From the NCBI GenBank assembly GCA_003022435.1, contig PXUA01000019.1, positions 1 through 64,000 of the forward strand: DNA of 64,000 nucleotides, given 5' to 3'. Below are positions 1-64,000 of the stretch, piece after piece. The DNA is from Bacteroidetes bacterium SW_9_63_38 (lineage in GTDB: Bacteria; Bacteroidota; Rhodothermia; Rhodothermales; Salinibacteraceae). The translations under genes were made by a program, and so were the position numbers. The first letter of the stretch is position 1. Each line of letters starts with the position of its first letter. Under the pieces are notes generated by a model. The model had not been told where the DNA came from. It saw only the letters and a list, made by a program, of their open reading frames with translations, and did not search any database.

Positions 1-10
1 CTGAGAACGA

Positions 11-262
11 GGCCATCCAGATGGCCATGACCGAGTATCCCGACGGCCGTCGTGGATGCACGAGATCCACGAAGTCGCAGCGCTGGGAGCAAGGCCATCT
101 AAATGGCCGCGACTACTTACCGGACCGTTTGCTCAGGGCACCGAAAAATCTTCTCTAGTCGTCGCTCCTGGACATCTAGATGTCCAAACTTGATGGTACA
201 TCTCAGATGTCCGGGAGCCTATACAACCTTACGTCAGATAGACTCTGGCCATCTAGATGGCC
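11..262. repeat. Cluster of five 16-18 bp palindromes
   Basis: Five near-identical dyads lie at 11-26, 93-108, 170-185, 195-212 and 247-262. The perfect form is GGCCATCTAGATGGCC (247-262); the others change one or a few bases, often symmetrically (for example GGACATCTAGATGTCC at 170-185). Centre-to-centre distances are about 82, 77, 26 and 51 bp, the last three close to multiples of 26 bp. No ORF here looks coding. The dyads could be operator sites, hairpins in an RNA, or a degenerate repeat array. The neighbour to the left is outside the window, so the gene they might control cannot be seen. Confidence 0.6.
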
Positions 263-503
263 TAGATCAAGATCTGGAGTGACGATGGAAAATCGGGGAA
301 TCGTGGATGCATTTTGGGCAGTTTTGCCTGTAAATACCGACTCCGAGGGAGAAACCAGCGGGATCGCCAGAGATTTTTCGGTGCCCAGGCTTCGAATTTG
401 AAAACTGTCCGGTAGCTAGTGGCCGCGACCGAGTACTCGCCGGAGTGGCCGAAGACAATCCGCCAAACAGCTTCTCACACATACATACCCATACACGCAT
501 CCC
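263..503. other. Gene-free stretch 3' of the subtilase
   Basis: This stretch lies downstream of the minus-strand subtilase stop. No coding ORF is convincing. A segment around 410-448 (gtggccgcgaccgagtac) resembles sequence following the palindromes at 20-40 and 103-112, so the stretch may be a decayed extension of the palindrome array. An AC-rich run at 476-502 resembles the AC/GT-rich runs in other intergenic regions of this window. Confidence 0.4.
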
Positions 504-2228
504 TCATTCCGAACTGAGTTTGGCGGCACGCTGGAGGGCGGCGTGGGCGTTGACGATGCCGCCGGTGCGAGATAGCTGGCCGAAGGGAATTTGCTCTGAG
601 CCGCCGGGGCGCGTCACCATCGTATCGGCGTAGGACGTGGCGGTGCGGAGGATTGCGTCGCGCACCTCAGCCGTCGAGAGGGTCGGGTAGTAGGCCATGA
701 TGAGCGCGGCGACGCCCGAGACCATGGGTGCGGCCATGCTGGTGCCGTCGTTGCGCTCGTACTTGTTGTTGGGAATTGTCGAGTAGATGGCGCCCCCCGG
801 CGCGAACACGTCCACCGTCTCCTCACTGTAGTTGCTGAAGGGAGCGACGAGTTCGTCGTCGGCGTTCCAACTGGAGGCGCCCACCTCGATCCAGTGCTGA
901 GCGCGACCGCCGTTTTTGTACTGCCGGGTGGGATAGTTGGCCGTCGTGTCCACATTTTCGCCGTCGTTGCCGGCGGCGTGAACCATGAGGACGCCCAGAG
1001 AATCGGCGTACTGCACGGCCCGATCGACCACCTCTTTGTACGGCGAGTAGCCCTTCCCGAAGCTCATGTTGATCACGTCGGCCCCATTGTCGGCGGCGTA
1101 GCGGATGGCGTTTGCCACGTCCTTGTCGCGCTCGTCGCCGTTCGGCACAGTCCGGACCGGCATGATGCGTACTCCACTCGCGACGCCGTCAATGCCGACG
1201 CCGTTGTTGCGGGCCGCGGCGATGATGCCACCCACGTGCGTCCCGTGGTCGGCATCGGGGCCCTCCACGCCATTGTTGCCGTAGTTGCGCTCGGTCTTGT
1301 CCGAGTAGTCGTCCCCGACGATGGAGCGCGGGTCGAACTCTGGATTGTAGTTGTGCTCCACCTTGTTCTTGAGATGGTCGTAGTACTCATAAATATTGGA
1401 TGGCGACAGCTCCTGACGGTAGAAGTACTGCAGGATGTCGCGGGCCCGTCGGATCTGGGAGTCGTCCGTTGAGATGGTATCGACGGCGGCCCGGGACAGG
1501 CTGTCGGTGCCAAGGTGCTTGGTGAGCACTTTTTCGGCAAACCGAACAGCGTCGCGAGCCTGCTGGACGTTGTTGAGTTCTTTTTGGGCCTTCTTCCGCT
1601 TCCGCTTGAATGTGGCCCGGATGGTCTGATAACGCTGGTAGGCGTCGCGATCGCTGGGAGCAACAGCCGCGGAATCGACATCCGCAAATCGGTTCTTCAG
1701 ACGGACGTAGATGCGGGTGAGCTCGTAGGTGTCGGCCTTGACGTTCTTTCCGTCCGGGCCGCCGATGAAGTTCCAGCCGTGGACGTCGTCGACGTAGCCG
1801 TTGCCGTCGTCGTCTTCGTTGTTGCCGGGCACCTCGTCGGCGTTTGTCCAGGTGGTGGCCGTCAGGTCCTCGTGCCCGATATCGATGCCGGAGTCGATGA
1901 TGGCGACGGTGACGGTGTCCTGGGGCGATCGGCCCCCAAGCATCGTCTCGTAGGCCGTGCGGGTGGCGAGGCCCGGAATCCGTCCCGAGTCGCGGTCGCG
2001 GTGAAACCAGTCCTGCGGGGCGGTGGCGGGAAGGGGAGACGCCTCCGTGGTCGTGTCGGGCGTTGCGGTGCCGTCGCCGTCGCTGCGCTCGGCCGTGGTG
2101 GTCGTGGTGTCGGTCGTCGCGGTGGTGTCTGTGGCCGTCGGAGAGGATGTCGTGGTGGGCGACGTGGACGAACAGCCGACCAGAGCAAGGGCAAGCAGGG
2201 CGGCGAGGAGAACGCGAGGGTACGGCAT
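504..2228 (-). CDS. S8 family (subtilisin-like) serine protease, secreted lipoprotein
   Basis: A 574-residue protein read from the ATG at 2228. The start was chosen because it gives a clean lipoprotein signal (hydrophobic segment, then LVGC with Cys19), whereas the longer frame upstream runs into a different gene. A Thr/Ser-rich linker (about 20-65) follows. The subtilase domain carries Asp112 (IDSGID), His328 (DHGTHVGG), oxyanion Asn421 (HAAGND) and Ser497 (GTSMAAP). An acidic, probably Ca-binding NNEDDDGNGYVDD segment lies at 137-149. Between Asp and His is an extra, partly Lys-rich helical insertion (about 165-320), a variant known in Bacteroidota subtilases. The enzyme should be anchored outside the cytoplasm and degrade proteins or peptides. 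It is last in a minus-strand run after aspS and the Cys-rich gene. Confidence 0.93.
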   Translation of the reverse strand: MPYPRVLLAALLALALVGCSSTSPTTTSSPTATDTTATTDTTTTTAERSDGDGTATPDTTTEASPLPATAPQDWFHRDRDSGRIPGLATRTAYETMLGGRSPQDTVTVAIIDSGIDIGHEDLTATTWTNADEVPGNNEDDDGNGYVDDVHGWNFIGGPDGKNVKADTYELTRIYVRLKNRFADVDSAAVAPSDRDAYQRYQTIRATFKRKRKKAQKELNNVQQARDAVRFAEKVLTKHLGTDSLSRAAVDTISTDDSQIRRARDILQYFYRQELSPSNIYEYYDHLKNKVEHNYNPEFDPRSIVGDDYSDKTERNYGNNGVEGPDADHGTHVGGIIAAARNNGVGIDGVASGVRIMPVRTVPNGDERDKDVANAIRYAADNGADVINMSFGKGYSPYKEVVDRAVQYADSLGVLMVHAAGNDGENVDTTANYPTRQYKNGGRAQHWIEVGASSWNADDELVAPFSNYSEETVDVFAPGGAIYSTIPNNKYERNDGTSMAAPMVSGVAALIMAYYPTLSTAEVRDAILRTATSYADTMVTRPGGSEQIPFGQLSRTGGIVNAHAALQRAAKLSSE

Positions 2229-2317
2229 AGAAGCAAGCAAATGACAGATAGGACGGGAAGGACAGTCGGCTCCCGCAGAATACTGCGTGGGATTCGTGGA
2301 AGTTGCGGGTTCCCTCG

Positions 2318-2899
2318 TCAGGCGAGCACCGGGCCCTGCAGGTTTTGCTGCAGCTCTGGGGGCACGCCGAAGTGCTCGTCCCGAAAGCCGCCGAGCTCGT
2401 CGAGCGTTTCGTTGGAGAGGCGCTCCACGAGAGCCTCGATGGCGGGGCCGCCGATCATGAGGGGAAGATGCGTGACCAGCATCTTCTCGCCCCGACAGTG
2501 GGCGAGCAGCTGGTATTCTTCCAGGTCCTTTTTCGGCGTGCCGTAGACAACACACTGCTGCGTCCAGTCGGACGGGTCGACAGACACGTCCTCGGTGCTG
2601 GGGAGCAGGGCCGCCGTCCGCTCCGGCAGGTCCATGTGTTCGTTCAGGAACGACGAGCAGCGTTGTGCCGACGCGTCGGAGAACGAGTTGCTGAGCGTCG
2701 CGTGGCACGGCATGCACAGGGCGTAGCCGAAAACGGTCTCCTCCACGTCGTACCCCTCGTACGACCGGAAGCCCTTCTCAATGACGTAGTCGACCGAGCC
2801 GTCGCGCAGGGGCTGATCGCAGACCATGCACTCGTCGAAGGGCGCGTCGGTGTCGTCGGCGTAAAACGTAGGGGGGATGGGGACCCGTTCGGGAGGCAC
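2318..2899 (-). CDS. Hypothetical protein with two CxxC pairs (probable zinc-binding)
   Basis: Not recognised as a named family. From a GTG at 2899 the protein has 193 residues. The frame stays open to an ATG at 3076, but that start would lie just beyond the aspS terminator hairpin (3038-3062) and gives an unlikely low-complexity N-terminus, so the shorter form is preferred. Two Cys pairs, CMVC (24-27) and CMPC (62-65), are followed by His66, spaced as in treble-clef or zinc-ribbon sites. The rest is acidic and soluble, with no signal peptide or membrane segment. It lies between aspS and the subtilase on the same strand and may be co-transcribed with the latter. Confidence 0.7.
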   Translation of the reverse strand: MPPERVPIPPTFYADDTDAPFDECMVCDQPLRDGSVDYVIEKGFRSYEGYDVEETVFGYALCMPCHATLSNSFSDASAQRCSSFLNEHMDLPERTAALLPSTEDVSVDPSDWTQQCVVYGTPKKDLEEYQLLAHCRGEKMLVTHLPLMIGGPAIEALVERLSNETLDELGGFRDEHFGVPPELQQNLQGPVLA

Positions 2900-3037
2900 A
2901 GCCGGTACAGCGCTGTTGGAGAAGCCGGTCGATGAAAACCGAAGCAAGTGGGAGTACTTGTAAAAAGGCGGGCCGTGGAAGTTCGGACGAGTCCCCTCGC
3001 CAGTTGGGAATAGAGCAGCCGGGAGAGATACAGAAAT

Positions 3038-3062
3038 GGTCGGTGCCTCACTGACACCGACC
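3038..3062 (-). terminator. Hairpin 3' of aspS
   Basis: A perfect 8-bp stem (GGTCGGTG with CACCGACC, loop 9 nt) lies 45 bases after the aspS stop when read on the minus strand. The tail is only weakly T-rich (atttctg). It is plausible as the aspS terminator and argues against the upstream start for the next gene. Confidence 0.45.
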
Positions 3063-3106
3063 GCGGATTCGACCACAATGTCCGGCGAGTTCGCCGTAGC
3101 CGACGC

Positions 3107-4996
3107 CTACGAGGCCAGACGGGTATGACGGGCCACGTGGGCGGGCGGCTCCAGATCGGGCGGCAGTTCGAGACGGAGGGACAGGGTGTCCAACTGCTCG
3201 GGGTCGACCCAGTCGGGGGACTCGACCATCGGCTCCACGCCGCTCTGGTTCTTGGGGAACGCGATCACGTCGCGCAGGGAGTCGGCCCCGGCCAGGAGCA
3301 TCACGAGACGGTCGAGCCCGATGGCGATGCCGCCGTGCGGGGGGGCGCCGTAGCGGAGGGCGTCCAGCAGGAACCCGAACCGCCCCTGTGCCTCCTCCGG
3401 CCCGATGCCGAGGAGATCGAACATCTGCTCCTGCGTCTCGCGGTTGTGGATACGAATGGAGCCGCCACCGATCTCGTTGCCGTTGAGCACGAGGTCGTAC
3501 GCTCGGGCCTCGACTTCTTCGGGATTGACTTCCAGGTCGTCGACGTGCTCCGGCTTCGGTGCTGTGAAGGGGTGGTGCATCGACACGTGGCGGCCTTCCT
3601 CGTCGTCGTACTCCACGAGCGGGAAGTCGGTGATCCACACGAACTGGTCCTCGCCCTCGCCGGGGTCGGGACGCAGGCCCAGCTGCTCGCCGAGGAAGAG
3701 GCGCATCTGACCGGCCTTGTGGTGCACGTCGGGGGCCTGACCCGCAAGGACGAGCACGAGGTCGCCGGTGTCGGCCCCAACCTTCTCCGCGGCTTCCTTG
3801 CCGTATTTCTTCGGCATCGCGTCCGTGCTCAGGTTCTGCGTCATCTCCGAACCGTCGGACGGGAACTGGAAGTAGATGAGCCCACCGGCGCCGATCTCGT
3901 TGACCACATGGTCTTCGAGGCGGTCGAGCGCGGCGCGGCCCATGTTGCCCTCGCCCGGCACCCGGATCGCCAGCAGGTGCCCGCCGTCGTCGAGGACGGA
4001 CTGGAAGACGCGGAAGCCGCTGCCGTCGAAGACCTCCGATACGTCGTGTAGCTTCAGGTCGAAGCGGAGGTCCGGCTTGTCGGTGCCGTAGTCGCGAATC
4101 GCCTCGTGGTAGGGCATGCGCGGGAACGGCGTCTCCAGGGTCGTGTCCTCCACGTCCGCCCAGAGGTCAGCCATCAGGCCCTCCGTGAGGTCGTAGATCT
4201 GCTCCTCCGTGGCAAAGGTCATCTCCACGTCGATCTGCGTGAACTCCGGCTGCCGGTCGGCCCGCAGGTCCTCGTCGCGGAAGCACTTCACAATTTGGAA
4301 GTAGCGGTCCAGGCCGCCGACCATGAGGAGCTGCTTGTACGTCTGCGGCGACTGCGGCAGCGCGTAGAAGCGGCCCGGCTGCAGGCGGCTCGGCACGAGG
4401 AAGTCGCGCGCCCCCTCCGGCGTCGACTTCATGAGCACCGGCGTCTCGATCTCCGCGAAGTCGTTGTCGTCGAAGTAGCTCCGCGTCGTCTGGTAGACGT
4501 CGTGGCGCAGCAGCAGGTTTTGCTGGAGCGCCGGACGGCGCAGGTCCAGGTAGCGGTGCTTGAGGCGCACATCCTCGCCGGTGTCCATCTGCCGCTCCGC
4601 GTGGGCGCTCACGAGGAAGGGCGGCGTCTCGGCCACGTTGAGCACATTGAGTTCCTGGGCGTTGACCTCGATTCGGCCCGTCTTGAGGTCCGGGTTTACC
4701 ATCTCCTCGCCCCGGGGCCGCACGGTGCCGTTGATGCTGATCACGTCCTCGCGGCGCAGGTGCCCGGCCGCCTCGTAGGCATCTTCGTTGTCCTGCGGCG
4801 AGAAGACGACCTGCGTGAGGCCGTAGCGGTCGCGGAGGTCGATGAACACGAGGCCGCCGTGGTCGCGGCTCGTATCGACCCAGCCCTTGAGGGTCACGTC
4901 CTCCCCCTCGTGGTCGCTGCGCAGGTCGCCGCAGGTGTGGGTGCGGGCGCCATGGGTGTCGGGCGAGATGAGATCGGCACGGGGATGCTCGGCCAT
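3107..4996 (-). CDS. aspS: Aspartyl-tRNA synthetase
   Basis: A 629-residue class II synthetase of the bacterial type that charges tRNA(Asp). It has an N-terminal OB anticodon-binding domain (about 20-125), a catalytic core interrupted by the bacterial GAD insertion, and motif 3 near the C-terminus (GGIAIGLDRLVMLL). In the anticodon-binding domain the sequence is SRDHGG, with His46. In characterised enzymes His at this site marks the non-discriminating class, which also charges tRNA(Asn), while Leu marks the discriminating class. That fits the presence of gatA in this window but is inference. The start at 4996 has no competing upstream Met. A 500-bp divergent region separates it from the flavin reductase. 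Confidence 0.97.
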   Translation of the reverse strand: MAEHPRADLISPDTHGARTHTCGDLRSDHEGEDVTLKGWVDTSRDHGGLVFIDLRDRYGLTQVVFSPQDNEDAYEAAGHLRREDVISINGTVRPRGEEMVNPDLKTGRIEVNAQELNVLNVAETPPFLVSAHAERQMDTGEDVRLKHRYLDLRRPALQQNLLLRHDVYQTTRSYFDDNDFAEIETPVLMKSTPEGARDFLVPSRLQPGRFYALPQSPQTYKQLLMVGGLDRYFQIVKCFRDEDLRADRQPEFTQIDVEMTFATEEQIYDLTEGLMADLWADVEDTTLETPFPRMPYHEAIRDYGTDKPDLRFDLKLHDVSEVFDGSGFRVFQSVLDDGGHLLAIRVPGEGNMGRAALDRLEDHVVNEIGAGGLIYFQFPSDGSEMTQNLSTDAMPKKYGKEAAEKVGADTGDLVLVLAGQAPDVHHKAGQMRLFLGEQLGLRPDPGEGEDQFVWITDFPLVEYDDEEGRHVSMHHPFTAPKPEHVDDLEVNPEEVEARAYDLVLNGNEIGGGSIRIHNRETQEQMFDLLGIGPEEAQGRFGFLLDALRYGAPPHGGIAIGLDRLVMLLAGADSLRDVIAFPKNQSGVEPMVESPDWVDPEQLDTLSLRLELPPDLEPPAHVARHTRLAS

Positions 4997-5503
4997 GGTT
5001 GCGTCGGTCGTTGAAAATCAGCGTTCCTTTGAGAGGCGTCTCTGCCGCGATGCGGCTGGTAGAGGGACGCACAGTACAAAAGTGTCCCGCTTCATCGGAC
5101 GAAAAGCTACGAATCGCAACGACCAAATCCACCCCCGGTTCGAGCCTGGGACGAATTTAGACATAGAATACAAGGTTGCGGTGTCAGGAAGTGCGTTGGG
5201 GGGAGCGTTTTGCGTTACGCGTTTTGCGTTGGGCAGGGCCGAACGATGCCGCGACGCAAAGACGCGAGCAGCTGTGCGCAAAGCGGTGAACGAGATCCCG
5301 GAAAGACCCAGTCTCGCAAAAGCACACGAAAGCGGTAGAAAACGGCATTTTGCCAGCCTCCGCATGATCGCAGACCTGTCGGGTCTCGTTTACCGCACCT
5401 TGGTCCTGCACACCTACCAAGACGCGATTTCGTGGCGCTGTTTTGAAACGTTCGGTTCATAATAGAGTATCCGCTGTGACGTTATCTCTCACCGTTCCGA
5501 TCT
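4997..5503. other. Divergent intergenic region aspS / flavin reductase
   Basis: About 500 bp between the two divergently transcribed starts, which must hold both promoters. An iterated word (gcgttttgcgttacgcgttttgcg) at 5207-5229 belongs to the short-word repeats seen before other genes here. No ORF is convincing, and no recognised RNA gene or riboswitch was seen. Confidence 0.4.
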
Positions 5504-6661
5504 GTGCCTGTGTCCACTCCTTTGTTTTCTGAACTGGAGCTCGGTGCCCTCACGCTTCCCCACCGCGTGGCGATGGCGCCGCTGACCCGCAACCGCGCCG
5601 CGAAGGGCAACGTGCCCCACGACCTGAACGTCAAGTACTACCGGCAGCGGGCCTCCGCTGCCCTGATCATTACCGAGGCCACGCAGGTCGCGCCGAAGGA
5701 GCAGGGCTATCCCCGCACGCCCGGCACTCACTCCGACGCGCAGGTGGAGGGCTGGTCCGACGTGACCGACGCCGTCCACGAGGCCGGGGGGCGCATCTTT
5801 CTGCAGCTCTGGCACGTGGGCCGCATCTCGCATTCGTCGTATCACGACGGCGAACGGCCGGTGGCCCCGTCGGCGATCGCGCCGGAGGGGGAGGTGCTGA
5901 CGCCGACCATGGAGATGGTGCCGTTCGAGACGCCGCGGGCGCTGACGACGGAGGAGGTCCGTGCCGTTGTAGAGCAGTACCGGCAGGGGGCGGAGAATGC
6001 CCGCCACGCCGGGTTCGACGGCGTCGAGATTCACGCCGCCAACGGCTATCTGATCGACCAGTTTTTGCGGTCGGGCACCAACGAGCGCACCGACCGCTAC
6101 GGCGGCTCGCTGGAGAACCGGCTCCGGTTTTTGCAGGAGGTGACGGACGCGGCGACGGGGGAGTGGGACGCCGACCGCGTGGGCGTCCGCTTCTCACCGT
6201 TGAGCGTGTTCAACGACATGCACGACGATCACCCGGCGGAGACCTTCGCGGCGGCCGCCGGCGTGGCCAATGACTTCGACCTTGCGTACACCCACCACGT
6301 CGAATCCGCCGAGCCGAAGCCGCCGGTGGCGGAGAAGGGCGAGGCTGCGACGGTCTTCGGGGGCATGCGCGAAGCGTTCGACGGCGCGGTCGTCGCGAAC
6401 GGCAACTACGACGCCGACACGGCCACCGATGCCCTGGAGCGAGGCTACGCCGACCTCATCGCGTTCGGGCGGGCGTTCCTCGCCAATCCCGATCTCCCGC
6501 GGCGCCTCCGCGAGGGGTTGCCCATCAACGTGCCGGACGAAGACACCTTCTACCAGGGCGGCGAGACGGGGTACGTCGACTACCCGACGTGGGACGATCT
6601 CCAGAACGGCGCGGCCCACGAGACGCTCCATGCTCTTCACGAACTCACCCCTCGTGGATAA
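5504..6661 (+). CDS. Alkene reductase, old yellow enzyme family (NADH:flavin oxidoreductase)
   Basis: A 385-residue FMN-dependent (beta/alpha)8-barrel enzyme, probably cytoplasmic, that reduces activated C=C bonds or nitro compounds with NAD(P)H. Typical segments are the N-terminal LGALTLPHRVAMAPLTRNRA, the substrate-binding HAANGYLIDQF (His and Asn pair) and RTDRYGGSLENR. Near the C-terminus is the FMN phosphate-binding region (DLIAFGRAFLANPDLP). Start is GTG at 5504, giving MPVSTPLFSEL, the usual N-terminus of NemA/xenobiotic-reductase relatives. Length is normal for the family. The pirin remnant follows on the same strand after about 55 bp; the pair may have been an operon for quinone or electrophile detoxification. 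Confidence 0.93.
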   Translation: MPVSTPLFSELELGALTLPHRVAMAPLTRNRAAKGNVPHDLNVKYYRQRASAALIITEATQVAPKEQGYPRTPGTHSDAQVEGWSDVTDAVHEAGGRIFLQLWHVGRISHSSYHDGERPVAPSAIAPEGEVLTPTMEMVPFETPRALTTEEVRAVVEQYRQGAENARHAGFDGVEIHAANGYLIDQFLRSGTNERTDRYGGSLENRLRFLQEVTDAATGEWDADRVGVRFSPLSVFNDMHDDHPAETFAAAAGVANDFDLAYTHHVESAEPKPPVAEKGEAATVFGGMREAFDGAVVANGNYDADTATDALERGYADLIAFGRAFLANPDLPRRLREGLPINVPDEDTFYQGGETGYVDYPTWDDLQNGAAHETLHALHELTPRG

Positions 6662-6717
6662 CATTTCTCGTCGCGTTGTGGGCGGCGAGTTCCACTCCCA
6701 TCAATCTACTTTTTCGG

Positions 6718-7607
6718 ATGGCTACTGCTGAATCCAGATCAACTTCTGCGTCGTCCGCGGACGGGTCCACCCTCCGCCTCCGCCGCAGCGACGAGCGCGG
6801 CTACGAGGACTTCGGATGGACGGACAACTGGATGCCCTTCTCGTTTGCCGACTACCGTGACCCGGACTGGATGCACTTCGGGCCGCTTCGCGTGATGGTG
6901 GAGAACCACATCCAGCCGCACGAGGGCTTTTCGGCCCACCCGCACCGCGACGTAGAGATCGTGACCTACGTGTCGTCCGGCGTGCTCACGCATGGGGACA
7001 ATACCGATCCGTGAGAACGTACGTAAACCATTTTCCGCCATAGCGGAGGACCGTGCACAGTCTCAGATAGAAGCGGAGTTTAGAAACTTGTTCACGTATC
7101 GGTAAGGGCCACGAGACGCACATCGGCGCGGGGGAGATGCAGCTCATCAGTGCCGGGAGTGCGGGCATGGTGCACTCGGAGGAAAACCCCCACGACGCTG
7201 TGGAGCACAACTATCAGATGTGGCTCGTGCCCGACCGGCCGGGGACCGACTCTGCCCACCACGAGCGCGGGTTTTCACCGGACGAGCGGCAGGGGCAGTT
7301 CCGGGGCTACGTGGCGCCGTACACCGACGCCGAGGCGGGCGACGGCGGCCCGATGCCGATCAATACCGACGCCTACATCTACGCCGGGCTCTTCGCGAAG
7401 GGGGACGCCGTGCAGCACGCGCTGGCGCCGGGGCGCGGGGCGTGGGTGCAGGTGGTGGAGGGCATGGTGGAGGGGGCTGGGGTCACGTTGCAGTCCGGGG
7501 ACGGGGCGGGCGTCACGAATGCGGACGAACTCCGGTTCGAGTTTGTCGCGGAGAGCGAGGTGCTGCTCTTCGACCTGCGGATGGATGCGGAGCGGCTGTG
7601 GATGTGA
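6718..7607 (+). pseudogene. Pirin family protein gene, disrupted by a 99-bp miniature element
   Basis: Two ORF pieces together make one pirin-type bicupin, possibly a quercetin 2,3-dioxygenase of the YhhW kind. The first piece (6718-7014) carries the metal-binding HPHRD and ends ...GVLTHGDNTDP-stop. The second resumes as GHETHIGAGEMQLISAG...HSEEN, the conserved continuation of the first cupin, and runs to 7607. The gap is exactly a 99-bp inverted-repeat element (7004-7102) flanked by TA. Removing the element and one TA fuses the pieces in frame through one Lys codon (GDN-K-GHETH), giving about 262 residues. As it stands the first cupin is truncated. A GTG or ATG restart could still give the second part alone, which lacks the HPHRD metal ligands. 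Confidence 0.93.
7004..7102. mobile_element. Miniature inverted-repeat element, family B copy 1 (in pirin)
   Basis: A 99-bp non-coding element with imperfect terminal inverted repeats. The left end reads CCGATCCGTGAGAACG; the right end, reversed, reads CCGATACGTGAACAAG. It is flanked on both sides by TA (7002-7003 and 7103-7104), the target duplication typical of IS630/Tc1-mariner type transposition (IS427-group IS5 elements also use TA). No transposase is encoded, so it would have been moved in trans. Related copies are at 26275-26409 and probably 41262-41365. Confidence 0.85.
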
Positions 7608-7732
7608 GGGGAGATTCGTGAAGCGTGAGGCGTGAGAAGGCGTGCCGATTCCTGTTGTTACGGGGCGTATTCGGGGCCGCCTCTGATTGAGAGCGACAAC
7701 GCATGTTCCCACAACGCACAACCCAAAACGCA

Positions 7733-7888
7733 GGGCAATTCATGTTGGGAGACATCCGGGGGCGAAGGAGACAATTGTGCCGTTGATCGGCTCGATTGCC
7801 CGAACTGAGCGGAGGCACGGATGCATGGAAGCAGTCACGCCGTGCTCTCTTCCGCTCGTGTGTTCCGGAGAGCAAGGTGCGATTGCCC
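7733..7888. mobile_element. Miniature repeat, family C copy 1
   Basis: About 156 bp with terminal inverted repeats (left GGGCAATTCATGTTG; right, reversed, GGGCAATCGCACCTTG). The inside aligns along its whole length with copies at 19303 and 28453 (shared blocks gacatccgg, gagcgga, gcatgga, gtgctct). It occupies most of the 370-bp gap between the pirin remnant and the peptide transporter. The left part of the gap (7611-7640) holds an iterated gcgtgag word. No coding ORF and no clear target duplication were seen. Confidence 0.65.
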
Positions 7889-7977
7889 GAACCCAGAACG
7901 AACGTGATTAGACAGAGTGCGCGTCGGCCCCTATCTTCTGAGCGTTCGACTCTCGCGTACGGATTCACACGCACGGA

Positions 7978-9708
7978 ATGGCTACGAGCGACGCGTCTTC
8001 CCCGGAAGCGACCACGGGCACGGCCCCCACGGCAAGGCAGCAGGACTTCTTCGGGCATCCGCGCGGGTTGTCCACGCTCTTCTTTACGGAGCTGTGGGAG
8101 CGGTTCAGCTACTACGGCATGCGGGCGCTGCTGGTGCTGTATATGACCGCGGCGGCTACGGGCGTGGCGAATCCGGGGCTCGGTCTGGACAAAGGCACGG
8201 CCTCGGCGGTCTACGGGCTCTACACCTTCTTCGTCTACGTGCTGGCGCTGCCCGGCGGCTGGGTGGCGGACAACATCTGGGGCCAGCGGCGGGCCGTCTT
8301 CCGCGGCGGGTGCATCATTGCCGCGGGGCACTTTAGCATGGCAATGCCCATGTTCGGGCTGCCGGAGGCGATGTTCTTCTACCTCGGGCTCGCCCTCATC
8401 GTGATCGGCACGGGGCTTCTGAAGCCCAACGTGAGCACGATGGTCGGCGACCTGTACCCAGAGGGTGGGGCGCGGAGCGACGCCGGGTTCTCGATCTTCT
8501 ACATGGGCATTAACTTCGGTGCGATCCTCGGCCCCACTCTATGCAGCATCCTCGGGGAGGGCTACAGCTGGCACTGGGGCTTCTCGCTGGCCGGCTTCGG
8601 GATGGTGGCGGGGCTCGTGTCGTACCAGCTCGGACGAGAGTACCTTGAGGGAGTCGGGGCGCTCGACGTAGACGATGCGGCGGTTGTCGAGCGGCAGACG
8701 CGAACCTTCTACGTTGTCGCCGCGGCGGCCGTGGGACTGGTGCTCCTGATCGGGGGACTGATGAATGCCGGCATTCTCGGGCTGTCCCTTGAACAGCTGG
8801 CCGGGAGCCTCGGGGGCGTGACGGTTGCCATTACGATTGCCTTTTTTGGCTACATCATCTTCTTCGGCGGGCACACGACGGAGGAGCAGAAGCGGCTTGG
8901 GGTGATCTTCTGGCTGTTCATCCTGGCAGCGCTGTTTTGGTCGGGATTTGAGCAGGCGGGATCCTCGCTCAATCTGTTCGCGAAAGAATTGACGGACCGC
9001 ACCTTCGGCCCCTACGGCCTGCTGCAGCGGACGACCTCGGTGCTGCCGATGATCCTCCTGGCGGTGCCGGTCGGGTACGTGTGCTACCGGGTTTTTCGGC
9101 GCAACGATCTCTGGAGCGTGGGCAAAATCGGGGTCGGGGTGCTCGCGGCGCTCATCGTGGGCTTTACGGGCTGGGTGTCGTTTCAGATGACGAGCGGCTG
9201 GACGATGCCCGCGAGCATGCTGCAGAACATCAATCCCTTCTTTATTGTGGTTCTCGCGCCGCTCTTCGGTGCCACGTGGACGTGGCTCGCCCAGCGTGAC
9301 GCCAATCCGTCGATCCCGGTCAAGTTTGCGCTCGGGCTCTTCGGGCTGGGGGGCGGCTTTTTCGTGATCTCGTGGGGCGCGGCGAACGCGTCGGCGGGGG
9401 ATCCGGTGACGCCGGTCTGGCTGGTGGTGACGTACTTCCTGCACACGTGCGGGGAGCTGTGCCTGTCGCCGGTGGGCCTGTCATCGATGACGAAGCTGGC
9501 GCCGGAGGACCGCGTGGGGCAGATGATGGGCATCTGGTTCGTGGCGGCGGCGCTTGGGAACCTCTTCGCGGGTCTCATCGCCGGGCAACTGGAGGCCCTG
9601 CCGCCGAGTAGTCTCTTCTGGACGGTGGCTCTTATCGTCGGAGGCGGGGGCGTCGTGGCGCTGCTGGCGGCGCCGCCGGTGCGGCGACTGATGGGGGAGG
9701 TAGAGTAG
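7978..9708 (+). CDS. Proton-dependent oligopeptide transporter (POT/PTR2 family)
   Basis: A 576-residue inner-membrane MFS protein that imports di- and tripeptides with protons. The first helix carries the family signature [15 protein letters not shown] (ExxERFxYYG, proton coupling). The PTR2 motif [17 protein letters not shown] follows at about 163-179. The sequence is hydrophobic throughout with 12-14 predicted membrane spans, and a PxGLSS-type motif ([14 protein letters not shown]) lies near the C-terminus. The start at the ATG of MATSDASS leaves a short Ala/Thr-rich cytoplasmic lead before the first helix. Flanked by repeat C1 upstream and dut about 100 bp downstream; probably monocistronic. 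Confidence 0.95.
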
Positions 9709-9809
9709 CCGTCTCTCCATATCGCACACTTTCGGATCCTGTAAAGCCGTCCTGCCGGGATGTCTTTACGACGTGCTTCCTATACTCTTTTTCTAAGATC
9801 TACGCTTCC

Positions 9810-10262
9810 ATGCTCGACGTTGCCATTACGCGCCTGCCCCACGGCGAGGGACTTGATCTGCCCAGTCATGAAACCGACGCCAGTGCGGGGATGGACCTGC
9901 GGGCCGCCGTGCCCGAAGACGATCCGGAGATTCTGGCACCGGGCGCGTGGTCGCTGTTGCCTACCGGCCTCAAGATTGCGCTGCCGAAGGGCTGTGAGGG
10001 ACAGGTGCGTCCGCGGAGCGGCCTGGCCTACGACCACGGTGTGACGGTGCTCAACAGCCCCGGCACCATCGACGCCGATTATCGGGGCGAGGTGAAGGTG
10101 CTCCTCATCAATCACGGCGACGCCCCCTTCGCGATCGAGCGCGGCCTGCGCATGGCCCAGCTCGTGGTGGCCCAGCACGCGCAGGTGTCGTGGGTGCGGC
10201 AGGAGGAGCTGGACGACACGGTGCGCGGCCCCGGCGGCTTCGGCTCCACCGGCACGGCGTGA
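9810..10262 (+). CDS. dut: dUTP diphosphatase
   Basis: A 150-residue trimeric dUTPase that converts dUTP to dUMP and PPi, keeping uracil out of DNA and supplying the dTMP pathway. All five motifs are present: [10 protein letters not shown] (1), [10 protein letters not shown] (2), [11 protein letters not shown] (3, with the catalytic Asp), RMAQLVV (4) and the C-terminal GGFGSTG P-loop-like arm (5). Length is normal. A TATACT hexamer at 9781-9786, 24 bases before the start, could be a -10 element, but no good -35 is visible. Confidence 0.97.
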
Positions 10263-10382
10263 GCGGTCGAACGAGGCACATTGATTCGTGCGATGGAAGC
10301 CCGGCTGCCGGTTTCTTGCACTTGTGCCGGAATGTGTGTGGGCATGTGCGTGTGTGGGTGACGGATCTGGTTGCCTTCCTAA

Positions 10383-10479
10383 TGCAGCTTCAACTGGTCC
10401 GTTGTGCAATCGAGATCCCTCAAGCTGGAGCTTGGAGCAATAGCAAACTGCTTTCCCCAAAAGATCGTTTGAAGCTGCA
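10383..10479. mobile_element. Miniature inverted-repeat element, family A copy 1 (97 bp)
   Basis: Terminal inverted repeats TGCAGCTTCAA at both ends and a 4-bp duplication CTAA on each side (10379-10382 and 10480-10483). It lacks the internal palindrome found in the 120-bp copies (15573 and 16918), so it is an internal-deletion form. Non-coding. It sits in the 338-bp dut/ispE gap, next to a GT-rich run (10333-10362). The rest of the gap holds a partial family C word (cctccatgcctccacgc, 10571-10587) just before ispE. Confidence 0.85.
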
Positions 10480-10601
10480 CTAATAGGTCGAGGCATGATG
10501 CGATCGACGAGGGAGAGGGGGGCGCACACCGAATGGGAACGTACGACGAGGGCGTTTCTTGAGACAGTCCCTCCATGCCTCCACGCTTCCACGCCTTCAT
10601 T

Positions 10602-11471
10602 ATGTCCCTTGTCGAGCGCGCCCCTGCCAAGATCAACCTCGGCCTCCACGTCCTCCGCAAGCGACCGGACGGGTTTCACGACGTGGAGACGGTGTTGCAC
10701 CGCATTGACTGGGCGGATACCGTCACGGCGCAGCCCGCCGGTACGTTGTCGATGACGTGCTCGGATTCGGCGCTGCCGACCGATGAGGACAATCTCTGTA
10801 TGCAGGCGGCGCGACGGCTGGCGGCGGCGTTTGACGTAGCGGCGGGAGCGGAGCTTCACCTGGAAAAGCGTGTGCCGTACGGGGCCGGGCTCGGGGGCGG
10901 GTCCAGCGACGCCGCCGCTACGCTGCGTCTCCTCGCCCGACTCTGGGATCTGGACGCCTCCGATGAGCAGCTGCACAGGATCGCGGCGGAGATCGGGGCG
11001 GACGTGCCCTTTTTCCTGAGTGAGGCCCCGGCGGCCTACGCCACGGGGCGCGGGGATGAACTCACGGTGCTCCACGACGACGGCGAGCCGTATCGACTGC
11101 CGTTCTCGGTGGTGGTGGCCGTGCCGCCCATCGAGGTGGCCACGCCCGACGCCTACGCCCGGGTGACGCCCGACGACGCCGATCGACCGTGCCTTCCGTC
11201 GGTCGTGCGCGCCAACAATCCTCCCCTCTGGCGGGAGGCGTTGGTAAATGACTTCGAGCCGCCCATCGCCGCGGCGCACCCGGAGGTGGAGCGCGTGCGC
11301 GACCGGCTTTGCGAAAGCAGAGCCGACTACGTGTCGTTGTCGGGGTCGGGCGGAGCCGTCTGCGGACTCTTCGCGGACGACGCCGACGCCGAGGTCCTGC
11401 TTGATGCCGACGCCACCGGTGAGGCGCGACTACACCTCACCTCCGCCCCTGATCCGGATGGCAAATCGTGA
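10602..11471 (+). CDS. ispE: 4-diphosphocytidyl-2-C-methyl-D-erythritol kinase
   Basis: A GHMP kinase of about 289 residues that phosphorylates CDP-ME in the MEP pathway of isoprenoid synthesis. The start at MSLVERAPAKINL (10602) is preferred to an ATG nine codons upstream, because APAKINLGLHV is the usual family N-terminus and the upstream codons fall in repeat-like sequence. The ATP-binding glycine-rich loop is PYGAGLGGGSSDAAA, and a C-terminal GSGGAVCGL loop is present. Together with ispG at 29801 this shows the organism uses the MEP route. Confidence 0.95.
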   Translation: MSLVERAPAKINLGLHVLRKRPDGFHDVETVLHRIDWADTVTAQPAGTLSMTCSDSALPTDEDNLCMQAARRLAAAFDVAAGAELHLEKRVPYGAGLGGGSSDAAATLRLLARLWDLDASDEQLHRIAAEIGADVPFFLSEAPAAYATGRGDELTVLHDDGEPYRLPFSVVVAVPPIEVATPDAYARVTPDDADRPCLPSVVRANNPPLWREALVNDFEPPIAAAHPEVERVRDRLCESRADYVSLSGSGGAVCGLFADDADAEVLLDADATGEARLHLTSAPDPDGKS

Positions 11472-11582
11472 CCCGAAATTCAATGGGTTCCTCTGAGCCC
11501 CCGCAACTGTTCTCGAAACTGCCCGCAGCGCCCGCAGGTAGGTACTTCGCACTGCCGTCCCACAAATCGCCGTACACGATTT

Positions 11583-12566
11583 ATGCTCGACGTCGTCGTC
11601 ATCGGAGCGGGCCCAGTGGGGCTCGCCGCCGGGATTGAGGCCCAGCGTCGCGATCTCGACACGCTCATCCTCGAGAAGGACGCGCTCTGCAACTCGTTTA
11701 TCGGCTATCCCACGCGGATGGAGTTTTTCTCCACCCCCGAGCTGCTGGAGATTGGGGGCTATCCGTTTGCGACGCGCGACTACAAGCCGCGTCGGGAGGA
11801 GGCACTGGACTACTACCGCCGTGTGGCCGTGGCGGAGGACCTGAACATCAATCTCTACGAGGCGGTCACGGACCTGCACGGCAGCGACGGCGCCTTTACG
11901 GTGAAGACGGAAGAGAGCACCTACGAGACGCGGAAGGTGGTGGCGGCGACCGGCTTTTACGACATCCCCAACCGAATGGACGTGCCGGGAGAAGACCTCG
12001 ACAAGGTCCGGCACTACTTCAAGGAGCCGTTCCCGTACGCGCTCACCGACCTGGCCATCATCGGGGCGGGCAACTCCGCGGCAAAGGCGGCGCTGGCCTG
12101 CTACCGGCACGACGCCAACGTCACCCTCATTGTGCGCGACGACGCCATCGACGACGGGGTGAAGTACTGGATCAAGCCCGATCTGGAGAACCGGATCGAG
12201 GAAGGTTCGATCGACGCCTACTTCAACACCACCGTTGAGGCGATTGAGGAAGACGTGCTGCACCTCGACACGCCGGACGGACCCGAGCAGCTCGACAACG
12301 ACTTCGTGCTCGCGATGACGGGCTACAAGCCCAACTACGAGTTCCTCGACACGCTGGGCATCGCCGTCCAGGACGATGAGGCCCGCACGCCGGTGCACGA
12401 CGACGAGGAGACCTTCGAAACGAACCGCGACGGCCTCTATCTGGCCGGAACGGTCTGCGGCGGGTGCGACACGAGCCGCTGGTTCATCGAAAACGGCCGC
12501 TTTCACGCCGAGAAGATCGTGGACCATATTTCCTCTACGCTAGAGGCGGAGCCCGCGACCGTTTGA
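11583..12566 (+). CDS. ypdA: YpdA family FAD-dependent oxidoreductase (bacillithiol disulfide reductase-like)
   Basis: A 327-residue two-dinucleotide-fold flavoprotein. FAD binds at VVIGAGPVGLAAG (5-17) and NADPH at AIIGAGNSAAKAA (near 160). Length and segment order (YPTRMEFFST, KPRREEALDYYR, HYFKEPFPY) match YpdA, which reduces bacillithiol disulfide in Firmicutes. However, the Cys reported as important in Staphylococcus YpdA (GGGPCG) is Val12 here (GAGPVG), so the redox chemistry may differ. It follows ispE by about 110 bp on the same strand. Cytoplasmic; no membrane segment. Confidence 0.85.
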   Translation: MLDVVVIGAGPVGLAAGIEAQRRDLDTLILEKDALCNSFIGYPTRMEFFSTPELLEIGGYPFATRDYKPRREEALDYYRRVAVAEDLNINLYEAVTDLHGSDGAFTVKTEESTYETRKVVAATGFYDIPNRMDVPGEDLDKVRHYFKEPFPYALTDLAIIGAGNSAAKAALACYRHDANVTLIVRDDAIDDGVKYWIKPDLENRIEEGSIDAYFNTTVEAIEEDVLHLDTPDGPEQLDNDFVLAMTGYKPNYEFLDTLGIAVQDDEARTPVHDDEETFETNRDGLYLAGTVCGGCDTSRWFIENGRFHAEKIVDHISSTLEAEPATV

Positions 12567-12593
12567 GCCGTTTTCTTGTATGGGTGTATAGAA

Positions 12594-12900
12594 GTGTGGG
12601 GGGTATGCGTGTATCTGCGTGAGGCACAAGTGTTTGGGGTCATGTGTCTCCTTTCCATTCCGGAACTTTGTAGACGGACTCAGTGTGGTCTCACATTCGG
12701 TAGTTTGAGCCAAGTCGTGGAATGATTTGAGCCAAGTCATGGAATGATCTGTAGCGCCGTTGGAGTCCAACGGTCGCTACCGGATTCCTGCATTCAGCCA
12801 AAAAAGAACGTCCGACCCGCCCCATCGATGCCCCCGCATCGGAATTGGCATACAGATTAAGGATCGTCTCCTCTCTCCACACCCATGCCCCCACACTCAC
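12594..12900. repeat. GT/AC-rich long inverted repeat with internal tandem duplication
   Basis: Left arm (about 12594-12615, agtgtgggggg...atgcgtgt) is the near-complement of the right arm (about 12877-12900, acacccatgcccccacact), about 260 bp apart. Between them a 22-bp unit is tandemly duplicated with one mismatch (12704-12725 and 12726-12747, beginning tttgagccaagtc). No coding ORF. This fills the 420-bp convergent gap between the YpdA-like gene and serA. Confidence 0.5.
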
Positions 12901-12920
12901 AGACGCCCACACCGAAACAG

Positions 12921-12955
12921 AAAACCCCCAACCCGCGACGCACGCAGGTTGGGGG
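12921..12955 (-). terminator. Intrinsic terminator of serA
   Basis: A perfect 9-bp stem, CCCCCAACC (12925-12933) with GGTTGGGGG (12947-12955), loop 13 nt. On the minus strand a TTTT run (12921-12924) follows at once. It lies 33 bp past the serA stop. Confidence 0.8.
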
Positions 12956-12987
12956 CACGGTCGTCTCCTCGTAAATGGAAGCGGAGG

Positions 12988-14586
12988 TTACTGTACGCGC
13001 ACCGCCCGAACGCTCTCCACGCCGTCGAGGGTTTCAATGTCGTCGAGGACGCTGTCCGGAATGGGATCGTCGACGCTGAGGGCCGTGAGCGCCATCTCGC
13101 CGCGCCCCTTCCGGCCCAGGGCGAGCGCGCCGATGTTGATGTTTGACTCGGAAAGCAGGCTTCCGACGCTGGCCAGCATGCCGGGCTGGTCGATGTTCTT
13201 GTAGAACAGCATCTCGCCTTCCGGAGTCGTCTCCAGGTCGTACTCGTCGACGCGGACGAGACGCAGGTCGTCCTCGTTGAAGAGCGTGCCGGCCACGACA
13301 TACTCGCTTCCATCTTCCAGGTCGGCCACGACCTCGATGAGTGCCGTGTAGCTGCCGGCGCCGGACTCGCGCTCCTCCCGGAAGCGCAGGCCGATTTCCT
13401 CGGCCATCACCGGCGCACTGATGAAGTTAACCGGCTCGTCGGACCACTGGTTGAGCGCTCCGCGCAGGGCCGCGACGGAGAGGACCTCGGCGTAGCGATT
13501 GGGGACGTCGCCCCGGCAGCGCACCGTGAGGCTCTGTACGCGCTCGTCGGTCAGCTGGTATACAATCTGGCCCAGCTGATCGGCCAGCTTCATGTACGGC
13601 TGCACCTCGTCCTTGCCGGCCATTTCGAGGGCCATGCCGTTGACCGGCGTATCCACCGGCTCGCCGTTGAGACCGCTGACGACCTGCTTCGTCACCTGCT
13701 GCGCGACCTTGGCCTGGGCGGCGCCGGTCGTGGCGGCAATGTGCGGCGTGGCCACCACGTCGTCGCGGGCAATGAGCTCGTGGAGGAAGTCCGACTCCGG
13801 CGGCTCTTCGGAGTAGACGTCGACCGCAGCGGCGGCAACCTCGTCTTCCTCCAGGGCGTCGAGCAGGTCCTGCTCGTCGACAATGCCGCCGCGGGCACAG
13901 TTCACAATGCGGACCTCGTCCTTGCACCGGGCCAGCTCGTCGGCACTGATCATGCCCCGCGTTTCCTCGTTCATCGGGGCGTGGATGGTGATGAAGGCGC
14001 TCCGCTCCAGCATCTCATCGAGCGAGACGAGCGTCACGTCGTAGCGGTTGGCCACTTCGTCGGAGACGATCGGATCCACGCCGAGCACGTCCATGCCGTA
14101 GCTTCCCATGCGCTCGGCGACGCGGCAGCCCACCTTGCCGATGCCAACGATGCCGAGCGTCTTGTCGTGCAGCTCGGCGCCGGCAAACTCACTCTTGTCC
14201 CAGTTCCCGTCCCGGAGCGAGCGGTTGGCCTGCGGGATGGTGCGGGCCATTGCCTGGAGCATCGCGCAGGCGTGCTCGGCGGTGGAAATCGTGTTGCCGT
14301 CCGGCGCGTTGCAGACGAGAACGCCCTGGCGCGTGGCGGCATCCAGGTCGATGTTGTCGACGCCCACGCCGGCTCGGCCGACGACCTCCAGGGTCTCAGC
14401 GGCGTCGATGAGGTCGGCCGTGACCGTCGTGCCACTCCGCACGATCCAGCCGTGTGCTTCTTTCAGGTGCTCCTTGAGCGTGGCCTCGTCGTAGTCGAAC
14501 AGTTCGACGACTTCCACGCCCTGGTCGGCTAAATATTGATTCCCGACCGGGTCGATCGGGTCGGTAATGAGAACGGTTTGGGACAT
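12988..14586 (-). CDS. serA: D-3-phosphoglycerate dehydrogenase
   Basis: A 532-residue long-form enzyme that oxidises 3-phosphoglycerate with NAD, the first step of serine synthesis. Order: substrate domain, NAD-binding domain (GIGKVGCRVAERM), catalytic segment (NCARGGIVDEQDLLDAL) and His segment (ATPHIAATTGAAQ), then the intervening ASB-type domain (about 320-450), then a C-terminal ACT domain (about 455-532), usually the serine-feedback module. The start at MSQTVLITDPID (14586) was chosen over an ATG 18 codons upstream because it begins directly at the first beta strand. Terminator at 12921-12955. engB lies 260 bp upstream on the same strand. Confidence 0.96.
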   Translation of the reverse strand: MSQTVLITDPIDPVGNQYLADQGVEVVELFDYDEATLKEHLKEAHGWIVRSGTTVTADLIDAAETLEVVGRAGVGVDNIDLDAATRQGVLVCNAPDGNTISTAEHACAMLQAMARTIPQANRSLRDGNWDKSEFAGAELHDKTLGIVGIGKVGCRVAERMGSYGMDVLGVDPIVSDEVANRYDVTLVSLDEMLERSAFITIHAPMNEETRGMISADELARCKDEVRIVNCARGGIVDEQDLLDALEEDEVAAAAVDVYSEEPPESDFLHELIARDDVVATPHIAATTGAAQAKVAQQVTKQVVSGLNGEPVDTPVNGMALEMAGKDEVQPYMKLADQLGQIVYQLTDERVQSLTVRCRGDVPNRYAEVLSVAALRGALNQWSDEPVNFISAPVMAEEIGLRFREERESGAGSYTALIEVVADLEDGSEYVVAGTLFNEDDLRLVRVDEYDLETTPEGEMLFYKNIDQPGMLASVGSLLSESNINIGALALGRKGRGEMALTALSVDDPIPDSVLDDIETLDGVESVRAVRVQ

Positions 14587-14845
14587 AGAGGAGCGGATCG
14601 AGTTCGTATGGGTGCAGTCAAGGCGAATCTCTCGTTGCAACTAAGGCGACGGCGCCTGTGAAGTGTAGCGGACCGGCGTAAAAAACCGGCCAAGTCTCCC
14701 GGAAGGTGTGGCGAAGACCAGGGAGGTCGATGTTTCTGCGAGAGAGGAGAACCTCCGGGAACGTGTTCGTGCGTCGTGCCGGGGGGCGTCTGGGCGGGCG
14801 TGCGTCCGGCGGGGCGGCAGTTTCTCGAGGGAGAGGGAACGAGGA

Positions 14846-15433
14846 TTATCCGTTGAGCTGACTCTCGATCCAGCGGCGGACCTCGCCGACGCCGCGGTTG
14901 CTTTCGGCGGAGGTGAGGACGACCGGGCGGTCGAGGCCGAGGTCGGCGAGGCGGTCGTCCATGCGGTGTTCGGTCTGGGCACGACCGTTGCCGGACAGCT
15001 TGTCGGCCTTTGTGAGAGCGAGGAGGTGAGGCACGCTCTCCTCGGCCAACTCCTCCATGAGCGACACGTCGCTGTCCTGCGGCGGGTGGCGCGCGTCGAT
15101 CAGCTGTACGACGCCGCAGAGGGGCTCCCGTTCGTGTAGGTAGCGGTCCTGCAGCTGGGCCCACTGCACGCGAGCTGACTTCGGGGCCTTCGCGTAGCCG
15201 TAGCCGGGGAGGTCGACGGCGTAGAAGCGATTGTCGACGCGGAAGAAGTTGAGCTGCTGCGTCTTGCCGGGGGTCTTGCTAGTGTACGCCAGGTTCTTGC
15301 GGCCCAGCAGGGCGTTGAGCAGGGAGCTCTTCCCCACGTTCGATCGTCCGACGAACGCGATCTCGGACCGCTCGTCGGTCGGGAACTGATCCCACTGCGC
15401 GACGCCGAGTTCAAAGGTGGCCTGGTCGAGCAT
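14846..15433 (-). CDS. engB: Ribosome biogenesis GTP-binding protein EngB (YsxC/YihA)
   Basis: A 195-residue small GTPase needed for assembly of the large ribosomal subunit. G1 is GRSNVGKSS, G2 region TSKTPGKTQQLN, G3 VDLPGYG, G4 TKADKLS, and G5 about TSAE. Length and order are typical. Cytoplasmic. The upstream region (15434-15947) holds repeat A2 and a long inverted repeat, so its promoter must lie among repeats. No strong intrinsic terminator follows; a short CCGG/CCGG stem with six T (14680-14702) is too weak to call. Confidence 0.95.
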   Translation of the reverse strand: MLDQATFELGVAQWDQFPTDERSEIAFVGRSNVGKSSLLNALLGRKNLAYTSKTPGKTQQLNFFRVDNRFYAVDLPGYGYAKAPKSARVQWAQLQDRYLHEREPLCGVVQLIDARHPPQDSDVSLMEELAEESVPHLLALTKADKLSGNGRAQTEHRMDDRLADLGLDRPVVLTSAESNRGVGEVRRWIESQLNG

Positions 15434-15572
15434 GGCGGCGTGGGGTGTGGGGCGAGAGGTGTGGGGCGACGCTTCGTGCTGACGTGTCGCCTTGAACGGA
15501 AATCCCCTGTGCTGTGATCGACCGTTCAGGATTCGGAGAAGAGGGCAGTTCTATTGTCCGCGACGCCTCTAG

Positions 15573-15692
15573 CGCAGCTTCAACTGGTCCGTTGTGCAAT
15601 CGAGCTTTGGACGGACCTCGTCCGTCCATACCTCAAGCTGGAGCTTGGAGCAATAGCAAACTGCTTTCCCCAAAAGATCGTTTGAAGCTGCA
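15573..15692. mobile_element. Miniature inverted-repeat element, family A copy 2 (120 bp)
   Basis: Ends cGCAGCTTCAA and, reversed, TGCAGCTTCAA. The duplication CTAG lies on both sides (15569-15572 and 15693-15696). An internal perfect palindrome (TGGACGGACCTCGTCCGTCCA type) is shared with copy 3 and absent from copy 1. Non-coding; it lies about 140 bp upstream of engB. Confidence 0.85.
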
Positions 15693-15711
15693 CTAGTCAA
15701 GCTCGATGTGC

Positions 15712-15873
15712 GTGGGTGTGGGCGTATGGGCGTGATACGGACTGCTAGTCCTGAAGCGTGGATGTACTGTTTGGCGACGAAGGCATACCACGCGGCATAG
15801 TGCAGGGCACATCGGAACCTCTTTTTGACACCTGCACGCACAGACGCACGCACGCGAACACGCCCACACCCAC
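15712..15873. repeat. 14-bp perfect GT/AC-rich inverted repeat, 134-bp spacer
   Basis: GTGGGTGTGGGCGT (15712-15725) and its exact complement (15860-15873) bracket 134 bp of non-coding DNA in the engB/sucD gap. Right of it the AC-rich run continues to about 15880. Similar GT/AC runs occur at 476, 10333, 12594 and 12877. No gene is seen in 15434-15947. Confidence 0.6.
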
Positions 15874-15947
15874 ACACAGATGGTCCAGCACGGAACGGGA
15901 CCGGCAGGGAGCCGCCATCGGTCACAGAAAGCAACCCTGATCGGACG

Positions 15948-16817
15948 CTACCCGAGCGTATCCGCCACCGTCTCGCCGATAAGGGCAGGGTTCTTCACGA
16001 CCGTCGCGCCGGCCTCCTCCAACGCCGAAAACTTGGCTTCGGCCGTCCCGGAGCCGCCGGACACGATGGCACCCGCGTGGCCCATGCGGCGCCCCGGCGG
16101 GGCTGTACGGCCGGCGATGAAGCCGAAGACGGACGTGTCCATGTTGTCGTAGACGTAGCGAGCGGCCTCCTGCTCGTCGGAGCCGCCGATCTCCCCAATA
16201 AGGACAACGCCGTCGGTATCCGGGTCGTCCTCGAACATTGCCAGCGCGTCGACAAAACGAGTGCCGATGACCGGATCGCCGCCGATGCCGACCGCTGTGC
16301 TCTGGCCGTACCCGGCGCGCGTGAGCTGGTCGACGGCTTCATACGTGAGCGTGCCGGAGCGCGAGATGAGGCCGATGGGGCCGGGCTCGAAGATCATTGC
16401 CGGCATGATGCCGACCTTCGCTTCGCCGGGCGTGATGGCGCCGGGGCAGTTGGGACCGATCAGGTGGGCGTCCTGCTTCCTCGCGTAGTGATACGTCGGC
16501 TTCATATCCGCCTGGGGAATGCCCTCCGTGATGCAGATGATCACGTCGATGCCCGCGTCGGCCGCCTCCTGCACGGCGTCGGCCGCGAAGGGAGGCGGCA
16601 CGAAGATGATCGAGGTGTTGGCGTTCTCGTGCTCTACGGCCTCGGCCACGGTATTGTAGACGGGGCGGTCGAGATGGGCTTGCCCTCCCTTGCCGGGCGT
16701 CACGCCGGCCACCACGTTTGTGCCGTACTCAATCATTTGCTCGGCGTGGAAAGAGCCTTCAGAGCCGGTGAAGCCCTGAACCACCACGCGCGTGTCGTCG
16801 TCGACGAGAATGCTCAT
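15948..16817 (-). CDS. sucD: Succinate--CoA ligase (ADP/GDP-forming) subunit alpha
   Basis: A 289-residue alpha subunit that, with SucC, interconverts succinyl-CoA and succinate with substrate-level phosphorylation in the TCA cycle. The CoA-binding Rossmann part includes [12 protein letters not shown] and [25 protein letters not shown] and [10 protein letters not shown] are family signatures. The phosphorylated His lies in [12 protein letters not shown] near residue 245. Start [11 protein letters not shown] at 16817. sucC is not adjacent, which is common in this phylum. Repeat A3 lies 100 bp upstream, in the promoter region. Confidence 0.96.
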
Positions 16818-16917
16818 GCGATCGGAGGATTGATGCGTGACTCGGGATGCGTGAATTGTGAACAGGGACGGCGGACCGATCGGCCCGTCGGGGAATTCCC
16901 ATACGCTTGGTTCCCAG

Positions 16918-17037
16918 TGCAGCTTCAAACGATCTTTTGGGGAAAGCAGTTTGCTATTGCTCCAAGCTCCAGCTTGAGGGATGGACGGACGAGGTCCGTC
17001 CAAAGCTCGATTGCACAACGGACCAGTTGAAGCTGCA
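16918..17037. mobile_element. Miniature inverted-repeat element, family A copy 3 (120 bp, inverted)
   Basis: Same 120-bp element as copy 2 in the opposite orientation, with TGCAGCTTCAA ends and CCAG on both sides (16914-16917 and 17038-17041). The internal ggacggac/gtccgtcc palindrome is intact. It fills much of the 364-bp gap between sucD and gatA. The remainder (16825-16860) carries an iterated gcgtga word, and 17042-17181 shows nothing recognisable. Confidence 0.85.
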
Positions 17038-17181
17038 CCAGCCCCGAATTCGCCTATGATACTAGGACCCAGTCGCCGAAAGCGCAAAATTACAGCTGCG
17101 AAGATGCGGTGGTTTCCGGGGGGGGCGGCCGCGAGAACTCAGGCCTCCACAGGCTGAGCCGTCTCCGTCCCGCGAGCGCCT

Positions 17182-18738
<1,557 letters not shown>

Positions 18739-18825
18739 GCTGGGGGACAATTCTGCGCAGATCAGTAGAACGGAGAACAGAAGATTGCGGCCCACGTGGG
18801 GCCGAACGCGCCGCACCGAGACGGG

Positions 18826-19170
18826 CTACGCGGTGCTCTTGGACGGGTCCGCGGCGTTGGACGAGGAGGCGTCGGACGAGGCATCATCGGATGAGGCATT
18901 GTCGGACGCAGACGGCTCGGCGGTCGACTCCGGCGACGGCTGCTGTGACTGGCGCGCCTGTGGCTGTCCCTGTTGCGGGGCCTCCGGCTGATTGATCTGC
19001 CGGTCGTGCCCCTCGGCCTCCAACTCGCGCGAGATTTCCCCGGTGGCATCCTTGAACTCGCGGATGCCCTTTCCGATGCCTCGGGCGATCTCCGGAATGC
19101 GCTTGGCCCCGAAGATCAGAAGCACCACCAGAAAGATGAGAATAATTTCGAGGGGACCGAAGCTACCCAT
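18826..19170 (-). CDS. tatA: Twin-arginine translocase subunit TatA/TatE
   Basis: A 114-residue pore-forming component of the Tat system that exports folded proteins. One N-terminal membrane helix (LEIILIFLVVLLIFGA) is followed by the conserved hinge and amphipathic helix (KRIPEIARGIGKGIREFKDA). The C-terminal half is a Gln-, Ser- and Asp-rich disordered tail, longer than in most TatA. tatC is not adjacent. Probably transcribed with gatA. Confidence 0.94.
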   Translation of the reverse strand: MGSFGPLEIILIFLVVLLIFGAKRIPEIARGIGKGIREFKDATGEISRELEAEGHDRQINQPEAPQQGQPQARQSQQPSPESTAEPSASDNASSDDASSDASSSNAADPSKSTA

Positions 19171-19302
19171 AACAAAACAGGGAGTCGGGTGAAGGAAGAA
19201 CCGGCGCTGTCAGCCGGTGCGTCCGGATTGGCTCACGACCATCCACGCACGGCCGACAGTCAGTATTCATAACCAGAACGTCGGGGTGGGGGTTCCACTC
19301 CA

Positions 19303-19458
19303 AGACGATTGCATGTTGGTAGACGTCCGGAGACGCAGGAAGCGATGTTGCCGCTGAATTTTCCCTCTGCCCGGAATGCGTGGACGCGTGGAGGCATGGA
19401 GGCAACAACGCTGTGCTCCTCCTCTCGCGTGTTCTGGAGAACAAGATGCGATTGCTGT
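19303..19458. mobile_element. Miniature repeat, family C copy 2
   Basis: About 156 bp, with ends gACGATTGCATGTTG and (reversed) AGCAATCGCATCTTG. The inside aligns closely with copy 3 (blocks gacgtccggagacg, ttgccgctgaat, tctgcccggaatg, gcgtggaggcatggaggcaa). It lies in the tatA/add gap. The rest of that gap (19171-19302) shows no feature beyond the divergent promoters it must contain. Confidence 0.7.
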
Positions 19459-19517
19459 GGTTGTGCGCCTGCGAAGGAGAGCAAGACCGATGTTCGTCAT
19501 AAGTCTTCTTTGCCTCC

Positions 19518-20603
19518 ATGCCCTCCGAATCAGGCACCGATTCCGTTTCACTGACGCGGGCCGACATTGCGGCCTGGCCAAAAGCCGACCTTCACTGTCA
19601 TCTCGACGGCTCGATGCGGCTGGCCACCGTGCTGGACCTGGCACGTGCGCAGGGAAAATTGGGGACCCTTCCCGCCGACAGCATCGAGGGGCTGGAAGAA
19701 GAACTGCGGGCCGTGGAGGCGTCCGGGTCGTTGGAGCAGTACCTGGAGTGGTTTCGGTACACGATTCCGCTTTTACAGACGGAGGCCGCGCTCGATCGCG
19801 CGGCCTACGAGCTCGCCGCGGACAGCGCCGCGGAAAATGTCCGCTACCTGGAGGTTCGGTACTCGCCCATTCTGCATGTGGAGGAGGGGCTGAGCCTGGA
19901 GGCAGTGAACGACGCCGTGCTCGACGGACTGGCACGGGCGGAGCAGGATCTCGACATCACCACCTCCCTCATCATCTGCGGCCTGCGGGACCGGTACGAG
20001 AGCGCGTCGATGCGGCTAGCGGAGGTGGCCGTCGAGTACAAAAACGAGGGCATTGTGGCGTTCGACCTGGCGGGCGGCGAAGCCGGCAATCCGCCGAAAG
20101 GCCACCTGCATGCCTTCTATCACGCCCGCAACAACTTGCTCAATCTTACCATCCACGCGGGGGAAGACTGGGGGCCCGACTCCATTCGGCAGGCGCTTTT
20201 CTACTGCGGCGCCCATCGCATCGGGCACGGCATCTCCCTGCGGAAAGACCCGGAGCTCATGCAGTATTTCGCCGACCACAGGATTCCTCTGGAGGTCTGC
20301 CCGTCGAGCAACGTGCACACCCAGGCGGTGCCGAGCCTCGCCGCCCATCCCCTCGAAACCTACGTCCACGCCGACATCCCCGTCACCGTCAACACGGACA
20401 ATCGACTCTTCAGCCGGACGTCGGTGACCGACGAGCTCTGGCAGGTGTACCAGCACTGCAACGTGACGGCGGAAGACCTGCGCGAGGTGGCGCTCAACGG
20501 ATTTCGATATGCGTTCCTGCCGCACGGGCGCAAACAAGCCCTCCTGCGTCGCACCCTGAAGGACTCTCCGATGGCGGCCAGCGACACCACACCGCTCTGG
20601 TAG
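19518..20603 (+). CDS. add: Adenosine deaminase family protein
   Basis: A 361-residue zinc amidohydrolase (TIM barrel) that deaminates adenosine or deoxyadenosine to inosine. Zinc ligands: HxH in ADLHCHLDGS (His26, His28), a third His in LTIHAGEDWG (with the catalytic Glu), and the Asp in VNTDNR. The cluster HRIGHGISL holds the catalytic His. The usual NTDDP is NTDNR here, a variant that other bacterial Add proteins also show. Start MPSESGTDS at 19518. Upstream is repeat C2. Confidence 0.92.
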   Translation: MPSESGTDSVSLTRADIAAWPKADLHCHLDGSMRLATVLDLARAQGKLGTLPADSIEGLEEELRAVEASGSLEQYLEWFRYTIPLLQTEAALDRAAYELAADSAAENVRYLEVRYSPILHVEEGLSLEAVNDAVLDGLARAEQDLDITTSLIICGLRDRYESASMRLAEVAVEYKNEGIVAFDLAGGEAGNPPKGHLHAFYHARNNLLNLTIHAGEDWGPDSIRQALFYCGAHRIGHGISLRKDPELMQYFADHRIPLEVCPSSNVHTQAVPSLAAHPLETYVHADIPVTVNTDNRLFSRTSVTDELWQVYQHCNVTAEDLREVALNGFRYAFLPHGRKQALLRRTLKDSPMAASDTTPLW

Positions 20604-20672
20604 GGGGATGGCGGGGCCGCCGGGATCAGAACAGGACACCTACGAAGTGGTTTTCCCGGCCTGCCGGGAAGG

Positions 20673-20753
20673 GCATGGAGGCATGGACACGTGGAGGCCT
20701 TGACCGTGGCTGCTTTCTTTGTGCGGGACCGCCTGCCTCCAAAGCCTCCATGC
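20673..20753. repeat. Inverted repeat in the add/aroA gap
   Basis: GCATGGAGGC (20673-20682) and its complement GCCTCCATGC (20744-20753), 61 bp apart. The sequence around them (gcatggacacgtggagg) shares words with the centre of family C repeats. A cccggcctgccggg hairpin lies just left (20655-20668). The gap of 300 bp has no coding ORF. Confidence 0.45.
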
Positions 20754-20905
20754 GTTCAGAGCGTCCACGCTGCCCGATGTGGGGCGTCTTCGTTAAGGAA
20801 TACTCATTCCTGTCCCTGTGGTCGCGTGCGGTTCGATCCTGTAGGGACTGTTGCCTATCATGACTGTGCTCACAATTTTCGCTGCATCGTCGCCCCCTCG
20901 CTCGA

Positions 20906-22201
20906 ATGATCCAGACCGTTCGTCAGGCCAGTGCGCTCCGCGGCACCGTGTCCCTGCCGGCCGACAAGTCCATTGCGCACCGATCGGCCATTCTCTCGGC
21001 TTTAGGAAACGGCACCTCTACGATCCACAATTTCCCCGACTCCGCCGATCCGCAGTCTACGCTCGACTGCATTCGCACGCTCGGCATTGCGGCGGAACGC
21101 AATAAACAAGGCGTGCTGGAGGTGGACGGACGCGGCCTTGACGGCCTGCATCCGCCCGACGCGCCGCTGGACTGCGGCAACTCGGGCACCACGATGCGCC
21201 TGCTCTCCGGCGTGATGGCCGGCCAGAAGTTCGGCTCCGTCCTTACCGGCGACGAGTCGCTGCAGCAGCGCCCTATGGAGCGCATCGCCGACCCGCTCAA
21301 GGCCATGGGGGCACGGATTGAGTTGGTGGACGGGCACGCTCCGATTCGCATCCGTCCCACGCGTGAGGACTTGAACGGCATTGAGTACCGGCTGCCGGTG
21401 GCCTCCGCGCAGGTGAAGTCGTGTGTTCTCCTGGCCGGGCTCTACGCGGCGGGGGAAACCATCGTCATCGAGCCGACGCCCTCTCGCGACCACACCGAAC
21501 GCATGCTGGGCCTGCAGGTCGATGAGGTGGGCGGGGTCCGCGAGCTGACGGTCGAGCAGGGGCACACCATTCCCGCGACCACCTGGACGGTGCCCGGCGA
21601 CTTTTCGGCGGCGGCGTTCTTCCTGGTCGCCGGCACGGTCGTGCCCAACAGCGAACTTACGATGGAGGGCGTGGGCCTCAACCCGTCGCGCAACGCGCTG
21701 CTGGAGGTGCTCGACGACATGGGGGGCGACGTGACCGTTGAGAACGAACGCGTGGAGGGGGCCGAGCCGGTGGGCGACGTCACGGTACGGTCGGCCCGCC
21801 TGCAGGGGACGGAGGTGGCCGGTCGCCTCATTCCGAACCTCATCGATGAGATCCCGGTCATCGCCGTGGCGGCGGCCTGTGCGGAGGGCACTACCGAAAT
21901 CCGGGACGCCCAGGAGCTGCGGGTGAAAGAGACCGACCGCCTGCACGCGATGGCCGAAAACTTGAATGCGCTCGGGGCGGAGGTGAAGGAGCGGGACGAC
22001 GGGCTCATCATCGAGGGCAACGGCCCGAACCTGCTGGGCACCACCGTCGGCAGCTTCGACGACCACCGCGTGGCGATGGCGATGGGCGTGGCCGGCCTCG
22101 TGGCGCACGGAACCACCACGATCAACGACGCGGAGTGTGCGGACGTGTCGTTTCCCGGGTTCTGGACGGAGCTGGAAGACGTGGCGGTTGTTGAGGAGTA
22201 A
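20906..22201 (+). CDS. aroA: 3-phosphoshikimate 1-carboxyvinyltransferase (EPSP synthase)
   Basis: A 431-residue shikimate-pathway enzyme that joins PEP and shikimate 3-phosphate to give EPSP. The N-terminal signature is LPADKSIAHRSAILSAL (Lys and Arg bind substrate). The PEP/S3P loop is DCGNSGTTMRLLSG, and the C-terminal half includes ELRVKETDRL and FDDHRVAMAMGVAGL. Length is typical. Start MIQTVRQASALRG at 20906. It acts in the same pathway as aroK (43901) and the chorismate mutase-DAHP synthase gene (61550), which are not linked. Confidence 0.97.
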   Translation: MIQTVRQASALRGTVSLPADKSIAHRSAILSALGNGTSTIHNFPDSADPQSTLDCIRTLGIAAERNKQGVLEVDGRGLDGLHPPDAPLDCGNSGTTMRLLSGVMAGQKFGSVLTGDESLQQRPMERIADPLKAMGARIELVDGHAPIRIRPTREDLNGIEYRLPVASAQVKSCVLLAGLYAAGETIVIEPTPSRDHTERMLGLQVDEVGGVRELTVEQGHTIPATTWTVPGDFSAAAFFLVAGTVVPNSELTMEGVGLNPSRNALLEVLDDMGGDVTVENERVEGAEPVGDVTVRSARLQGTEVAGRLIPNLIDEIPVIAVAAACAEGTTEIRDAQELRVKETDRLHAMAENLNALGAEVKERDDGLIIEGNGPNLLGTTVGSFDDHRVAMAMGVAGLVAHGTTTINDAECADVSFPGFWTELEDVAVVEE

Positions 22202-22337
22202 CTCGTGGGACGGGTCGTGGACATCGGCCTCAACACCACGGTCCTTTCCCCTCACCGGGTTGAGGACAAACGGAAGAGTCTTGCGTGCTCAACTCCCCGT
22301 ACGTCCGCTCATTGTGGGCTTCGCATCTCGACTTGAT

Positions 22338-22376
22338 ACCGAATCCGGTTGAAGGATTCGGGTATGTAGGTGCGTA
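22338..22376 (+). repeat. Hairpin-forming repeat after aroA
   Basis: CCGAATCC and GGATTCGG (22338-22345 and 22353-22360) form a perfect 8-bp stem with a 7-nt loop. The segment 22344-22376 matches 29639-29671 at 28 of 33 positions. Both copies lie 3' of a plus-strand gene. No T-run follows, so this is a shared hairpin element rather than an ordinary intrinsic terminator. Confidence 0.5.
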
Positions 22377-22489
22377 GTCCCGACTAATCGGAACTCATTC
22401 CGAATCGCGGATATCGGCAGGCACAGGCCAGGCTGTCGGGGGGAGGCACGCTGGAGGTCGCGAGGATTCTCGTCTGGACGAGTGGAACG

Positions 22490-25400
22490 ATGTCGGGGGC
22501 GGGCACCACCCGAGCTGAAGGGGGATTTTTCACGGACGGAGGGTCGACGCTTAATGAACGGAGACTGGTGCTTGCAGGGGGGGAGACCGGTACGTTCGAG
22601 ACCAGCAGCAACATCACGGGAGCGAACGGGGCGCGCCTGGTCATTGAGAGCGGAGCGGTATTCGAGCACAAGAACAACGGCAACTTTGAGGTGGGGGGTG
22701 GGATGGCACCGCGGTTGGTGAATCGGGGGACGTACCAAGTGACGGCCGTGGCGACGGCGGGGAATCCGAATCTGTACTGGGAGCTGCAGAACTCGGGAGT
22801 GCTGGAGGTGACAGCGGGCGGGAAATACAACATTAGTGGACAAATTTACGATTCGGGCGAGACGGCCAATCGCACGGAGGGGACGTATCGGTCGGCGGAC
22901 GGACCGCTCGAACTAAACATCGGAAGTGATACGCTGATGACAGGGCCGGGGGCACTCATGGCGCCTGAATCTGGGGGAACGGTTCAAGTGAGTGCCCCCC
23001 TTTCGGGCGAGGGCGCGTTCGAGGTTGGGGGCACGCTTGACGTCCAGTTTCCAATATTCGTGGACGGGGGTCGCGTGACATTGCAGGGGGGACAGATTCT
23101 TCGGAGCACCTCGACGGACACGGCTCTGGTGCAGCAGGATGGGCGGTTGGAGGGGGCAGGATCGATCACCGGCGTCGTGGTTGCGAAGGATGGAGAGGTA
23201 CAGCCCGGCACCGACGGAGCCACTGGCACGGTTACGGTGGACGGGGTGTACAAGCAGGCCACCGGGGTGCGCCTGAATGCCGAACTGGGAGGGACGACGC
23301 CGGGGACCGAATACGATGTACTTACCGCCAATGAGACTGATCTGGCCGGTGAGTTGCGACTGGAGCAGCTGAGCGGATTTAACCCGACGACGGCCGACAC
23401 CCTACGCCTGGTGAAATGGACTGGGGGCGTGCGTACCGGCCAGTTCGATCAAATTTCGGGGCAATCCACGTTTGACGAGCCGCTGAAGGTCCAATATGAC
23501 TCCGGAGACAACGCGGTGGAGGTGGCTGGGAAGATACTCCCGGGGCGCGATGTCGACCCTACGTCGTTTAGCGATACGCTCATGTTTTCGAAGGCCCGGA
23601 CCCGGTCGCTCCGGATCGAAAATACGGCAACGGACTCCGACGCCGAGGATCTGGAGGCCATGATTCAGGCGCAGGATAACCCGTCGTGGCTCATGGTCTC
23701 GCCGACCAGTGTATCCATTCCGCAAGGAGGCACGGAGACCATTGATGTGGAGCTATCGGCGCAGAGTACCTCGCCGGGTACGTACCGGGACACCATCGAG
23801 GTGACCGACCCGGAGCTGGACGGGGCTGTTCAAGTGCCGGTTCAACTGACCATTCAGCGCCCAGCCATTACGCTAAGTAGCAGCCCGACCCCCGCGTCGC
23901 CGGGCACGGCGGTGACTGTCGAGGTCGGCATTCCGTCGACCTTCACGCCGGTGGACGGCACGCTCTCGTACCGGGCGGCGGGGGCGGAGACGTTTCAGAC
24001 GACCTCGATGGATGTGTCCGGGCTTACGGACAATACGGAGGGAACCGTGTCGGCCGACGTGCCGGGGGACGCGGTGACGAAGGTCGGCGTGCAGTACCAC
24101 GTGCGGCTCACGGGGCCGGACAGTACCGGTTCGGTGACGATTCATACTCCGTCGGGGGGAACGACCCGTCCCGTGTTCGTTTCGGTGTCATTTGGGGAAA
24201 TTCAGGCGGATGGGTCGTTTCCGCAGGAGCGGTATCGGATGCTTACGGTGCCGGTAGAGACCGGCGATCGCTCGGTTTTCGAGTTGCTGACGGACCAGTA
24301 CGGATCGTACGATCCGGCTCAGTGGCGATTCAGTCGGTGGAATACCGCGGAATCTTCCTATCGGGAGGGTTCAGAGGTGGGACCGCTGGAGACAGGGCAG
24401 GCTGCGTGGCTCGTTGTGAAGAGAGGAATACCCCTGACAGTCACGGGAGGCGGACAGTCCGTGGACGCGTCTGCGCCGGAGAAGATTGCCTTGCAGCCGG
24501 GTTGGAATCAGGTCGGGAATCCCTTTCCGTTTCCGGTGGCCTGGTCAGAGGTAACGCGTCCGGATCCGGTGCGTCCCCCGGTCGGGTACGACGCCAGTCG
24601 TTCGGAGAGCGAGCGGTTCCGGTTTGGGGTCGATGTGCTTGAGCCGTGGGAAGGGGTGTTCGTGTACAATAGCGCCGACACGTCGGTAGCGCTGACGGTG
24701 CCGCCCGTGGGAGGGACGAGCGGCTCGTCGAGCATGACGGGACGCGCGCTGACCGCCAAGACGGGGGAGGGATACCGGTTGGAGGCGACGGCCTCCGTGT
24801 CGGGCGGCGAGCAGCAGTGGTCGAGCCGGCCCGTGCAGATCGGCGTGTCGGGGAACGCCGAGAAGGGACTCGGCGACGAGGACCGGGTTCGGCCGCCCGC
24901 CGTCCGGTCGCGGGTTCGGCTGCACGTGGCCCCGTCGGAGGGGCCGGCCCTTGCCCGGAGCGTGAAGCCGCTTGGGAAAGAGTCGTCCGGGGCGAAAACA
25001 GGACGGGTCTGGGATCTTCGGCTGCAGATGAATAACGACGCGCAGGCGGCAGGGCCGGCGTATCTCCGACTCGCCACGAGCGGTCCCCTTCCGGAGGGCG
25101 TTCAGCGCTACGTCGTGGACCGGGATCGCAATCGACGTCTGGTCACGACCCATGGGACCGCTAAAGTGCCTCTGTCAAAGGGGCAATCCCCCCGTCAACT
25201 GCGCGTGATTGTGGGCACGGAGGCGTTTGCGAAGGCGCACAGTGAGGGGGCAGACCTGGCGGTTACGGAGACAAAGCTTCGGGCCAACGCGCCGAATCCG
25301 TTCGCCGAGTCGACCACGATTCCGTACCAGGTGGCGGAGGAGGCCCACGTGCGCATTTCCGTGTATGACGTCCTCGGCCGGCGCGTGGCGGTCCTTGTTG

Positions 25401-25540
25401 ATGGGCAGCGGGAAGTGGGCGTGCACCGGGTGCAGTGGGGACCGGACGATCATGGGGACGCCCTTGCCAGCGGTGTGTATTTTTGTCGGATGAAGGCAGG
25501 AGGGAATACCTCTACGCAGAAGCTCGTGGTGGTCCGTTGA
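22490..25540 (+). CDS. T9SS-sorted surface protein, 5'-truncated
   Basis: A 1016-residue reading frame from the ATG at 22490, but the frame is already in mid-domain: codons just upstream (LSGGGTLEV) continue the same Gly/Thr-rich beta repeats back to a stop at 22385. There is no signal peptide, which a type IX cargo needs. Residues 1-340 are parallel beta-helix-like repeats (GGTLEV, GTYQV, GTLDV). About 340-450 is an ASPM/BACON-like beta sandwich, 455-565 is Ig-like, and 610-750 contains GWNQVGNPFPFPVAW. The last 80 residues (APNPFAESTTIPYQV...VYDVLGRRVA...LVVVR) are the C-terminal sorting domain for secretion and surface attachment. The simplest reading is a gene that lost its 5' end. It is convergent with the deaminase at 25585. 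Confidence 0.85.
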   Translation: MSGAGTTRAEGGFFTDGGSTLNERRLVLAGGETGTFETSSNITGANGARLVIESGAVFEHKNNGNFEVGGGMAPRLVNRGTYQVTAVATAGNPNLYWELQNSGVLEVTAGGKYNISGQIYDSGETANRTEGTYRSADGPLELNIGSDTLMTGPGALMAPESGGTVQVSAPLSGEGAFEVGGTLDVQFPIFVDGGRVTLQGGQILRSTSTDTALVQQDGRLEGAGSITGVVVAKDGEVQPGTDGATGTVTVDGVYKQATGVRLNAELGGTTPGTEYDVLTANETDLAGELRLEQLSGFNPTTADTLRLVKWTGGVRTGQFDQISGQSTFDEPLKVQYDSGDNAVEVAGKILPGRDVDPTSFSDTLMFSKARTRSLRIENTATDSDAEDLEAMIQAQDNPSWLMVSPTSVSIPQGGTETIDVELSAQSTSPGTYRDTIEVTDPELDGAVQVPVQLTIQRPAITLSSSPTPASPGTAVTVEVGIPSTFTPVDGTLSYRAAGAETFQTTSMDVSGLTDNTEGTVSADVPGDAVTKVGVQYHVRLTGPDSTGSVTIHTPSGGTTRPVFVSVSFGEIQADGSFPQERYRMLTVPVETGDRSVFELLTDQYGSYDPAQWRFSRWNTAESSYREGSEVGPLETGQAAWLVVKRGIPLTVTGGGQSVDASAPEKIALQPGWNQVGNPFPFPVAWSEVTRPDPVRPPVGYDASRSESERFRFGVDVLEPWEGVFVYNSADTSVALTVPPVGGTSGSSSMTGRALTAKTGEGYRLEATASVSGGEQQWSSRPVQIGVSGNAEKGLGDEDRVRPPAVRSRVRLHVAPSEGPALARSVKPLGKESSGAKTGRVWDLRLQMNNDAQAAGPAYLRLATSGPLPEGVQRYVVDRDRNRRLVTTHGTAKVPLSKGQSPRQLRVIVGTEAFAKAHSEGADLAVTETKLRANAPNPFAESTTIPYQVAEEAHVRISVYDVLGRRVAVLVDGQREVGVHRVQWGPDDHGDALASGVYFCRMKAGGNTSTQKLVVVR

Positions 25541-25584
25541 CGTCGGAAACTGAACGTCTGACACTGACGGAAGGGCAGCGGCGG

Positions 25585-26061
25585 CTACCGTGTGCCGCTG
25601 GCCTTCTGCTGCCAGAGCTGGTAGAGAGACCGTTCGTCGTCAACCCGCACCGGCTCGTAGCGCATCTCGATCGAGCGCTCGGTCGCCGAAGCGCACACCT
25701 CCTCGTAAACGGGCTCGGTGGAGGGGTCGTACGGGGCGGCGTCCTCCTGGGAGAATGCGTACACGACCGTGTCGATGTCCGCGAAGTGCATGGCGGCGAG
25801 GCACATTGGGCACGGAATGCCGCTGGCGTACACGGTGGTGCCCACTAGCGCATCGGGGCCGTGCTCACGCCCAGCCTCGCGCAGGGCCATCATTTCGGCG
25901 TGCGCGGTCGGGTCGCCGGTCTGTGCGCACTCGTTGACGGCTTCCTGGAGGACGGTACCGTCGCGGGTGAGGACCGCGCCGAACGGATAGCCGCCCCCCT
26001 CGCGGACATTCCGGCGGGCGAGGACAACGGCGCGGCGGAGAAGGGCATCGGGAGAAGGCAT
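25585..26061 (-). CDS. Nucleoside deaminase (CMP/dCMP deaminase fold)
   Basis: A 158-residue zinc deaminase of the cytidine/guanine deaminase family. The zinc site is formed by THAEMMAL (His and catalytic Glu) and GIPCPMCLAAM (two Cys). The overall pattern (GGGYPFGAVL, SGIPCPMCL, Asp/Tyr-rich C-terminus with VYEEV) is nearer to guanine deaminase/GuaD-like proteins than to tRNA deaminase TadA, which is encoded separately at 40778. Start MPSPDALLRRA at 26061; longer frames upstream lie in repeat DNA. Probable role is purine salvage; exact substrate unknown. Confidence 0.88.
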   Translation of the reverse strand: MPSPDALLRRAVVLARRNVREGGGYPFGAVLTRDGTVLQEAVNECAQTGDPTAHAEMMALREAGREHGPDALVGTTVYASGIPCPMCLAAMHFADIDTVVYAFSQEDAAPYDPSTEPVYEEVCASATERSIEMRYEPVRVDDERSLYQLWQQKASGTR

Positions 26062-26157
26062 TGACTGGGGACTGTGGGGTGGGAAAAAGTGCAGAGGTAG
26101 GCAGAGCGGTCCTGAATTTGCTTCCCGAGGAGGCACAGCAAATCCCTTTAGCCAACA

Positions 26158-26220
26158 AGAGCGATTGCGTGTTGGCGGACTTTCACGGCGGTGATTTTGT
26201 CGCGGAGAGCAAAGTGGGAG
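26158..26220. repeat. Family C fragment (internally deleted)
   Basis: Begins gcgattgcgtgttgg like the left end of family C and continues to ggattttgtcgcggagagcaaa, matching the right part, so the middle seems to be missing. Degenerate; no ORF. Confidence 0.4.
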
Positions 26221-26230
26221 GGGGGCGACC

Positions 26231-26271
26231 AAAAGAAAAACGCCGCCGGAAGCACGAAGGCTTCCGACGGC
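26231..26271 (-). terminator. Strong intrinsic terminator (minus strand)
   Basis: A 12-bp stem with one mismatch (26240-26251 with 26260-26271) and an 8-nt loop. On the minus strand it is followed by a T-rich tract (26231-26239, TTTTTCTTT). It would end transcription of the small zinc-ribbon gene at 26519 after reading through repeat B2. Confidence 0.8.
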
Positions 26272-26274
26272 GCT

Positions 26275-26409
26275 CCCGATCCGTGAGAACGTACGTGAAC
26301 CATTTTCCCCGAGAGCTCGGAAATCCTAGATTGCTGGGAATCTCAGAGGCCGAGAATCTCAGATTCCCAAGACCGTGCACGGATCAGTACAAACGTATTC
26401 ACGAATCGG
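26275..26409. mobile_element. Miniature inverted-repeat element, family B copy 2 (135 bp)
   Basis: Ends CCGATCCGTGAGAACG and (reversed) CCGATTCGTGAATACG, as in the pirin copy. It shares inner blocks (accattttcc, gaccgtgcac). Its extra middle holds a perfect 9-bp stem, TGGGAATCT with AGATTCCCA. The right flank is TA but the left is TC, so no intact duplication. It lies between the zinc-ribbon gene and its terminator. Confidence 0.75.
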
Positions 26410-26518
26410 TAGACTCGGCCCGAATACGCACGTTCCGAAGTCGCTCTCCGAAGACGTGCGCCCGAGAGGTGTCGACCGGAGGCGACACCTGCGTACTGCA
26501 GAACAGGTAGATGATCGA

Positions 26519-26686
26519 TCAGGCGTGGCGGTGAGGCTGATCGCTGAGAAGCCGAACGGTTTCGGCGTCGCATTGCGTGCAGCGGTGCTTTTCCTTGCGC
26601 TTGCCGTCCTGGTTGACCTCTTCGCGCACGTGGACGGTGGACCGTTGGCAACGTTTGCAGTATCGGAAAGAATTTGTGTATTTCAT
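26519..26686 (-). CDS. Small zinc-ribbon protein (55 aa)
   Basis: MKYTNSFRYCKRC begins a 55-residue basic protein with four Cys in two CxxC pairs (CKRC and CTQC, 19 residues between the pairs), the layout of a zinc ribbon. It resembles small ribosomal or RNA-binding zinc ribbons but no family is recognised with certainty. An ATG eight codons upstream (26710) is an alternative start. It has its own hairpin upstream (26730-26753) and a terminator downstream, so it looks like a free-standing gene. Most neighbours are acidic, so its basic charge suggests nucleic acid contact. Confidence 0.7.
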   Translation of the reverse strand: MKYTNSFRYCKRCQRSTVHVREEVNQDGKRKEKHRCTQCDAETVRLLSDQPHRHA

Positions 26687-26729
26687 GTCGGTGTCGTTCT
26701 GTGAGCGCATCGCGGGGTGGCACCGTCTC

Positions 26730-26753
26730 GCATCCGGACCAGAGTCCGGATGC
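26730..26753. promoter_or_regulatory. Perfect 10-bp palindromic hairpin upstream of the zinc-ribbon gene
   Basis: GCATCCGGAC, loop CAGA, GTCCGGATGC. It lies 44 bases before the 26686 start on the minus strand, with no T-run. It could be an operator or a 5'-UTR hairpin. The remaining 26754-27090 shows only a weak second hairpin (gcttcc/ggaagc near 26960) and no coding ORF. Confidence 0.5.
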
Positions 26754-27090
26754 GGTCACGATCGCCTCATTCCCATGTGGCGGGACGGCGTCGTGGTCAG
26801 GGCCAGGGTCCCGGTCTGACGAAAAACAGTCGGACGAAGGGACGCGGTCTCGGTCCCCCCTCTGTCCACTGTTCGTTCGCCTCTACGCCCGTCCCCTGGA
26901 GATGTGGCAGCGTTCTGTCGGGAAACCGTGTGTTCTAAGTGGTGATTTCGTGAAGGGAACGCTTCCACATGGCCGGAAGCACTTTTGGTAACACCGTCGT
27001 CACGAGGCTGCAGCGGCGGGGAAAATCGGGAAAGCGATTCCGAAACGCAGGCATGTAGAGGCGTTTTGGCTCGTTCCGGTCCCGGGCAGA

Positions 27091-27258
27091 TCAGAACGAG
27101 ACGTGCCCGCCGCCCGGCACGGCGACGGCGGTGGCGACGCCGGGGTTCTTGTCGGAGGCCTGTTCGGTGGGGGAGGGGGAGGCGCTGCGCGGCTGGGCAA
27201 CTGCGGCGGTTGAGGCGGCGACGAGCAGACCGGCAACGAGAAAAAAGAGGCGGGACAT
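27091..27258 (-). CDS. Short secreted peptide, probable 5' remnant of a membrane protein gene
   Basis: 55 residues. MSRLFFLVAGLLVAASTAAVAQ is a good Sec signal with AxA-type cleavage. A Ser/Pro-rich spacer and the phrase KNPGVATAVAVPGGGH follow, then the frame stops three residues later. In Bacteroidota the motif KsPgvA..lslliPGgGqfY starts the membrane part of DUF5683/TM2-like proteins, so this looks like such a gene cut off just after the motif. No convincing continuation was seen in the next 100 bases. It could be a genuine short secreted peptide, but truncation is more likely. Confidence 0.55.
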   Translation of the reverse strand: MSRLFFLVAGLLVAASTAAVAQPRSASPSPTEQASDKNPGVATAVAVPGGGHVSF

Positions 27259-27427
27259 TGAACAGAGAGGTCGACCGGGAGGACACGAGCAGCGTTGGGG
27301 GGAACGGTGCACAAACTCCGTTCCGTTCGGCGGACGACCGAGGAAGAACGGAGTCCTGGTTTATTCGCGCTGGCGGACCTCGGCCCGGCTCTGCAGAGGT
27401 TCCGTGCCCATATCACTCTCGGAACGT

Positions 27428-28360
27428 CTACGCTGCCTCGTCCGGGAGCAGCGACTTGCCGAAGCTCTTGAGCGTGAAGACGGGACAGGGGGCTCGGCGC
27501 ACCACTTTTTCCGCCACGCTCCCGATGAGGAAGCGCTCCAGCCCGGTGCGCCCGTGCGTGGCCATGACGATGAGGTCGGCCTCGTGCTCCTCGGCAAACT
27601 CCACGATGTCGCGGGCCGCGTTGCCCGCCAGCACGTGGATGTTGACCGGGTCGGTGCGCAGGTCGATGCGTCCGGCCAGCGTTTCGAGCGCCTCGCGGGC
27701 CTGGTCCCGCACGTTGGGCAGCTCCGTGCTCAGGGTATCGAGCCCATAAGCACTGGGGTGCGCAGCCTCTTCAACCACGTGGATCAGGTCAAGCGGCGCC
27801 CCATACGCCTCCGACAGGGCAGTAGCATGGTCCACCACCATGGAGGATTGCTCCGACAAGTCGACCGGGGCCAGTACCCGCGAGACCGTGGGCACGCTTG
27901 CGGTGTCCGACGGCAGCACGGTGAACACGGGACAGGGGGCCCTGCGCACCACCTCCTCCGAGACGCTACCACTCAGCAGACGGTCCATGCCCTGGCGCCC
28001 GTGCGTCCCCATCACCACAACATCCACGTCCTGCTCCGTCGCGTAGTCGATGATGGCCTCCGACGGGGAGGTGTCACCCGTCTGGGTGTAGATGACCGGC
28101 ACTGTGCCTCGGTCCTGGGTGGCCGTCTGCACCTCCATATGCTGCACGGAGGCCTCGTCCGGGTCCGTGCCTGCCCCCGCCGGCTCGACCGGCAGGAAGT
28201 CCATCGGGTTCGTGTCGCCGTCCGCTGAGGGGGACACCACGTTGAAGACATGAATCGTGGCGTTGTACTGCAAGGCCAGATGGGCGGCGTGTGCGAATGC
28301 TCCCTCCGCCACGTCCGAGAAGTCGGTCGGAAAGAGAATCGAGTCGATGTTGAGCGTCAT
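27428..28360 (-). CDS. Tandem universal stress protein (UspA family)
   Basis: 310 residues with two Usp domains (about 1-150 and 155-300). Each ends in the ATP-binding pattern GTHGRQGMDRLLSGSVSEEV or ATHGRTGLERFLIGSVAEKV followed by VVRRAPCPVFT. Start MTLNIDSILFPTDFSD at 28360. Longer upstream frames pass through repeat C3 and are not coding. A cytoplasmic stress-response protein, usually a dimer; the target is unknown. Convergent with nothing nearby; the 27-kb zinc-ribbon and remnant genes follow on the same strand. Confidence 0.93.
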   Translation of the reverse strand: MTLNIDSILFPTDFSDVAEGAFAHAAHLALQYNATIHVFNVVSPSADGDTNPMDFLPVEPAGAGTDPDEASVQHMEVQTATQDRGTVPVIYTQTGDTSPSEAIIDYATEQDVDVVVMGTHGRQGMDRLLSGSVSEEVVRRAPCPVFTVLPSDTASVPTVSRVLAPVDLSEQSSMVVDHATALSEAYGAPLDLIHVVEEAAHPSAYGLDTLSTELPNVRDQAREALETLAGRIDLRTDPVNIHVLAGNAARDIVEFAEEHEADLIVMATHGRTGLERFLIGSVAEKVVRRAPCPVFTLKSFGKSLLPDEAA

Positions 28361-28452
28361 AGGGGCGGAACAGCAGTGAACGCGACGGTGAAGAGCTCCA
28401 CGGGCGGGAATACGTAACAGGATAACGGGCACACCGGAGAAGACAAAGGGCA

Positions 28453-28612
28453 GGGCGATTGCATGTTGCAGACATCCGGAGACGTAGGAGGCGATTTTGC
28501 CGCTGAATTCCCCCTCTGCCCGGAATGAGCGGACGCGTGGAGGCATGGAGGCAATAATGCTGTGCTCCAACCCCCCTTCTGTGTTGCCGCGGAGGGCAAG
28601 ATGCGATTGCCG
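28453..28612. mobile_element. Miniature repeat, family C copy 3
   Basis: About 158 bp with the clearest ends of the family: GGCGATTGCATGTTG and (reversed) GGCAATCGCATCTTG. It lies in the divergent gap between the Usp gene and the plus-strand beta-sandwich gene. The remainder (28361-28452 and 28613-28793) has an AT-richer stretch just before 28794 that may hold the plus-strand promoter. Confidence 0.75.
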
Positions 28613-28793
28613 AGAGACAAAGGGCAATCGGAGTGGGAGGGAGGTCGACCGTGCGTCGGGGAATTACCCACACGGACGGGCCGAAAAGTTTCTACAGTCT
28701 GGACGAAAGAGGGGATGGACGAGGACAAAGCGTTTTCTTACATTACACAGAGATCTTGGCCTTCACTAATTTGATCACTTGTTTTCCGGTCTC

Positions 28794-29630
28794 ATGTCCA
28801 CTCCGTCCCCGCGTCCCGACGCGCCGACGAACACGCGTCCCGCGCCGCAGCCCACGCACCCGGTGGCCGGGCGCACCATTACCGAGTCGGTCCCCGAGCT
28901 TCGATGGACATCCGTGCCGGAGGTCGAGGCGTATCGGCTGCAGATTGCTGCTTCCGACGCCTTCACGACTACGTACTACGACGAGACGGTCGACGGCCCC
29001 ACGGCGGTCGATCTCGATGCGGTGCTGCCCGAGGAAGCGGGAACGGTGATGTGGCGCGTGCGGGCGGAGACGAAGAACGCGCCCTGGAGCGTCGCGGCTT
29101 CGTTTACGGTTGCGAACGCGCCGGCGGACGACGCCCAGTTTCTCGTCAACGCCCCGCCGGTCCCGATTCGGCCCATTGACGAGGACGCCGTCGACGCGAA
29201 CGGGGCCACCCTCACCTGGGAGGGCGTGCCGGAGGCCAGCGGCTATCGCGTGCAGGTGGGCACGACGGAGTTGATCGACGATCCTCTGGATCTCACCCTC
29301 GATCAGACCACGACGCTCACCCTCTTCGACGAACTGCCGGGCGGCGCAGCGCCGCTGTACTGGCGCGTGTGCGCCCTTTTCCCGAACGACACGGAGGGGC
29401 CCTGGAGCGAGGTCGTACAGTTCCGTACCGACCCGTCGGTCGAGGATCGGGCCGATGAGGCGCCCGCTGCCGATCCCGAGGCGGAGGCCGACGTGGACAC
29501 TCGGCGGTCGGCCGTTGCGGCCGGCCCGGCCCGCGAGGCGCACACGAGCAGCGCGATGGCCATCGCGTTTACGGGCATCCTGCTCATCAGCTTCCTGCTG
29601 ACGATCCTCGCCGTCATGGTAGTGGGGTAG
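28794..29630 (+). CDS. Tail-anchored protein with two fibronectin III-like domains
   Basis: 278 residues from MSTPSPRPDAP (28794; a TTG five codons upstream is less likely). Two repeats of the FnIII/Ig type, about 35-110 and 130-215, each with the pattern LRWTSVPEVEAYRLQIA or LTWEGVPEASGYRVQVG and MWRVRA or YWRVCA. An acidic linker follows, then a single hydrophobic helix at the very C-terminus (IAFTGILLISFLLTILAVMVV). There is no N-terminal signal, so it would be a tail-anchored membrane protein with its domains in the cytoplasm, unusual for this fold. Function unknown. Confidence 0.8.
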   Translation: MSTPSPRPDAPTNTRPAPQPTHPVAGRTITESVPELRWTSVPEVEAYRLQIAASDAFTTTYYDETVDGPTAVDLDAVLPEEAGTVMWRVRAETKNAPWSVAASFTVANAPADDAQFLVNAPPVPIRPIDEDAVDANGATLTWEGVPEASGYRVQVGTTELIDDPLDLTLDQTTTLTLFDELPGGAAPLYWRVCALFPNDTEGPWSEVVQFRTDPSVEDRADEAPAADPEAEADVDTRRSAVAAGPAREAHTSSAMAIAFTGILLISFLLTILAVMVVG

Positions 29631-29638
29631 TACCCACT

Positions 29639-29671
29639 CCGGGTGAAGGACTCGGGTATATAAGTGTGTAG
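29639..29671 (+). repeat. Second copy of the 33-bp post-gene repeat
   Basis: Matches 22344-22376 at 28 of 33 positions and starts 9 bases after the stop of the tail-anchored protein gene. The stem is less perfect than in the first copy. A second small dyad follows (gtaggtata/tatctac, 29668-29688). Confidence 0.45.
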
Positions 29672-29800
29672 GTATAAACGTATCTACCTGTCTACCACGG
29701 AGTTACCTACAGGCGTACGCCCCGACAGAGGCAATCCAGGATTACCATCGGGACACTGCACTTCCATACACCAGCGGAGCTTCCGGAGTTGATATAATCC

Positions 29801-30994
29801 TTACGAGGTTGGCAGGTCCGGAGAAGTCACCTCGGCCTCGTCGCCGTCGGGGGCGGTGCCGTCTTCGTCGGCCGGAGCGCCGTCGCCGGAGGGGGGGGAG
29901 GCCTCGCCCTCGGCAATGGCCTCGTCCTCCTCGTCCCAGTTGTCGATGGCTTCGAGGACGCGGTCGACGATGTCCTCCTCCGGCACCGTGTCCACCACCT
30001 CTCCATGCTTAAAGAAGTGGGCGCGGCCCCGTCCCAACGAGATGCCGAGGTCGGCCCCGCTGGCCTCTCCTGGACCGTTGACGGCGCAGCCCATCAGTGC
30101 CACATTGAGGTCCTTGTCAAAGTTGCGCTCGGCGACCGCATCTTCCACCTCCTCGACGATTGAGAAGAGATCGCCCACGAGCCGCCCGCAGGTCGGGCAG
30201 GCAATAATATTGACCCCGGGCCGTCCAATGCCGAGGGCCTTCAGGATGCGGTGGCCCACCTTCACCTCCTCGACCGGATCCGCGGCCAGAGAGACCCGAA
30301 TCGTGTCGCCGATGCCGTCGGCCAGCAGCCCGCCGATGCCGATCGAGCTTTTCACCGAGCCCATGTCCAGCGTGCCGCTCTCCGTGACCCCGAGGTGCAA
30401 GGGATAGTCCGTCTCCTTGGCCACCTTCCGGTAGGCCTGGATCATCATGAAGGGGTCGGAGTGCTTCACCGAGATGACGATGTCCTCGAAGTCGTTCTTG
30501 TGGCAGACCTCTACGTGGCGCATGGCGCTCTCAAAGAGGGCCTCCGGCTTCGGGTAGCCGTGCTTCTCCAAGATGTCCTCCTCCAGCGAGCCGGAGTTCA
30601 CGCCGATGCGAATCGGCAACCCGGCCTCCTTGGCGGCCTGCAGCACCTCGCGCTCCCACTCCGGCTTGCCGATGTTGCCGGGGTTGATGCGCACCTTGTC
30701 AACGCCGGCCTCGATGGCCTTGAGGGCGTACTGGTAATTAAAGTGAATGTCGGCCACGAGGGGCACGTCGGTGCCCTGCACGAGGGCGGCCAGGGCGTCG
30801 GCATCTTCCGGGCGGGGCACCGCCACGCGCACGATGTCGCCGCCGGCCTCGGCGATGCGCTCAATCTCGTCGAGCGTCGTCTCAACCTCGTGCGTCTTCG
30901 TGGTCGTCATCGACTGCACCGAGACGGGCGCGTCGCCGCCGATCTGGACGTCTCCGACCTGAACGGGGCGGGTCTCGCGGCGGGGGCGTTCCAT
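29801..30994 (-). CDS. ispG: 4-hydroxy-3-methylbut-2-en-1-yl diphosphate synthase
   Basis: A 397-residue iron-sulfur enzyme that makes HMBPP from MEcPP in the MEP pathway. The TIM-barrel half begins PVQVGDVQIGGDAPVSVQSM. The 4Fe-4S half has CPTCGR, a third Cys in MGCAVNGPGE, and the Glu ligand region. Length to the end of the conserved core is about 350; the last 45 residues are an Asp/Glu/Gly/Pro-rich disordered tail that other IspG lack, common in halophile proteins. Start MERPRRETRPVQVG at 30994. Probably monocistronic. Confidence 0.96.
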   Translation of the reverse strand: MERPRRETRPVQVGDVQIGGDAPVSVQSMTTTKTHEVETTLDEIERIAEAGGDIVRVAVPRPEDADALAALVQGTDVPLVADIHFNYQYALKAIEAGVDKVRINPGNIGKPEWEREVLQAAKEAGLPIRIGVNSGSLEEDILEKHGYPKPEALFESAMRHVEVCHKNDFEDIVISVKHSDPFMMIQAYRKVAKETDYPLHLGVTESGTLDMGSVKSSIGIGGLLADGIGDTIRVSLAADPVEEVKVGHRILKALGIGRPGVNIIACPTCGRLVGDLFSIVEEVEDAVAERNFDKDLNVALMGCAVNGPGEASGADLGISLGRGRAHFFKHGEVVDTVPEEDIVDRVLEAIDNWDEEDEAIAEGEASPPSGDGAPADEDGTAPDGDEAEVTSPDLPTS

Positions 30995-31150
30995 GACACG
31001 GAAAGGGGATTGATGACAAGAAAGAAAGCAGCAGTCCTACGTACACCGGACGCACGGGCTCCGGCGGAGAGGAGAGCGTCCTGCAACAGCATCGTCACAC
31101 GGACACGCTTCAAGAGAGATTCGCCCGTCGCCACTCGCCCGCTGCCACTG

Positions 31151-32086
31151 TCACGATTGGCTGGCTTCGTGTAGTGTTTGCTTCTCCTCGTCGCTGAGGG
31201 CATCGTAGCCCTGCTCGCTGATCTTATCGAGGATGCGGTCGACCTCCTTGGAGCGATTGTTGGACGAGGAGCGAGAGGGAGACCCGTCCGACGACGAGGT
31301 CGGCCGTCGGGAGCCGGAGTTGTTTGTGGTGGGTCCCCCCGAAAAGAAACTCTTGATGCGTTCGAACAGGGTCGGCACCCGGGCAGAGGACCGACGCGAC
31401 CGCCGCTGTTTGCCACCGAACAGGGACGCCATCCACGACGGCACGCCGATCTCGTCGCGCACGACCTTCGCGTACAGAAATCCGGTGAGGGCCCCGCCCC
31501 AATGGGCGGCCACCGCCGTGCCACTGGTCGATAGCATCAGCAGGGCGTCGATGATGAGAAACCCAATCACTACGTACAGCAGCCGCACAACCCCGAAGAA
31601 GAGCAGCCCGATCTGCTTGTATGGGTACAAGATGGCGACAGTCATTAGCACGCCCAGCACCGAGGCCGAGGCCCCGACGACCGGCACGACGCCCGAGCCC
31701 GTGATGGCCGGAAACAACGGTTGCAGCAAGAGGCACATGAGCCCGCCGCCGACGCCCGTGACGAGATAGACGGTCCAGAATTGCTGGCGGCCGTGCATGC
31801 GCTCAAACTCCTTCCCGATCCAATACAGCCACAGCATGTTGAAGACGATGTGCAGCAGTCCCCCGAGCCCCCCGCTCGTGTGCATGAAGTTGTACGTCAC
31901 AAGCTGCCAGGGCTCGAACAGCACGTCTGGAAAGACCGGGTGGAGCGCAAAGTGCTCCATCACGAACCGAAATCCGGCCGGCCACAGGTGGAGGAATTGC
32001 GCCGCCACGTACACCCCCACGTTGAGGGTAACGATGGTGCGCAGGGCTTGCGGCTGCCGATGGTACCACGTTTTGAAGTCGTTCAC
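31151..32086 (-). CDS. Rhomboid family intramembrane serine protease (1)
   Basis: 311 residues, six membrane helices and a long polar C-terminal tail (about 215-311, Ser/Arg-rich, ending in a charged helix). Catalytic Ser lies in VVGASASVLGVL and His in AVAAHWGGALTG. The upstream HTSGGLGGLLHIVFNM holds the conserved His and Asn of the oxyanion region. It cleaves membrane proteins within or near the bilayer; substrate unknown. A second, shorter rhomboid lies 250 bp upstream on the same strand. Confidence 0.93.
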   Translation of the reverse strand: MNDFKTWYHRQPQALRTIVTLNVGVYVAAQFLHLWPAGFRFVMEHFALHPVFPDVLFEPWQLVTYNFMHTSGGLGGLLHIVFNMLWLYWIGKEFERMHGRQQFWTVYLVTGVGGGLMCLLLQPLFPAITGSGVVPVVGASASVLGVLMTVAILYPYKQIGLLFFGVVRLLYVVIGFLIIDALLMLSTSGTAVAAHWGGALTGFLYAKVVRDEIGVPSWMASLFGGKQRRSRRSSARVPTLFERIKSFFSGGPTTNNSGSRRPTSSSDGSPSRSSSNNRSKEVDRILDKISEQGYDALSDEEKQTLHEASQS

Positions 32087-32336
32087 GGTCGAAGGCTGGG
32101 CTGGTGAACCCCATCAGAGACAAAAGGAATCGGACCGGAATGCACGTACGGCCTTTCGCTATGCGGACACACTCTTATACCATGTATTGGAAGCAAGGTT
32201 TACCCGGAATGAGGAATGGGAGAGGGGGCGTCGTCGCCTCTCCTCCTTCCACTCAATTGTAGCGATACGAGAGACCTTGACGGGACAGGGGAGATAACGC
32301 GCAATCCACCTCTTGATTCCCAATACCCGGAGTGTG

Positions 32337-33083
32337 TTACCATCGCATCACGCGATCCGGCGTCACCGGCAGCTTGCCGCGCCAGTACTGAATCAGCAGA
32401 AAGCCGACCACCATGCCGCCCAAGTGCGCAAAGTTGGCTACCCCCGCGTTCGTCCCCGTCACGGCCGAGTACAACTCCAGTGCACCGAACCCAATCACAA
32501 GCCACTTCGCTTTGATGGGAAACAAGAACCAGAGGTAAATGGGCTGATTGGGAAACATCATACCGAAGGCCAGGAGGATGCCGTACACGCCACCGGAGGC
32601 CCCTACGGTTGGCACGGCTACGCTCGCGAGGCCCTGGCTGGTGGACAGCGTCTGGGCGGCCGGCACGAAGGCAAGATGGGTGAGCGCGGCCCCGACCACG
32701 CATGCAAAGTAGAAGGTGCCGAATCGCTGTGAGCCCCACCGATTTTCGATCTGCACCCCAAACATCCAGAGGGCGAACATATTAAAGAAAAGGTGACCCA
32801 TGCTCCCGTGCAGAAAGCTGTAGCTCACCAACTGCCACGGCCAGAAGCCGGGCACGGTGCCGAGCTGGGTCGACACGACCACGGCGCCCTGCTCGGGGGC
32901 ACCCGGCGCGTAGAGCGCTAGGTGGTTCAGCACCGTTGCCAGGAGGGAGGACGAGGAAAGCGTGCTGGACGCGACGAACTGCGCGAAGAAAAGCAACCCG
33001 TTCAGAATCAAGAGATTCTTGATGACCGGGGGCATCACCGAGAACCGAGTCGGGGGGCGGTACGAGGTTTGGGAGCGGGGCAT
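32337..33083 (-). CDS. Rhomboid family intramembrane serine protease (2)
   Basis: 248 residues from MPRSQTSYRPPT (33083). Membrane helices include a start at IKNLLILNGLLFFAQF. HGSMGHLFFNMFALW holds the His/Asn elements, VGASGGVYGILLAFG the catalytic Ser, and NFAHLGGMVVG the catalytic His. It has no long C-terminal tail, unlike its neighbour, and the two sequences differ widely, so this is old duplication or separate origin rather than a recent repeat. Confidence 0.93.
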   Translation of the reverse strand: MPRSQTSYRPPTRFSVMPPVIKNLLILNGLLFFAQFVASSTLSSSSLLATVLNHLALYAPGAPEQGAVVVSTQLGTVPGFWPWQLVSYSFLHGSMGHLFFNMFALWMFGVQIENRWGSQRFGTFYFACVVGAALTHLAFVPAAQTLSTSQGLASVAVPTVGASGGVYGILLAFGMMFPNQPIYLWFLFPIKAKWLVIGFGALELYSAVTGTNAGVANFAHLGGMVVGFLLIQYWRGKLPVTPDRVMRW

Positions 33084-33302
33084 GTGCGGACGCCGGGCTG
33101 GAGCGGGCGGAGAGCAAGAACCGTGGAAGCACGGGTATTCAACCGTAGTCCTACGGGTCGGCGCGGCGATGCGTTCGTCGGCAACCGGACCGTTCTGCAA
33201 AGTCTCAATGGTTCCGATGTCTGAACGTCACCGTTCGACTCGGCAACGGCCGTTTCGCCCATCGGAAAGTGATCCGATTGTCGTTAAGACGAGCGGCGCT
33301 GC

Positions 33303-34130
33303 TTGACGCTTCTGCAGTGGCAGACTACACTTTCGCCGCGGTCCGCACTGGTTTTTCCGCACACGTCCCCCAACCCCGTGGTCCTGTTTGTGTCCGACAT
33401 CCATCTCGGAAGGGGGGAAAGAATGGACGAGCGCGCCAAAGAGGCGGATCTGGTTGAATGCCTGCAGGCACACGCCAAGCAGGTCGATCATCTTTACCTC
33501 CTCGGAGATGTCTTCGACGGGTACATCGAGTACAGCCACCTCATCCCGAAGGGATTCGTGCGGTTCCAGGGGCTTGTTGCCGCGTGGTGCGACCGGGGAA
33601 TTCCTGTGACGTACCTGCTGGGCAACCATGATCCCTGGCACCAGGACCATTTCGCCGAGGAAATCGGGGTGCGCCTCGTGCCCGATCAGACAACCGAGCA
33701 GCACGGGGCCCACCGGATTCACCTCACGCACGGTGACGCGCACGCCTCCACACACCGTGGCTACGGTTGGATGCGCCCGCTGCTCCGCCACCCCTGGTCG
33801 ATCCGTCTGTACCGCACGCTCTTCCCAGCCGATTGGGGAGTCGCCCTGGCCCGCAGTGTGAGCCGGGCGCTTCACGATCCCGATCCCGACCCGGCGGTCG
33901 TGGCCGCGCTGGAAGCATATGCCCGACAGCAGCTTCAGGACCCGGCCCTTAACGCCGTCGTCATGGGGCATAGCCACCAGTCGTGCCTGCAGCAGTGGGA
34001 CCGCGGCGTGTACCTCAATACGGGAAACTGGTACGAAACCCGAACCTTCGCCCGTTTGGAAAACGGGGCGCTGCACCTGTGCCGGTGGAACGGCAGCCGG
34101 ACCCACGACATTGAATCGGCTGCGTTATAA
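33303..34130 (+). CDS. Calcineurin-like metallophosphatase (UDP-2,3-diacylglucosamine hydrolase-like)
   Basis: Up to 275 residues. All metal motifs are present in order: DIHLG, GDVFDGY, GNHD, THGD and GHSH. The pattern, with DIHLG near the N-terminus and GDxFD, fits the LpxH/YbbF group, which cleaves UDP-2,3-diacylglucosamine in lipid A synthesis. It might equally act on another phosphodiester. The TTG start at 33303 is uncertain; a GTG at 33378 would begin three residues before VSDIHLG. The class A PBP follows after 117 bp, suggesting a shared envelope role. Confidence 0.83.
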   Translation: MTLLQWQTTLSPRSALVFPHTSPNPVVLFVSDIHLGRGERMDERAKEADLVECLQAHAKQVDHLYLLGDVFDGYIEYSHLIPKGFVRFQGLVAAWCDRGIPVTYLLGNHDPWHQDHFAEEIGVRLVPDQTTEQHGAHRIHLTHGDAHASTHRGYGWMRPLLRHPWSIRLYRTLFPADWGVALARSVSRALHDPDPDPAVVAALEAYARQQLQDPALNAVVMGHSHQSCLQQWDRGVYLNTGNWYETRTFARLENGALHLCRWNGSRTHDIESAAL

Positions 34131-34247
34131 ATCCGGTGCTCTCTCCGGGGCGGCGGTCCGGGAGAGCGTGGTCTCCGGAAGAGGGGCTGTAGGGAAGGCC
34201 GCGCCCGTTGCCAATGCATCTACTGACTTTTTCCGTTCTGCCCGACC

Positions 34248-36665
34248 ATGTCTGAGTGGTCATATTCCGACGACGAGCTCGACGAGTACTTCCAGGACCC
34301 TTCGGCCCGGAAGAAAGAGCATTCCGGCGACGAACGGCCCAGTGATCCGGCGGGCGAGTGGGAGCGACCCTGGAGCGGACTTCGGGGCTTCTTTCATCGT
34401 CGCATTGCGGATCCAGAAAAGGCGCAGGCCGCGGTAGTCCTCTCGGCCATCACCGGCCTGCTTCTCCTAACGACGGGGCTCGGGTTGGGCTACGTCTGGA
34501 CGCTCACCGACGAGATCCCGTCCACCGAGCGCCTGGAGAATCCTACCATGCAGCTCGCGACGACTGCGTACACGGCCGACGGCAAAGAACTCGCCAGCTA
34601 TGCCACCCAGAATCGGTCGTGGGTGCCCTACGATAGCATCTCCACGCACGCGGTCAATGCCCTCATTGCAACCGAGGATCACCGATTCCGACACCACTGG
34701 GGGGTAGACCCGGTTGGCATCATGGCGGCGGTGGTCGACATCGTGACCGGCAACTTTCGGGGGGCCTCGACCATCACGCAGCAACTGGCGCGCAACCTCT
34801 ACAACGAAAAAGTAGGGCGAGCGGTCACCGTTCGTCGCAAGCTCGAGGAGATGGTGACGGCCGTGGAGCTGGAACGGCAGTACACGAAGCAAGAAATCGT
34901 CGAGATGTACCTCAACACGGTGAGCTTCGGGAGCAACGCGTTCGGCATCGAAGCCGCCGCTCGCACCTACTTCGGCGTGCCGTCGGACGAGTTGAATGAA
35001 TTGCAGGCCGCCACGCTCACCGGCCTGCTCCGGGCGACCACCTATTACAACCCCGTCCGCAATCCCCAGAACGCGAAGCGACGGCGCAACGTGGTGCTGC
35101 AGCTGATGGTCCAGCACGGCTACCTCGACCCGGCGTTCTACGCGGAGCACAAGGACGACCCGATGAAGGCCGACTACAACTCGTCGGAGCTGTACGCCTC
35201 GTTTGCGCCGTACTTTGCCGAGCACGTGCGGAACCTGATCACCGACTGGTCCAACGACCCGGACCACCCCCTGAGCAAGTACGACGTGTACGGGGACGGC
35301 CTCCAGGTGTATACGACGCTCGACGCAAAACTCCAGAAGATGGCTCACGCTGCCGTCACCGAGCAGATGGAGGCGCTTCAGAAGGTGGTAGATCGTGAGT
35401 GGGCCAAGGACGACTCGCTTCTCTACAGCCAGACCCTTGCCGACTATCAGGAGCTGGAGCCCGGGAAAGACTACGAGCCCTTCAAGCACTTTTGGGAGAC
35501 GCATCCCGAGGTGCTGAAGGACGCGATTCGCGAGACTGACCGCTTCAAACGGCTCACGGAGGAGATGAGTGGCACGGAGGCCCTGAAGTCGATTCGGGCC
35601 GATACCGCGTTCGTCGACTCGGTCAGGCATCTGAGAAGCCGGCTCGGGGCGGGGCTTGTATCGCTCGATCCGCGCAACAGCCACGTGAAGGTGTGGATCG
35701 GCGGCCGCGACTTTCGGACGGACAAGTACGACAAGGTAGGGATTGCCCAGCGACAGCCGGGGTCGACGTTCAAGCCGTTTACCTACACGGCGGCCATCGA
35801 CAACGGGTACTCGCCGTACGACAAGGTCAAGGACAGCACGTTTACCTGGGAGAAGCCGGGGTTTGAGAAGATAAAAGCAGTAGCCGACTCCTCGGTCGAT
35901 TCCACGGAGGTTGACTCCGTCTGGACACCGAAGAACTACAGCGGCACCTCCACCGGTCAGATGATGACGCTGAGTCAGGGCATTGCCAACTCCGTCAACA
36001 CCGTGACCGCTCGGCTCGCGCTCGACATCAATCCCCGGACCGTCGTGCAGTACGCCCGGCAGATGGGGATTCGCAAGAGTGCGTTGTACGCGGTGCCGTC
36101 CATTGCGCTCGGCACGAGCAGCGTTACACTGCTTGAGATGGCCACGGCCTACTCGACCCTCGCAAACGGGGGGCTCTACAACGAACCGGTGTCCGTCACC
36201 CGGATCGAGGATCGCTACGGGAACGTGATTTGGCAGAACAGCCCGGGCCCGAGTGAGGCGCTGTCGGAGCGCACCGCCTATACGGTCGTCGACATGATGC
36301 GTGGGGTTATCGACTACGGCACGGGCCAACGCATCCGCACGCAATTTGAGCTCGACGACTACGACCTCGCTGGCAAGACGGGGACGACCCAACGCTCGGC
36401 CGACACGTGGTTTATGCTCATGCACCCCGAGCTTGTAAGCGGGGCCTGGATCGGCTTCGACGACCAGCGCCTCACGTTCCGGACGCGCTGGTGGGGGCAG
36501 GGAGCGCACAGTGCGCTCTTCCTGGTCGGCGACTTCTACCGGCGCATTGCGAAGCAGGACTCGGTGTCGCTGCTGACGAAGGAGTCAAGCTTCCCGATGG
36601 TCGAATCCTACGGGGCGCCCGAGGATACGACGGATTCGCAGCAGGACGGACGCCTGGGCTGGTGA
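34248..36665 (+). CDS. Class A penicillin-binding protein (PBP1A family)
   Basis: An 805-residue bifunctional murein synthase. A short acidic cytoplasmic N-terminus precedes one membrane helix (about 64-85). The GT51 glycosyltransferase domain carries ATEDHRFRHHWG (catalytic Glu) and GGASTITQQLARN-type sequence (GASTITQQLARNLYNE). The transpeptidase has Ser-x-x-Lys in QRQPGSTFKPFTYT, an SVN motif in GIANSVNTV, and KTGTTQRSADTW. The domain order matches PBP1a. Cytoplasmic membrane, acting on the periplasmic face. Follows the metallophosphatase and precedes sbcD. Confidence 0.95.
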   Translation: MSEWSYSDDELDEYFQDPSARKKEHSGDERPSDPAGEWERPWSGLRGFFHRRIADPEKAQAAVVLSAITGLLLLTTGLGLGYVWTLTDEIPSTERLENPTMQLATTAYTADGKELASYATQNRSWVPYDSISTHAVNALIATEDHRFRHHWGVDPVGIMAAVVDIVTGNFRGASTITQQLARNLYNEKVGRAVTVRRKLEEMVTAVELERQYTKQEIVEMYLNTVSFGSNAFGIEAAARTYFGVPSDELNELQAATLTGLLRATTYYNPVRNPQNAKRRRNVVLQLMVQHGYLDPAFYAEHKDDPMKADYNSSELYASFAPYFAEHVRNLITDWSNDPDHPLSKYDVYGDGLQVYTTLDAKLQKMAHAAVTEQMEALQKVVDREWAKDDSLLYSQTLADYQELEPGKDYEPFKHFWETHPEVLKDAIRETDRFKRLTEEMSGTEALKSIRADTAFVDSVRHLRSRLGAGLVSLDPRNSHVKVWIGGRDFRTDKYDKVGIAQRQPGSTFKPFTYTAAIDNGYSPYDKVKDSTFTWEKPGFEKIKAVADSSVDSTEVDSVWTPKNYSGTSTGQMMTLSQGIANSVNTVTARLALDINPRTVVQYARQMGIRKSALYAVPSIALGTSSVTLLEMATAYSTLANGGLYNEPVSVTRIEDRYGNVIWQNSPGPSEALSERTAYTVVDMMRGVIDYGTGQRIRTQFELDDYDLAGKTGTTQRSADTWFMLMHPELVSGAWIGFDDQRLTFRTRWWGQGAHSALFLVGDFYRRIAKQDSVSLLTKESSFPMVESYGAPEDTTDSQQDGRLGW

Positions 36666-36668
36666 GGG

Positions 36669-36783
36669 CAATGGCGAATTGCGAGTGACGACGTTCGAGT
36701 CGTTCGGTCGGGGGACGGACACAACGCTGGAATGAGGCACCGCGGTCGTTGCATTCGACAATCGAAATTCGACACTCGTCACT
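36669..36783. repeat. Iterated-word leader before sbcD
   Basis: Degenerate words cgaattgcgagtgacgacg (36671-) and ttcgacaatcgaaattcgac (36753-) fill the gap up to the sbcD start codon. Similar word arrays precede aroK, truA/rnhB neighbours and other genes. No Shine-Dalgarno-like purine run is evident. Confidence 0.4.
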
Positions 36784-38061
36784 GTGAAGTTGTTGCATAC
36801 GGCCGACGTTCACCTCGGGGTTAAGACGTACGGGCGGCGGGACCCGGAGTCGGGGCTCAACACGCGACTGCTCGACATCCGGCGGTCCCTGGAGGTGGTG
36901 GTGCAGCAGGCCCTCGACGATGAAGTCGACGCGTTTCTCTTCTGCGGCGACGCCTACCACACCGCTGATCCCACCCCCACGCAGCAACAGATCTTTGCGG
37001 AGTGCCTGCAGCCGCTTGCGGATGCGGGCATTCCCATTGTGCTCATCATTGGGAACCACGACCACCCGGTCACCTACGGACGGGCCTCATCGCTCGACAT
37101 TTTTGAGTACGTGGACGGCGTCGTGCACTGCTACCGGAAGCCGGCATCGAGCGTCCAGGTGATTGAGACGCCGAGCGGGCCGTTGCAACTCATTCCGCTG
37201 CCCTGGCCGATTCGGAGTCAGATCCTCTCGAAGGACGAGTACCGCTCGATGACGCCCGAGGAGCTGCGGCAGTTCATCGAAGAGCGGTACGTGACGTATG
37301 TGCAGCGCCGGGCGGGCGAGATTGCCGCGGAGGAGAGGGGGCAGCGGGCGGACGGGACCGAGCCCCCGCTGTCGTCCGACGTGCCGACGGTGTTGGCGGG
37401 GCACGTGACCCTGCAAGGGGCAGAACTGGCCGGGTCCGAGCGTACCTCGCTCATCGCAAACGATCCGAAATTTACGGTAGGCCAGCTAGCCGTGTCGCCG
37501 ATCGACTACGTGGCATTGGGGCACATCCATCGGGCACAAAATCGGAACCCCGAGGGTCACCCGCCGGTCGTGTATGCAGGCAGCATTGAACGGGTCACGT
37601 TCAAAGAGCGGGACGAGGACAAGGGCTTCTACCGGGTAGACATCATGCCCGATGCAGAGCCCCGGACGAACGTCACGTTCGTGCGCACTGAGGCTCGTCC
37701 CTTCGTGGCGATCCAGGTCGATGCCCGGGACACGGACGAACCGACCGAGAAGGTGATCGACGCCATCGCGAATGCCGACGTAGCCGATGCCGTTGTGCGG
37801 GTCCGGTACCGCGTGGAGGAGGCTCAGCTCTCCGTGATCGAACAGGGGCGCATCCGGGAGGCCCTCGCCGGCGCCGACACCATCGCCGCCATTGAGCGCT
37901 CGGTCGACCCGGCGGAGCGTAAGCGGCGAACTGTGGTCACGCGTGAATCCGGACTCGAAGAAGCTGTGCGCCGGTACGTGTCCCAGCACGACGAGCTCGA
38001 CGGTATGGAAGACGACCTCGTCGAGGCTGCCCTTGATCTGCAGTCGGAGATCGACAATTAG
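36784..38061 (+). CDS. sbcD: DNA repair exonuclease SbcD (Mre11-like nuclease)
   Basis: 425 residues. Phosphodiesterase motifs: TADVHLGVKTYG, CGDAYHTADPTP, GNHDHPVTYGR, AGHVTL and LGHIHRAQ. The C-terminal region about 290-400 is the capping domain that contacts SbcC. It usually works with the ATPase SbcC to open DNA ends and hairpins. sbcC does not follow here; the next gene is unrelated. Start is GTG at 36784, with an iterated word instead of a ribosome-binding site directly before it. Confidence 0.93.
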   Translation: MKLLHTADVHLGVKTYGRRDPESGLNTRLLDIRRSLEVVVQQALDDEVDAFLFCGDAYHTADPTPTQQQIFAECLQPLADAGIPIVLIIGNHDHPVTYGRASSLDIFEYVDGVVHCYRKPASSVQVIETPSGPLQLIPLPWPIRSQILSKDEYRSMTPEELRQFIEERYVTYVQRRAGEIAAEERGQRADGTEPPLSSDVPTVLAGHVTLQGAELAGSERTSLIANDPKFTVGQLAVSPIDYVALGHIHRAQNRNPEGHPPVVYAGSIERVTFKERDEDKGFYRVDIMPDAEPRTNVTFVRTEARPFVAIQVDARDTDEPTEKVIDAIANADVADAVVRVRYRVEEAQLSVIEQGRIREALAGADTIAAIERSVDPAERKRRTVVTRESGLEEAVRRYVSQHDELDGMEDDLVEAALDLQSEIDN

Positions 38062-38584
38062 GGGGCGTCACCTGCTCGTAGAATCGCTGAAAGGAGCGGG
38101 GGCGGGTCGGGCTCATCTTCCTCGGCGCGACTGATCTTCGGACGCCTCCGGGGCTGAGAGACGGCACGGCGCCGACGTGAGAAAAAATTTATTTCTCGCA
38201 AGCGAAATTTAACAGCGAAATTTCTGGAATAAGAAGTTTTTGGTTTATAAGTTCTGCCACGCATATGGGAGGTGTTCATGCATCTTCGCTAGGAAGCTTC
38301 CCGAAGACGAACGCCAAATTGAGACCGCTGCTCTGAAGGGAAGCTCTAACGGCCCGAGTACGGTGGGCGCATCAGCGGTTTCCCCGACACAGCACTTCTG
38401 ACGTACCGCGAGAGTGAGATGTTCTTGTGTTCTTTGGCCGAGAAGACGGTTCGCGATTCGGCCACGGTTGCATGTTCGCCGACCTGCGCACATCTTATGT
38501 ATCGTCTACCCATCCCGCTATTCATGAAACTGGTCTTGCGGGGAAACGCCCGAGACTGGTTTCATCATCATTGAATACAGGCCC
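38062..38584. other. Gene-free stretch with an AT-rich island and a hairpin
   Basis: 38173-38255 is strikingly AT-rich for this genome and holds repeated words (gcgaaattt at 38201 and 38214) and a GAGAAA/TTTCTC dyad. Further right, 38524-38536 and 38553-38565 form a 13-bp stem with two wobble or mismatched pairs and an inner CGGG/CCCG, 20 bases before the next start codon. No coding ORF is convincing. Probably a promoter region with a structured leader. Confidence 0.5.
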
Positions 38585-39127
38585 GTGGATATCGAGAGCG
38601 AAACTGTAGTCATCCCGCGTAAGGAGAACACGACCAAAAGCGAGGACCCGGTAGAGGTATGGCCGCTCGTAGAGGTGGCCCTCGACACCGTTGACGCTGA
38701 CCCGACGACCCGAGAGGCCGCGCAAGCGGCCATGGAGGTGAGTGACGGGTGCGCCACCCTTGCCAATTTCCTGGCAAGCCAAGAAGAGGAGGTCTCCAAG
38801 ATGGACTTCCAGTTCAAGGTGCCTCTGCTTGTTCGAGCCGCCAAACTCGGTCGCGAAGACAGCGGGGTTGACAGTATTTACGATCCCGAAGAGGGAATGC
38901 TGTACTTCGAGACCGACGATCACCCCTTTGCCTTTCCGGTCCACGAAGACTGGACCGTCGATTGGGAGCGCGTTGCGGATGAGGTGCAGAAGGGGTACGC
39001 TTGGAACGGCACCGAAACAGAGGTGTGGGCGCTCGACTGGCTGATGGCGTATCTCGACATTCCCTCAGACGACTACATGGTCGACGGGAATGATGAGGAC
39101 GACGACCAGCACTTCAGTCGCATTTAG
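38585..39127 (+). CDS. Hypothetical acidic protein
   Basis: 180 residues from a GTG (VDIESETVVIP); not recognised. Very acidic, soluble, with no signal or membrane segment. The middle (about 75-130) reads as an alpha/beta domain with aromatic-rich segments (GMLYFETDDHPFAFPVHEDW). The C-terminus is a run of Asp and Glu. Preceded by a hairpin leader and an AT-rich island. Codon pattern matches neighbouring genes, so it is likely real. Confidence 0.7.
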   Translation: MDIESETVVIPRKENTTKSEDPVEVWPLVEVALDTVDADPTTREAAQAAMEVSDGCATLANFLASQEEEVSKMDFQFKVPLLVRAAKLGREDSGVDSIYDPEEGMLYFETDDHPFAFPVHEDWTVDWERVADEVQKGYAWNGTETEVWALDWLMAYLDIPSDDYMVDGNDEDDDQHFSRI

Positions 39128-39182
39128 GCCAGTTCTATCCCTTCGGCAGGGCGGCGTGTGAGCAGGTAGGAGGGCGCGTGGC

Positions 39183-40001
39183 TTAAAGCGTCAACCCCTC
39201 GTACGCGGCGGTGCAGTCGATCCCGTGCTCCGACAAAGTGTTACGGGCCTGCGCCTGCATGTCGTCCAGCGCGTCGTCGGTGCGCTCCGGATCGTGGTGA
39301 AAAAACACGAGCTGATCCACCTCGGCCTCCCGGGCCAGGCGGCACACATCGGGGAGGATGCTGTGTCCCCATCCGGACTTTTCCGGGAGATCGTCCCGGA
39401 CGTACTGGGCATCGTGAACGAGCACATCGGCCCCGGCGCAGAACTCAACCAGTTCGTCGAAGGAAAGAACCACGTCGCCCGGCGGGTCAATTTCGTTGTC
39501 GGGAATGTGGACCACCGTTTCGCCGTTGAAGGAGAAGCGGTATCCGTACGCGCCGCCCGGATGGTTCACGGGACGCCGGGAGAGGTCGAACCCTGATTCG
39601 TTCAGGAAGGGAATGGCCTCGTCCCTCACACGTTGGACGCGAGCGGGAATGTCGCCCGGTTCCAGCGGAAAGTGGAAGCCGTCGAAGGTCTCGAGGAGGG
39701 ACCACCGCGTGTTGTTACAAACGTGGTCGACGAGGTGGATGGGCCGGCTGGCTTCGTAGAGTGGTTTGAAGAAGGGGAAGCCCTCCACGTGATCGCTGTG
39801 CACGTGGGTGAGAACGACATAGATGGGCTTCATGCTACCCACCAATTCGTGACCGAGAGAACGAATCCCGGTCCCGGCGTCGATGATCAGGATCTGCTCC
39901 TCCGTCTCGATGGAGACGCACGACGTATTCCCCCCGTAGCGATTGTTCTTCGGGTCCGGTGCCGGTAGGGATCCCCGCACACCCCAACAGGTGATCTGCA
40001 T
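39183..40001 (-). CDS. MBL fold metallo-hydrolase
   Basis: 272 residues. WGVRGSLPAPDPKNNRYGGNTSC is the start typical of a PhnP/RNase Z-like subgroup. Metal ligands: LTHVHSDHVEG (HxHxDH), HIPDNE and the C-terminal FFHHDPERTD. A GWGHS segment is present. The metal site supports hydrolysis of a phosphodiester or similar bond; the substrate cannot be told. Starts at MQITCWG (40001). It lies alone between two gene-poor stretches. Confidence 0.88.
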   Translation of the reverse strand: MQITCWGVRGSLPAPDPKNNRYGGNTSCVSIETEEQILIIDAGTGIRSLGHELVGSMKPIYVVLTHVHSDHVEGFPFFKPLYEASRPIHLVDHVCNNTRWSLLETFDGFHFPLEPGDIPARVQRVRDEAIPFLNESGFDLSRRPVNHPGGAYGYRFSFNGETVVHIPDNEIDPPGDVVLSFDELVEFCAGADVLVHDAQYVRDDLPEKSGWGHSILPDVCRLAREAEVDQLVFFHHDPERTDDALDDMQAQARNTLSEHGIDCTAAYEGLTL

Positions 40002-40324
40002 GGCGAGAGACGATGGTCGGTAATTCCGCGAAGTGTTGAGGACAGATGTGGGACCGGAGCGCGCAGTGCGCGCCCGATGAAGAACAGGTGTAGAGTGCCG
40101 TCCAGCCCGAGGCGGTCCTCAACGGCGTTGTTCAGAACGTGCAGCGATGGCGAGCGTGCACGTGTGCGGCCCGGCTACTCATGTAGAGGGCCGCCCGTGT
40201 GTCCCTACATCCTCAGAAGGGACCGTGTCACACCCAGCGCTCGGGTTCAGCAGGAAGTATGACAATTCGTATTTAACATAAGAACCACGGGAGGCAAAGC
40301 AAATTCCCCGTTCCCGGTGCCCAG

Positions 40325-40540
40325 GGCAGTCGCGTGTTGGAAGGCTTCGGGAGAGCAGGAGGCACTTTTGCCGTTCATCAACTAGTCTGCCCGGAATGAA
40401 CGGACGCCTGGAGGTCTGGAAGCACGGACGCTGTGCACCACCGCTCTCCTGTGCTCATCATAGAGCAAGATGGGACTAGACCAGGGCGATTCAGGTCGGT
40501 AGCCTTCCGGGAACGTCGGAAGTGATCTTAGCGCTGATCG
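40325..40540. repeat. Family C copy 4 (degenerate) plus an adjoining partial copy
   Basis: From ggcagtcgcgtgttgg (40325) to gagcaagatggga (about 40476) the order of blocks is that of family C (gagagcagga, tctgcccggaatgaacgga, ctggaggtctgg, gctgtgc), but divergence is high. A second left end begins at 40483 (agggcgattcaggtcgg, gggaacgtcgg, gcgctgat). Together they fill much of the 775-bp gap between the MBL-fold gene and tadA. The rest (40002-40324, 40541-40777) shows no gene; an AT-rich patch is at 40262-40280. Confidence 0.5.
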
Positions 40541-40777
40541 ATCGCTTCGGAATGAGAAGTTGTTTGGCGGACGTTCTGTGGCCTGCGACTTTGTGGTTCT
40601 TGCGCAAAACGCCTTCTGCATTGGAGATCCGAGATCTCCTCCCTGGTAGCGCCGCTAGAGGCAAGCACGCTTGCCAGGATCGTTTGGGCGACGTTTTGCA
40701 GCGTCGCCCACTGTGTCTCGGCTGAACATCAATCCACCAAACAGCTTCTGAGCGTTGATACTGCAGAAGGGATCGAC

Positions 40778-41260
40778 TCATTCCGGAGAGTCTGCTCGCC
40801 GTTGGGCAAAGAATGCTTCCAGAAGGTCGCCGGCACGATCGGCCTCGATGCCGGACAGAAGGTCGACCTTGTGATTGAGGCGTTCGTCGCGAGGAATGGC
40901 GTAGAGGGTGGAAGCCGCGCCGGACTTCTCGTCGAGGGCGCCAAAGACCAGTTGGTTCAGACGGGCTAGGACGATAGCGCCCGCACACATCGGGCAGGGT
41001 TCCAGCGTGACATAGAGCGTGCAGTCCGAAAGATGCTTGGTCCCGAGGGTTGTACAGGCCTCCTGGATGGCGAGCATTTCGGCGTGTGCCATCGGGTCCT
41101 GTCGCTCCTCCACCCGATTGCGTCCCCGGCCCACGATCTCGTCGTCGGCCACGACGACCGCGCCGACGGGCACGTCGCCCGTTCCCGCCGCGGCTTCCGC
41201 TTCCGCCAGGGCCTCCTGCATCCAGCGCCGGTGGTGGTCCGTGAGATCGTGTAGGCTCAT
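40778..41260 (-). CDS. tadA: tRNA adenosine(34) deaminase
   Basis: A 160-residue zinc deaminase that converts A34 to inosine in tRNA(Arg). Motifs: DVPVGAVVV, AHAEMLAIQEA (His and catalytic Glu) and TLEPCPMCAGAIVLARL (two Cys), which are the TadA signatures. Start MSLHDLTDHHRRWM at 41260. The probable end of a family B repeat lies 1-2 bp upstream of the start codon, so the leader would derive from the repeat. Confidence 0.95.
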   Translation of the reverse strand: MSLHDLTDHHRRWMQEALAEAEAAAGTGDVPVGAVVVADDEIVGRGRNRVEERQDPMAHAEMLAIQEACTTLGTKHLSDCTLYVTLEPCPMCAGAIVLARLNQLVFGALDEKSGAASTLYAIPRDERLNHKVDLLSGIEADRAGDLLEAFFAQRRADSPE

Positions 41261-41261
41261 A

Positions 41262-41365
41262 TCGATACGTGAGTACGCTTGTAAGCTTAGCTTTCGACTT
41301 GCGGCTGGACCTATGCCGTTCCTTTCGGGGGAAAGGGGATACGTACGGGCTTTCTCACGGATCGG
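41262..41365. mobile_element. Probable family B copy 3, abutting tadA
   Basis: Left end tCGATACGTGAGTACG and right end (reversed) CCGATCCGTGAGAAAG agree with the ends of copies 1 and 2. The middle is not alignable with confidence. A TA is present at the left (41260-41261) but not at the right. It fills the tadA upstream region, between tadA and arcA stop. Confidence 0.45.
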
Positions 41366-41413
41366 GAGATGCGATCGCAGAAGGGGGCGTCGAAAGAGAA
41401 ACGTCTTGGACGC

Positions 41414-42694
41414 TCATGTTCCCGCCGGGTTCGCGTGACGGGCCACCGGAAGCGTCATGCAGCGGGGCCCGCCCCGTCCCCGAGACAACTCGGTGCCGCC
41501 CAGCTGGATCGCGACCTTTTCGGCCCCGGGGGTGAACGCACTGGATTCGTAGTACGAGAGGAAGCTCTCGGCGGCCACGACGCGGTATCCGTGGTCCTGA
41601 AGACGGTCGAAAGTGCGCCGGTTGCGTTCGTATCCGAGGATGGAGCCGGGGGCCGCGGCGAACACGTTCGCCCCATCGGTCCACTGCTCCCGTTCCTGGT
41701 GCAGCCGCTCGGTGCCGCCGCAGGGGATGTAGGTCAGCGAACGGTCGAGGACCTCGTCGAGCACCGTGCGTAAATTGGGACGCATGTCGGTGACGAACGT
41801 GCCGGGCTCGCGCCCCGGCGAGAGGTGGACCGTATATCCGAAGCCGTGGGTATCCAGCAGCGGCGGGAAGACGATCACTTCCGTCGGAGAGGCGAACGTG
41901 AACACCGTATCGAGGTGCATTGTGGCGCGGCGTTTCGGGAGATCAACCGCCAGCACGTGCTCGATCGAGGTGTGCTCGAAGAGTTCGTGCGCGATGGCCA
42001 TGACGGCGCCGAAGGAGGTTCGCTCCGAGTGGCCGATGAGCACGGTGTTGGGACCGGCCACGAGGAGGTCGCCGCCCTCAAACGTGACGCCGTCCGGGAG
42101 ATCAATGATCTTATCGGACTGCTGGGCGAAGCGGGGATGGTACCGTAGAATTACGTCGATGATGATTTGCTCCCGGGCCCGCGCTTTCGTGGCGGTCTGG
42201 AGGGGGATGATGTGCTTCCGCACGACGGCGGCGAGGTCCCGCGTGAACATGAGATTGGGGACCGGCTGTACGCGAATCGCTAGGTTTGACTCACCGGTCA
42301 AGGCAAATCGGCGCAGGTCCTCGGGCGAGAATTGCTTGAGCTCGTCGGCGACGGTGCTGAGGTTTTGTTCGGGCAGACTGCGACACAACTGGTCTACGAA
42401 CGCATGCCGGGCCTCTTCGACCTGAAACGCTTCCTGCAGTAGGTCGCCCATTTGCAGGACGGTGTCGGGGCTCCCCACGATCTTCTCGAAGACGGCGCAC
42501 ATGAGCTGGTGCTCTTTGCGAGCGTGCCCGACGAACAGAATGTCGTCGAACAAGAGTTCGGCCCGGTTCTCGGGGGACACGAGCTCCATTTCCTGGCCGG
42601 GGGTGTGGACGACGACCTGCTTCAGCAGGTGGGCTTCCGCTGGCACATCGTACCCGGCCGTGGAGGATGTAGATGGGGCTTCGGGGTCAGACAA
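41414..42694 (-). CDS. arcA: Arginine deiminase
   Basis: About 426 residues from a TTG (42694, LSDPEAPSTSS; no ATG is placed well, and the start is uncertain). Hydrolyses arginine to citrulline and ammonia. Conserved active-site segments: PNLMFTRDLAAVV (Asp), FEGGDLLV, MHLDTVFTF (His and Asp) and the C-terminal GRGGPRCMTLPVAR with the catalytic Cys. arcB and arcC are not adjacent, so fermentative ATP production is not implied by context. A small membrane protein gene lies 53 bp upstream on the same strand. Confidence 0.94.
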   Translation of the reverse strand: MSDPEAPSTSSTAGYDVPAEAHLLKQVVVHTPGQEMELVSPENRAELLFDDILFVGHARKEHQLMCAVFEKIVGSPDTVLQMGDLLQEAFQVEEARHAFVDQLCRSLPEQNLSTVADELKQFSPEDLRRFALTGESNLAIRVQPVPNLMFTRDLAAVVRKHIIPLQTATKARAREQIIIDVILRYHPRFAQQSDKIIDLPDGVTFEGGDLLVAGPNTVLIGHSERTSFGAVMAIAHELFEHTSIEHVLAVDLPKRRATMHLDTVFTFASPTEVIVFPPLLDTHGFGYTVHLSPGREPGTFVTDMRPNLRTVLDEVLDRSLTYIPCGGTERLHQEREQWTDGANVFAAAPGSILGYERNRRTFDRLQDHGYRVVAAESFLSYYESSAFTPGAEKVAIQLGGTELSRGRGGPRCMTLPVARHANPAGT

Positions 42695-42747
42695 GGGGAC
42701 GACACCGATCAGTGAAACAGGGCGCGCGGGGGCAGCGGGGGCGGATG

Positions 42748-42933
42748 TCAGCCGCGGCTTCCCTCCAGAAGCTGCAGCACGAGGAGAACGACCAGCACGA
42801 CGAGGCCGGCTTTCAGTAGGGACGTGAGGAGGACGGCGGCGACATCGACGAGGAGGCCCAGAAGGCTGAGACCGATGAGGGCCAGGACGCCGTACACCAG
42901 CCCCTGAAGAACAGTCGGAAGGTCGAGATCCAT
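42748..42933 (-). CDS. Small two-helix membrane protein (61 aa)
   Basis: MDLDLPTVLQGLVYGVLALIGL begins a 61-residue hydrophobic protein with two predicted membrane helices (about 10-30 and 33-55) and a short polar tail. Not recognised. It lies between truA and arcA on the same strand (92 and 53 bp gaps), so may be part of one transcript. Small size and position would allow a role as an accessory membrane protein, but nothing shows that. Confidence 0.6.
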   Translation of the reverse strand: MDLDLPTVLQGLVYGVLALIGLSLLGLLVDVAAVLLTSLLKAGLVVLVVLLVLQLLEGSRG

Positions 42934-43025
42934 CGCTGAGGCACGGTTGGTGGTGAATGAGCGAACGAATGGGTCCGGCCAACGCGTCCCGCTCTCGAAA
43001 AGATGGTTAAGACGAGGGGCGGTGG

Positions 43026-43802
43026 TCACGACGCGTCGTCAGTAATTGCCGGCTGCCCGAGTACGAAAGTCGGGTACTGTATCTGTTCAAGCACCAGTCC
43101 GTCTGGGGCCGCCGAGGGGCCAGCGGCCCGACGGTCCTGGGTGGCAATGAGGGCTGGCAGCCCGTCCGCCGGACGTTTTCCGCGGCCAATGTCGAGGAGG
43201 GTGCCCACGATGGCGCGGACCATGCCGTGCAGGAAGCGGGTGCCCGCAACTTCAAACCGCCAGAAGCCACGTTCGTCCTCGTGCACCCAGCGGGCGTGTG
43301 TGAGCGTGCAGATGCGGTTCTCCGTCTCCGACTGGGTCAGGCAAAACGAGCCGAAGTGTTGGGTGCCGAGGAGGTCGGGGGTGGCAGCACGGATGCGTGC
43401 GAAGTCCGGGACCGGGCGCACGTGCGTTCGCCTGTGGCGGTCCAGGGCGCAGGGCTGGGTGTGCAGGTAGTAGTGGTAGCGGCGCCGGCGGGCGTCGTAC
43501 CGGGCGTGCCAGTCCGGGGCCCGCTCCACACGACGTACGGCAATCGCGTCGGGCGTCAGGCCGTTGAGCGAGCCGCGAAGGCGGAAGGGATCGCGGTCAG
43601 TGGGCAGGTCGACGTGGGCCGGCTGTCCGGACGCGTGGACGCCGGCATCGGTGCGTCCGGAGCCGGTGACGCGGCAGGTCGTGGACGTGATCGTTTCGAC
43701 GGCCTCCTCCAGCGCGCCCTGCACGGTCGGCACGTCGGGTTGGATCTGCCACCCGTGGAAGTCGGTTCCGTCGTACTCGACGAGCATCCGGTAGCGCGGC
43801 AT
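43026..43802 (-). CDS. truA: tRNA pseudouridine(38-40) synthase
   Basis: 258 residues, catalysing pseudouridine formation at positions 38-40 of tRNAs. [13 protein letters not shown] is the N-terminal signature; the catalytic Asp is in [13 protein letters not shown]; later RYHYYLHT and [13 protein letters not shown] are also typical. Start [12 protein letters not shown] at 43802. Divergent from aroK with a 98-bp gap containing iterated short words. Confidence 0.96.
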
Positions 43803-43900
43803 TGTGAGCGCGGGGGAGGGAAGCGTGGAGGGAGGGCGGAGCGGGTCGTTTCTCCAACGTCGTCATTCTACACTCCAAAATCCACATTCTGCATTCGGAC

Positions 43901-44446
43901 ATGCGCATTTACCTCAATGGCTTCATGGCGAGCGGCAAGTCCACGGTCGGCCCGCGCGTGGCGGCGCGTGTGGGCGCCATGTTCATCGACCTCGATCGCC
44001 TGATCACCGCCCACGACGGCCGGGCGATCCCTGAGATTTTTGAGGAGGAGGGGGAGGAGGGCTTCCGAGCGCTTGAACGGGAGGCGCTTCGCACGACGGC
44101 GGACACGGACGACCTCGTGGTGGCCCTGGGTGGGGGGGCACTCGTAGATAATGACAACCGGACCTTCGCGAAGGAACATGGGCGCATCGTGTATCTGGAG
44201 GTCGACCCCGAAACGATTCTTGAGCGAGTGGGGGACGAGGCGGATCAGCGACCGTTGTTGCAGAACGAGTCAGGCACACCGCTGCTGCCGGACGCGATGG
44301 AAGAACGCATTTCAGCGATGCTCGACGACCGCCGGGCGACGTACGAAGATGCGCATGTCACCATCGACGCCACGGCAGCGGTCGACGAGGTGGTGGATAC
44401 CGTGACCGACACGTTGCTGGAGCGAGGCTGGATGAAGGCCCCTTAA
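43901..44446 (+). CDS. aroK: Shikimate kinase
   Basis: 181 residues, phosphorylating shikimate with ATP. P-loop GFMASGKSTVG (7-17), DLDRLI (shikimate-binding Asp), EEEGEEGFRALE (Arg binding carboxylate) and GGGALV (Walker B region). Length is normal. Overlaps the 3' end of rnhB by 4 bp, tail to tail. Directly before the start is a run of iterated words (attctacactccaaaatcc). Confidence 0.94.
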   Translation: MRIYLNGFMASGKSTVGPRVAARVGAMFIDLDRLITAHDGRAIPEIFEEEGEEGFRALEREALRTTADTDDLVVALGGGALVDNDNRTFAKEHGRIVYLEVDPETILERVGDEADQRPLLQNESGTPLLPDAMEERISAMLDDRRATYEDAHVTIDATAAVDEVVDTVTDTLLERGWMKAP

Positions 44447-45045
44447 TCGCGAGAGAGAGTGAACGATTGACGGTGGTGCGGGGTCGCTCCGTGTTCGGCG
44501 AGGGCGTCGTAGTGTTTTTGGGTGGGGTAGCCGACGTTCGAGTTCCAGCCGTATTCGGGATGCTTGTCGTGTAGCGTTCGCATCAGGGCGTCCCGCTCCG
44601 TTTTGGCGAGGATGGAGGCGGCGGCGATCGACTGGCTCGTGGCGTCGCCCTGCACGACCGTTTCGTAGGGCCAGGGAGCATCTGTGAGGGACCGCGACCA
44701 CTGGTTGCCGTCCACCAGCAGAAAGTCGGGCGCCGGGTCACAGTTGCCGGCGGCCCGGCGCATGGCGGTGAGCGCGGCCTGCAGAATATTGAGGTCGTCG
44801 ATCTCCGCGGGTGTACATCGGGCAATGTCGTACGTTACGGCCCGCTCTTCGATCTGCTCGCGGGCGGCACGACGCTTCTCCTCCGAAATGGACTTGCTAT
44901 CCTGGATCGCCGGAATTTCCACATGTGGCGGCATCACGACCGCCGCGGCGACGACTGGGCCGGCCAGGCAGCCCCGTCCGGCTTCGTCCAGGCCCGCCAC
45001 GTGCTCGTACCCATCCGCCCAGAGTTGTTCTTCGTAGTCAAGCAT
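44443..45045 (-). CDS. rnhB: Ribonuclease HII
   Basis: 200 residues, cutting RNA-DNA hybrids and single ribonucleotides in DNA. AGLDEAGRGCLAGPVV carries the Asp-Glu pair, LLVDGNQ a third Asp, and ASILAKTERD the fourth. C-terminal GYPTQKHYDAL is typical. Its stop overlaps the end of aroK. Same strand as the Mur ligase upstream. Confidence 0.96.
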   Translation of the reverse strand: MLDYEEQLWADGYEHVAGLDEAGRGCLAGPVVAAAVVMPPHVEIPAIQDSKSISEEKRRAAREQIEERAVTYDIARCTPAEIDDLNILQAALTAMRRAAGNCDPAPDFLLVDGNQWSRSLTDAPWPYETVVQGDATSQSIAAASILAKTERDALMRTLHDKHPEYGWNSNVGYPTQKHYDALAEHGATPHHRQSFTLSRD

Positions 45046-45055
45046 GGGGCGGCAC

Positions 45056-45102
45056 GGGAGTGTGGGAGAAAGGGAGTGTGGGAGAAAGGGCGTGGGGGAG
45101 AG
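45056..45102. repeat. Short tandem repeat between rnhB and the Mur ligase gene
   Basis: Unit GGGAGTGTGGGAGAAA (16 bp) occurs twice exactly (45056-45071, 45072-45087) and a third time imperfectly (45088-45102). It is followed by an iterated cgaacatcgaaatt word (45123-45138). Confidence 0.6.
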
Positions 45103-45158
45103 GGAGTGCCGCTGGCGCTCAATTCGAACATCGAAATTTGACGTCCGAAACGGCGGGG

Positions 45159-46784
45159 TCAGTACTGGTCGGGGAGGTCGTTTTCGTAGAGCACCACATC
45201 GCCGGGGTCCAGGTGGTGGTCGAGGAAGTCCTGCGCGTCGAACAATGAGGAGAACACCTTAACGCGGTCCGGGGGAAAGTTGCTCTCGGCGAGGCCTTCC
45301 TGGATGGGGGCCGTCTGCTCGTCGCCGATGAGGACCGCGAGGTCGAGGTTGTGCCGGGCGATGTGGGTGCCGAGCGTTTTGTTCTCGGCCCACTGCCGGT
45401 CGCCAAGCTCCACCATGCCGGGCGTCACGATGACGCGGCGACCGCCGTTCATCCGACCGAGGATTTCGATCGCGTTGCGGGCCCCGACCGGGTTGGAGTT
45501 GAACGCGTCGTCGATGACGGTCATGTCCCCGCGATCGCGAAGCTGGAGGCGGTGCTCGATCGGGTCGATGCGCTCGGCGGCGTGGGCCATTGGGCGCAGG
45601 CGAAGGCCCTGGCTGCGCCCCACCGCCACGGCCAGGAGCACGTTCGTGACGTTGTGCTTGCCGAGCAGTTGCGTCTGGAACGTCGCCTCCGTGCCGGTGT
45701 CGTCGCGCACGAGGAAGGAGGTGCCGCTGGTGTCGTAGCGGACGTTGTGGGCCGTGACGTCGGCGGCGTCGGTGCCCTCCGCGGAGATGCGCCACACCGG
45801 ACCGGAGGCCCGTTCGGCCATCGCGTCCACGCGCTCGTCGTCGGCATTCAGGATGGTCGGTCCGTCGTCCGACGTGTACTCCACGAGCTTGCTCTTCTCC
45901 TGGGCGATGGCGTCCTGTGAGCCCATCGTTTCGAGGTGGGCCAGGCCGACCGTCGTCACCACCGATACGTCCGGGGCGGCGATGTCGCAGAGCTCGTCCA
46001 TGTCGTTGGGGTAGCGGATGCCGTACTCCAGCACCAGGATCTGGTGCTGCGGCTTCATGTCCTCATTGATGGCCAGGCAGAGCCCCATCGGCGTGTTGTA
46101 GGAGCTGGGCGTGGCGTACACGTTGTACTTCTGCCGGAGCAGCTCGGCAACGATGAATTTGGTACTCGTCTTGCCGTAGGAGCCGGTGATGCCGATGAGC
46201 GTGGCGTCGGGCCGTGTGCGCAGGCGCCGGCGGGCGTCGCGCCTGAAGCCCTCCTGGATCGTCGTCTCGATGGGCTGGGTCAGGGCAGCGCCGAGGCCGA
46301 CCCAGAGCGGGGCGCCGAGGTCGGTGAGCAAGAAGCCCAGGAAGTACCAGAGAACTCCCGTGGCCGTACCCGCCGCCCATCCGTAGAGGGCGCCGGCGGC
46401 GAGGGGCAGTATTGCAACGGGGCCGGTCGCGACGGCAAGCCGGGTCATACGGGCCGTGAAAGCCAGCGGCTTTTTCTCCTGATTGCTCCGGTAGCGGCGC
46501 GAGGAAATAAACGCGAGGACCCAGAGTGGACACAGCCCGAGGGCCACCCAGGCTGGATTTACCTGCGTGACGGCCGCGGCCCCCACGCCGAGAAGTCCCG
46601 CACCCGCCGCGTGCGACCGACGCAGAACCGCCGAGAAGGGGTGTTCCTGTAACCACCGGCCGTACCGGTCGAACTTGTAGGTCTCCAACTGGAAGATATG
46701 GAGGAAGAAGCGTGTCCGTCGGGCTGCACGCCATCCCGCAAACAGCGTTGCGACGGTCAGGAGCAGGGAGAGAGCGAGAGTCAT
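45159..46784 (-). CDS. Membrane-anchored Mur ligase family protein (MurF-like)
   Basis: 541 residues. The first about 165 are membrane helices (MTLALSLLLTVATLF, AGAGLLGVGAAAV, ALGLCPLWVLAF, VATGPVAILPLAAGALYGWA, GVLWYFLGFLL) in place of the usual MurF UDP-binding domain. Then comes a Mur ligase centre: P-loop LIGITGSYGKTSTKF, ILEYGIRYPNDM-like Glu/His region (LVLEYGIRYPNDMDEL), LLGKHNVTNVLLAVAVG, and a C-terminal domain with VIDDAFNSNP. It probably adds D-Ala-D-Ala (or a related peptide) to a murein precursor, but the altered N-terminus leaves the substrate open. An alpha/beta hydrolase lies 72 bp upstream on the same strand. Confidence 0.85.
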   Translation of the reverse strand: MTLALSLLLTVATLFAGWRAARRTRFFLHIFQLETYKFDRYGRWLQEHPFSAVLRRSHAAGAGLLGVGAAAVTQVNPAWVALGLCPLWVLAFISSRRYRSNQEKKPLAFTARMTRLAVATGPVAILPLAAGALYGWAAGTATGVLWYFLGFLLTDLGAPLWVGLGAALTQPIETTIQEGFRRDARRRLRTRPDATLIGITGSYGKTSTKFIVAELLRQKYNVYATPSSYNTPMGLCLAINEDMKPQHQILVLEYGIRYPNDMDELCDIAAPDVSVVTTVGLAHLETMGSQDAIAQEKSKLVEYTSDDGPTILNADDERVDAMAERASGPVWRISAEGTDAADVTAHNVRYDTSGTSFLVRDDTGTEATFQTQLLGKHNVTNVLLAVAVGRSQGLRLRPMAHAAERIDPIEHRLQLRDRGDMTVIDDAFNSNPVGARNAIEILGRMNGGRRVIVTPGMVELGDRQWAENKTLGTHIARHNLDLAVLIGDEQTAPIQEGLAESNFPPDRVKVFSSLFDAQDFLDHHLDPGDVVLYENDLPDQY

Positions 46785-46856
46785 CGGGAGCCCATCCGTG
46801 CTGGCAGAAAGGAGGGGAAACGTGATCGGTGTCGAGAGAGGGTAGCCGCCCGCAGG

Positions 46857-47633
46857 TCACGTGTTCTCCAGGAAGTGACGCGTCCCGGCGAGGACCGTGT
46901 CAAATTGATCGAGGTGGCCGTAATGCCCCGCGCCCTCCAATTCGACGAGGCCGCAGTCCGGGAGGGTGTTTTCGAGAACCTCCATCTGGCGCCGGGATAC
47001 CGCCTCGTCCGCGGTGCCCCAGAAGAGCAGGGTCGGCGCATCGATACGAGAGAGCGTCCCATTAAGGTGGTGATTTACTGTTTTCACGAATGTTTCACGC
47101 ATGACCCCCGACAATGCGTTGTAGTCCGAAGAGCCCAGCATGCGCCATACCAGTGAGTGCCGGAGCCAGTCCATAGCGGGGGAATAAAGGGGCTCGGGGA
47201 GGGCCTGAAACGGCGTCTTCAGGGTGGTGGCGAGTCCGGACCGAAGGGCCTGTGACCAAGACCGTTCGGGCTTCACGCCGGAGGGACTGATGAGAATAAG
47301 ACGGTCGACGAGATCGGTGTGGTCGGGGGTGCCGGCCATGTGGAGAGCGATTCGCCCCCCGTTGGAATGGCCTACAATGGGGACGGGGGCTTGAATTTCC
47401 GTGTTGACGTAGGCGTGCAGGAGCGATCCGTGCTCGGGCACGCCCCAGGGCTTCGGGGGCGGGGGCGAGTGGCCGTGGCCCGGCAGGTTGATGAGGTGGG
47501 TGCGATATTCCCCCGAGAGGCCGTCGGCCAAGGGACGGATGTTTCGGGTACTGCTTCCCCACCCGTGGAGCAGCAGAAGAGAGGGGGCATCGTCGGGGCC
47601 GAGAACCTCAATGTTCAGGTCGCGGTACGTCAC
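46857..47633 (-). CDS. Alpha/beta fold hydrolase
   Basis: 258 residues. LLLLHGWGSSTRN is the oxyanion HG loop, PIVGHSNGGRIAL the nucleophile elbow with Ser, and GAGHYGHLDQ the catalytic His. A lid region lies at about 125-180. No signal peptide; probably cytoplasmic. Linked to the membrane Mur ligase (72 bp, same strand, no terminator between), so it may act on a cell-wall intermediate, but the substrate is unknown. Confidence 0.9.
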   Translation of the reverse strand: MTYRDLNIEVLGPDDAPSLLLLHGWGSSTRNIRPLADGLSGEYRTHLINLPGHGHSPPPPKPWGVPEHGSLLHAYVNTEIQAPVPIVGHSNGGRIALHMAGTPDHTDLVDRLILISPSGVKPERSWSQALRSGLATTLKTPFQALPEPLYSPAMDWLRHSLVWRMLGSSDYNALSGVMRETFVKTVNHHLNGTLSRIDAPTLLFWGTADEAVSRRQMEVLENTLPDCGLVELEGAGHYGHLDQFDTVLAGTRHFLENT

Positions 47634-48242
47634 AGAGTAGAGAAATCGGCGAGAGAAAGTGTTGCGAGAGGGATCCGGGAAACCATCTCTGTATGGCGGC
47701 GTTCCGGAGATTGATCGGGGAGGTTTGTCTTCTGGCTAAGCGCCAGGTCCCTGCACCTGAGTCTTCACGGCTCGTGCGCGTCCCCTCACCGGCGTGAGGA
47801 TGGAGTCCCCTCCGGCATTTGCGCTGTGATCACGTGCATGTCCGTATGCGGCGCGGGGGAGTGTGTCCTGCAAGAAGTCTCTCCAGTCAGAAGGGGTCCG
47901 TGATACAAGGACCCTGCTCTCCTCTGTCAACCGTAGTTCCCTTCGTTTAGTTGTCCGGCACTGTCGAGCATTCATGTGCTCGTCATTCCAGGGCGCCCGT
48001 CACGGCGACCTCGACGAATTCATGACGAACGCTTCATGACGGACGCCCCGTCGACGCGAGAATCCCTTGCACCGACGCACCAGAAAAACGGCGGTTCCGG
48101 TGTACGACCTCCTGATTCCAGGGACGTGTATGCGTTCGAATATCGAGTATCTGCTCTGTAGCGAATGTTTTGTCGCGTATCGGTGGGACACTTCCGTTCG
48201 GGAGGGGTCCTACTGGCACCATCACTCATCGAGTAACCGACT
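47634..48242. other. 608-bp gene-free region upstream of rho
   Basis: The divergent gap between the hydrolase and rho. Small ORFs exist but none has coding character. It must hold the rho promoter and a long leader. No recognisable RNA element or terminator was identified; dyads are present (tcaccggcgtgag, 47790-47802) but weak. Confidence 0.35.
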
Positions 48243-49364
48243 ATGTCCGAAAACGAGAATAAGAAATTCGAGCGTCTCCTGGAACTGATTGGAGACAAAA
48301 AATACGGATTCATGCGCGAGTTGCGGCCGGATCTTCCGAAGGACGACGATGATCCGTTCATGCCGCCGCCGCTGATTCGCAAGTTCAACCTCCGCGACGG
48401 CGTTGTCATCGAGGGCGACCTGAAGCCCGGACGCAAGGGGGGCATGCAGGTCGGATGGATCGATGCCGTCATGGGCCTGCCGCCGAAGGAATGGGCGCAG
48501 GTCAAGACCTTTGAGCATGGGGCTAGCATCTACCCGGAGGAGAAGCTGAACCTCATCACCGGTCCGGACGACATGTCGATGCGGGTGCTCGACCTCGTGG
48601 CGCCGATCGGGAAGGGGCAGCGAGCGCTCATCGTGTCGCCCCCGCGCGCCGGCAAGACGGTCATGCTGAAGGACATCGCTGCGGGCGTGACGTCGAACCA
48701 TTCGGAGGTCGAACTGGTGGCTTTGCTCGTGGACGAGCGGCCCGAGGAGGTGACGGATTTCCGTCGGACGACGGAGGCGCGCGTCTTTGCCTCATCCAAC
48801 GACCGCGGCGAGGACAATCACGTGCGGGTGTCGACGCTTGCCCTGGAGCACGCGAAGCGGCTCGTTGAGATGGGCAAGGATGTGGTGCTGCTTCTCGATT
48901 CGTTGACGCGCCTCGGCCGCACCTTCAACCTATGGGTGGATGGCAGCGGGCGAACCCTCTCTGGGGGACTCGACGCCGAGGCCCTCAAGGTGCCGCGCCA
49001 GATTTTCGGAGCGGCCCGAAACGTAGAGGGGGGCGGTTCGCTCACAATTATCGCCTCGGCGCTCATTGACACGGGCAGCCGCATGGACGAGGTCATCTTT
49101 GAAGAGTTCAAAGGCACCGGCAACTCCGAGATCGTCCTTGACCGCGAGATGGCCGACAAGCGCATTTTCCCGGCCGTGGACCTGCGTGAGAGCGGGACAC
49201 GGAACGAGGAACGGCTGCTGGGCGAGGTGCGGCGGAAGAAGCACAACCAGCTCTTTCGGGCGCTCAACTCGCGCTCGCCCATCGAGGCCATGCAGGCGCT
49301 CCAGCGCCACATGCAGAACAGCCCGTCCAACGCGCACCTACTCAACGAGCTCGTACCGGAGTAG
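48243..49364 (+). CDS. rho: Transcription termination factor Rho
   Basis: A 373-residue hexameric RNA helicase. An OB/cold-shock RNA-binding domain (about 40-110) is followed by the ATPase: Walker A VSPPRAGKTVML, Walker B region VVLLLDSLTRLGR, LLVDERPEEVTDFRR, and the R loop FKGTGNSEIVLDR. It lacks the long N-terminal extension common in Bacteroidota Rho and is even shorter than the E. coli protein. Start MSENENKKFERLL at 48243. A second rho elsewhere in the genome is possible. Confidence 0.94.
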   Translation: MSENENKKFERLLELIGDKKYGFMRELRPDLPKDDDDPFMPPPLIRKFNLRDGVVIEGDLKPGRKGGMQVGWIDAVMGLPPKEWAQVKTFEHGASIYPEEKLNLITGPDDMSMRVLDLVAPIGKGQRALIVSPPRAGKTVMLKDIAAGVTSNHSEVELVALLVDERPEEVTDFRRTTEARVFASSNDRGEDNHVRVSTLALEHAKRLVEMGKDVVLLLDSLTRLGRTFNLWVDGSGRTLSGGLDAEALKVPRQIFGAARNVEGGGSLTIIASALIDTGSRMDEVIFEEFKGTGNSEIVLDREMADKRIFPAVDLRESGTRNEERLLGEVRRKKHNQLFRALNSRSPIEAMQALQRHMQNSPSNAHLLNELVPE

Positions 49365-49463
49365 AGAGCAGAGCGGGGCGGACGGGCGCGATGAGGTCCC
49401 ACGTTATGACTCGGGGGATGGATGTGTCCGTGAAATGCACCCGCTTTGCATTTTCCGATTCCA

Positions 49464-50234
49464 ATGTCCATGTCTGATTCGATTTCTGCGGAAGACGATG
49501 CCTCCGACGACGCATCGAGCGAACCGGCGCTACTCTATCACGTCCCCATCCATGAGTGGGACCCGTCCGACCAGCCGCGCGAGAAGCTGCTGAAGCACGG
49601 CCCCACGGTTTTATCCGACGCCGAGGTGCTGGCGCTCCTTCTGGGCTCCGGAACCCGTACGAGCGACGGGGCCATCTCGGCCGTCGAGTTGGGGCGGGCC
49701 CTGCTTCAAACGTACGGATCGCTCCACGCGGTTGCTCAGCGCAAGCCGAAAGAGCTCACGCGCACGGACGGGATCGGGCCCGCTAAGGCGGCCAAGCTGA
49801 CCGCGGCATTTGAGGCCGGGCGGCGCGTGGAGTCGCAGCGCCAGCAGGACGAGCGCGTGCAGGTGACCTGTCCGGGGGACGTGGCCGACGTGTACGGGCC
49901 GCTCATGCGCGACCTGGACAACGAGGTGTTTAGGGTCGTACACCTCAACACGGCCAACGTCATCATGGGGGACTACACCGTCAGCGAAGGCGGCTTGTCG
50001 TCGAGCGTCGTGGAGCCGCGGGGCGTGTTCGAGCAGGCCATTCTCGACGACGCTGCGGCCGTCATTTGCCTGCACAACCATCCGTCCGGCAACCCTGAGC
50101 CCAGCCGCGAAGACATTCGCATCACCCGACAGCTGGTGGAAGCGGGCGAGACGATGGGGATCCCCGTACATGATCACCTCATCATTGCCGGCACGGCGCA
50201 CACCTCGCTGGCCGAGCGCGGCGTGATCGATTGA
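49464..50234 (+). CDS. radC: RadC family JAMM-domain protein
   Basis: 256 residues from the ATG at 49464 (49470 also possible). A helix-hairpin-helix part (about 30-110, RTDGIGPAKAAKL) precedes the JAMM domain with Glu and the metal motif CLHNHPSGNPEPSREDI. Called a DNA repair protein by name, but its biochemical role is not settled. Follows rho by 100 bp on the same strand. Confidence 0.93.
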   Translation: MSMSDSISAEDDASDDASSEPALLYHVPIHEWDPSDQPREKLLKHGPTVLSDAEVLALLLGSGTRTSDGAISAVELGRALLQTYGSLHAVAQRKPKELTRTDGIGPAKAAKLTAAFEAGRRVESQRQQDERVQVTCPGDVADVYGPLMRDLDNEVFRVVHLNTANVIMGDYTVSEGGLSSSVVEPRGVFEQAILDDAAAVICLHNHPSGNPEPSREDIRITRQLVEAGETMGIPVHDHLIIAGTAHTSLAERGVID

Positions 50235-50375
50235 TCCTTTCCGGGCTCATGTCCTCCTTGTTCGTTGGACGGCGATTCTCGTCTCGTACGGGCTGTTTCC
50301 GTTGCGGTAGCCTCACGTCTCCGAGAATCCATAGCACTTCGCACCTTTTCTCCACAGATCTCTCTTTTCAGAGCG

Positions 50376-51182
50376 ATGGCTGACCCTGAACAGGATACGG
50401 CGACGGACGCAGAGTTCCCCGACGAATCCTCCACACTGGCGCGGGAGCGGCTCGATCTCACCGTCCGGTCCATGGCGCTCGTGGCCCACTACGTTGGGGG
50501 CATCGACGGCACATTCGATGCGGACGAGCACGAGGAGGCCGCCGACCCGCTCGTACTGAACGCCAACCTGCACAGTCTTCTGTACGACGGCAACCCCGAT
50601 GACGATGCGTCCATTCAGGCCGTGGCGGATCGGCTGTCGGACGACACGCTCCGGGCCGAGCTGGAGGACGCCATCAAGGCGGTTGATGGGACCCTAAGCA
50701 ACGAGGCCCTGATGGATCGGATGAAGGCTCTGAGTGCACAGGCTGAGGAGCTGAACGGCTATCTGCCCCTGGAAGAGATCCGCGGGCGGACTGACGACGA
50801 GTACCGCCGGGCCATCCGGGAGCACGTGGAGCGCTACGAGCTCGACGTAGAGGTCGACGCCTACGACGATGTGGAGGCCCTGTACGACGCGTTTGATGAT
50901 GCGCTCGACGACGAAGCGACCGGCGAGCCGTTCCGGATGAATCTTGCCTACGCGCTGGTCCACTACGGCACGTACATCGGGTACGCCTCCGGAAGGTTGT
51001 TCTCGTCCAGTCCGTACAGCAGTCAGGAAGAGGAAGCCGTGACGGATGTCGGGATCGTCTACGGCCTTCCCGCCTTCGATCTGATGACGGCAAAGATGCA
51101 GGCCGAGATGGGGGCGGACGCCATGGAGGCGATTACCAGCACGTCGTTTATGGAGGAGCTGCGCGAGACGGTGGGGTTGTAA
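50376..51182 (+). CDS. Hypothetical acidic helical protein
   Basis: 268 residues from MADPEQDTATD (50376); earlier in-frame ATG codons give an unlikely basic lead. Not recognised. Mostly helical, very rich in Asp, Glu and Ala, with no membrane segment except a weak hydrophobic run near 190-205. Codon usage matches neighbours. Lies between radC and the four-helix-bundle gene on the same strand. Confidence 0.7.
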   Translation: MADPEQDTATDAEFPDESSTLARERLDLTVRSMALVAHYVGGIDGTFDADEHEEAADPLVLNANLHSLLYDGNPDDDASIQAVADRLSDDTLRAELEDAIKAVDGTLSNEALMDRMKALSAQAEELNGYLPLEEIRGRTDDEYRRAIREHVERYELDVEVDAYDDVEALYDAFDDALDDEATGEPFRMNLAYALVHYGTYIGYASGRLFSSSPYSSQEEEAVTDVGIVYGLPAFDLMTAKMQAEMGADAMEAITSTSFMEELRETVGL

Positions 51183-51228
51183 AGGAGAAGCGAGCGTTAA
51201 AGGTTGTATTCAGTGTAAGCGGGGGTCA

Positions 51229-51726
51229 CCATTGGTCAATGAATTATCTCCCGATTGATCAATGATGCAATGAGACAATGAGTGATGAGACGCTGTCGCC
51301 GGAAGATTTAGAAGACCGCCTCGTCGACCTTGCCGTGCGAATCGGAGACGTGGCGGACGCGTTGCCGGACACGCAGCGGGGGCAGCATATCGCCGACCAG
51401 GTTGTTCGGAGCGGAACGTCTGCAGCCCCGAACTACGCGGAAGGATGTGCGGCTGAAAGTCGACGGGATTTTGCGCACAAGCTGAGTATTGGGCTCAAGG
51501 AATTGCGGGAGACCAAGGTGTGGCTGCGAATTATTCGGAAGGCGGATCTACTTGCTGCGAATCGTCTCCATGCGATTACCGATGAGGCGGACCAACTCTG
51601 TGCCACCCTGTCGAAGTCAATTCAAACTGCTGAGAGAGGCACACGACGGCAGTCCTGAATCCTCTTCGCCCATCCAGGAGATAGACAGCGTCGTTGCCCA
51701 CCAATGATCCATGAACAATGGGCATC
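51229..51726. repeat. CAATG-word inverted repeats bracketing the four-helix-bundle gene
   Basis: Left: ccattggtcaatg (51230-51242), then gattgatcaatgatgcaatgag up to the start codon. Right: ccaccaatgatccatgaacaatgg (51700-51723), which is inverted relative to the left words. The pair encloses the 126-codon gene and its short flanks. Confidence 0.45.
51278..51658 (+). CDS. Four-helix bundle protein (S23/Avd-like)
   Basis: 126 residues, four helices, with the family pattern RSGTSAAPNYAEGCAAESRRDFAHKLSIGLKE split over helices 2 and 3 (GTSAAPNYAEG, FAHKLSIGLKELRET). Members occur as intervening-sequence ORFs in 23S rRNA, as accessory proteins of diversity-generating retroelements, and as solitary genes in Bacteroidota. 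No reverse transcriptase or rRNA is near, so this is a solitary copy. Inverted CAATG-type words lie on both sides. Confidence 0.9.
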   Translation: MSDETLSPEDLEDRLVDLAVRIGDVADALPDTQRGQHIADQVVRSGTSAAPNYAEGCAAESRRDFAHKLSIGLKELRETKVWLRIIRKADLLAANRLHAITDEADQLCATLSKSIQTAERGTRRQS

Positions 51727-51832
51727 CCCTATTGCATCCAGCAGGCCCGCTTGATACACTTTCATGTGCCTCCGTGGGCGGCCGCCGCGGAGCGTTCGTT
51801 TCGATTTGTGACTACTGCCTCCGGTACCTCCC

Positions 51833-53278
51833 ATGAGCGACGATTTGTTCGACACCATCGTCTCCCTTTCCAAGCAGCGCGGCTTCATCGTGCAGTCGTC
51901 GGAGATCTACGGCGGCCTGAGCGCCACCTACGACTACGGGCCGCTGGGAGTCGAGCTCAAGCGGAACGTGAAGGACGAGTGGTGGCAGTCGATGGTGTAC
52001 CGGAACGATGACATCGTGGGCCTGGATGCCGCCATCATGATGCATCCCAAGACGTGGGATGCGTCCGGTCACACGGAGGCGTTCAACGATCCGCTCGTCG
52101 ACGACAAGGCCTCCGGCAGCCGCTACCGGGCGGACACGCTGATCGAGGACTACATCCGCGACCTGCGCGAGGATGGCCAGGAGGAGCACGCCGCCGCGGT
52201 GCACGAACGGCTGGTGGAAGCCCTCAATGCGGGGGACGACATGAACGACGCGCTCCACGAGATCATCATGGACGAGGAGATCCCGGCGCCCGAGTCCGGC
52301 GCGTTCGACTGGACGGACGTTCGGCAGTTCAACCTCATGTTCGAGACGCAGATGGGCCCGGTCGACGGCCAGAAGGTCTTCCTGCGACCCGAAACGGCCC
52401 AGGGCATCTTCGTTAACTTCCACAACGCCCGCGAGCCGGCCCGCCAGCACATCCCGTTCGGCATCGCGCAGATCGGAAAGGCGTTCCGCAATGAGATTGT
52501 GGCCCGCCAGTTTGTCTTCCGGATGCGGGAGTTCGAGCAGATGGAGATGCAGTACTTCGTGAAGCCGGGTGAGGAGCTGAACTGGTATGAGCAGTGGAAG
52601 GAGCGCCGCATGGAGTGGCATGAGGCACTCGGCATCGATCCGTCGAACCTCCGTTTCCACGAGCACGATTCGCTCTCGCACTACGCCAACGCGGCGGTCG
52701 ATGTGCAGTACAACTTCCCGATTGGCTGGAAGGAGATCGAGGGCGTTCATTCGCGCACGGACTACGATCTGAGCCGGCACGAAGAGTACTCCAGCAAGAA
52801 GATGTCGTACTACGATCCCTGGGAGGAGGAGCGCTACACGCCGTACGTGGTGGAGACCTCCGTGGGCCTCGACCGCACGATCTTTATGCTCCTCTGCGAG
52901 GCCTACTACGAGGAAGAAGTGAAGGGGGATACCCGCTCGGTGCTCCAGTTCCACCCCAAGGTGGCGCCGGTGCGCGCGGCCATCTTCCCGCTCATGGACA
53001 AAGAGGGGTTGCCCGATATTGCCCGCGACATCGAGGATGACCTCAGCCGGCACTTCAACGTTCTCTACGACGACAGAGGCTCGATGGGCAAGCGCTACCG
53101 CCGCCAGGACGAGGCGGGGACGCCCTACTGCATTACCGTCGACTTCGACACACCGGAAGACCAGACGGTTACCGTGCGCGACCGCGACACGATGGAGCAG
53201 GACCGGGTGGCCATCGATCAGCTTGCCACCTACATCTTCGACCACACACGGAACTGGACACCGGACCGCGACGAGTAG
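51833..53278 (+). CDS. glyS: Glycine--tRNA ligase (alpha2, single-chain type)
   Basis: 481 residues of the dimeric class II type found in archaea, eukaryotes and some bacteria rather than the alpha2-beta2 type of proteobacteria. RGFIVQSSEIYGGLSATYDY is the N-terminal signature. Motif 2 is in AQIGKAFRNEIVARQFVFR, motif 3 in VETSVGLDRTIFMLL, and the C-terminal 110 residues are the anticodon-binding domain. Start MSDDLFDTIVSLS at 51833. Its stop is 20 bp from that of the convergent metal-receptor gene. Confidence 0.97.
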   Translation: MSDDLFDTIVSLSKQRGFIVQSSEIYGGLSATYDYGPLGVELKRNVKDEWWQSMVYRNDDIVGLDAAIMMHPKTWDASGHTEAFNDPLVDDKASGSRYRADTLIEDYIRDLREDGQEEHAAAVHERLVEALNAGDDMNDALHEIIMDEEIPAPESGAFDWTDVRQFNLMFETQMGPVDGQKVFLRPETAQGIFVNFHNAREPARQHIPFGIAQIGKAFRNEIVARQFVFRMREFEQMEMQYFVKPGEELNWYEQWKERRMEWHEALGIDPSNLRFHEHDSLSHYANAAVDVQYNFPIGWKEIEGVHSRTDYDLSRHEEYSSKKMSYYDPWEEERYTPYVVETSVGLDRTIFMLLCEAYYEEEVKGDTRSVLQFHPKVAPVRAAIFPLMDKEGLPDIARDIEDDLSRHFNVLYDDRGSMGKRYRRQDEAGTPYCITVDFDTPEDQTVTVRDRDTMEQDRVAIDQLATYIFDHTRNWTPDRDE

Positions 53279-53298
53279 ACGGCAGCCTGCGCAAGAAG

Positions 53299-54102
53299 CT
53301 ACGCGGGGTGCGGGAGCGGCAGCGTTTCCCGCAGTTCTTTCAGGTAGGCCGGCGTGTCGAGCAGGCGCGGGCCGTACCACGAGAACGGCTGGCCGTCCAC
53401 GATCTCGACCGGCGTATTCGAAAGGCGCTTGCGGAGATCGGCCGTAAACTTGTCGTCCTGGTGGAAGGGAAACGGCTCGCTGCCGCAGAGCACCACGTCC
53501 AGGTCGGCGTCCGCGAGGGTGCCGAGGGACACCTCCGGGTATCGGCTCTGGTCGCCGAAGGCGTTTTCGAACCCGCCCCACGACATCACGTCGTGGATGA
53601 ACGTGTCGCCGCCGACGGTCATGTAGGGATCGCGCCAGATGAGGTAGGCCGCCCGAATTGAGGAGAAGTCCGGCAGGGCGCTGAACCGAGAAATGATTTT
53701 GCCGGCGAGGGTGGAGGTGTGGTTGGAGGCGTCTGTAAGGCGACCCACCGTGCGAACCATGCCGAGGGCCTCCGTTACCGTTTTGACCTGTGTAACGAAC
53801 ACCGGGGCGATCGTGTCCAGTGTTTGGACATCGGCCTGCGTGTTTTCCTCGTGGTTGGCGAGGATAAGATCCGGGTTGAGGGCACGAACCCGGTCGAGAT
53901 CGATATCTTTCGTCCCGCCCACGATTTCCTTTTCGTCGTGCCAGTGCACTGGGCGGGTGCAAAAGCGTGTAATGCCCACGACCGTTTCGTCCAGTCCCAG
54001 ATGGGCCAGCAGTTCCGTCTGGCTCGGCACCAGAGACACAATTCGCCGCGGGGGGCGGGGGAGGCTGACCTCCGTATTCCGGGCATCGACGGCAGAGGGC
54101 AT
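53299..54102 (-). CDS. Helical-backbone metal receptor (BtuF/FhuD-like) without signal peptide
   Basis: 267 residues of the periplasmic-binding fold class III: two alpha/beta lobes joined by a long helix. RIVSLVPSQTELLAHLGLD and LNPDLILANHEEN are typical of cobalamin/iron-siderophore binding proteins. There is no N-terminal signal sequence or lipobox, and no ABC permease or ATPase gene nearby. Either the start is wrong (no better upstream start is visible) or it works in the cytoplasm. Ligand unknown. Confidence 0.85.
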   Translation of the reverse strand: MPSAVDARNTEVSLPRPPRRIVSLVPSQTELLAHLGLDETVVGITRFCTRPVHWHDEKEIVGGTKDIDLDRVRALNPDLILANHEENTQADVQTLDTIAPVFVTQVKTVTEALGMVRTVGRLTDASNHTSTLAGKIISRFSALPDFSSIRAAYLIWRDPYMTVGGDTFIHDVMSWGGFENAFGDQSRYPEVSLGTLADADLDVVLCGSEPFPFHQDDKFTADLRKRLSNTPVEIVDGQPFSWYGPRLLDTPAYLKELRETLPLPHPA

Positions 54103-54479
54103 GGGAAGCGGACCGCTGGAAAGAGGTTGAGATACGGAACTATGCCGAATGGCAGGTGCTTGTAAGAACGCCTTGCCCCGCTGCGCGATCCGGCCTCCGC
54201 GATCTCCGGGAGCGTCGGGCCGTGTGCGGATCTTTCACTCTCCCAGACAATTACCGATATGAGCCGACGCTCTGGATTGCCCGTTGCCAACTCCTGAACG
54301 TGGGGAGCATCAAGGTGCGGAGACCGGCATGATTGGAGATTCGTGCGGAGCGGCCGTCCTGCGCCGATCAGAGAATCATCCCGTGTGCGATGGTACAAGG
54401 GGCCGTTCCGTGCGAGCTGGCATGGGGGGCGCTTCGGGAAGGCAGGAAGAAAAAGCGTCGGGATGTGTGCCTGAGGGAG
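54103..54479. other. Divergent gap upstream of the histidine kinase
   Basis: No gene is convincing. The kinase reading frame stays open back to 54333, but those codons lack family character. No repeats of families A, B or C were seen. Confidence 0.35.
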
Positions 54480-57400
54480 ATGGAGCATATTACCAAATCG
54501 ATAACGACTGCAATGGCTGGTTCTGGACACCGACCCGGCGACGAGCCCGAATGCGGCGCGCAGCGACGCTCCGCCGGAGAGATTGGCACCGCTGCGGAGA
54601 GGGTGCCCGCCGCGAACCGCAGCGACGAGGCTCGCCTCCGTGGGCTCCGGCGATACGAGATTGTGGACACGCCCCCGGATGAGCGGTTTGATCGGCTGGC
54701 GGATCTGGCCCGAACGCTCGTCGAGACGTCTGTGGGGCTGGTGACATTCGTGACGGAGGACCGGCAGTGGCACAAGGCGGCCGTCGGGACGGACCTCACG
54801 GCCATCCCCCGAGAACATTCCTTCTGTGCATACGCCCTCGAAGCGGGAACGGTCACGGTGATTGAGGATCTGACGGGCCACGAGCGGTTTTCGGACAGTC
54901 CGTACGTGAAGGGCGGGGCCGAGGGGACGGCGTTTCGGTTTTATGCCGGAGCCCCGATCACCACGCCCGACGGGCATCGGCTCGGGACTGTGTGCGTCCT
55001 GGACGAGACGCCCCGGACCCCGTCGTCGGGAACGAAGCGGCAGCTTGAGCGGCTGTCGGGCCTGGCCGTCGAGATCCTACAGGAGCGATTGTCGGCAGAC
55101 CGGGAACGACCCGCGGCCCCTCCCCAGATGGACGTGCCGGAGGCGAGCCACCAGTACCAGCAGGCCCTTGAGCATGCGCCGCTGGCAGTGGCGCGGGTTC
55201 GTCCTGACCTGCGATACGAGTGGGTGCACGATCCGCGCGCGGCCCTCGTGCCGCCGGAGGCGCTGGGGCAGCGTCACGACGCCCTGGCATCCGGAGCCGG
55301 TGTTGATCGGCTGATGGCGCTGATGCGAGGCACGCTCGACGACGGCACGCAGAAGCGACGAGAGATTGCACTGGAGACCAACGACGAGGCGACGCACGTC
55401 TTCGATGTCATCACCACGCCGCTGGCTGATGAAGAGACGGGCCTCATGGTTGTAGCGCTCGACGTCACCGAGCAGCAGCGGCAGAAGCAGGAGCACCGCC
55501 GCGTGCGCGATCAGCTTCGGCGTACGCAAGAAGTTGCCGAGGTGGCCGGGTGGGAGTACGATCCGCAGACCGATACGTTCGAGGGAACAGATCAGCTATA
55601 CGAGATCCTCGGCCTGCCGCTCGACACGGAGCTTGGGCGGCGCGACTCCCTCCAGTTCTATCCGCCGGAGGCGCAAGATACGATTGAAAGAGCCTCGCGG
55701 CGGTGTTTGGGAGAAGGGGAGAGCTTCGACTTGGAGATCCCGTTCCGGCCGGAAACAGGAGAGCGCCGGTGGGTTCGGACGCAAGGGGAGGCCCATGTGG
55801 AGAACGGGGAGGTTGTGCTCGTGACGGGGACGCTCCAGGACATTACCGAGCAGAAGCGTCAGGAGCACGCCCTGGAGCGTCAGAACGACCTGTTTGCGAA
55901 GGCCCAGGAAATTGCACAGGTGGGCGCCTGGGAGCATGACCTGCAGACGGAGGCGCATACCCTGACGGATCAGGTCTATCGCATCCATGGCTTGTCTCCA
56001 GAGGTGAATTTGGCCCCCGAGGAGAGCATAGAGTTTTACCATCCCGCGGATCAAGCCGCTATTCGGGAGGCATTCTCGCGGGCCGTCCGCGAAGGCGTAC
56101 CGTACGACCTTGAGCTTCGCCTCATCGACGCAAATGGGCGACAGCGGTGGGTGCGCACGCGGGGAGAGCCGCAGACTGAAGACGGCACGGTGGTGCGGAT
56201 CCGGGGAACGCTTCAGGACGTCACGGACCGAAGAGAGATGAGAGAAACCCTGCGCAAGCAGAAGGGGCTTCTCAGTTCGATTACGGACCACATCTCCGAG
56301 GGCATCTTCCGGTCGACGCAGGAGGACGGCATCGTGTACGCCAATCAGGCGTTTATCGAGATGTTTGGGTACGACAGTCTTGAGACGATGATGGACATCC
56401 CCCCGGCGGCTCTCTATGCAAACCCGGACCAGCGCGAGGAACTTTACAGTCACACGGCCGAGCAGGACGACCTTGATCGGGCTGAGGTGCAGTTCCAACG
56501 GAAGGACGGCACGACGTTCGCGGGACTGGTCAGCATCCGAAAGGTGGAAGGACAGGTCGGCGGTCCGGATTATTACGATGGAGCAGTAACGGACATCACA
56601 GACCGACGGCGCCAGAAGGAGCAACTCCGAAAGCGACAGCAGAAGGTGGAGGCCCTGTACGAGGCCACCAGCCGGTTGCTTCGGGCGGACAACGAAGACG
56701 AGGTGGCCGATCTCCTGGTCACGCTCATTGGGGAAACGCTCGGGTATTCGGGCACGACCATTCGGTTTGTGGAGGGCGACAAGATCGAAGCCAGTCGGGT
56801 CCCGGACATGGTGCGACGCTACATGCCGGAGCGTCCGGACTACGATCTGCACAGCGACACGCCGGCGGCCAAGGCCCTAAAGACCGGAGAGACGCAGATG
56901 TTCGAGGACTTGTCGGCCGCAAAGCCGGAGCTGGATCGGGGCGACATTCGGGCCACGGCGTACGTCCCGATGGGGGAGCGCGGACTTATCTCAGTCGGCA
57001 GCCGCGAGGTGGGCAGCATCGGGCCGTTCGACCTGCGCCTCATCGAGATCCTGGGAGGGTACGCCGCTCTGGTTCTGGGACGGCTCGACCGGGTGGAGAC
57101 GCTTCGGCAGGCCAAGGAGGAGGCCGAAGAGGCCAATCGTCTGAAATCGGTACTTCTGGCCAACATCAATCACGAATTCCGGACGCCCCTCACAACTATA
57201 ATTAGTTCGTCGCGGCTCATTGAGGACGATCCGGACCGGGCCGACCGCTTCGCGGGGCGCATTCTGGCTGGGGGGGAGCGGCTCCTGCATACGCTCAACA
57301 CGGTGATGGATTTTGCGGAGCTGGAAGGAGGGCAAATGTCGCTCACGCCGCGGACGTGTAAGCTTCAGTCGGTGCTCTCGGCGGCGGTGGATGACGTTCG

Positions 57401-57821
57401 AGACATGGCTGAACGGAAGCGGCTCACTGTCCGGGTCGACCTGCCCGAGACGCCCGAGCCGGTACGGCTCGATCAGCACTACGTGCAGCGCATCGTCATC
57501 CACCTCCTCAGCAATGCCATCAAGTTCACGGAGGAGGAGGAGAGTGTCACCATCGGCGGCCGCGTGACGGACGACGACGTGATGTTCTGGGTTGAGGATC
57601 CGGGCATCGGCATCCACCCGGCGTTCCAGGCTCGGATGTTCGACGAATTCGTTCAGGCGTCCAGCGGCAACGATCGGACGCACGAGGGCAACGGGCTGGG
57701 ACTGACGATCGTGAAGCGGCTCGTGGACCGGATGGACGGCACGATCGACATCGACAGCGCACCCGGCGAAGGGACGTACGTCACGGTACACCTGCCGAAA
57801 GCGCGTCCCGGTGCTCAGTAA
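54480..57821 (+). CDS. Soluble PAS/GAF sensor histidine kinase
   Basis: 1113 residues from MEHITKSITTAM (54480; 54513 is an alternative). Order: GAF (about 65-200, RLADLARTLVETSVGLVTFV), four PAS/PAC units (about 225-340, 350-465, 475-595, 600-720; the second and third start EVAGWEYDPQT and QVGAWEHDLQT and look like a tandem duplication), a second GAF (about 725-875), HisKA with the phospho-His in NINHEFRTPLTTI (near 905), and HATPase_c (N box LLSNAIKF, G boxes VEDPGIGI and GNGLGLTIVKRL). No membrane helix and no receiver domain, so a cytoplasmic sensor whose response regulator is elsewhere. The signal is unknown. Confidence 0.93.
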   Translation: MEHITKSITTAMAGSGHRPGDEPECGAQRRSAGEIGTAAERVPAANRSDEARLRGLRRYEIVDTPPDERFDRLADLARTLVETSVGLVTFVTEDRQWHKAAVGTDLTAIPREHSFCAYALEAGTVTVIEDLTGHERFSDSPYVKGGAEGTAFRFYAGAPITTPDGHRLGTVCVLDETPRTPSSGTKRQLERLSGLAVEILQERLSADRERPAAPPQMDVPEASHQYQQALEHAPLAVARVRPDLRYEWVHDPRAALVPPEALGQRHDALASGAGVDRLMALMRGTLDDGTQKRREIALETNDEATHVFDVITTPLADEETGLMVVALDVTEQQRQKQEHRRVRDQLRRTQEVAEVAGWEYDPQTDTFEGTDQLYEILGLPLDTELGRRDSLQFYPPEAQDTIERASRRCLGEGESFDLEIPFRPETGERRWVRTQGEAHVENGEVVLVTGTLQDITEQKRQEHALERQNDLFAKAQEIAQVGAWEHDLQTEAHTLTDQVYRIHGLSPEVNLAPEESIEFYHPADQAAIREAFSRAVREGVPYDLELRLIDANGRQRWVRTRGEPQTEDGTVVRIRGTLQDVTDRREMRETLRKQKGLLSSITDHISEGIFRSTQEDGIVYANQAFIEMFGYDSLETMMDIPPAALYANPDQREELYSHTAEQDDLDRAEVQFQRKDGTTFAGLVSIRKVEGQVGGPDYYDGAVTDITDRRRQKEQLRKRQQKVEALYEATSRLLRADNEDEVADLLVTLIGETLGYSGTTIRFVEGDKIEASRVPDMVRRYMPERPDYDLHSDTPAAKALKTGETQMFEDLSAAKPELDRGDIRATAYVPMGERGLISVGSREVGSIGPFDLRLIEILGGYAALVLGRLDRVETLRQAKEEAEEANRLKSVLLANINHEFRTPLTTIISSSRLIEDDPDRADRFAGRILAGGERLLHTLNTVMDFAELEGGQMSLTPRTCKLQSVLSAAVDDVRDMAERKRLTVRVDLPETPEPVRLDQHYVQRIVIHLLSNAIKFTEEEESVTIGGRVTDDDVMFWVEDPGIGIHPAFQARMFDEFVQASSGNDRTHEGNGLGLTIVKRLVDRMDGTIDIDSAPGEGTYVTVHLPKARPGAQ

Positions 57822-58134
57822 GCCGGTACCGATACACAATAAGCCGGAGCGCGTGCTCGACATCGTCCGTGAGCACAGCAGCGACGATCAGACAATCTTT
57901 CTTGGGGGCACCGACGTGAATAATTCAGACATTGAGTCGCCCGAGGGGGTGCGCGACACGGTGGTGCAGGCCGCAGAGTATATTTCCCCCGATCGGCTCG
58001 GCACGACGGACGATTGCGGCTTCTCGCCGTTCGGCGACGACCGGTCGACGGCCCGTCGGGTCGCATTTCATAAGATCGAGTCCCGAGTGAAGGGGACGAA
58101 GATGGCGGCTGAGACGCTCGGAGTTGACACGTAA
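57820..58134 (+). pseudogene. 3' remnant of a MetE-like (cobalamin-independent methionine synthase family) gene
   Basis: About 100 codons beginning within 20 bp of the kinase stop. The sequence VNNSDIESPEGVRDTVVQAA, then YISPDRL and DCGFSPFGDD, then KIESRVKGTKMAAETLG, is the C-terminal end of the methionine-synthase II/MetE C-terminal domain family (ends in E-x-V-x-x-R, P-x-R-L, PDCGF). The other about 250 residues with the zinc ligands are missing. A GTG at 57811 could allow translation but the product would be non-catalytic. Looks like a deletion join placing a gene tail behind the kinase. Confidence 0.75.
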
Positions 58135-58154
58135 GGCGGGTCGAGTCGAGGGCG

Positions 58155-59633
58155 CTACCGGGGAGACGCCAGGGCGGACAACAGGCGCTCATGCAGGCCG
58201 TTGAAGCTGCCGTTGCTCATGAGCAGGGCCACGTCGCCGGGGCGAAGCGTCTCGACCAGGGCGGGCAGCATGTCGTCCACGGACTCGAAGGTCTGGGCGG
58301 GCGTGCCGCGGTCCTCGATGGTCTGCACGACAACGTCGGGATCGAGCACGGCGTCGGCGTCGTCGTTGTGCCGCACCGGCGGGGCCTTGAGGAAAGCGGT
58401 GTCGGCGTTGTCGAAGGCCTCCCCGTAGGCGGTTTCGAAAAGTTTGCGGCGGCTGGAGTTGGAGCGCGGCTCGAATACGGTCACGAGGCGGCGGTCGGGG
58501 TGGGCCGCACGAACGGCCTGGATCGTGGCTTCGACGGCGGTGGGATGGTGCGCAAAATCGTCGAGCACCAGCACGTCGTTGGGGCAGCCCCGCACTTCTT
58601 GACGACGCTTCATGCCTTTGAAGGTGGCCAGGCCCTCGGCAATCTGCGAACGAGATGCTCCTTCGCGGTGGGCAAGACACGAGGCCGCGACAGCATTTTG
58701 CACGTTGTGCCGCCCGTGCATTGGAAGTCGGACCTCGATCGAGGAACCGCCGAGGTGGAGCGTGAACGTTTGTCCGTCGGAGGTGGCTGTCAGGCTGGTC
58801 GCACGGGCGTCGTTGTCGGCGTCGAGGCCGTAAGTCTGGACGCTCGCGTCGGTGTGAGCGGCCAGGGCCCGCACCGGGGCGTGGTCGCCGCACAGTGCAA
58901 GCAGGCCGTCGGGGGGGAGCAGGTCCGCAAACTGTTCGAAGGCGCCCCGGTAGTCGGCCTCATCGGTGAAAATGTCGGCGTGGTCGAACTCCAGGGAGGT
59001 GATGATTGCGTGATGCGGCCGGTAGTGCAGAAATTTGGGCCGTTTGTCGAAGTAGGCGCTGTCGTACTCGTCGCCCTCGATCACGAAGGGGACGTCGGTC
59101 CCGAGAGCGTAGCTGCCGTTTCCGTTCTGCTGGACGCCGCCGACGAGGTAGCCGGGGTCGAGGCCCGCGTGCTGCAGGAGGTGGATGAGGAGGCCGGTCG
59201 TGGTGGTTTTGCCGTGGGTGCCGGCCACGACGAGGGGGCGGCGGCCCTGGCTCAGGAAGCAGTGGGCGAGCGCCTCCGGGAACGACTGCTGGACGAGTTG
59301 CTCTTCGCGGGCGTATTCAGCCTCCGGATGGGTAGGGGTACAGGCGTTGCCGACGACCGTGAGGTCCGGAGCGGGATCGAGGTGGGCGGGATCGTAGCCC
59401 TCCAGCACCGGAATGTCCTGCTCGGCGAGGTGGGTGCTCATCGGCGGGTACACGCCGTCGTCTGCCCCCCGCACGGTGTCCCCGGCCTGCTTGAAGAGGC
59501 CGGCGAGGGCGCCCATGCCGGTGCCGCAGATGCCGATGAGGTACACGTCCTCGATTGCGTCGGGAGACGGCGCCGGGGGGCGGTCAAACTGCCGGAGGGG
59601 CGCGTCGGACAGATCGTCAATCGAGACGGGCAT
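58155..59633 (-). CDS. mpl: UDP-N-acetylmuramate:L-alanyl-gamma-D-glutamyl-meso-DAP ligase (Mpl)
   Basis: A 492-residue Mur ligase of the Mpl group, which re-attaches recycled tripeptide to UDP-MurNAc. Rossmann start YLIGICGTGMGALAGLFKQ, P-loop VAGTHGKTTTTGLL, then EGDEYDSAYFDKRPKFLHY, a signature of Mpl rather than MurC, and FAHHPTAVEATI. Length slightly above average. Follows the MetE remnant tail to tail (20 bp). The CorC-like gene lies 78 bp upstream on the same strand. Confidence 0.93.
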   Translation of the reverse strand: MPVSIDDLSDAPLRQFDRPPAPSPDAIEDVYLIGICGTGMGALAGLFKQAGDTVRGADDGVYPPMSTHLAEQDIPVLEGYDPAHLDPAPDLTVVGNACTPTHPEAEYAREEQLVQQSFPEALAHCFLSQGRRPLVVAGTHGKTTTTGLLIHLLQHAGLDPGYLVGGVQQNGNGSYALGTDVPFVIEGDEYDSAYFDKRPKFLHYRPHHAIITSLEFDHADIFTDEADYRGAFEQFADLLPPDGLLALCGDHAPVRALAAHTDASVQTYGLDADNDARATSLTATSDGQTFTLHLGGSSIEVRLPMHGRHNVQNAVAASCLAHREGASRSQIAEGLATFKGMKRRQEVRGCPNDVLVLDDFAHHPTAVEATIQAVRAAHPDRRLVTVFEPRSNSSRRKLFETAYGEAFDNADTAFLKAPPVRHNDDADAVLDPDVVVQTIEDRGTPAQTFESVDDMLPALVETLRPGDVALLMSNGSFNGLHERLLSALASPR

Positions 59634-59711
59634 GGGGCAGCAGGGGGGCGAGAACGCGAAGGAACGGAGGACGAGAGTCTCACAGAGACGGCGACGCAGG
59701 CTGGGGCAGCC

Positions 59712-60911
59712 CTACTCACTTTTCGACGTGGACTCCGGGGCGGAATCGGAGGAGGGGGGCGAAAGGGCTTCCCCTCTCGCCAGTTCTTCTTTGTTGGGCA
59801 GGTCCGGAATGGAGGAGCCGTCGGCCGCTTCTTCCTGGGCGCGGGCCGATACTTTTTCGTATGCTTCTTCCGACACCATGCCAAGCTCGCGGGCCCGCTT
59901 GAACCATTGCTGTCGCGCCAGGGCCTGCATGTCTTCGACCGAGTCCGCCTCGTCAACGATTTCGAGGCCGAGAAGCGTCTCGACCACGTCCTCCATGCTG
60001 ACGACGCCGGCCACGCCGCCGTACTCATCGACTACGAGCGCAATGTGCTCCAGCCGGTCCAGCAGTCGTTCTAGAAGGTCGGGCAGCGGCAGGGTCTCCT
60101 GAACAACCAGAATCTCGCGGGCGATGTTTTCGAGCAGCACGTCGTGCTCCTCCTGGGCGGCCCGGAGCAGCATCTCGTCCTTCAAAACGTACCCCGTTAC
60201 ATCGTCGGGATTCTCATCGTACACCGGGATGCGAGAGAAGCGAAACTCGTCGTGCTCGTCTACGACATCGCCGATCGTCTGATCTTCCGGCAGATCGAAG
60301 ACAACCGTCCGGGGCGTCATGACATCCTTGACCCGCAGTGAGTTGAAGCGGAACAGGTTGCGCAGGATGCGAGACTCTTTCTCTTCGAAGACCCCCTCTT
60401 CCTCGCCGAGTTCCGCCATGGCCGTAAACTCCTCTCGGCTGAAGGCCGCCTCGTCTTCGTCCTGGGAGAGCAAGTACGTGAGGCCTTGCGACAGTTTGAC
60501 GAGTGGCCACATCGCGATGATCGTGGGTACCAGCAGCCGCACCACGGTGGAAGCGAGTGTTCTCCAGTATACGGCGCCCAGCGTCTTCGGAATGATTTCT
60601 GACAACACCAGAATGAGAAGCGTAAGGATTGCGGCGATCACGCCCGTGTAGGCCTCCCCGAACACCACAGCGGCCTGCGCCCCCGCGCCGGCGGCCCCAA
60701 CGGTGTGGGCGATGGTATTCAGGCTCAGGATGGCCGAGAGGGGGCGATCGATGTCCTCTTTCATCTGCTTCAATCGTTCGCCGACGGGATCGTCCTCCCG
60801 TTCAAGCGCAGCGACATAAGAGGGCGTCACACTCAGCAGCACCGCCTCCATGATGGAGCACAGGAACGACACCCCGAGCGCGAGCGCAACGTAGAGAAGA
60901 AGTAGCCCCAT
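59712..60911 (-). CDS. CNNM/CorC family transporter-like protein (DUF21 plus CBS pair)
   Basis: 399 residues from MGLLLLYVALALG (60911). The N-terminal DUF21 domain has three to four membrane helices, with SIMEAVLLSVTPSYV and LSEIIPKTLGAVYW. Two CBS domains (about 195-310) carry VKDVMTPRTVVF and LVVDEYGGVAGVVSMEDVVE. The usual C-terminal transporter-associated domain is short or replaced by an acidic tail (about 330-399). Relatives are linked to Mg/Co efflux. Same strand as mpl. Confidence 0.92.
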   Translation of the reverse strand: MGLLLLYVALALGVSFLCSIMEAVLLSVTPSYVAALEREDDPVGERLKQMKEDIDRPLSAILSLNTIAHTVGAAGAGAQAAVVFGEAYTGVIAAILTLLILVLSEIIPKTLGAVYWRTLASTVVRLLVPTIIAMWPLVKLSQGLTYLLSQDEDEAAFSREEFTAMAELGEEEGVFEEKESRILRNLFRFNSLRVKDVMTPRTVVFDLPEDQTIGDVVDEHDEFRFSRIPVYDENPDDVTGYVLKDEMLLRAAQEEHDVLLENIAREILVVQETLPLPDLLERLLDRLEHIALVVDEYGGVAGVVSMEDVVETLLGLEIVDEADSVEDMQALARQQWFKRARELGMVSEEAYEKVSARAQEEAADGSSIPDLPNKEELARGEALSPPSSDSAPESTSKSE

Positions 60912-61228
60912 TCGAGGATGAAAAGCGTGGGCAAAATCCAATGACGCGCCAGCAGCGGTGGACGCAGATCCGAGTCCCCGACGTCCCGTCGGAAAAGAAC
61001 AAAGTGCGAATGCACCGGCGGCGCGGTCAGTTTCTTCCTCGGGCGTCCAACTCCGAGTTGGCCGTGCGCCGCAAAATTGCTCGGACATGCGTGTACGGCA
61101 TTCAGAAGCGTGGGTTTTCCGGCGTTGCGCTGCCAGGAGAGGATCGGATGGAGGCTTCCCGGAATCGAAATGAGGCGTTCGGTGCGCGGGTCCTCATTGT
61201 GATCATTGTGTGTAAAGCGATAGGTGCA

Positions 61229-61257
61229 TTGACATCCATTCCCTCGACCCCTACCGT
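61229..61257 (+). promoter_or_regulatory. Candidate promoter of the aromatic leader
   Basis: TTGACA (61229-61234), a 17-bp spacer and TACCGT (61252-61257). The spacing is ideal for a sigma-70-type promoter, though the -10 box is poor and Bacteroidota often use TAnnTTTG instead. If used, transcription would begin only a few bases before the leader start codon at 61268. The stretch 60912-61228 has no other recognised feature. Confidence 0.35.
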
Positions 61258-61267
61258 CAGGGCAGTC

Positions 61268-61408
61268 ATGAATACAGCCGCTCCTACATTCGCTGCTGCT
61301 GCTGCGTTCGACGGCTCCGCCGACGCTTCAGGGGAGCAGTACGGGTCTGGGTTTTTCTACTCGGGCTTTGCGCACCTTTATTTCTATTCCCGGGCCGGCG
61401 ACATGTAG
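61268..61408 (+). CDS. Phe/Tyr-rich leader peptide of the chorismate mutase-DAHP synthase attenuator
   Basis: 46 codons, MNTAAPTFAAAAAFDG to the stop at 61406. The end is dense in aromatic codons: FFYSGFAHLYFY has seven Phe/Tyr in twelve residues (61352-61387). This matches the two end products that commonly control DAHP synthase and chorismate mutase. A stalled ribosome here would expose 61391-61400 for the alternative pairing described in the next entry. The peptide is longer than classical leaders (14-30 residues) and lacks a clear ribosome-binding site; a downstream ATG at 61403 is irrelevant. Function is inferred from composition, position and the hairpins. Confidence 0.75.
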   Translation: MNTAAPTFAAAAAFDGSADASGEQYGSGFFYSGFAHLYFYSRAGDM

Positions 61409-61476
61409 GACACCCTTGATTCTGTCTCTTGCTCCTACGACCCGCCGGCTCGCTTCCGTGGCCCCGGCGGGTTTTT
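61391..61476 (+). terminator. Attenuator: antiterminator and intrinsic terminator
   Basis: Terminator: CCCGCCGG (61441-61448) with CCGGCGGG (61464-61471), 8 bp plus an A-T pair, then TTTTT (61472-61476). Antiterminator: CGGGCCGGCG (61391-61400, overlapping the last leader codons) pairs with CGCCGGCTCG (61443-61452) over 10 positions, one of them G-U, and so takes away the 5' arm of the terminator. A ribosome that reaches the leader stop would cover 61391-61400 and let the terminator form. The chorismate mutase start lies 74 bp downstream. Confidence 0.78.
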
Positions 61477-61549
61477 GCGTGTGGGCCTCCGGGGGCACTC
61501 CGGCGGCGTCTCCACCCCGCATTCTTTCCACGAACTGGAGAACCCGCCC

Positions 61550-62816
61550 ATGTCTACCGACACAACGTCCACCGACACGACGACCCCGCTTCGAGAGGCG
61601 CGTGCCCGCATCGATGAGATTGATCGCCGCCTCGTCGAACTGCTCGCCGAGCGCTACGATGTGGTCGACGAGATCTGCGAGAAGAAGGAGGAGACCGGCG
61701 ATACGGTCAAAGACCGTGATCGCGAGGCGCAGCTTCTTGACCACGTGTCCGCCATTGCTGAGGAGAACGGCCTCTCGGCCAAGCTCGTCCGGCGCCTCTA
61801 CGGAGAGATTTTGGACCACTCCGTAGCTCGTCAGCGGGAGCGGCGCGGCGAGCCCCCGTCCGATACGGAGCAGGCCCGGTCCCACAACGGGACATCGCAC
61901 AACGGCACCGACGTGGCCGACGCGGCGCCGTCGTCGACCAACGGTACGGCCTCTTCGTCCAACGGCCGCGCCGATCCCTGCGTCCACGGCTGAGCCCTCG
62001 TCCGGAGGAAGCGGACGAGGACCAGCCCTACCACAAGGTGGCTCGTGACGGGGACGGTGACACGGTCATCCACATCGGCGATGTTGACATTGGGGGCGCA
62101 CGGCCGACTATGATCGCAGGACCGTGCTCGGTCGAATCTCGGGAGCAGATCCTGCGTTCCGCCGAGGCGGTGGGGGAGGCTGGCGGACACCTGCTGCGGG
62201 GGGGGCTTCAAGCCGCGCACCTCGCCGTACTCCTTCCAGGGGCTGGGCGAGGAGGGACTCGACCTGCTTGCGGAGGCAGGGGAGCAGTTCGACCTGCCGG
62301 TGATTACGGAGGTGCTGGCGCCGGGGGACGTGACGGCGGTGGCGGCCCGGGCCGACGTGCTTCAGATCGGGGCACGCAACACGCAGAACTTCCCGCCGCT
62401 CAAGGCGGTGGGGCGGGCCGATCGCCCCGTGATGCTGAAGCGGGGCATGATGGCGTCGATCGAGGAGTGGCTGGCCGCGGCGGAGTACATTGTCGCGCAC
62501 GGCAATCCGAACGTCTTCCTTTGTGAGCGCGGCATCCAGACGTTCGAGGACGCTACGCGCTACACGCTTGACCTCTCGGCGGTGCCGGTGACGCAGGAGC
62601 GCACCCACCTTCCGGTCGTGGTCGATCCTTCTCACGCGGCGGGCACACGACGCTGGGTTCCGGCGCTCGTCCGCGCAGCGCTCGGCGTGGGGGCCGACGG
62701 CGTGATGGTGGAAACCCACCCGAATCCGGACGAGGCCCTGAGCGGACGGCGCGCAGTCGCTTCCTCTCGACGAACTCCAGTCACTTGGCTGTCTCTTCGA
62801 GCCGGTATCGGCGTAG
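61550..62816 (+). pseudogene. Bifunctional chorismate mutase / DAHP synthase with three frameshifts
   Basis: Codons from 61550 (MSTDTTSTD, preceded by GGAG at 61536) encode an AroQ-type chorismate mutase (REARARIDEIDRRLVELLAERY, about 90 residues), then an Asn/Ser/Gly linker with a stop at 61991. The DAHP synthase follows in other frames: QPYHKVARD to [19 protein letters not shown] (about 62020-62200), then, after a G-run at 62198-62205, [21 protein letters not shown] to [13 protein letters not shown] and [11 protein letters not shown], and a third shift at about 62745 after which [20 protein letters not shown] ends at the TAG at 62814. Each shift is 1-2 bases. Intact, it would be a fused enzyme feeding and branching the shikimate pathway. 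As read, only the mutase part is translated whole. Sequencing error is possible. Confidence 0.88.
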
Positions 62817-62951
62817 CTTCACTGTTCCCCGCCGCCGTGTGGAGGCGGGAGATCAGTCAGTGCGTCCGGAGGTTGGACGTCCGGGTGGGATCTCTTCCCG
62901 TCGGACGTCCATACACGGTCTGTCGTCTTTCCGAACAGCCCACCCCGCTCC

Positions 62952-63377
62952 ATGAGTGACGAGCAGCCGGAGTTTATCCCGGAGTACAACAAGCCGGATA
63001 CGCCCGGCATCCACATGAACTTCGACAACACCGTCTCCCTCTATCACGTTGTGGAGGCGGAGGACGACTTCGAGACCGCAGCCCACGACATCTTTGACCT
63101 CCTGGTCGAGTCCCAGAACGAGTTTCCAGACTGGCCGCGCGTGCTGTATCTCGACATCGAAAACCACGCCCGGGACGACGGACGACTGGAAGAGGACATG
63201 ATCGAGTTCCAGCAGGAGTTCTTGATTGCGGCAATGGGCAAGTTCTTGACTGCCCTCGCCCTGCCGCTTGTGGCCGTCGTCAATCCCGACAAGCAGGTCA
63301 ACGATCTGCCGGATGAGCTCGTCCTGCAGGCGCCCGACGAGGAGTTGCCGAAGGAAAACGCGTGGCCGAAAGAATGA
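62952..63377 (+). CDS. Hypothetical acidic protein
   Basis: 141 residues, [19 protein letters not shown]; not recognised. Acidic alpha/beta protein with no signal or membrane segment. A hydrophobic C-terminal strand-helix ([14 protein letters not shown], about 96-109) looks like core packing. It lies 135 bp after the DAHP synthase end. Codon usage is like the neighbours. Iterated gcgta/gcgtg words follow its stop. Confidence 0.7.
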
Positions 63378-63455
63378 TGCGTATTGCGTAATGCGTGTTG
63401 CGTGACATGAATCGGCATCGGCAGGCAACATGCATCACGCCTCACGAGTCACGCC
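63378..63455. repeat. Iterated short words at the 3' junction
   Basis: tgcgtattgcgtaatgcgtgttgcg (63379 on) and catcacgcctcacgagtcacgcctc (63431 on) are mutually complementary word arrays between two convergent genes, and could fold into an imperfect hairpin. The same words occur near 5207, 7613 and 16833. Confidence 0.4.
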
Positions 63456-64000
63456 TCAGTTCCCCGATCCTGGTCCCGGACCGCCAGCCCCACCGCCCGG
63501 TATCTGCATGGGCGTCGACGGTTGCGCGGCCGTTGTGTCAGTGGCTAAGCCGTATGCACGGCGGAGGCGGTCCGGCAGCCGGTACGGCGCCTGCGCCAGC
63601 GTCTCATCCAGCTTGGTGTCGAACGTCTGCACGGCCTCCGGCTCGCCCGCCTGTTTGTAGGCTTCGCGCACCCGCCCGGCGTAGAAGAGGGTCTGGCTGA
63701 ACTGGCGTTGTGAACCAGCCGTTCGGAGGTCGCTAAAGATGACGGGCTGGGCCTTCTGAAGGACGCTGGCTAGCTTCGCATCCTCCCCGAGGGTCCGGAG
63801 GGCCCGAGCCGCGAACATCATCGTCTGGAGGTCGCCCGGAATGGTCGTGAAGGGCACGTCCACCACGAAGTCGTTTAACAGCGTCCGTCCGCGGTCCGCG
63901 TGGCCCATCTGTCCCAGGCGGTCGGCCGTGTGCGCGAAGTGGAGACGGTAGCCGTCCACCATGCGTCGCGCATTTTCGTTGTAATAGGCCGACGAGTCGG
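63456..64000 (-). CDS. C-terminal part of a large protein, possibly DUF2723 family (runs off the window)
   Basis: At least 181 codons, open at the right edge; the start is outside. The visible end is helical and tetratricopeptide-like: NENARRMVDGYRLHFAHTAD, then ADRGRTLLNDF and GDLQTMMFAARALRTLGEDAKL, finishing in a Gly/Pro-rich tail. This order (SAYYNENARRM, NYR-like, KA-like repeats) resembles the soluble C-terminal end of DUF2723 membrane glycosyltransferase-like proteins of Bacteroidota. The family call is tentative because the membrane part is not visible. Confidence 0.55.
   Translation of the reverse strand, partial: DSSAYYNENARRMVDGYRLHFAHTADRLGQMGHADRGRTLLNDFVVDVPFTTIPGDLQTMMFAARALRTLGEDAKLASVLQKAQPVIFSDLRTAGSQRQFSQTLFYAGRVREAYKQAGEPEAVQTFDTKLDETLAQAPYRLPDRLRRAYGLATDTTAAQPSTPMQIPGGGAGGPGPGSGN

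Follow-up and report, generated by a model that had tools for sequence, protein, structure and literature searches.

Insertion sequences of the IS630/Tc1-mariner kind, such as ISY100, duplicate a TA target. Among shorter bacterial repeats, the Correia or NEMIS elements of Neisseria occur in forms of about 107 and 155 bp that differ by an internal segment, have terminal inverted repeats (TIRs), a target-site duplication (TSD) and TA termini, and sometimes lie within genes; the RUP element of Streptococcus pneumoniae is 107 bp long and inserts at TA; and the ERIC, IRU and RU-1 repeats of enterobacteria combine TIRs and a TSD with TA at their termini (PMC2229807).

Here we analyse a short repeat that interrupts a pirin gene in Bacteroidetes bacterium SW_9_63_38, within a stretch of 64,000 nucleotides (hereafter the window) of a 2.84-Mb draft genome that is 84% complete. 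The 99 bp at positions 7004-7102 are almost certainly a non-autonomous transposable element (MITE) which carries a TA duplication and sits in a formerly intact pirin gene. The family to which it belongs appears to be undescribed but of a known kind, namely the TA-target bacterial MITE, and the open-access titles and abstracts searched contain no description of such repeats for Salinibacter or Salinivenus.

Results

A pirin gene interrupted at a TA dinucleotide

Both pirin domains are present at the locus, one in each half of the gene. The 5' part (6718-7003, forward strand) comprises 95 complete codons, matches the N-terminal domain PF02678 Pirin (E 4e-13), contains HPH, one half of the expected metal site, and leads into an in-frame TGA, and the 3' part (7105-7607, forward strand) carries the HSE half together with the C-terminal cupin, which Pfam identifies as PF17954 Pirin_C_2 on 7137-7604 (E 6e-22). 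Between them lies the element (7004-7102, forward strand), with one copy of the TA target on its left (7002-7003) and another on its right (7103-7104). The junctions read ...GGG GAC AA-TA-CCGATCCGTGAGAACG...CTTGTTCACGTATCGG-TA-AG GGC CAC..., and the wider locus is ATGGGGACAA-TA-(CCGATCCGTGAGAACG ... CTTGTTCACGTATCGG)-TA-AGGGCCAC. The two ends of the element form inverted repeats, CCGATCCGTGA on the left (7004-7014, forward strand) and CCGATACGTGA on the right (7092-7102, reverse strand), which agree at 10 of 11 positions at the ends and more weakly inward; a matching transposase would be flanked by TACCGATnCGTGA...TCACGnATCGGTA.

An earlier note on this DNA had claimed that a 99-bp element with TA on both sides and inverted-repeat ends interrupts a pirin gene, and that its excision restores the frame. 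The flanking TA and the inverted ends can be read directly from the sequence, and the frame obtained when 7105-7607 follows directly on 6718-7003 is 789 nt long, with 262 codons and a single terminal stop, across the junction GAC AAT AAG GGC CAC (protein ...LTHGDN-K-GHETHIGAGEMQ...), so that GDN is joined to the downstream segment via AAG. The deletion of 7004-7104 proposed in the note does restore the frame, but its 101 nt equal the element plus one TSD copy, the element itself being 7004-7102. With the insert kept, the pirin frame reaches a TGA three codons into the element and yields a product of 98 codons; neither half contains a second frame lesion.

These observations are consistent with a course of events in which a non-autonomous DNA transposon with imperfect inverted ends of about 11 bp, moved in trans and presumably by cut-and-paste, would have inserted into the TA of GAC AAT AAG in an intact pirin gene, duplicating the TA and adding 101 nt. 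The HPH and HSE motifs, which in pirins provide the metal ligands, lie 5' and 3' of the break respectively, and the insertion thus splits the active site. Given that the frame shifts and stops after 98 codons, and that the HxH half of the cupin metal site is thereby parted from the HSE half, the gene is predicted to be inactivated and to have lost its function here.

The empty site in relatives

Sixteen uninterrupted pirin homologues align without a gap across the excised junction. Seven are congeneric orthologues, 75-79% identical to this gene, and nine are further homologues, of which two are more distant copies in the genus and the remainder come from the same family and order. All seven orthologues read LTHGDDQGHE against LTHGDN-KGHE in this pirin, and the insert is absent from all 16 homologues (one genome per species compared). 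Since these homologues read through the site and the genome contains about 50 matches related to the insert, the insertion is not a matter of chance. The earlier note had also named what would speak against an insertion, and at the same sampling of one genome per species we found neither relatives with the same insertion nor an orthologue in which the 99 bp are native.

An artefact of assembly or binning, or a mixture of strains with the insertion in a minority, is highly improbable: the genome is a draft at 84% completeness and contigs of one congener do break at such repeats, but the junction is base-perfect and includes a TSD, no other copy has the sequence of this insert (the nearest is 85% identical), and the locus is 7 kb away from the end of a contig of 316 kb.

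The residues of the two halves bear on whether the gene has been released from constraint. The gene departs from the orthologues at 12 of 166 residues that are invariant in congeners (a leave-one-out control gives 0-5 of about 157), and at 1 of 85 residues that are invariant in all 16 homologues; these changes would fit lineage divergence and mild relaxation alike. They also enter into the question of whether the element could be tolerated, with a split enzyme made from both halves (by a restart at the ATG at 7137) or with ribosomes bypassing a 99-nt hairpin. Apart from the break, the frame is open in both halves and each retains its Pfam domain, only a single residue invariant in all homologues has changed, and the insert folds better than its shuffles (z -2.5). 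On the other hand, no matching take-off and landing codons for bypassing were seen on reading the sequence, the internal fold varies among copies, the copies are dispersed over unrelated sites, and the changes at congener-invariant residues exceed the control. We therefore regard a tolerated element as very unlikely and retain the reading of an inactivating MITE insertion.

As for the age of this insertion, the nearest copy in the same genome is 85% identical to the insert and most others are 70-83% identical, which means that the source copy is absent from the genome sequence and that there has been no fresh burst there. A fairly young insertion is nevertheless favoured by the lack of any other frame lesion in the pirin halves. 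The suggestion in the note that the family was recently mobile thus draws support from the gene but not from the copies, and recent mobility is plausible.

A dispersed family with conserved ends

Assignment of the insert to a repeat family, as foreseen in the note, was borne out by about 50 related matches in its own genome (51, split pieces of one copy included). The end motif TACCGATnCGTGARnAnG, by which both inverted repeats are also supported, has 27 matches on each of the two strands of this genome and none in the reversed control. Copies usually measure 95-100 bp, with longer forms of 112-330 bp and one of 680 bp (L057), the longest frame of which is 102 aa. TA was found on both sides in 33 of the 43 flank-checked copies, and on at least one side in all 43. 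Congener G010 has about 30 family matches, four others (G001, G007, G008 and G012) have a few each, and a single relative of about 150 bp comes from a genome in a different genus of the same bacterial family, while a class-wide scan of 245 genomes returned essentially no copies from the remainder of the class. The family has the defining traits of a bacterial MITE: it is short, lacks a transposase gene, has TIRs and a TSD, and occupies many unrelated sites.

A second copy in the window (26276-26409, forward strand) is 134 bp long, contains nested palindromic modules and is flanked by TC on the left and TA on the right. It sits directly after a terminator-like hairpin.

Across 35 aligned copies, CCGATnCGTGA is near-invariant at both element ends and a central GGACCG block is conserved along with them. 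Many copies have the same left/right difference at position 6, where a C on the left stands opposite an A from the right, an asymmetry more easily reconciled with distinct left and right sites for a transposase than with an RNA helix. The insert does fold better than shuffled sequence on either strand (z about -2.5), as a structured RNA or regulatory hairpin might, but in the 35 copies pairing is conserved in the terminal 9-bp stem only, with 2 compensated pairs, no Rfam family matches the insert, and a TA duplication together with insertion in mid-gene are signatures of a transposon. Because pairing is kept in the terminal repeats only, we read the element as a DNA transposon; the RNA alternative, scarcely credible on this evidence, was dropped in view of the blank Rfam result and the unconserved internal pairing.

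Target choice beyond TA

The family's choice of target reaches beyond the TA dinucleotide: on each side, G is favoured at -5 and a purine (A or G) at -4, a preference that is new here. Among 139 TA-flanked ends, position -5 is G in 63% and position -4 is A or G in 77%, each bias differing from the general TA sites of the window at a p of about 1e-14; these p-values are rough, given that nested copies share flanks and the ends are partly non-independent, but the effect is large. As both ends contribute, the preference is palindromic, roughly GRYnnTAnnRYC. The pirin target, GACAATAAGGGC, fits this consensus on its left side and partly on its right.

Search for the mobilising transposase

The note had proposed searching for a transposase with matching ends, either IS630/Tc1-like or of the IS427-type IS5 group, and no such transposase was found, as the DDE_3 and IS5-type loci examined do not carry the ends of the element. 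No IS630-type DDE_3 gene occurs in the insert's own genome (84% complete); such genes are present in 7 of 13 congeners, none of them flanked by element ends. Nor was parentage by IS5 (IS427 group) supported, the DDE_Tnp_1 loci of the insert's own genome (G000) and of G010 being without these ends; one example, the IS5-type locus L200, has GCTAGGTCGTACTGAC instead. Among the loci examined, ends paired 0.5-3.5 kb apart are apparently due to chance or to two separate short copies, the 680-bp L057 excepted, and L057 has paired ends but no long frame. In viral contigs the end motif matched singly, unaccompanied by a second end, except in one contig of the same length as a contig of G010, and new contigs gave no paired ends; plasmids gave no family match, and the class-wide scan of 245 genomes no autonomous partner. 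Such a partner usually accompanies a MITE, although the name does not depend on it.

The mobiliser is probably a TA-targeting DDE transposase of the IS630/Tc1-mariner kind, acting in trans. Since it is the TA target that points to the IS630/Tc1 type, we infer this assignment from that feature. Of the traits of the IS630/Tc1-mariner group, the TA target duplication is present, whereas ends in common with an IS630-type transposase gene were not found; accordingly, the family is filed as TA-targeting only and not as an IS630 derivative.

Other interrupted genes

Protein evidence is available for a few further insertions. In G010, one copy (L061) cleanly splits an SDR gene, the halves of which match PF00106 adh_short at profile positions 1-30 and 35-193. 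Likely but weaker cases are the insertions in the Ala_racemase_N-type gene of L034 and in the acyl-CoA thioesterase gene of L101, each with a Pfam match in one half only. Counting gene disruptions by an open frame after excision was uninformative alone, as high G+C gives long chance frames, and for this reason only disruption cases supported by Pfam are given.

Internal modules and other repeats

Nested within the longer copies are palindromic modules as well as other MITEs. In many of these copies, palindromic units such as GGGAATCTCAGATTCCC lie beside the GGACCG block, and one copy contains four 34-bp tandem units. Palindromic units of about 17 bp (the GGGAATCTnAGATTCCC type; GAATCTnAGATTC) seem to occupy one constant internal site in more than one subfamily and in other repeats of the genus. 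Palindromes of the form GAATCynrGATTC number 28 in the insert's own genome (26354-26366 and 27 more) against 0 in the reversed control; they are also found inside a sister MITE subfamily and other repeats, and 12 occur in congener G007. We tentatively raise the possibility of a modular family, in which the palindromes might be mobile or exchangeable and insertion would occur at the 12-bp palindromic GRYnnTAnnRYC and not at TA alone; alternatively, the modules may just have been inherited with the copies.

The surroundings contain further repeats. Another family resembling MITEs, bounded by CTAG and with GTGCAGCTTCAA as its inverted repeats, has three copies in the window (10379-10482, 15569-15694 and 16916-17041), and is also nested in the pirin-type MITE L038 and found beside the IS5-type transposase L200. 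Dispersed 99-nt repeats, 66-90% identical to their reference copy, lie at 7750-7848, just downstream of pirin, and at 19321-19419, 28470-28568 and 40341-40439.

An apparent burst of identical copies in G010 was set aside: these copies are nested in a larger repeat whose ends are of the CTAG type, and are thus no sign of activity of this element. About a dozen contig ends of this genome (L114-L125) carry a larger repeat ending in ...GTTGTGCAAGCCCACTAG, and the pirin-type MITE that it encloses is the same, or almost so, from one to the next; the repeat around the MITE, by contrast, has diverged, a pattern that may partly reflect assembly breaks.

Discussion

Our analysis fixes the exact ends, the target and the TSD of a MITE family that is largely confined to one halophile genus, and the pirin insertion shows that genes of this genus are broken by such elements. 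In other respects the locus is an ordinary insertional pseudogene, but it offers a clean natural empty-site comparison which could help to find the missing transposase.

Set against known systems, the family differs from IS630/Tc1-mariner insertion sequences in that its copies are without a transposase gene and the search turned up no IS630-type element that shares their ends. For RUP, IS630-Spn1 has been proposed as a partner insertion sequence with matching ends; none was found for the family here. Correia/NEMIS offers a parallel in its two size classes, comparable to the 95-100 bp copies and the longer forms with internal modules, but has another sequence and another host, and the modules described here are palindromic, variable in number and partly common to other repeat families. 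ERIC, IRU and RU-1 have a layout in common with our family and belong to a different clade. Overall, Correia/NEMIS, RUP, ERIC and the family interrupting this pirin gene follow a common plan of about 100-150 bp with inverted ends, a TSD and TA termini (PMC2229807).
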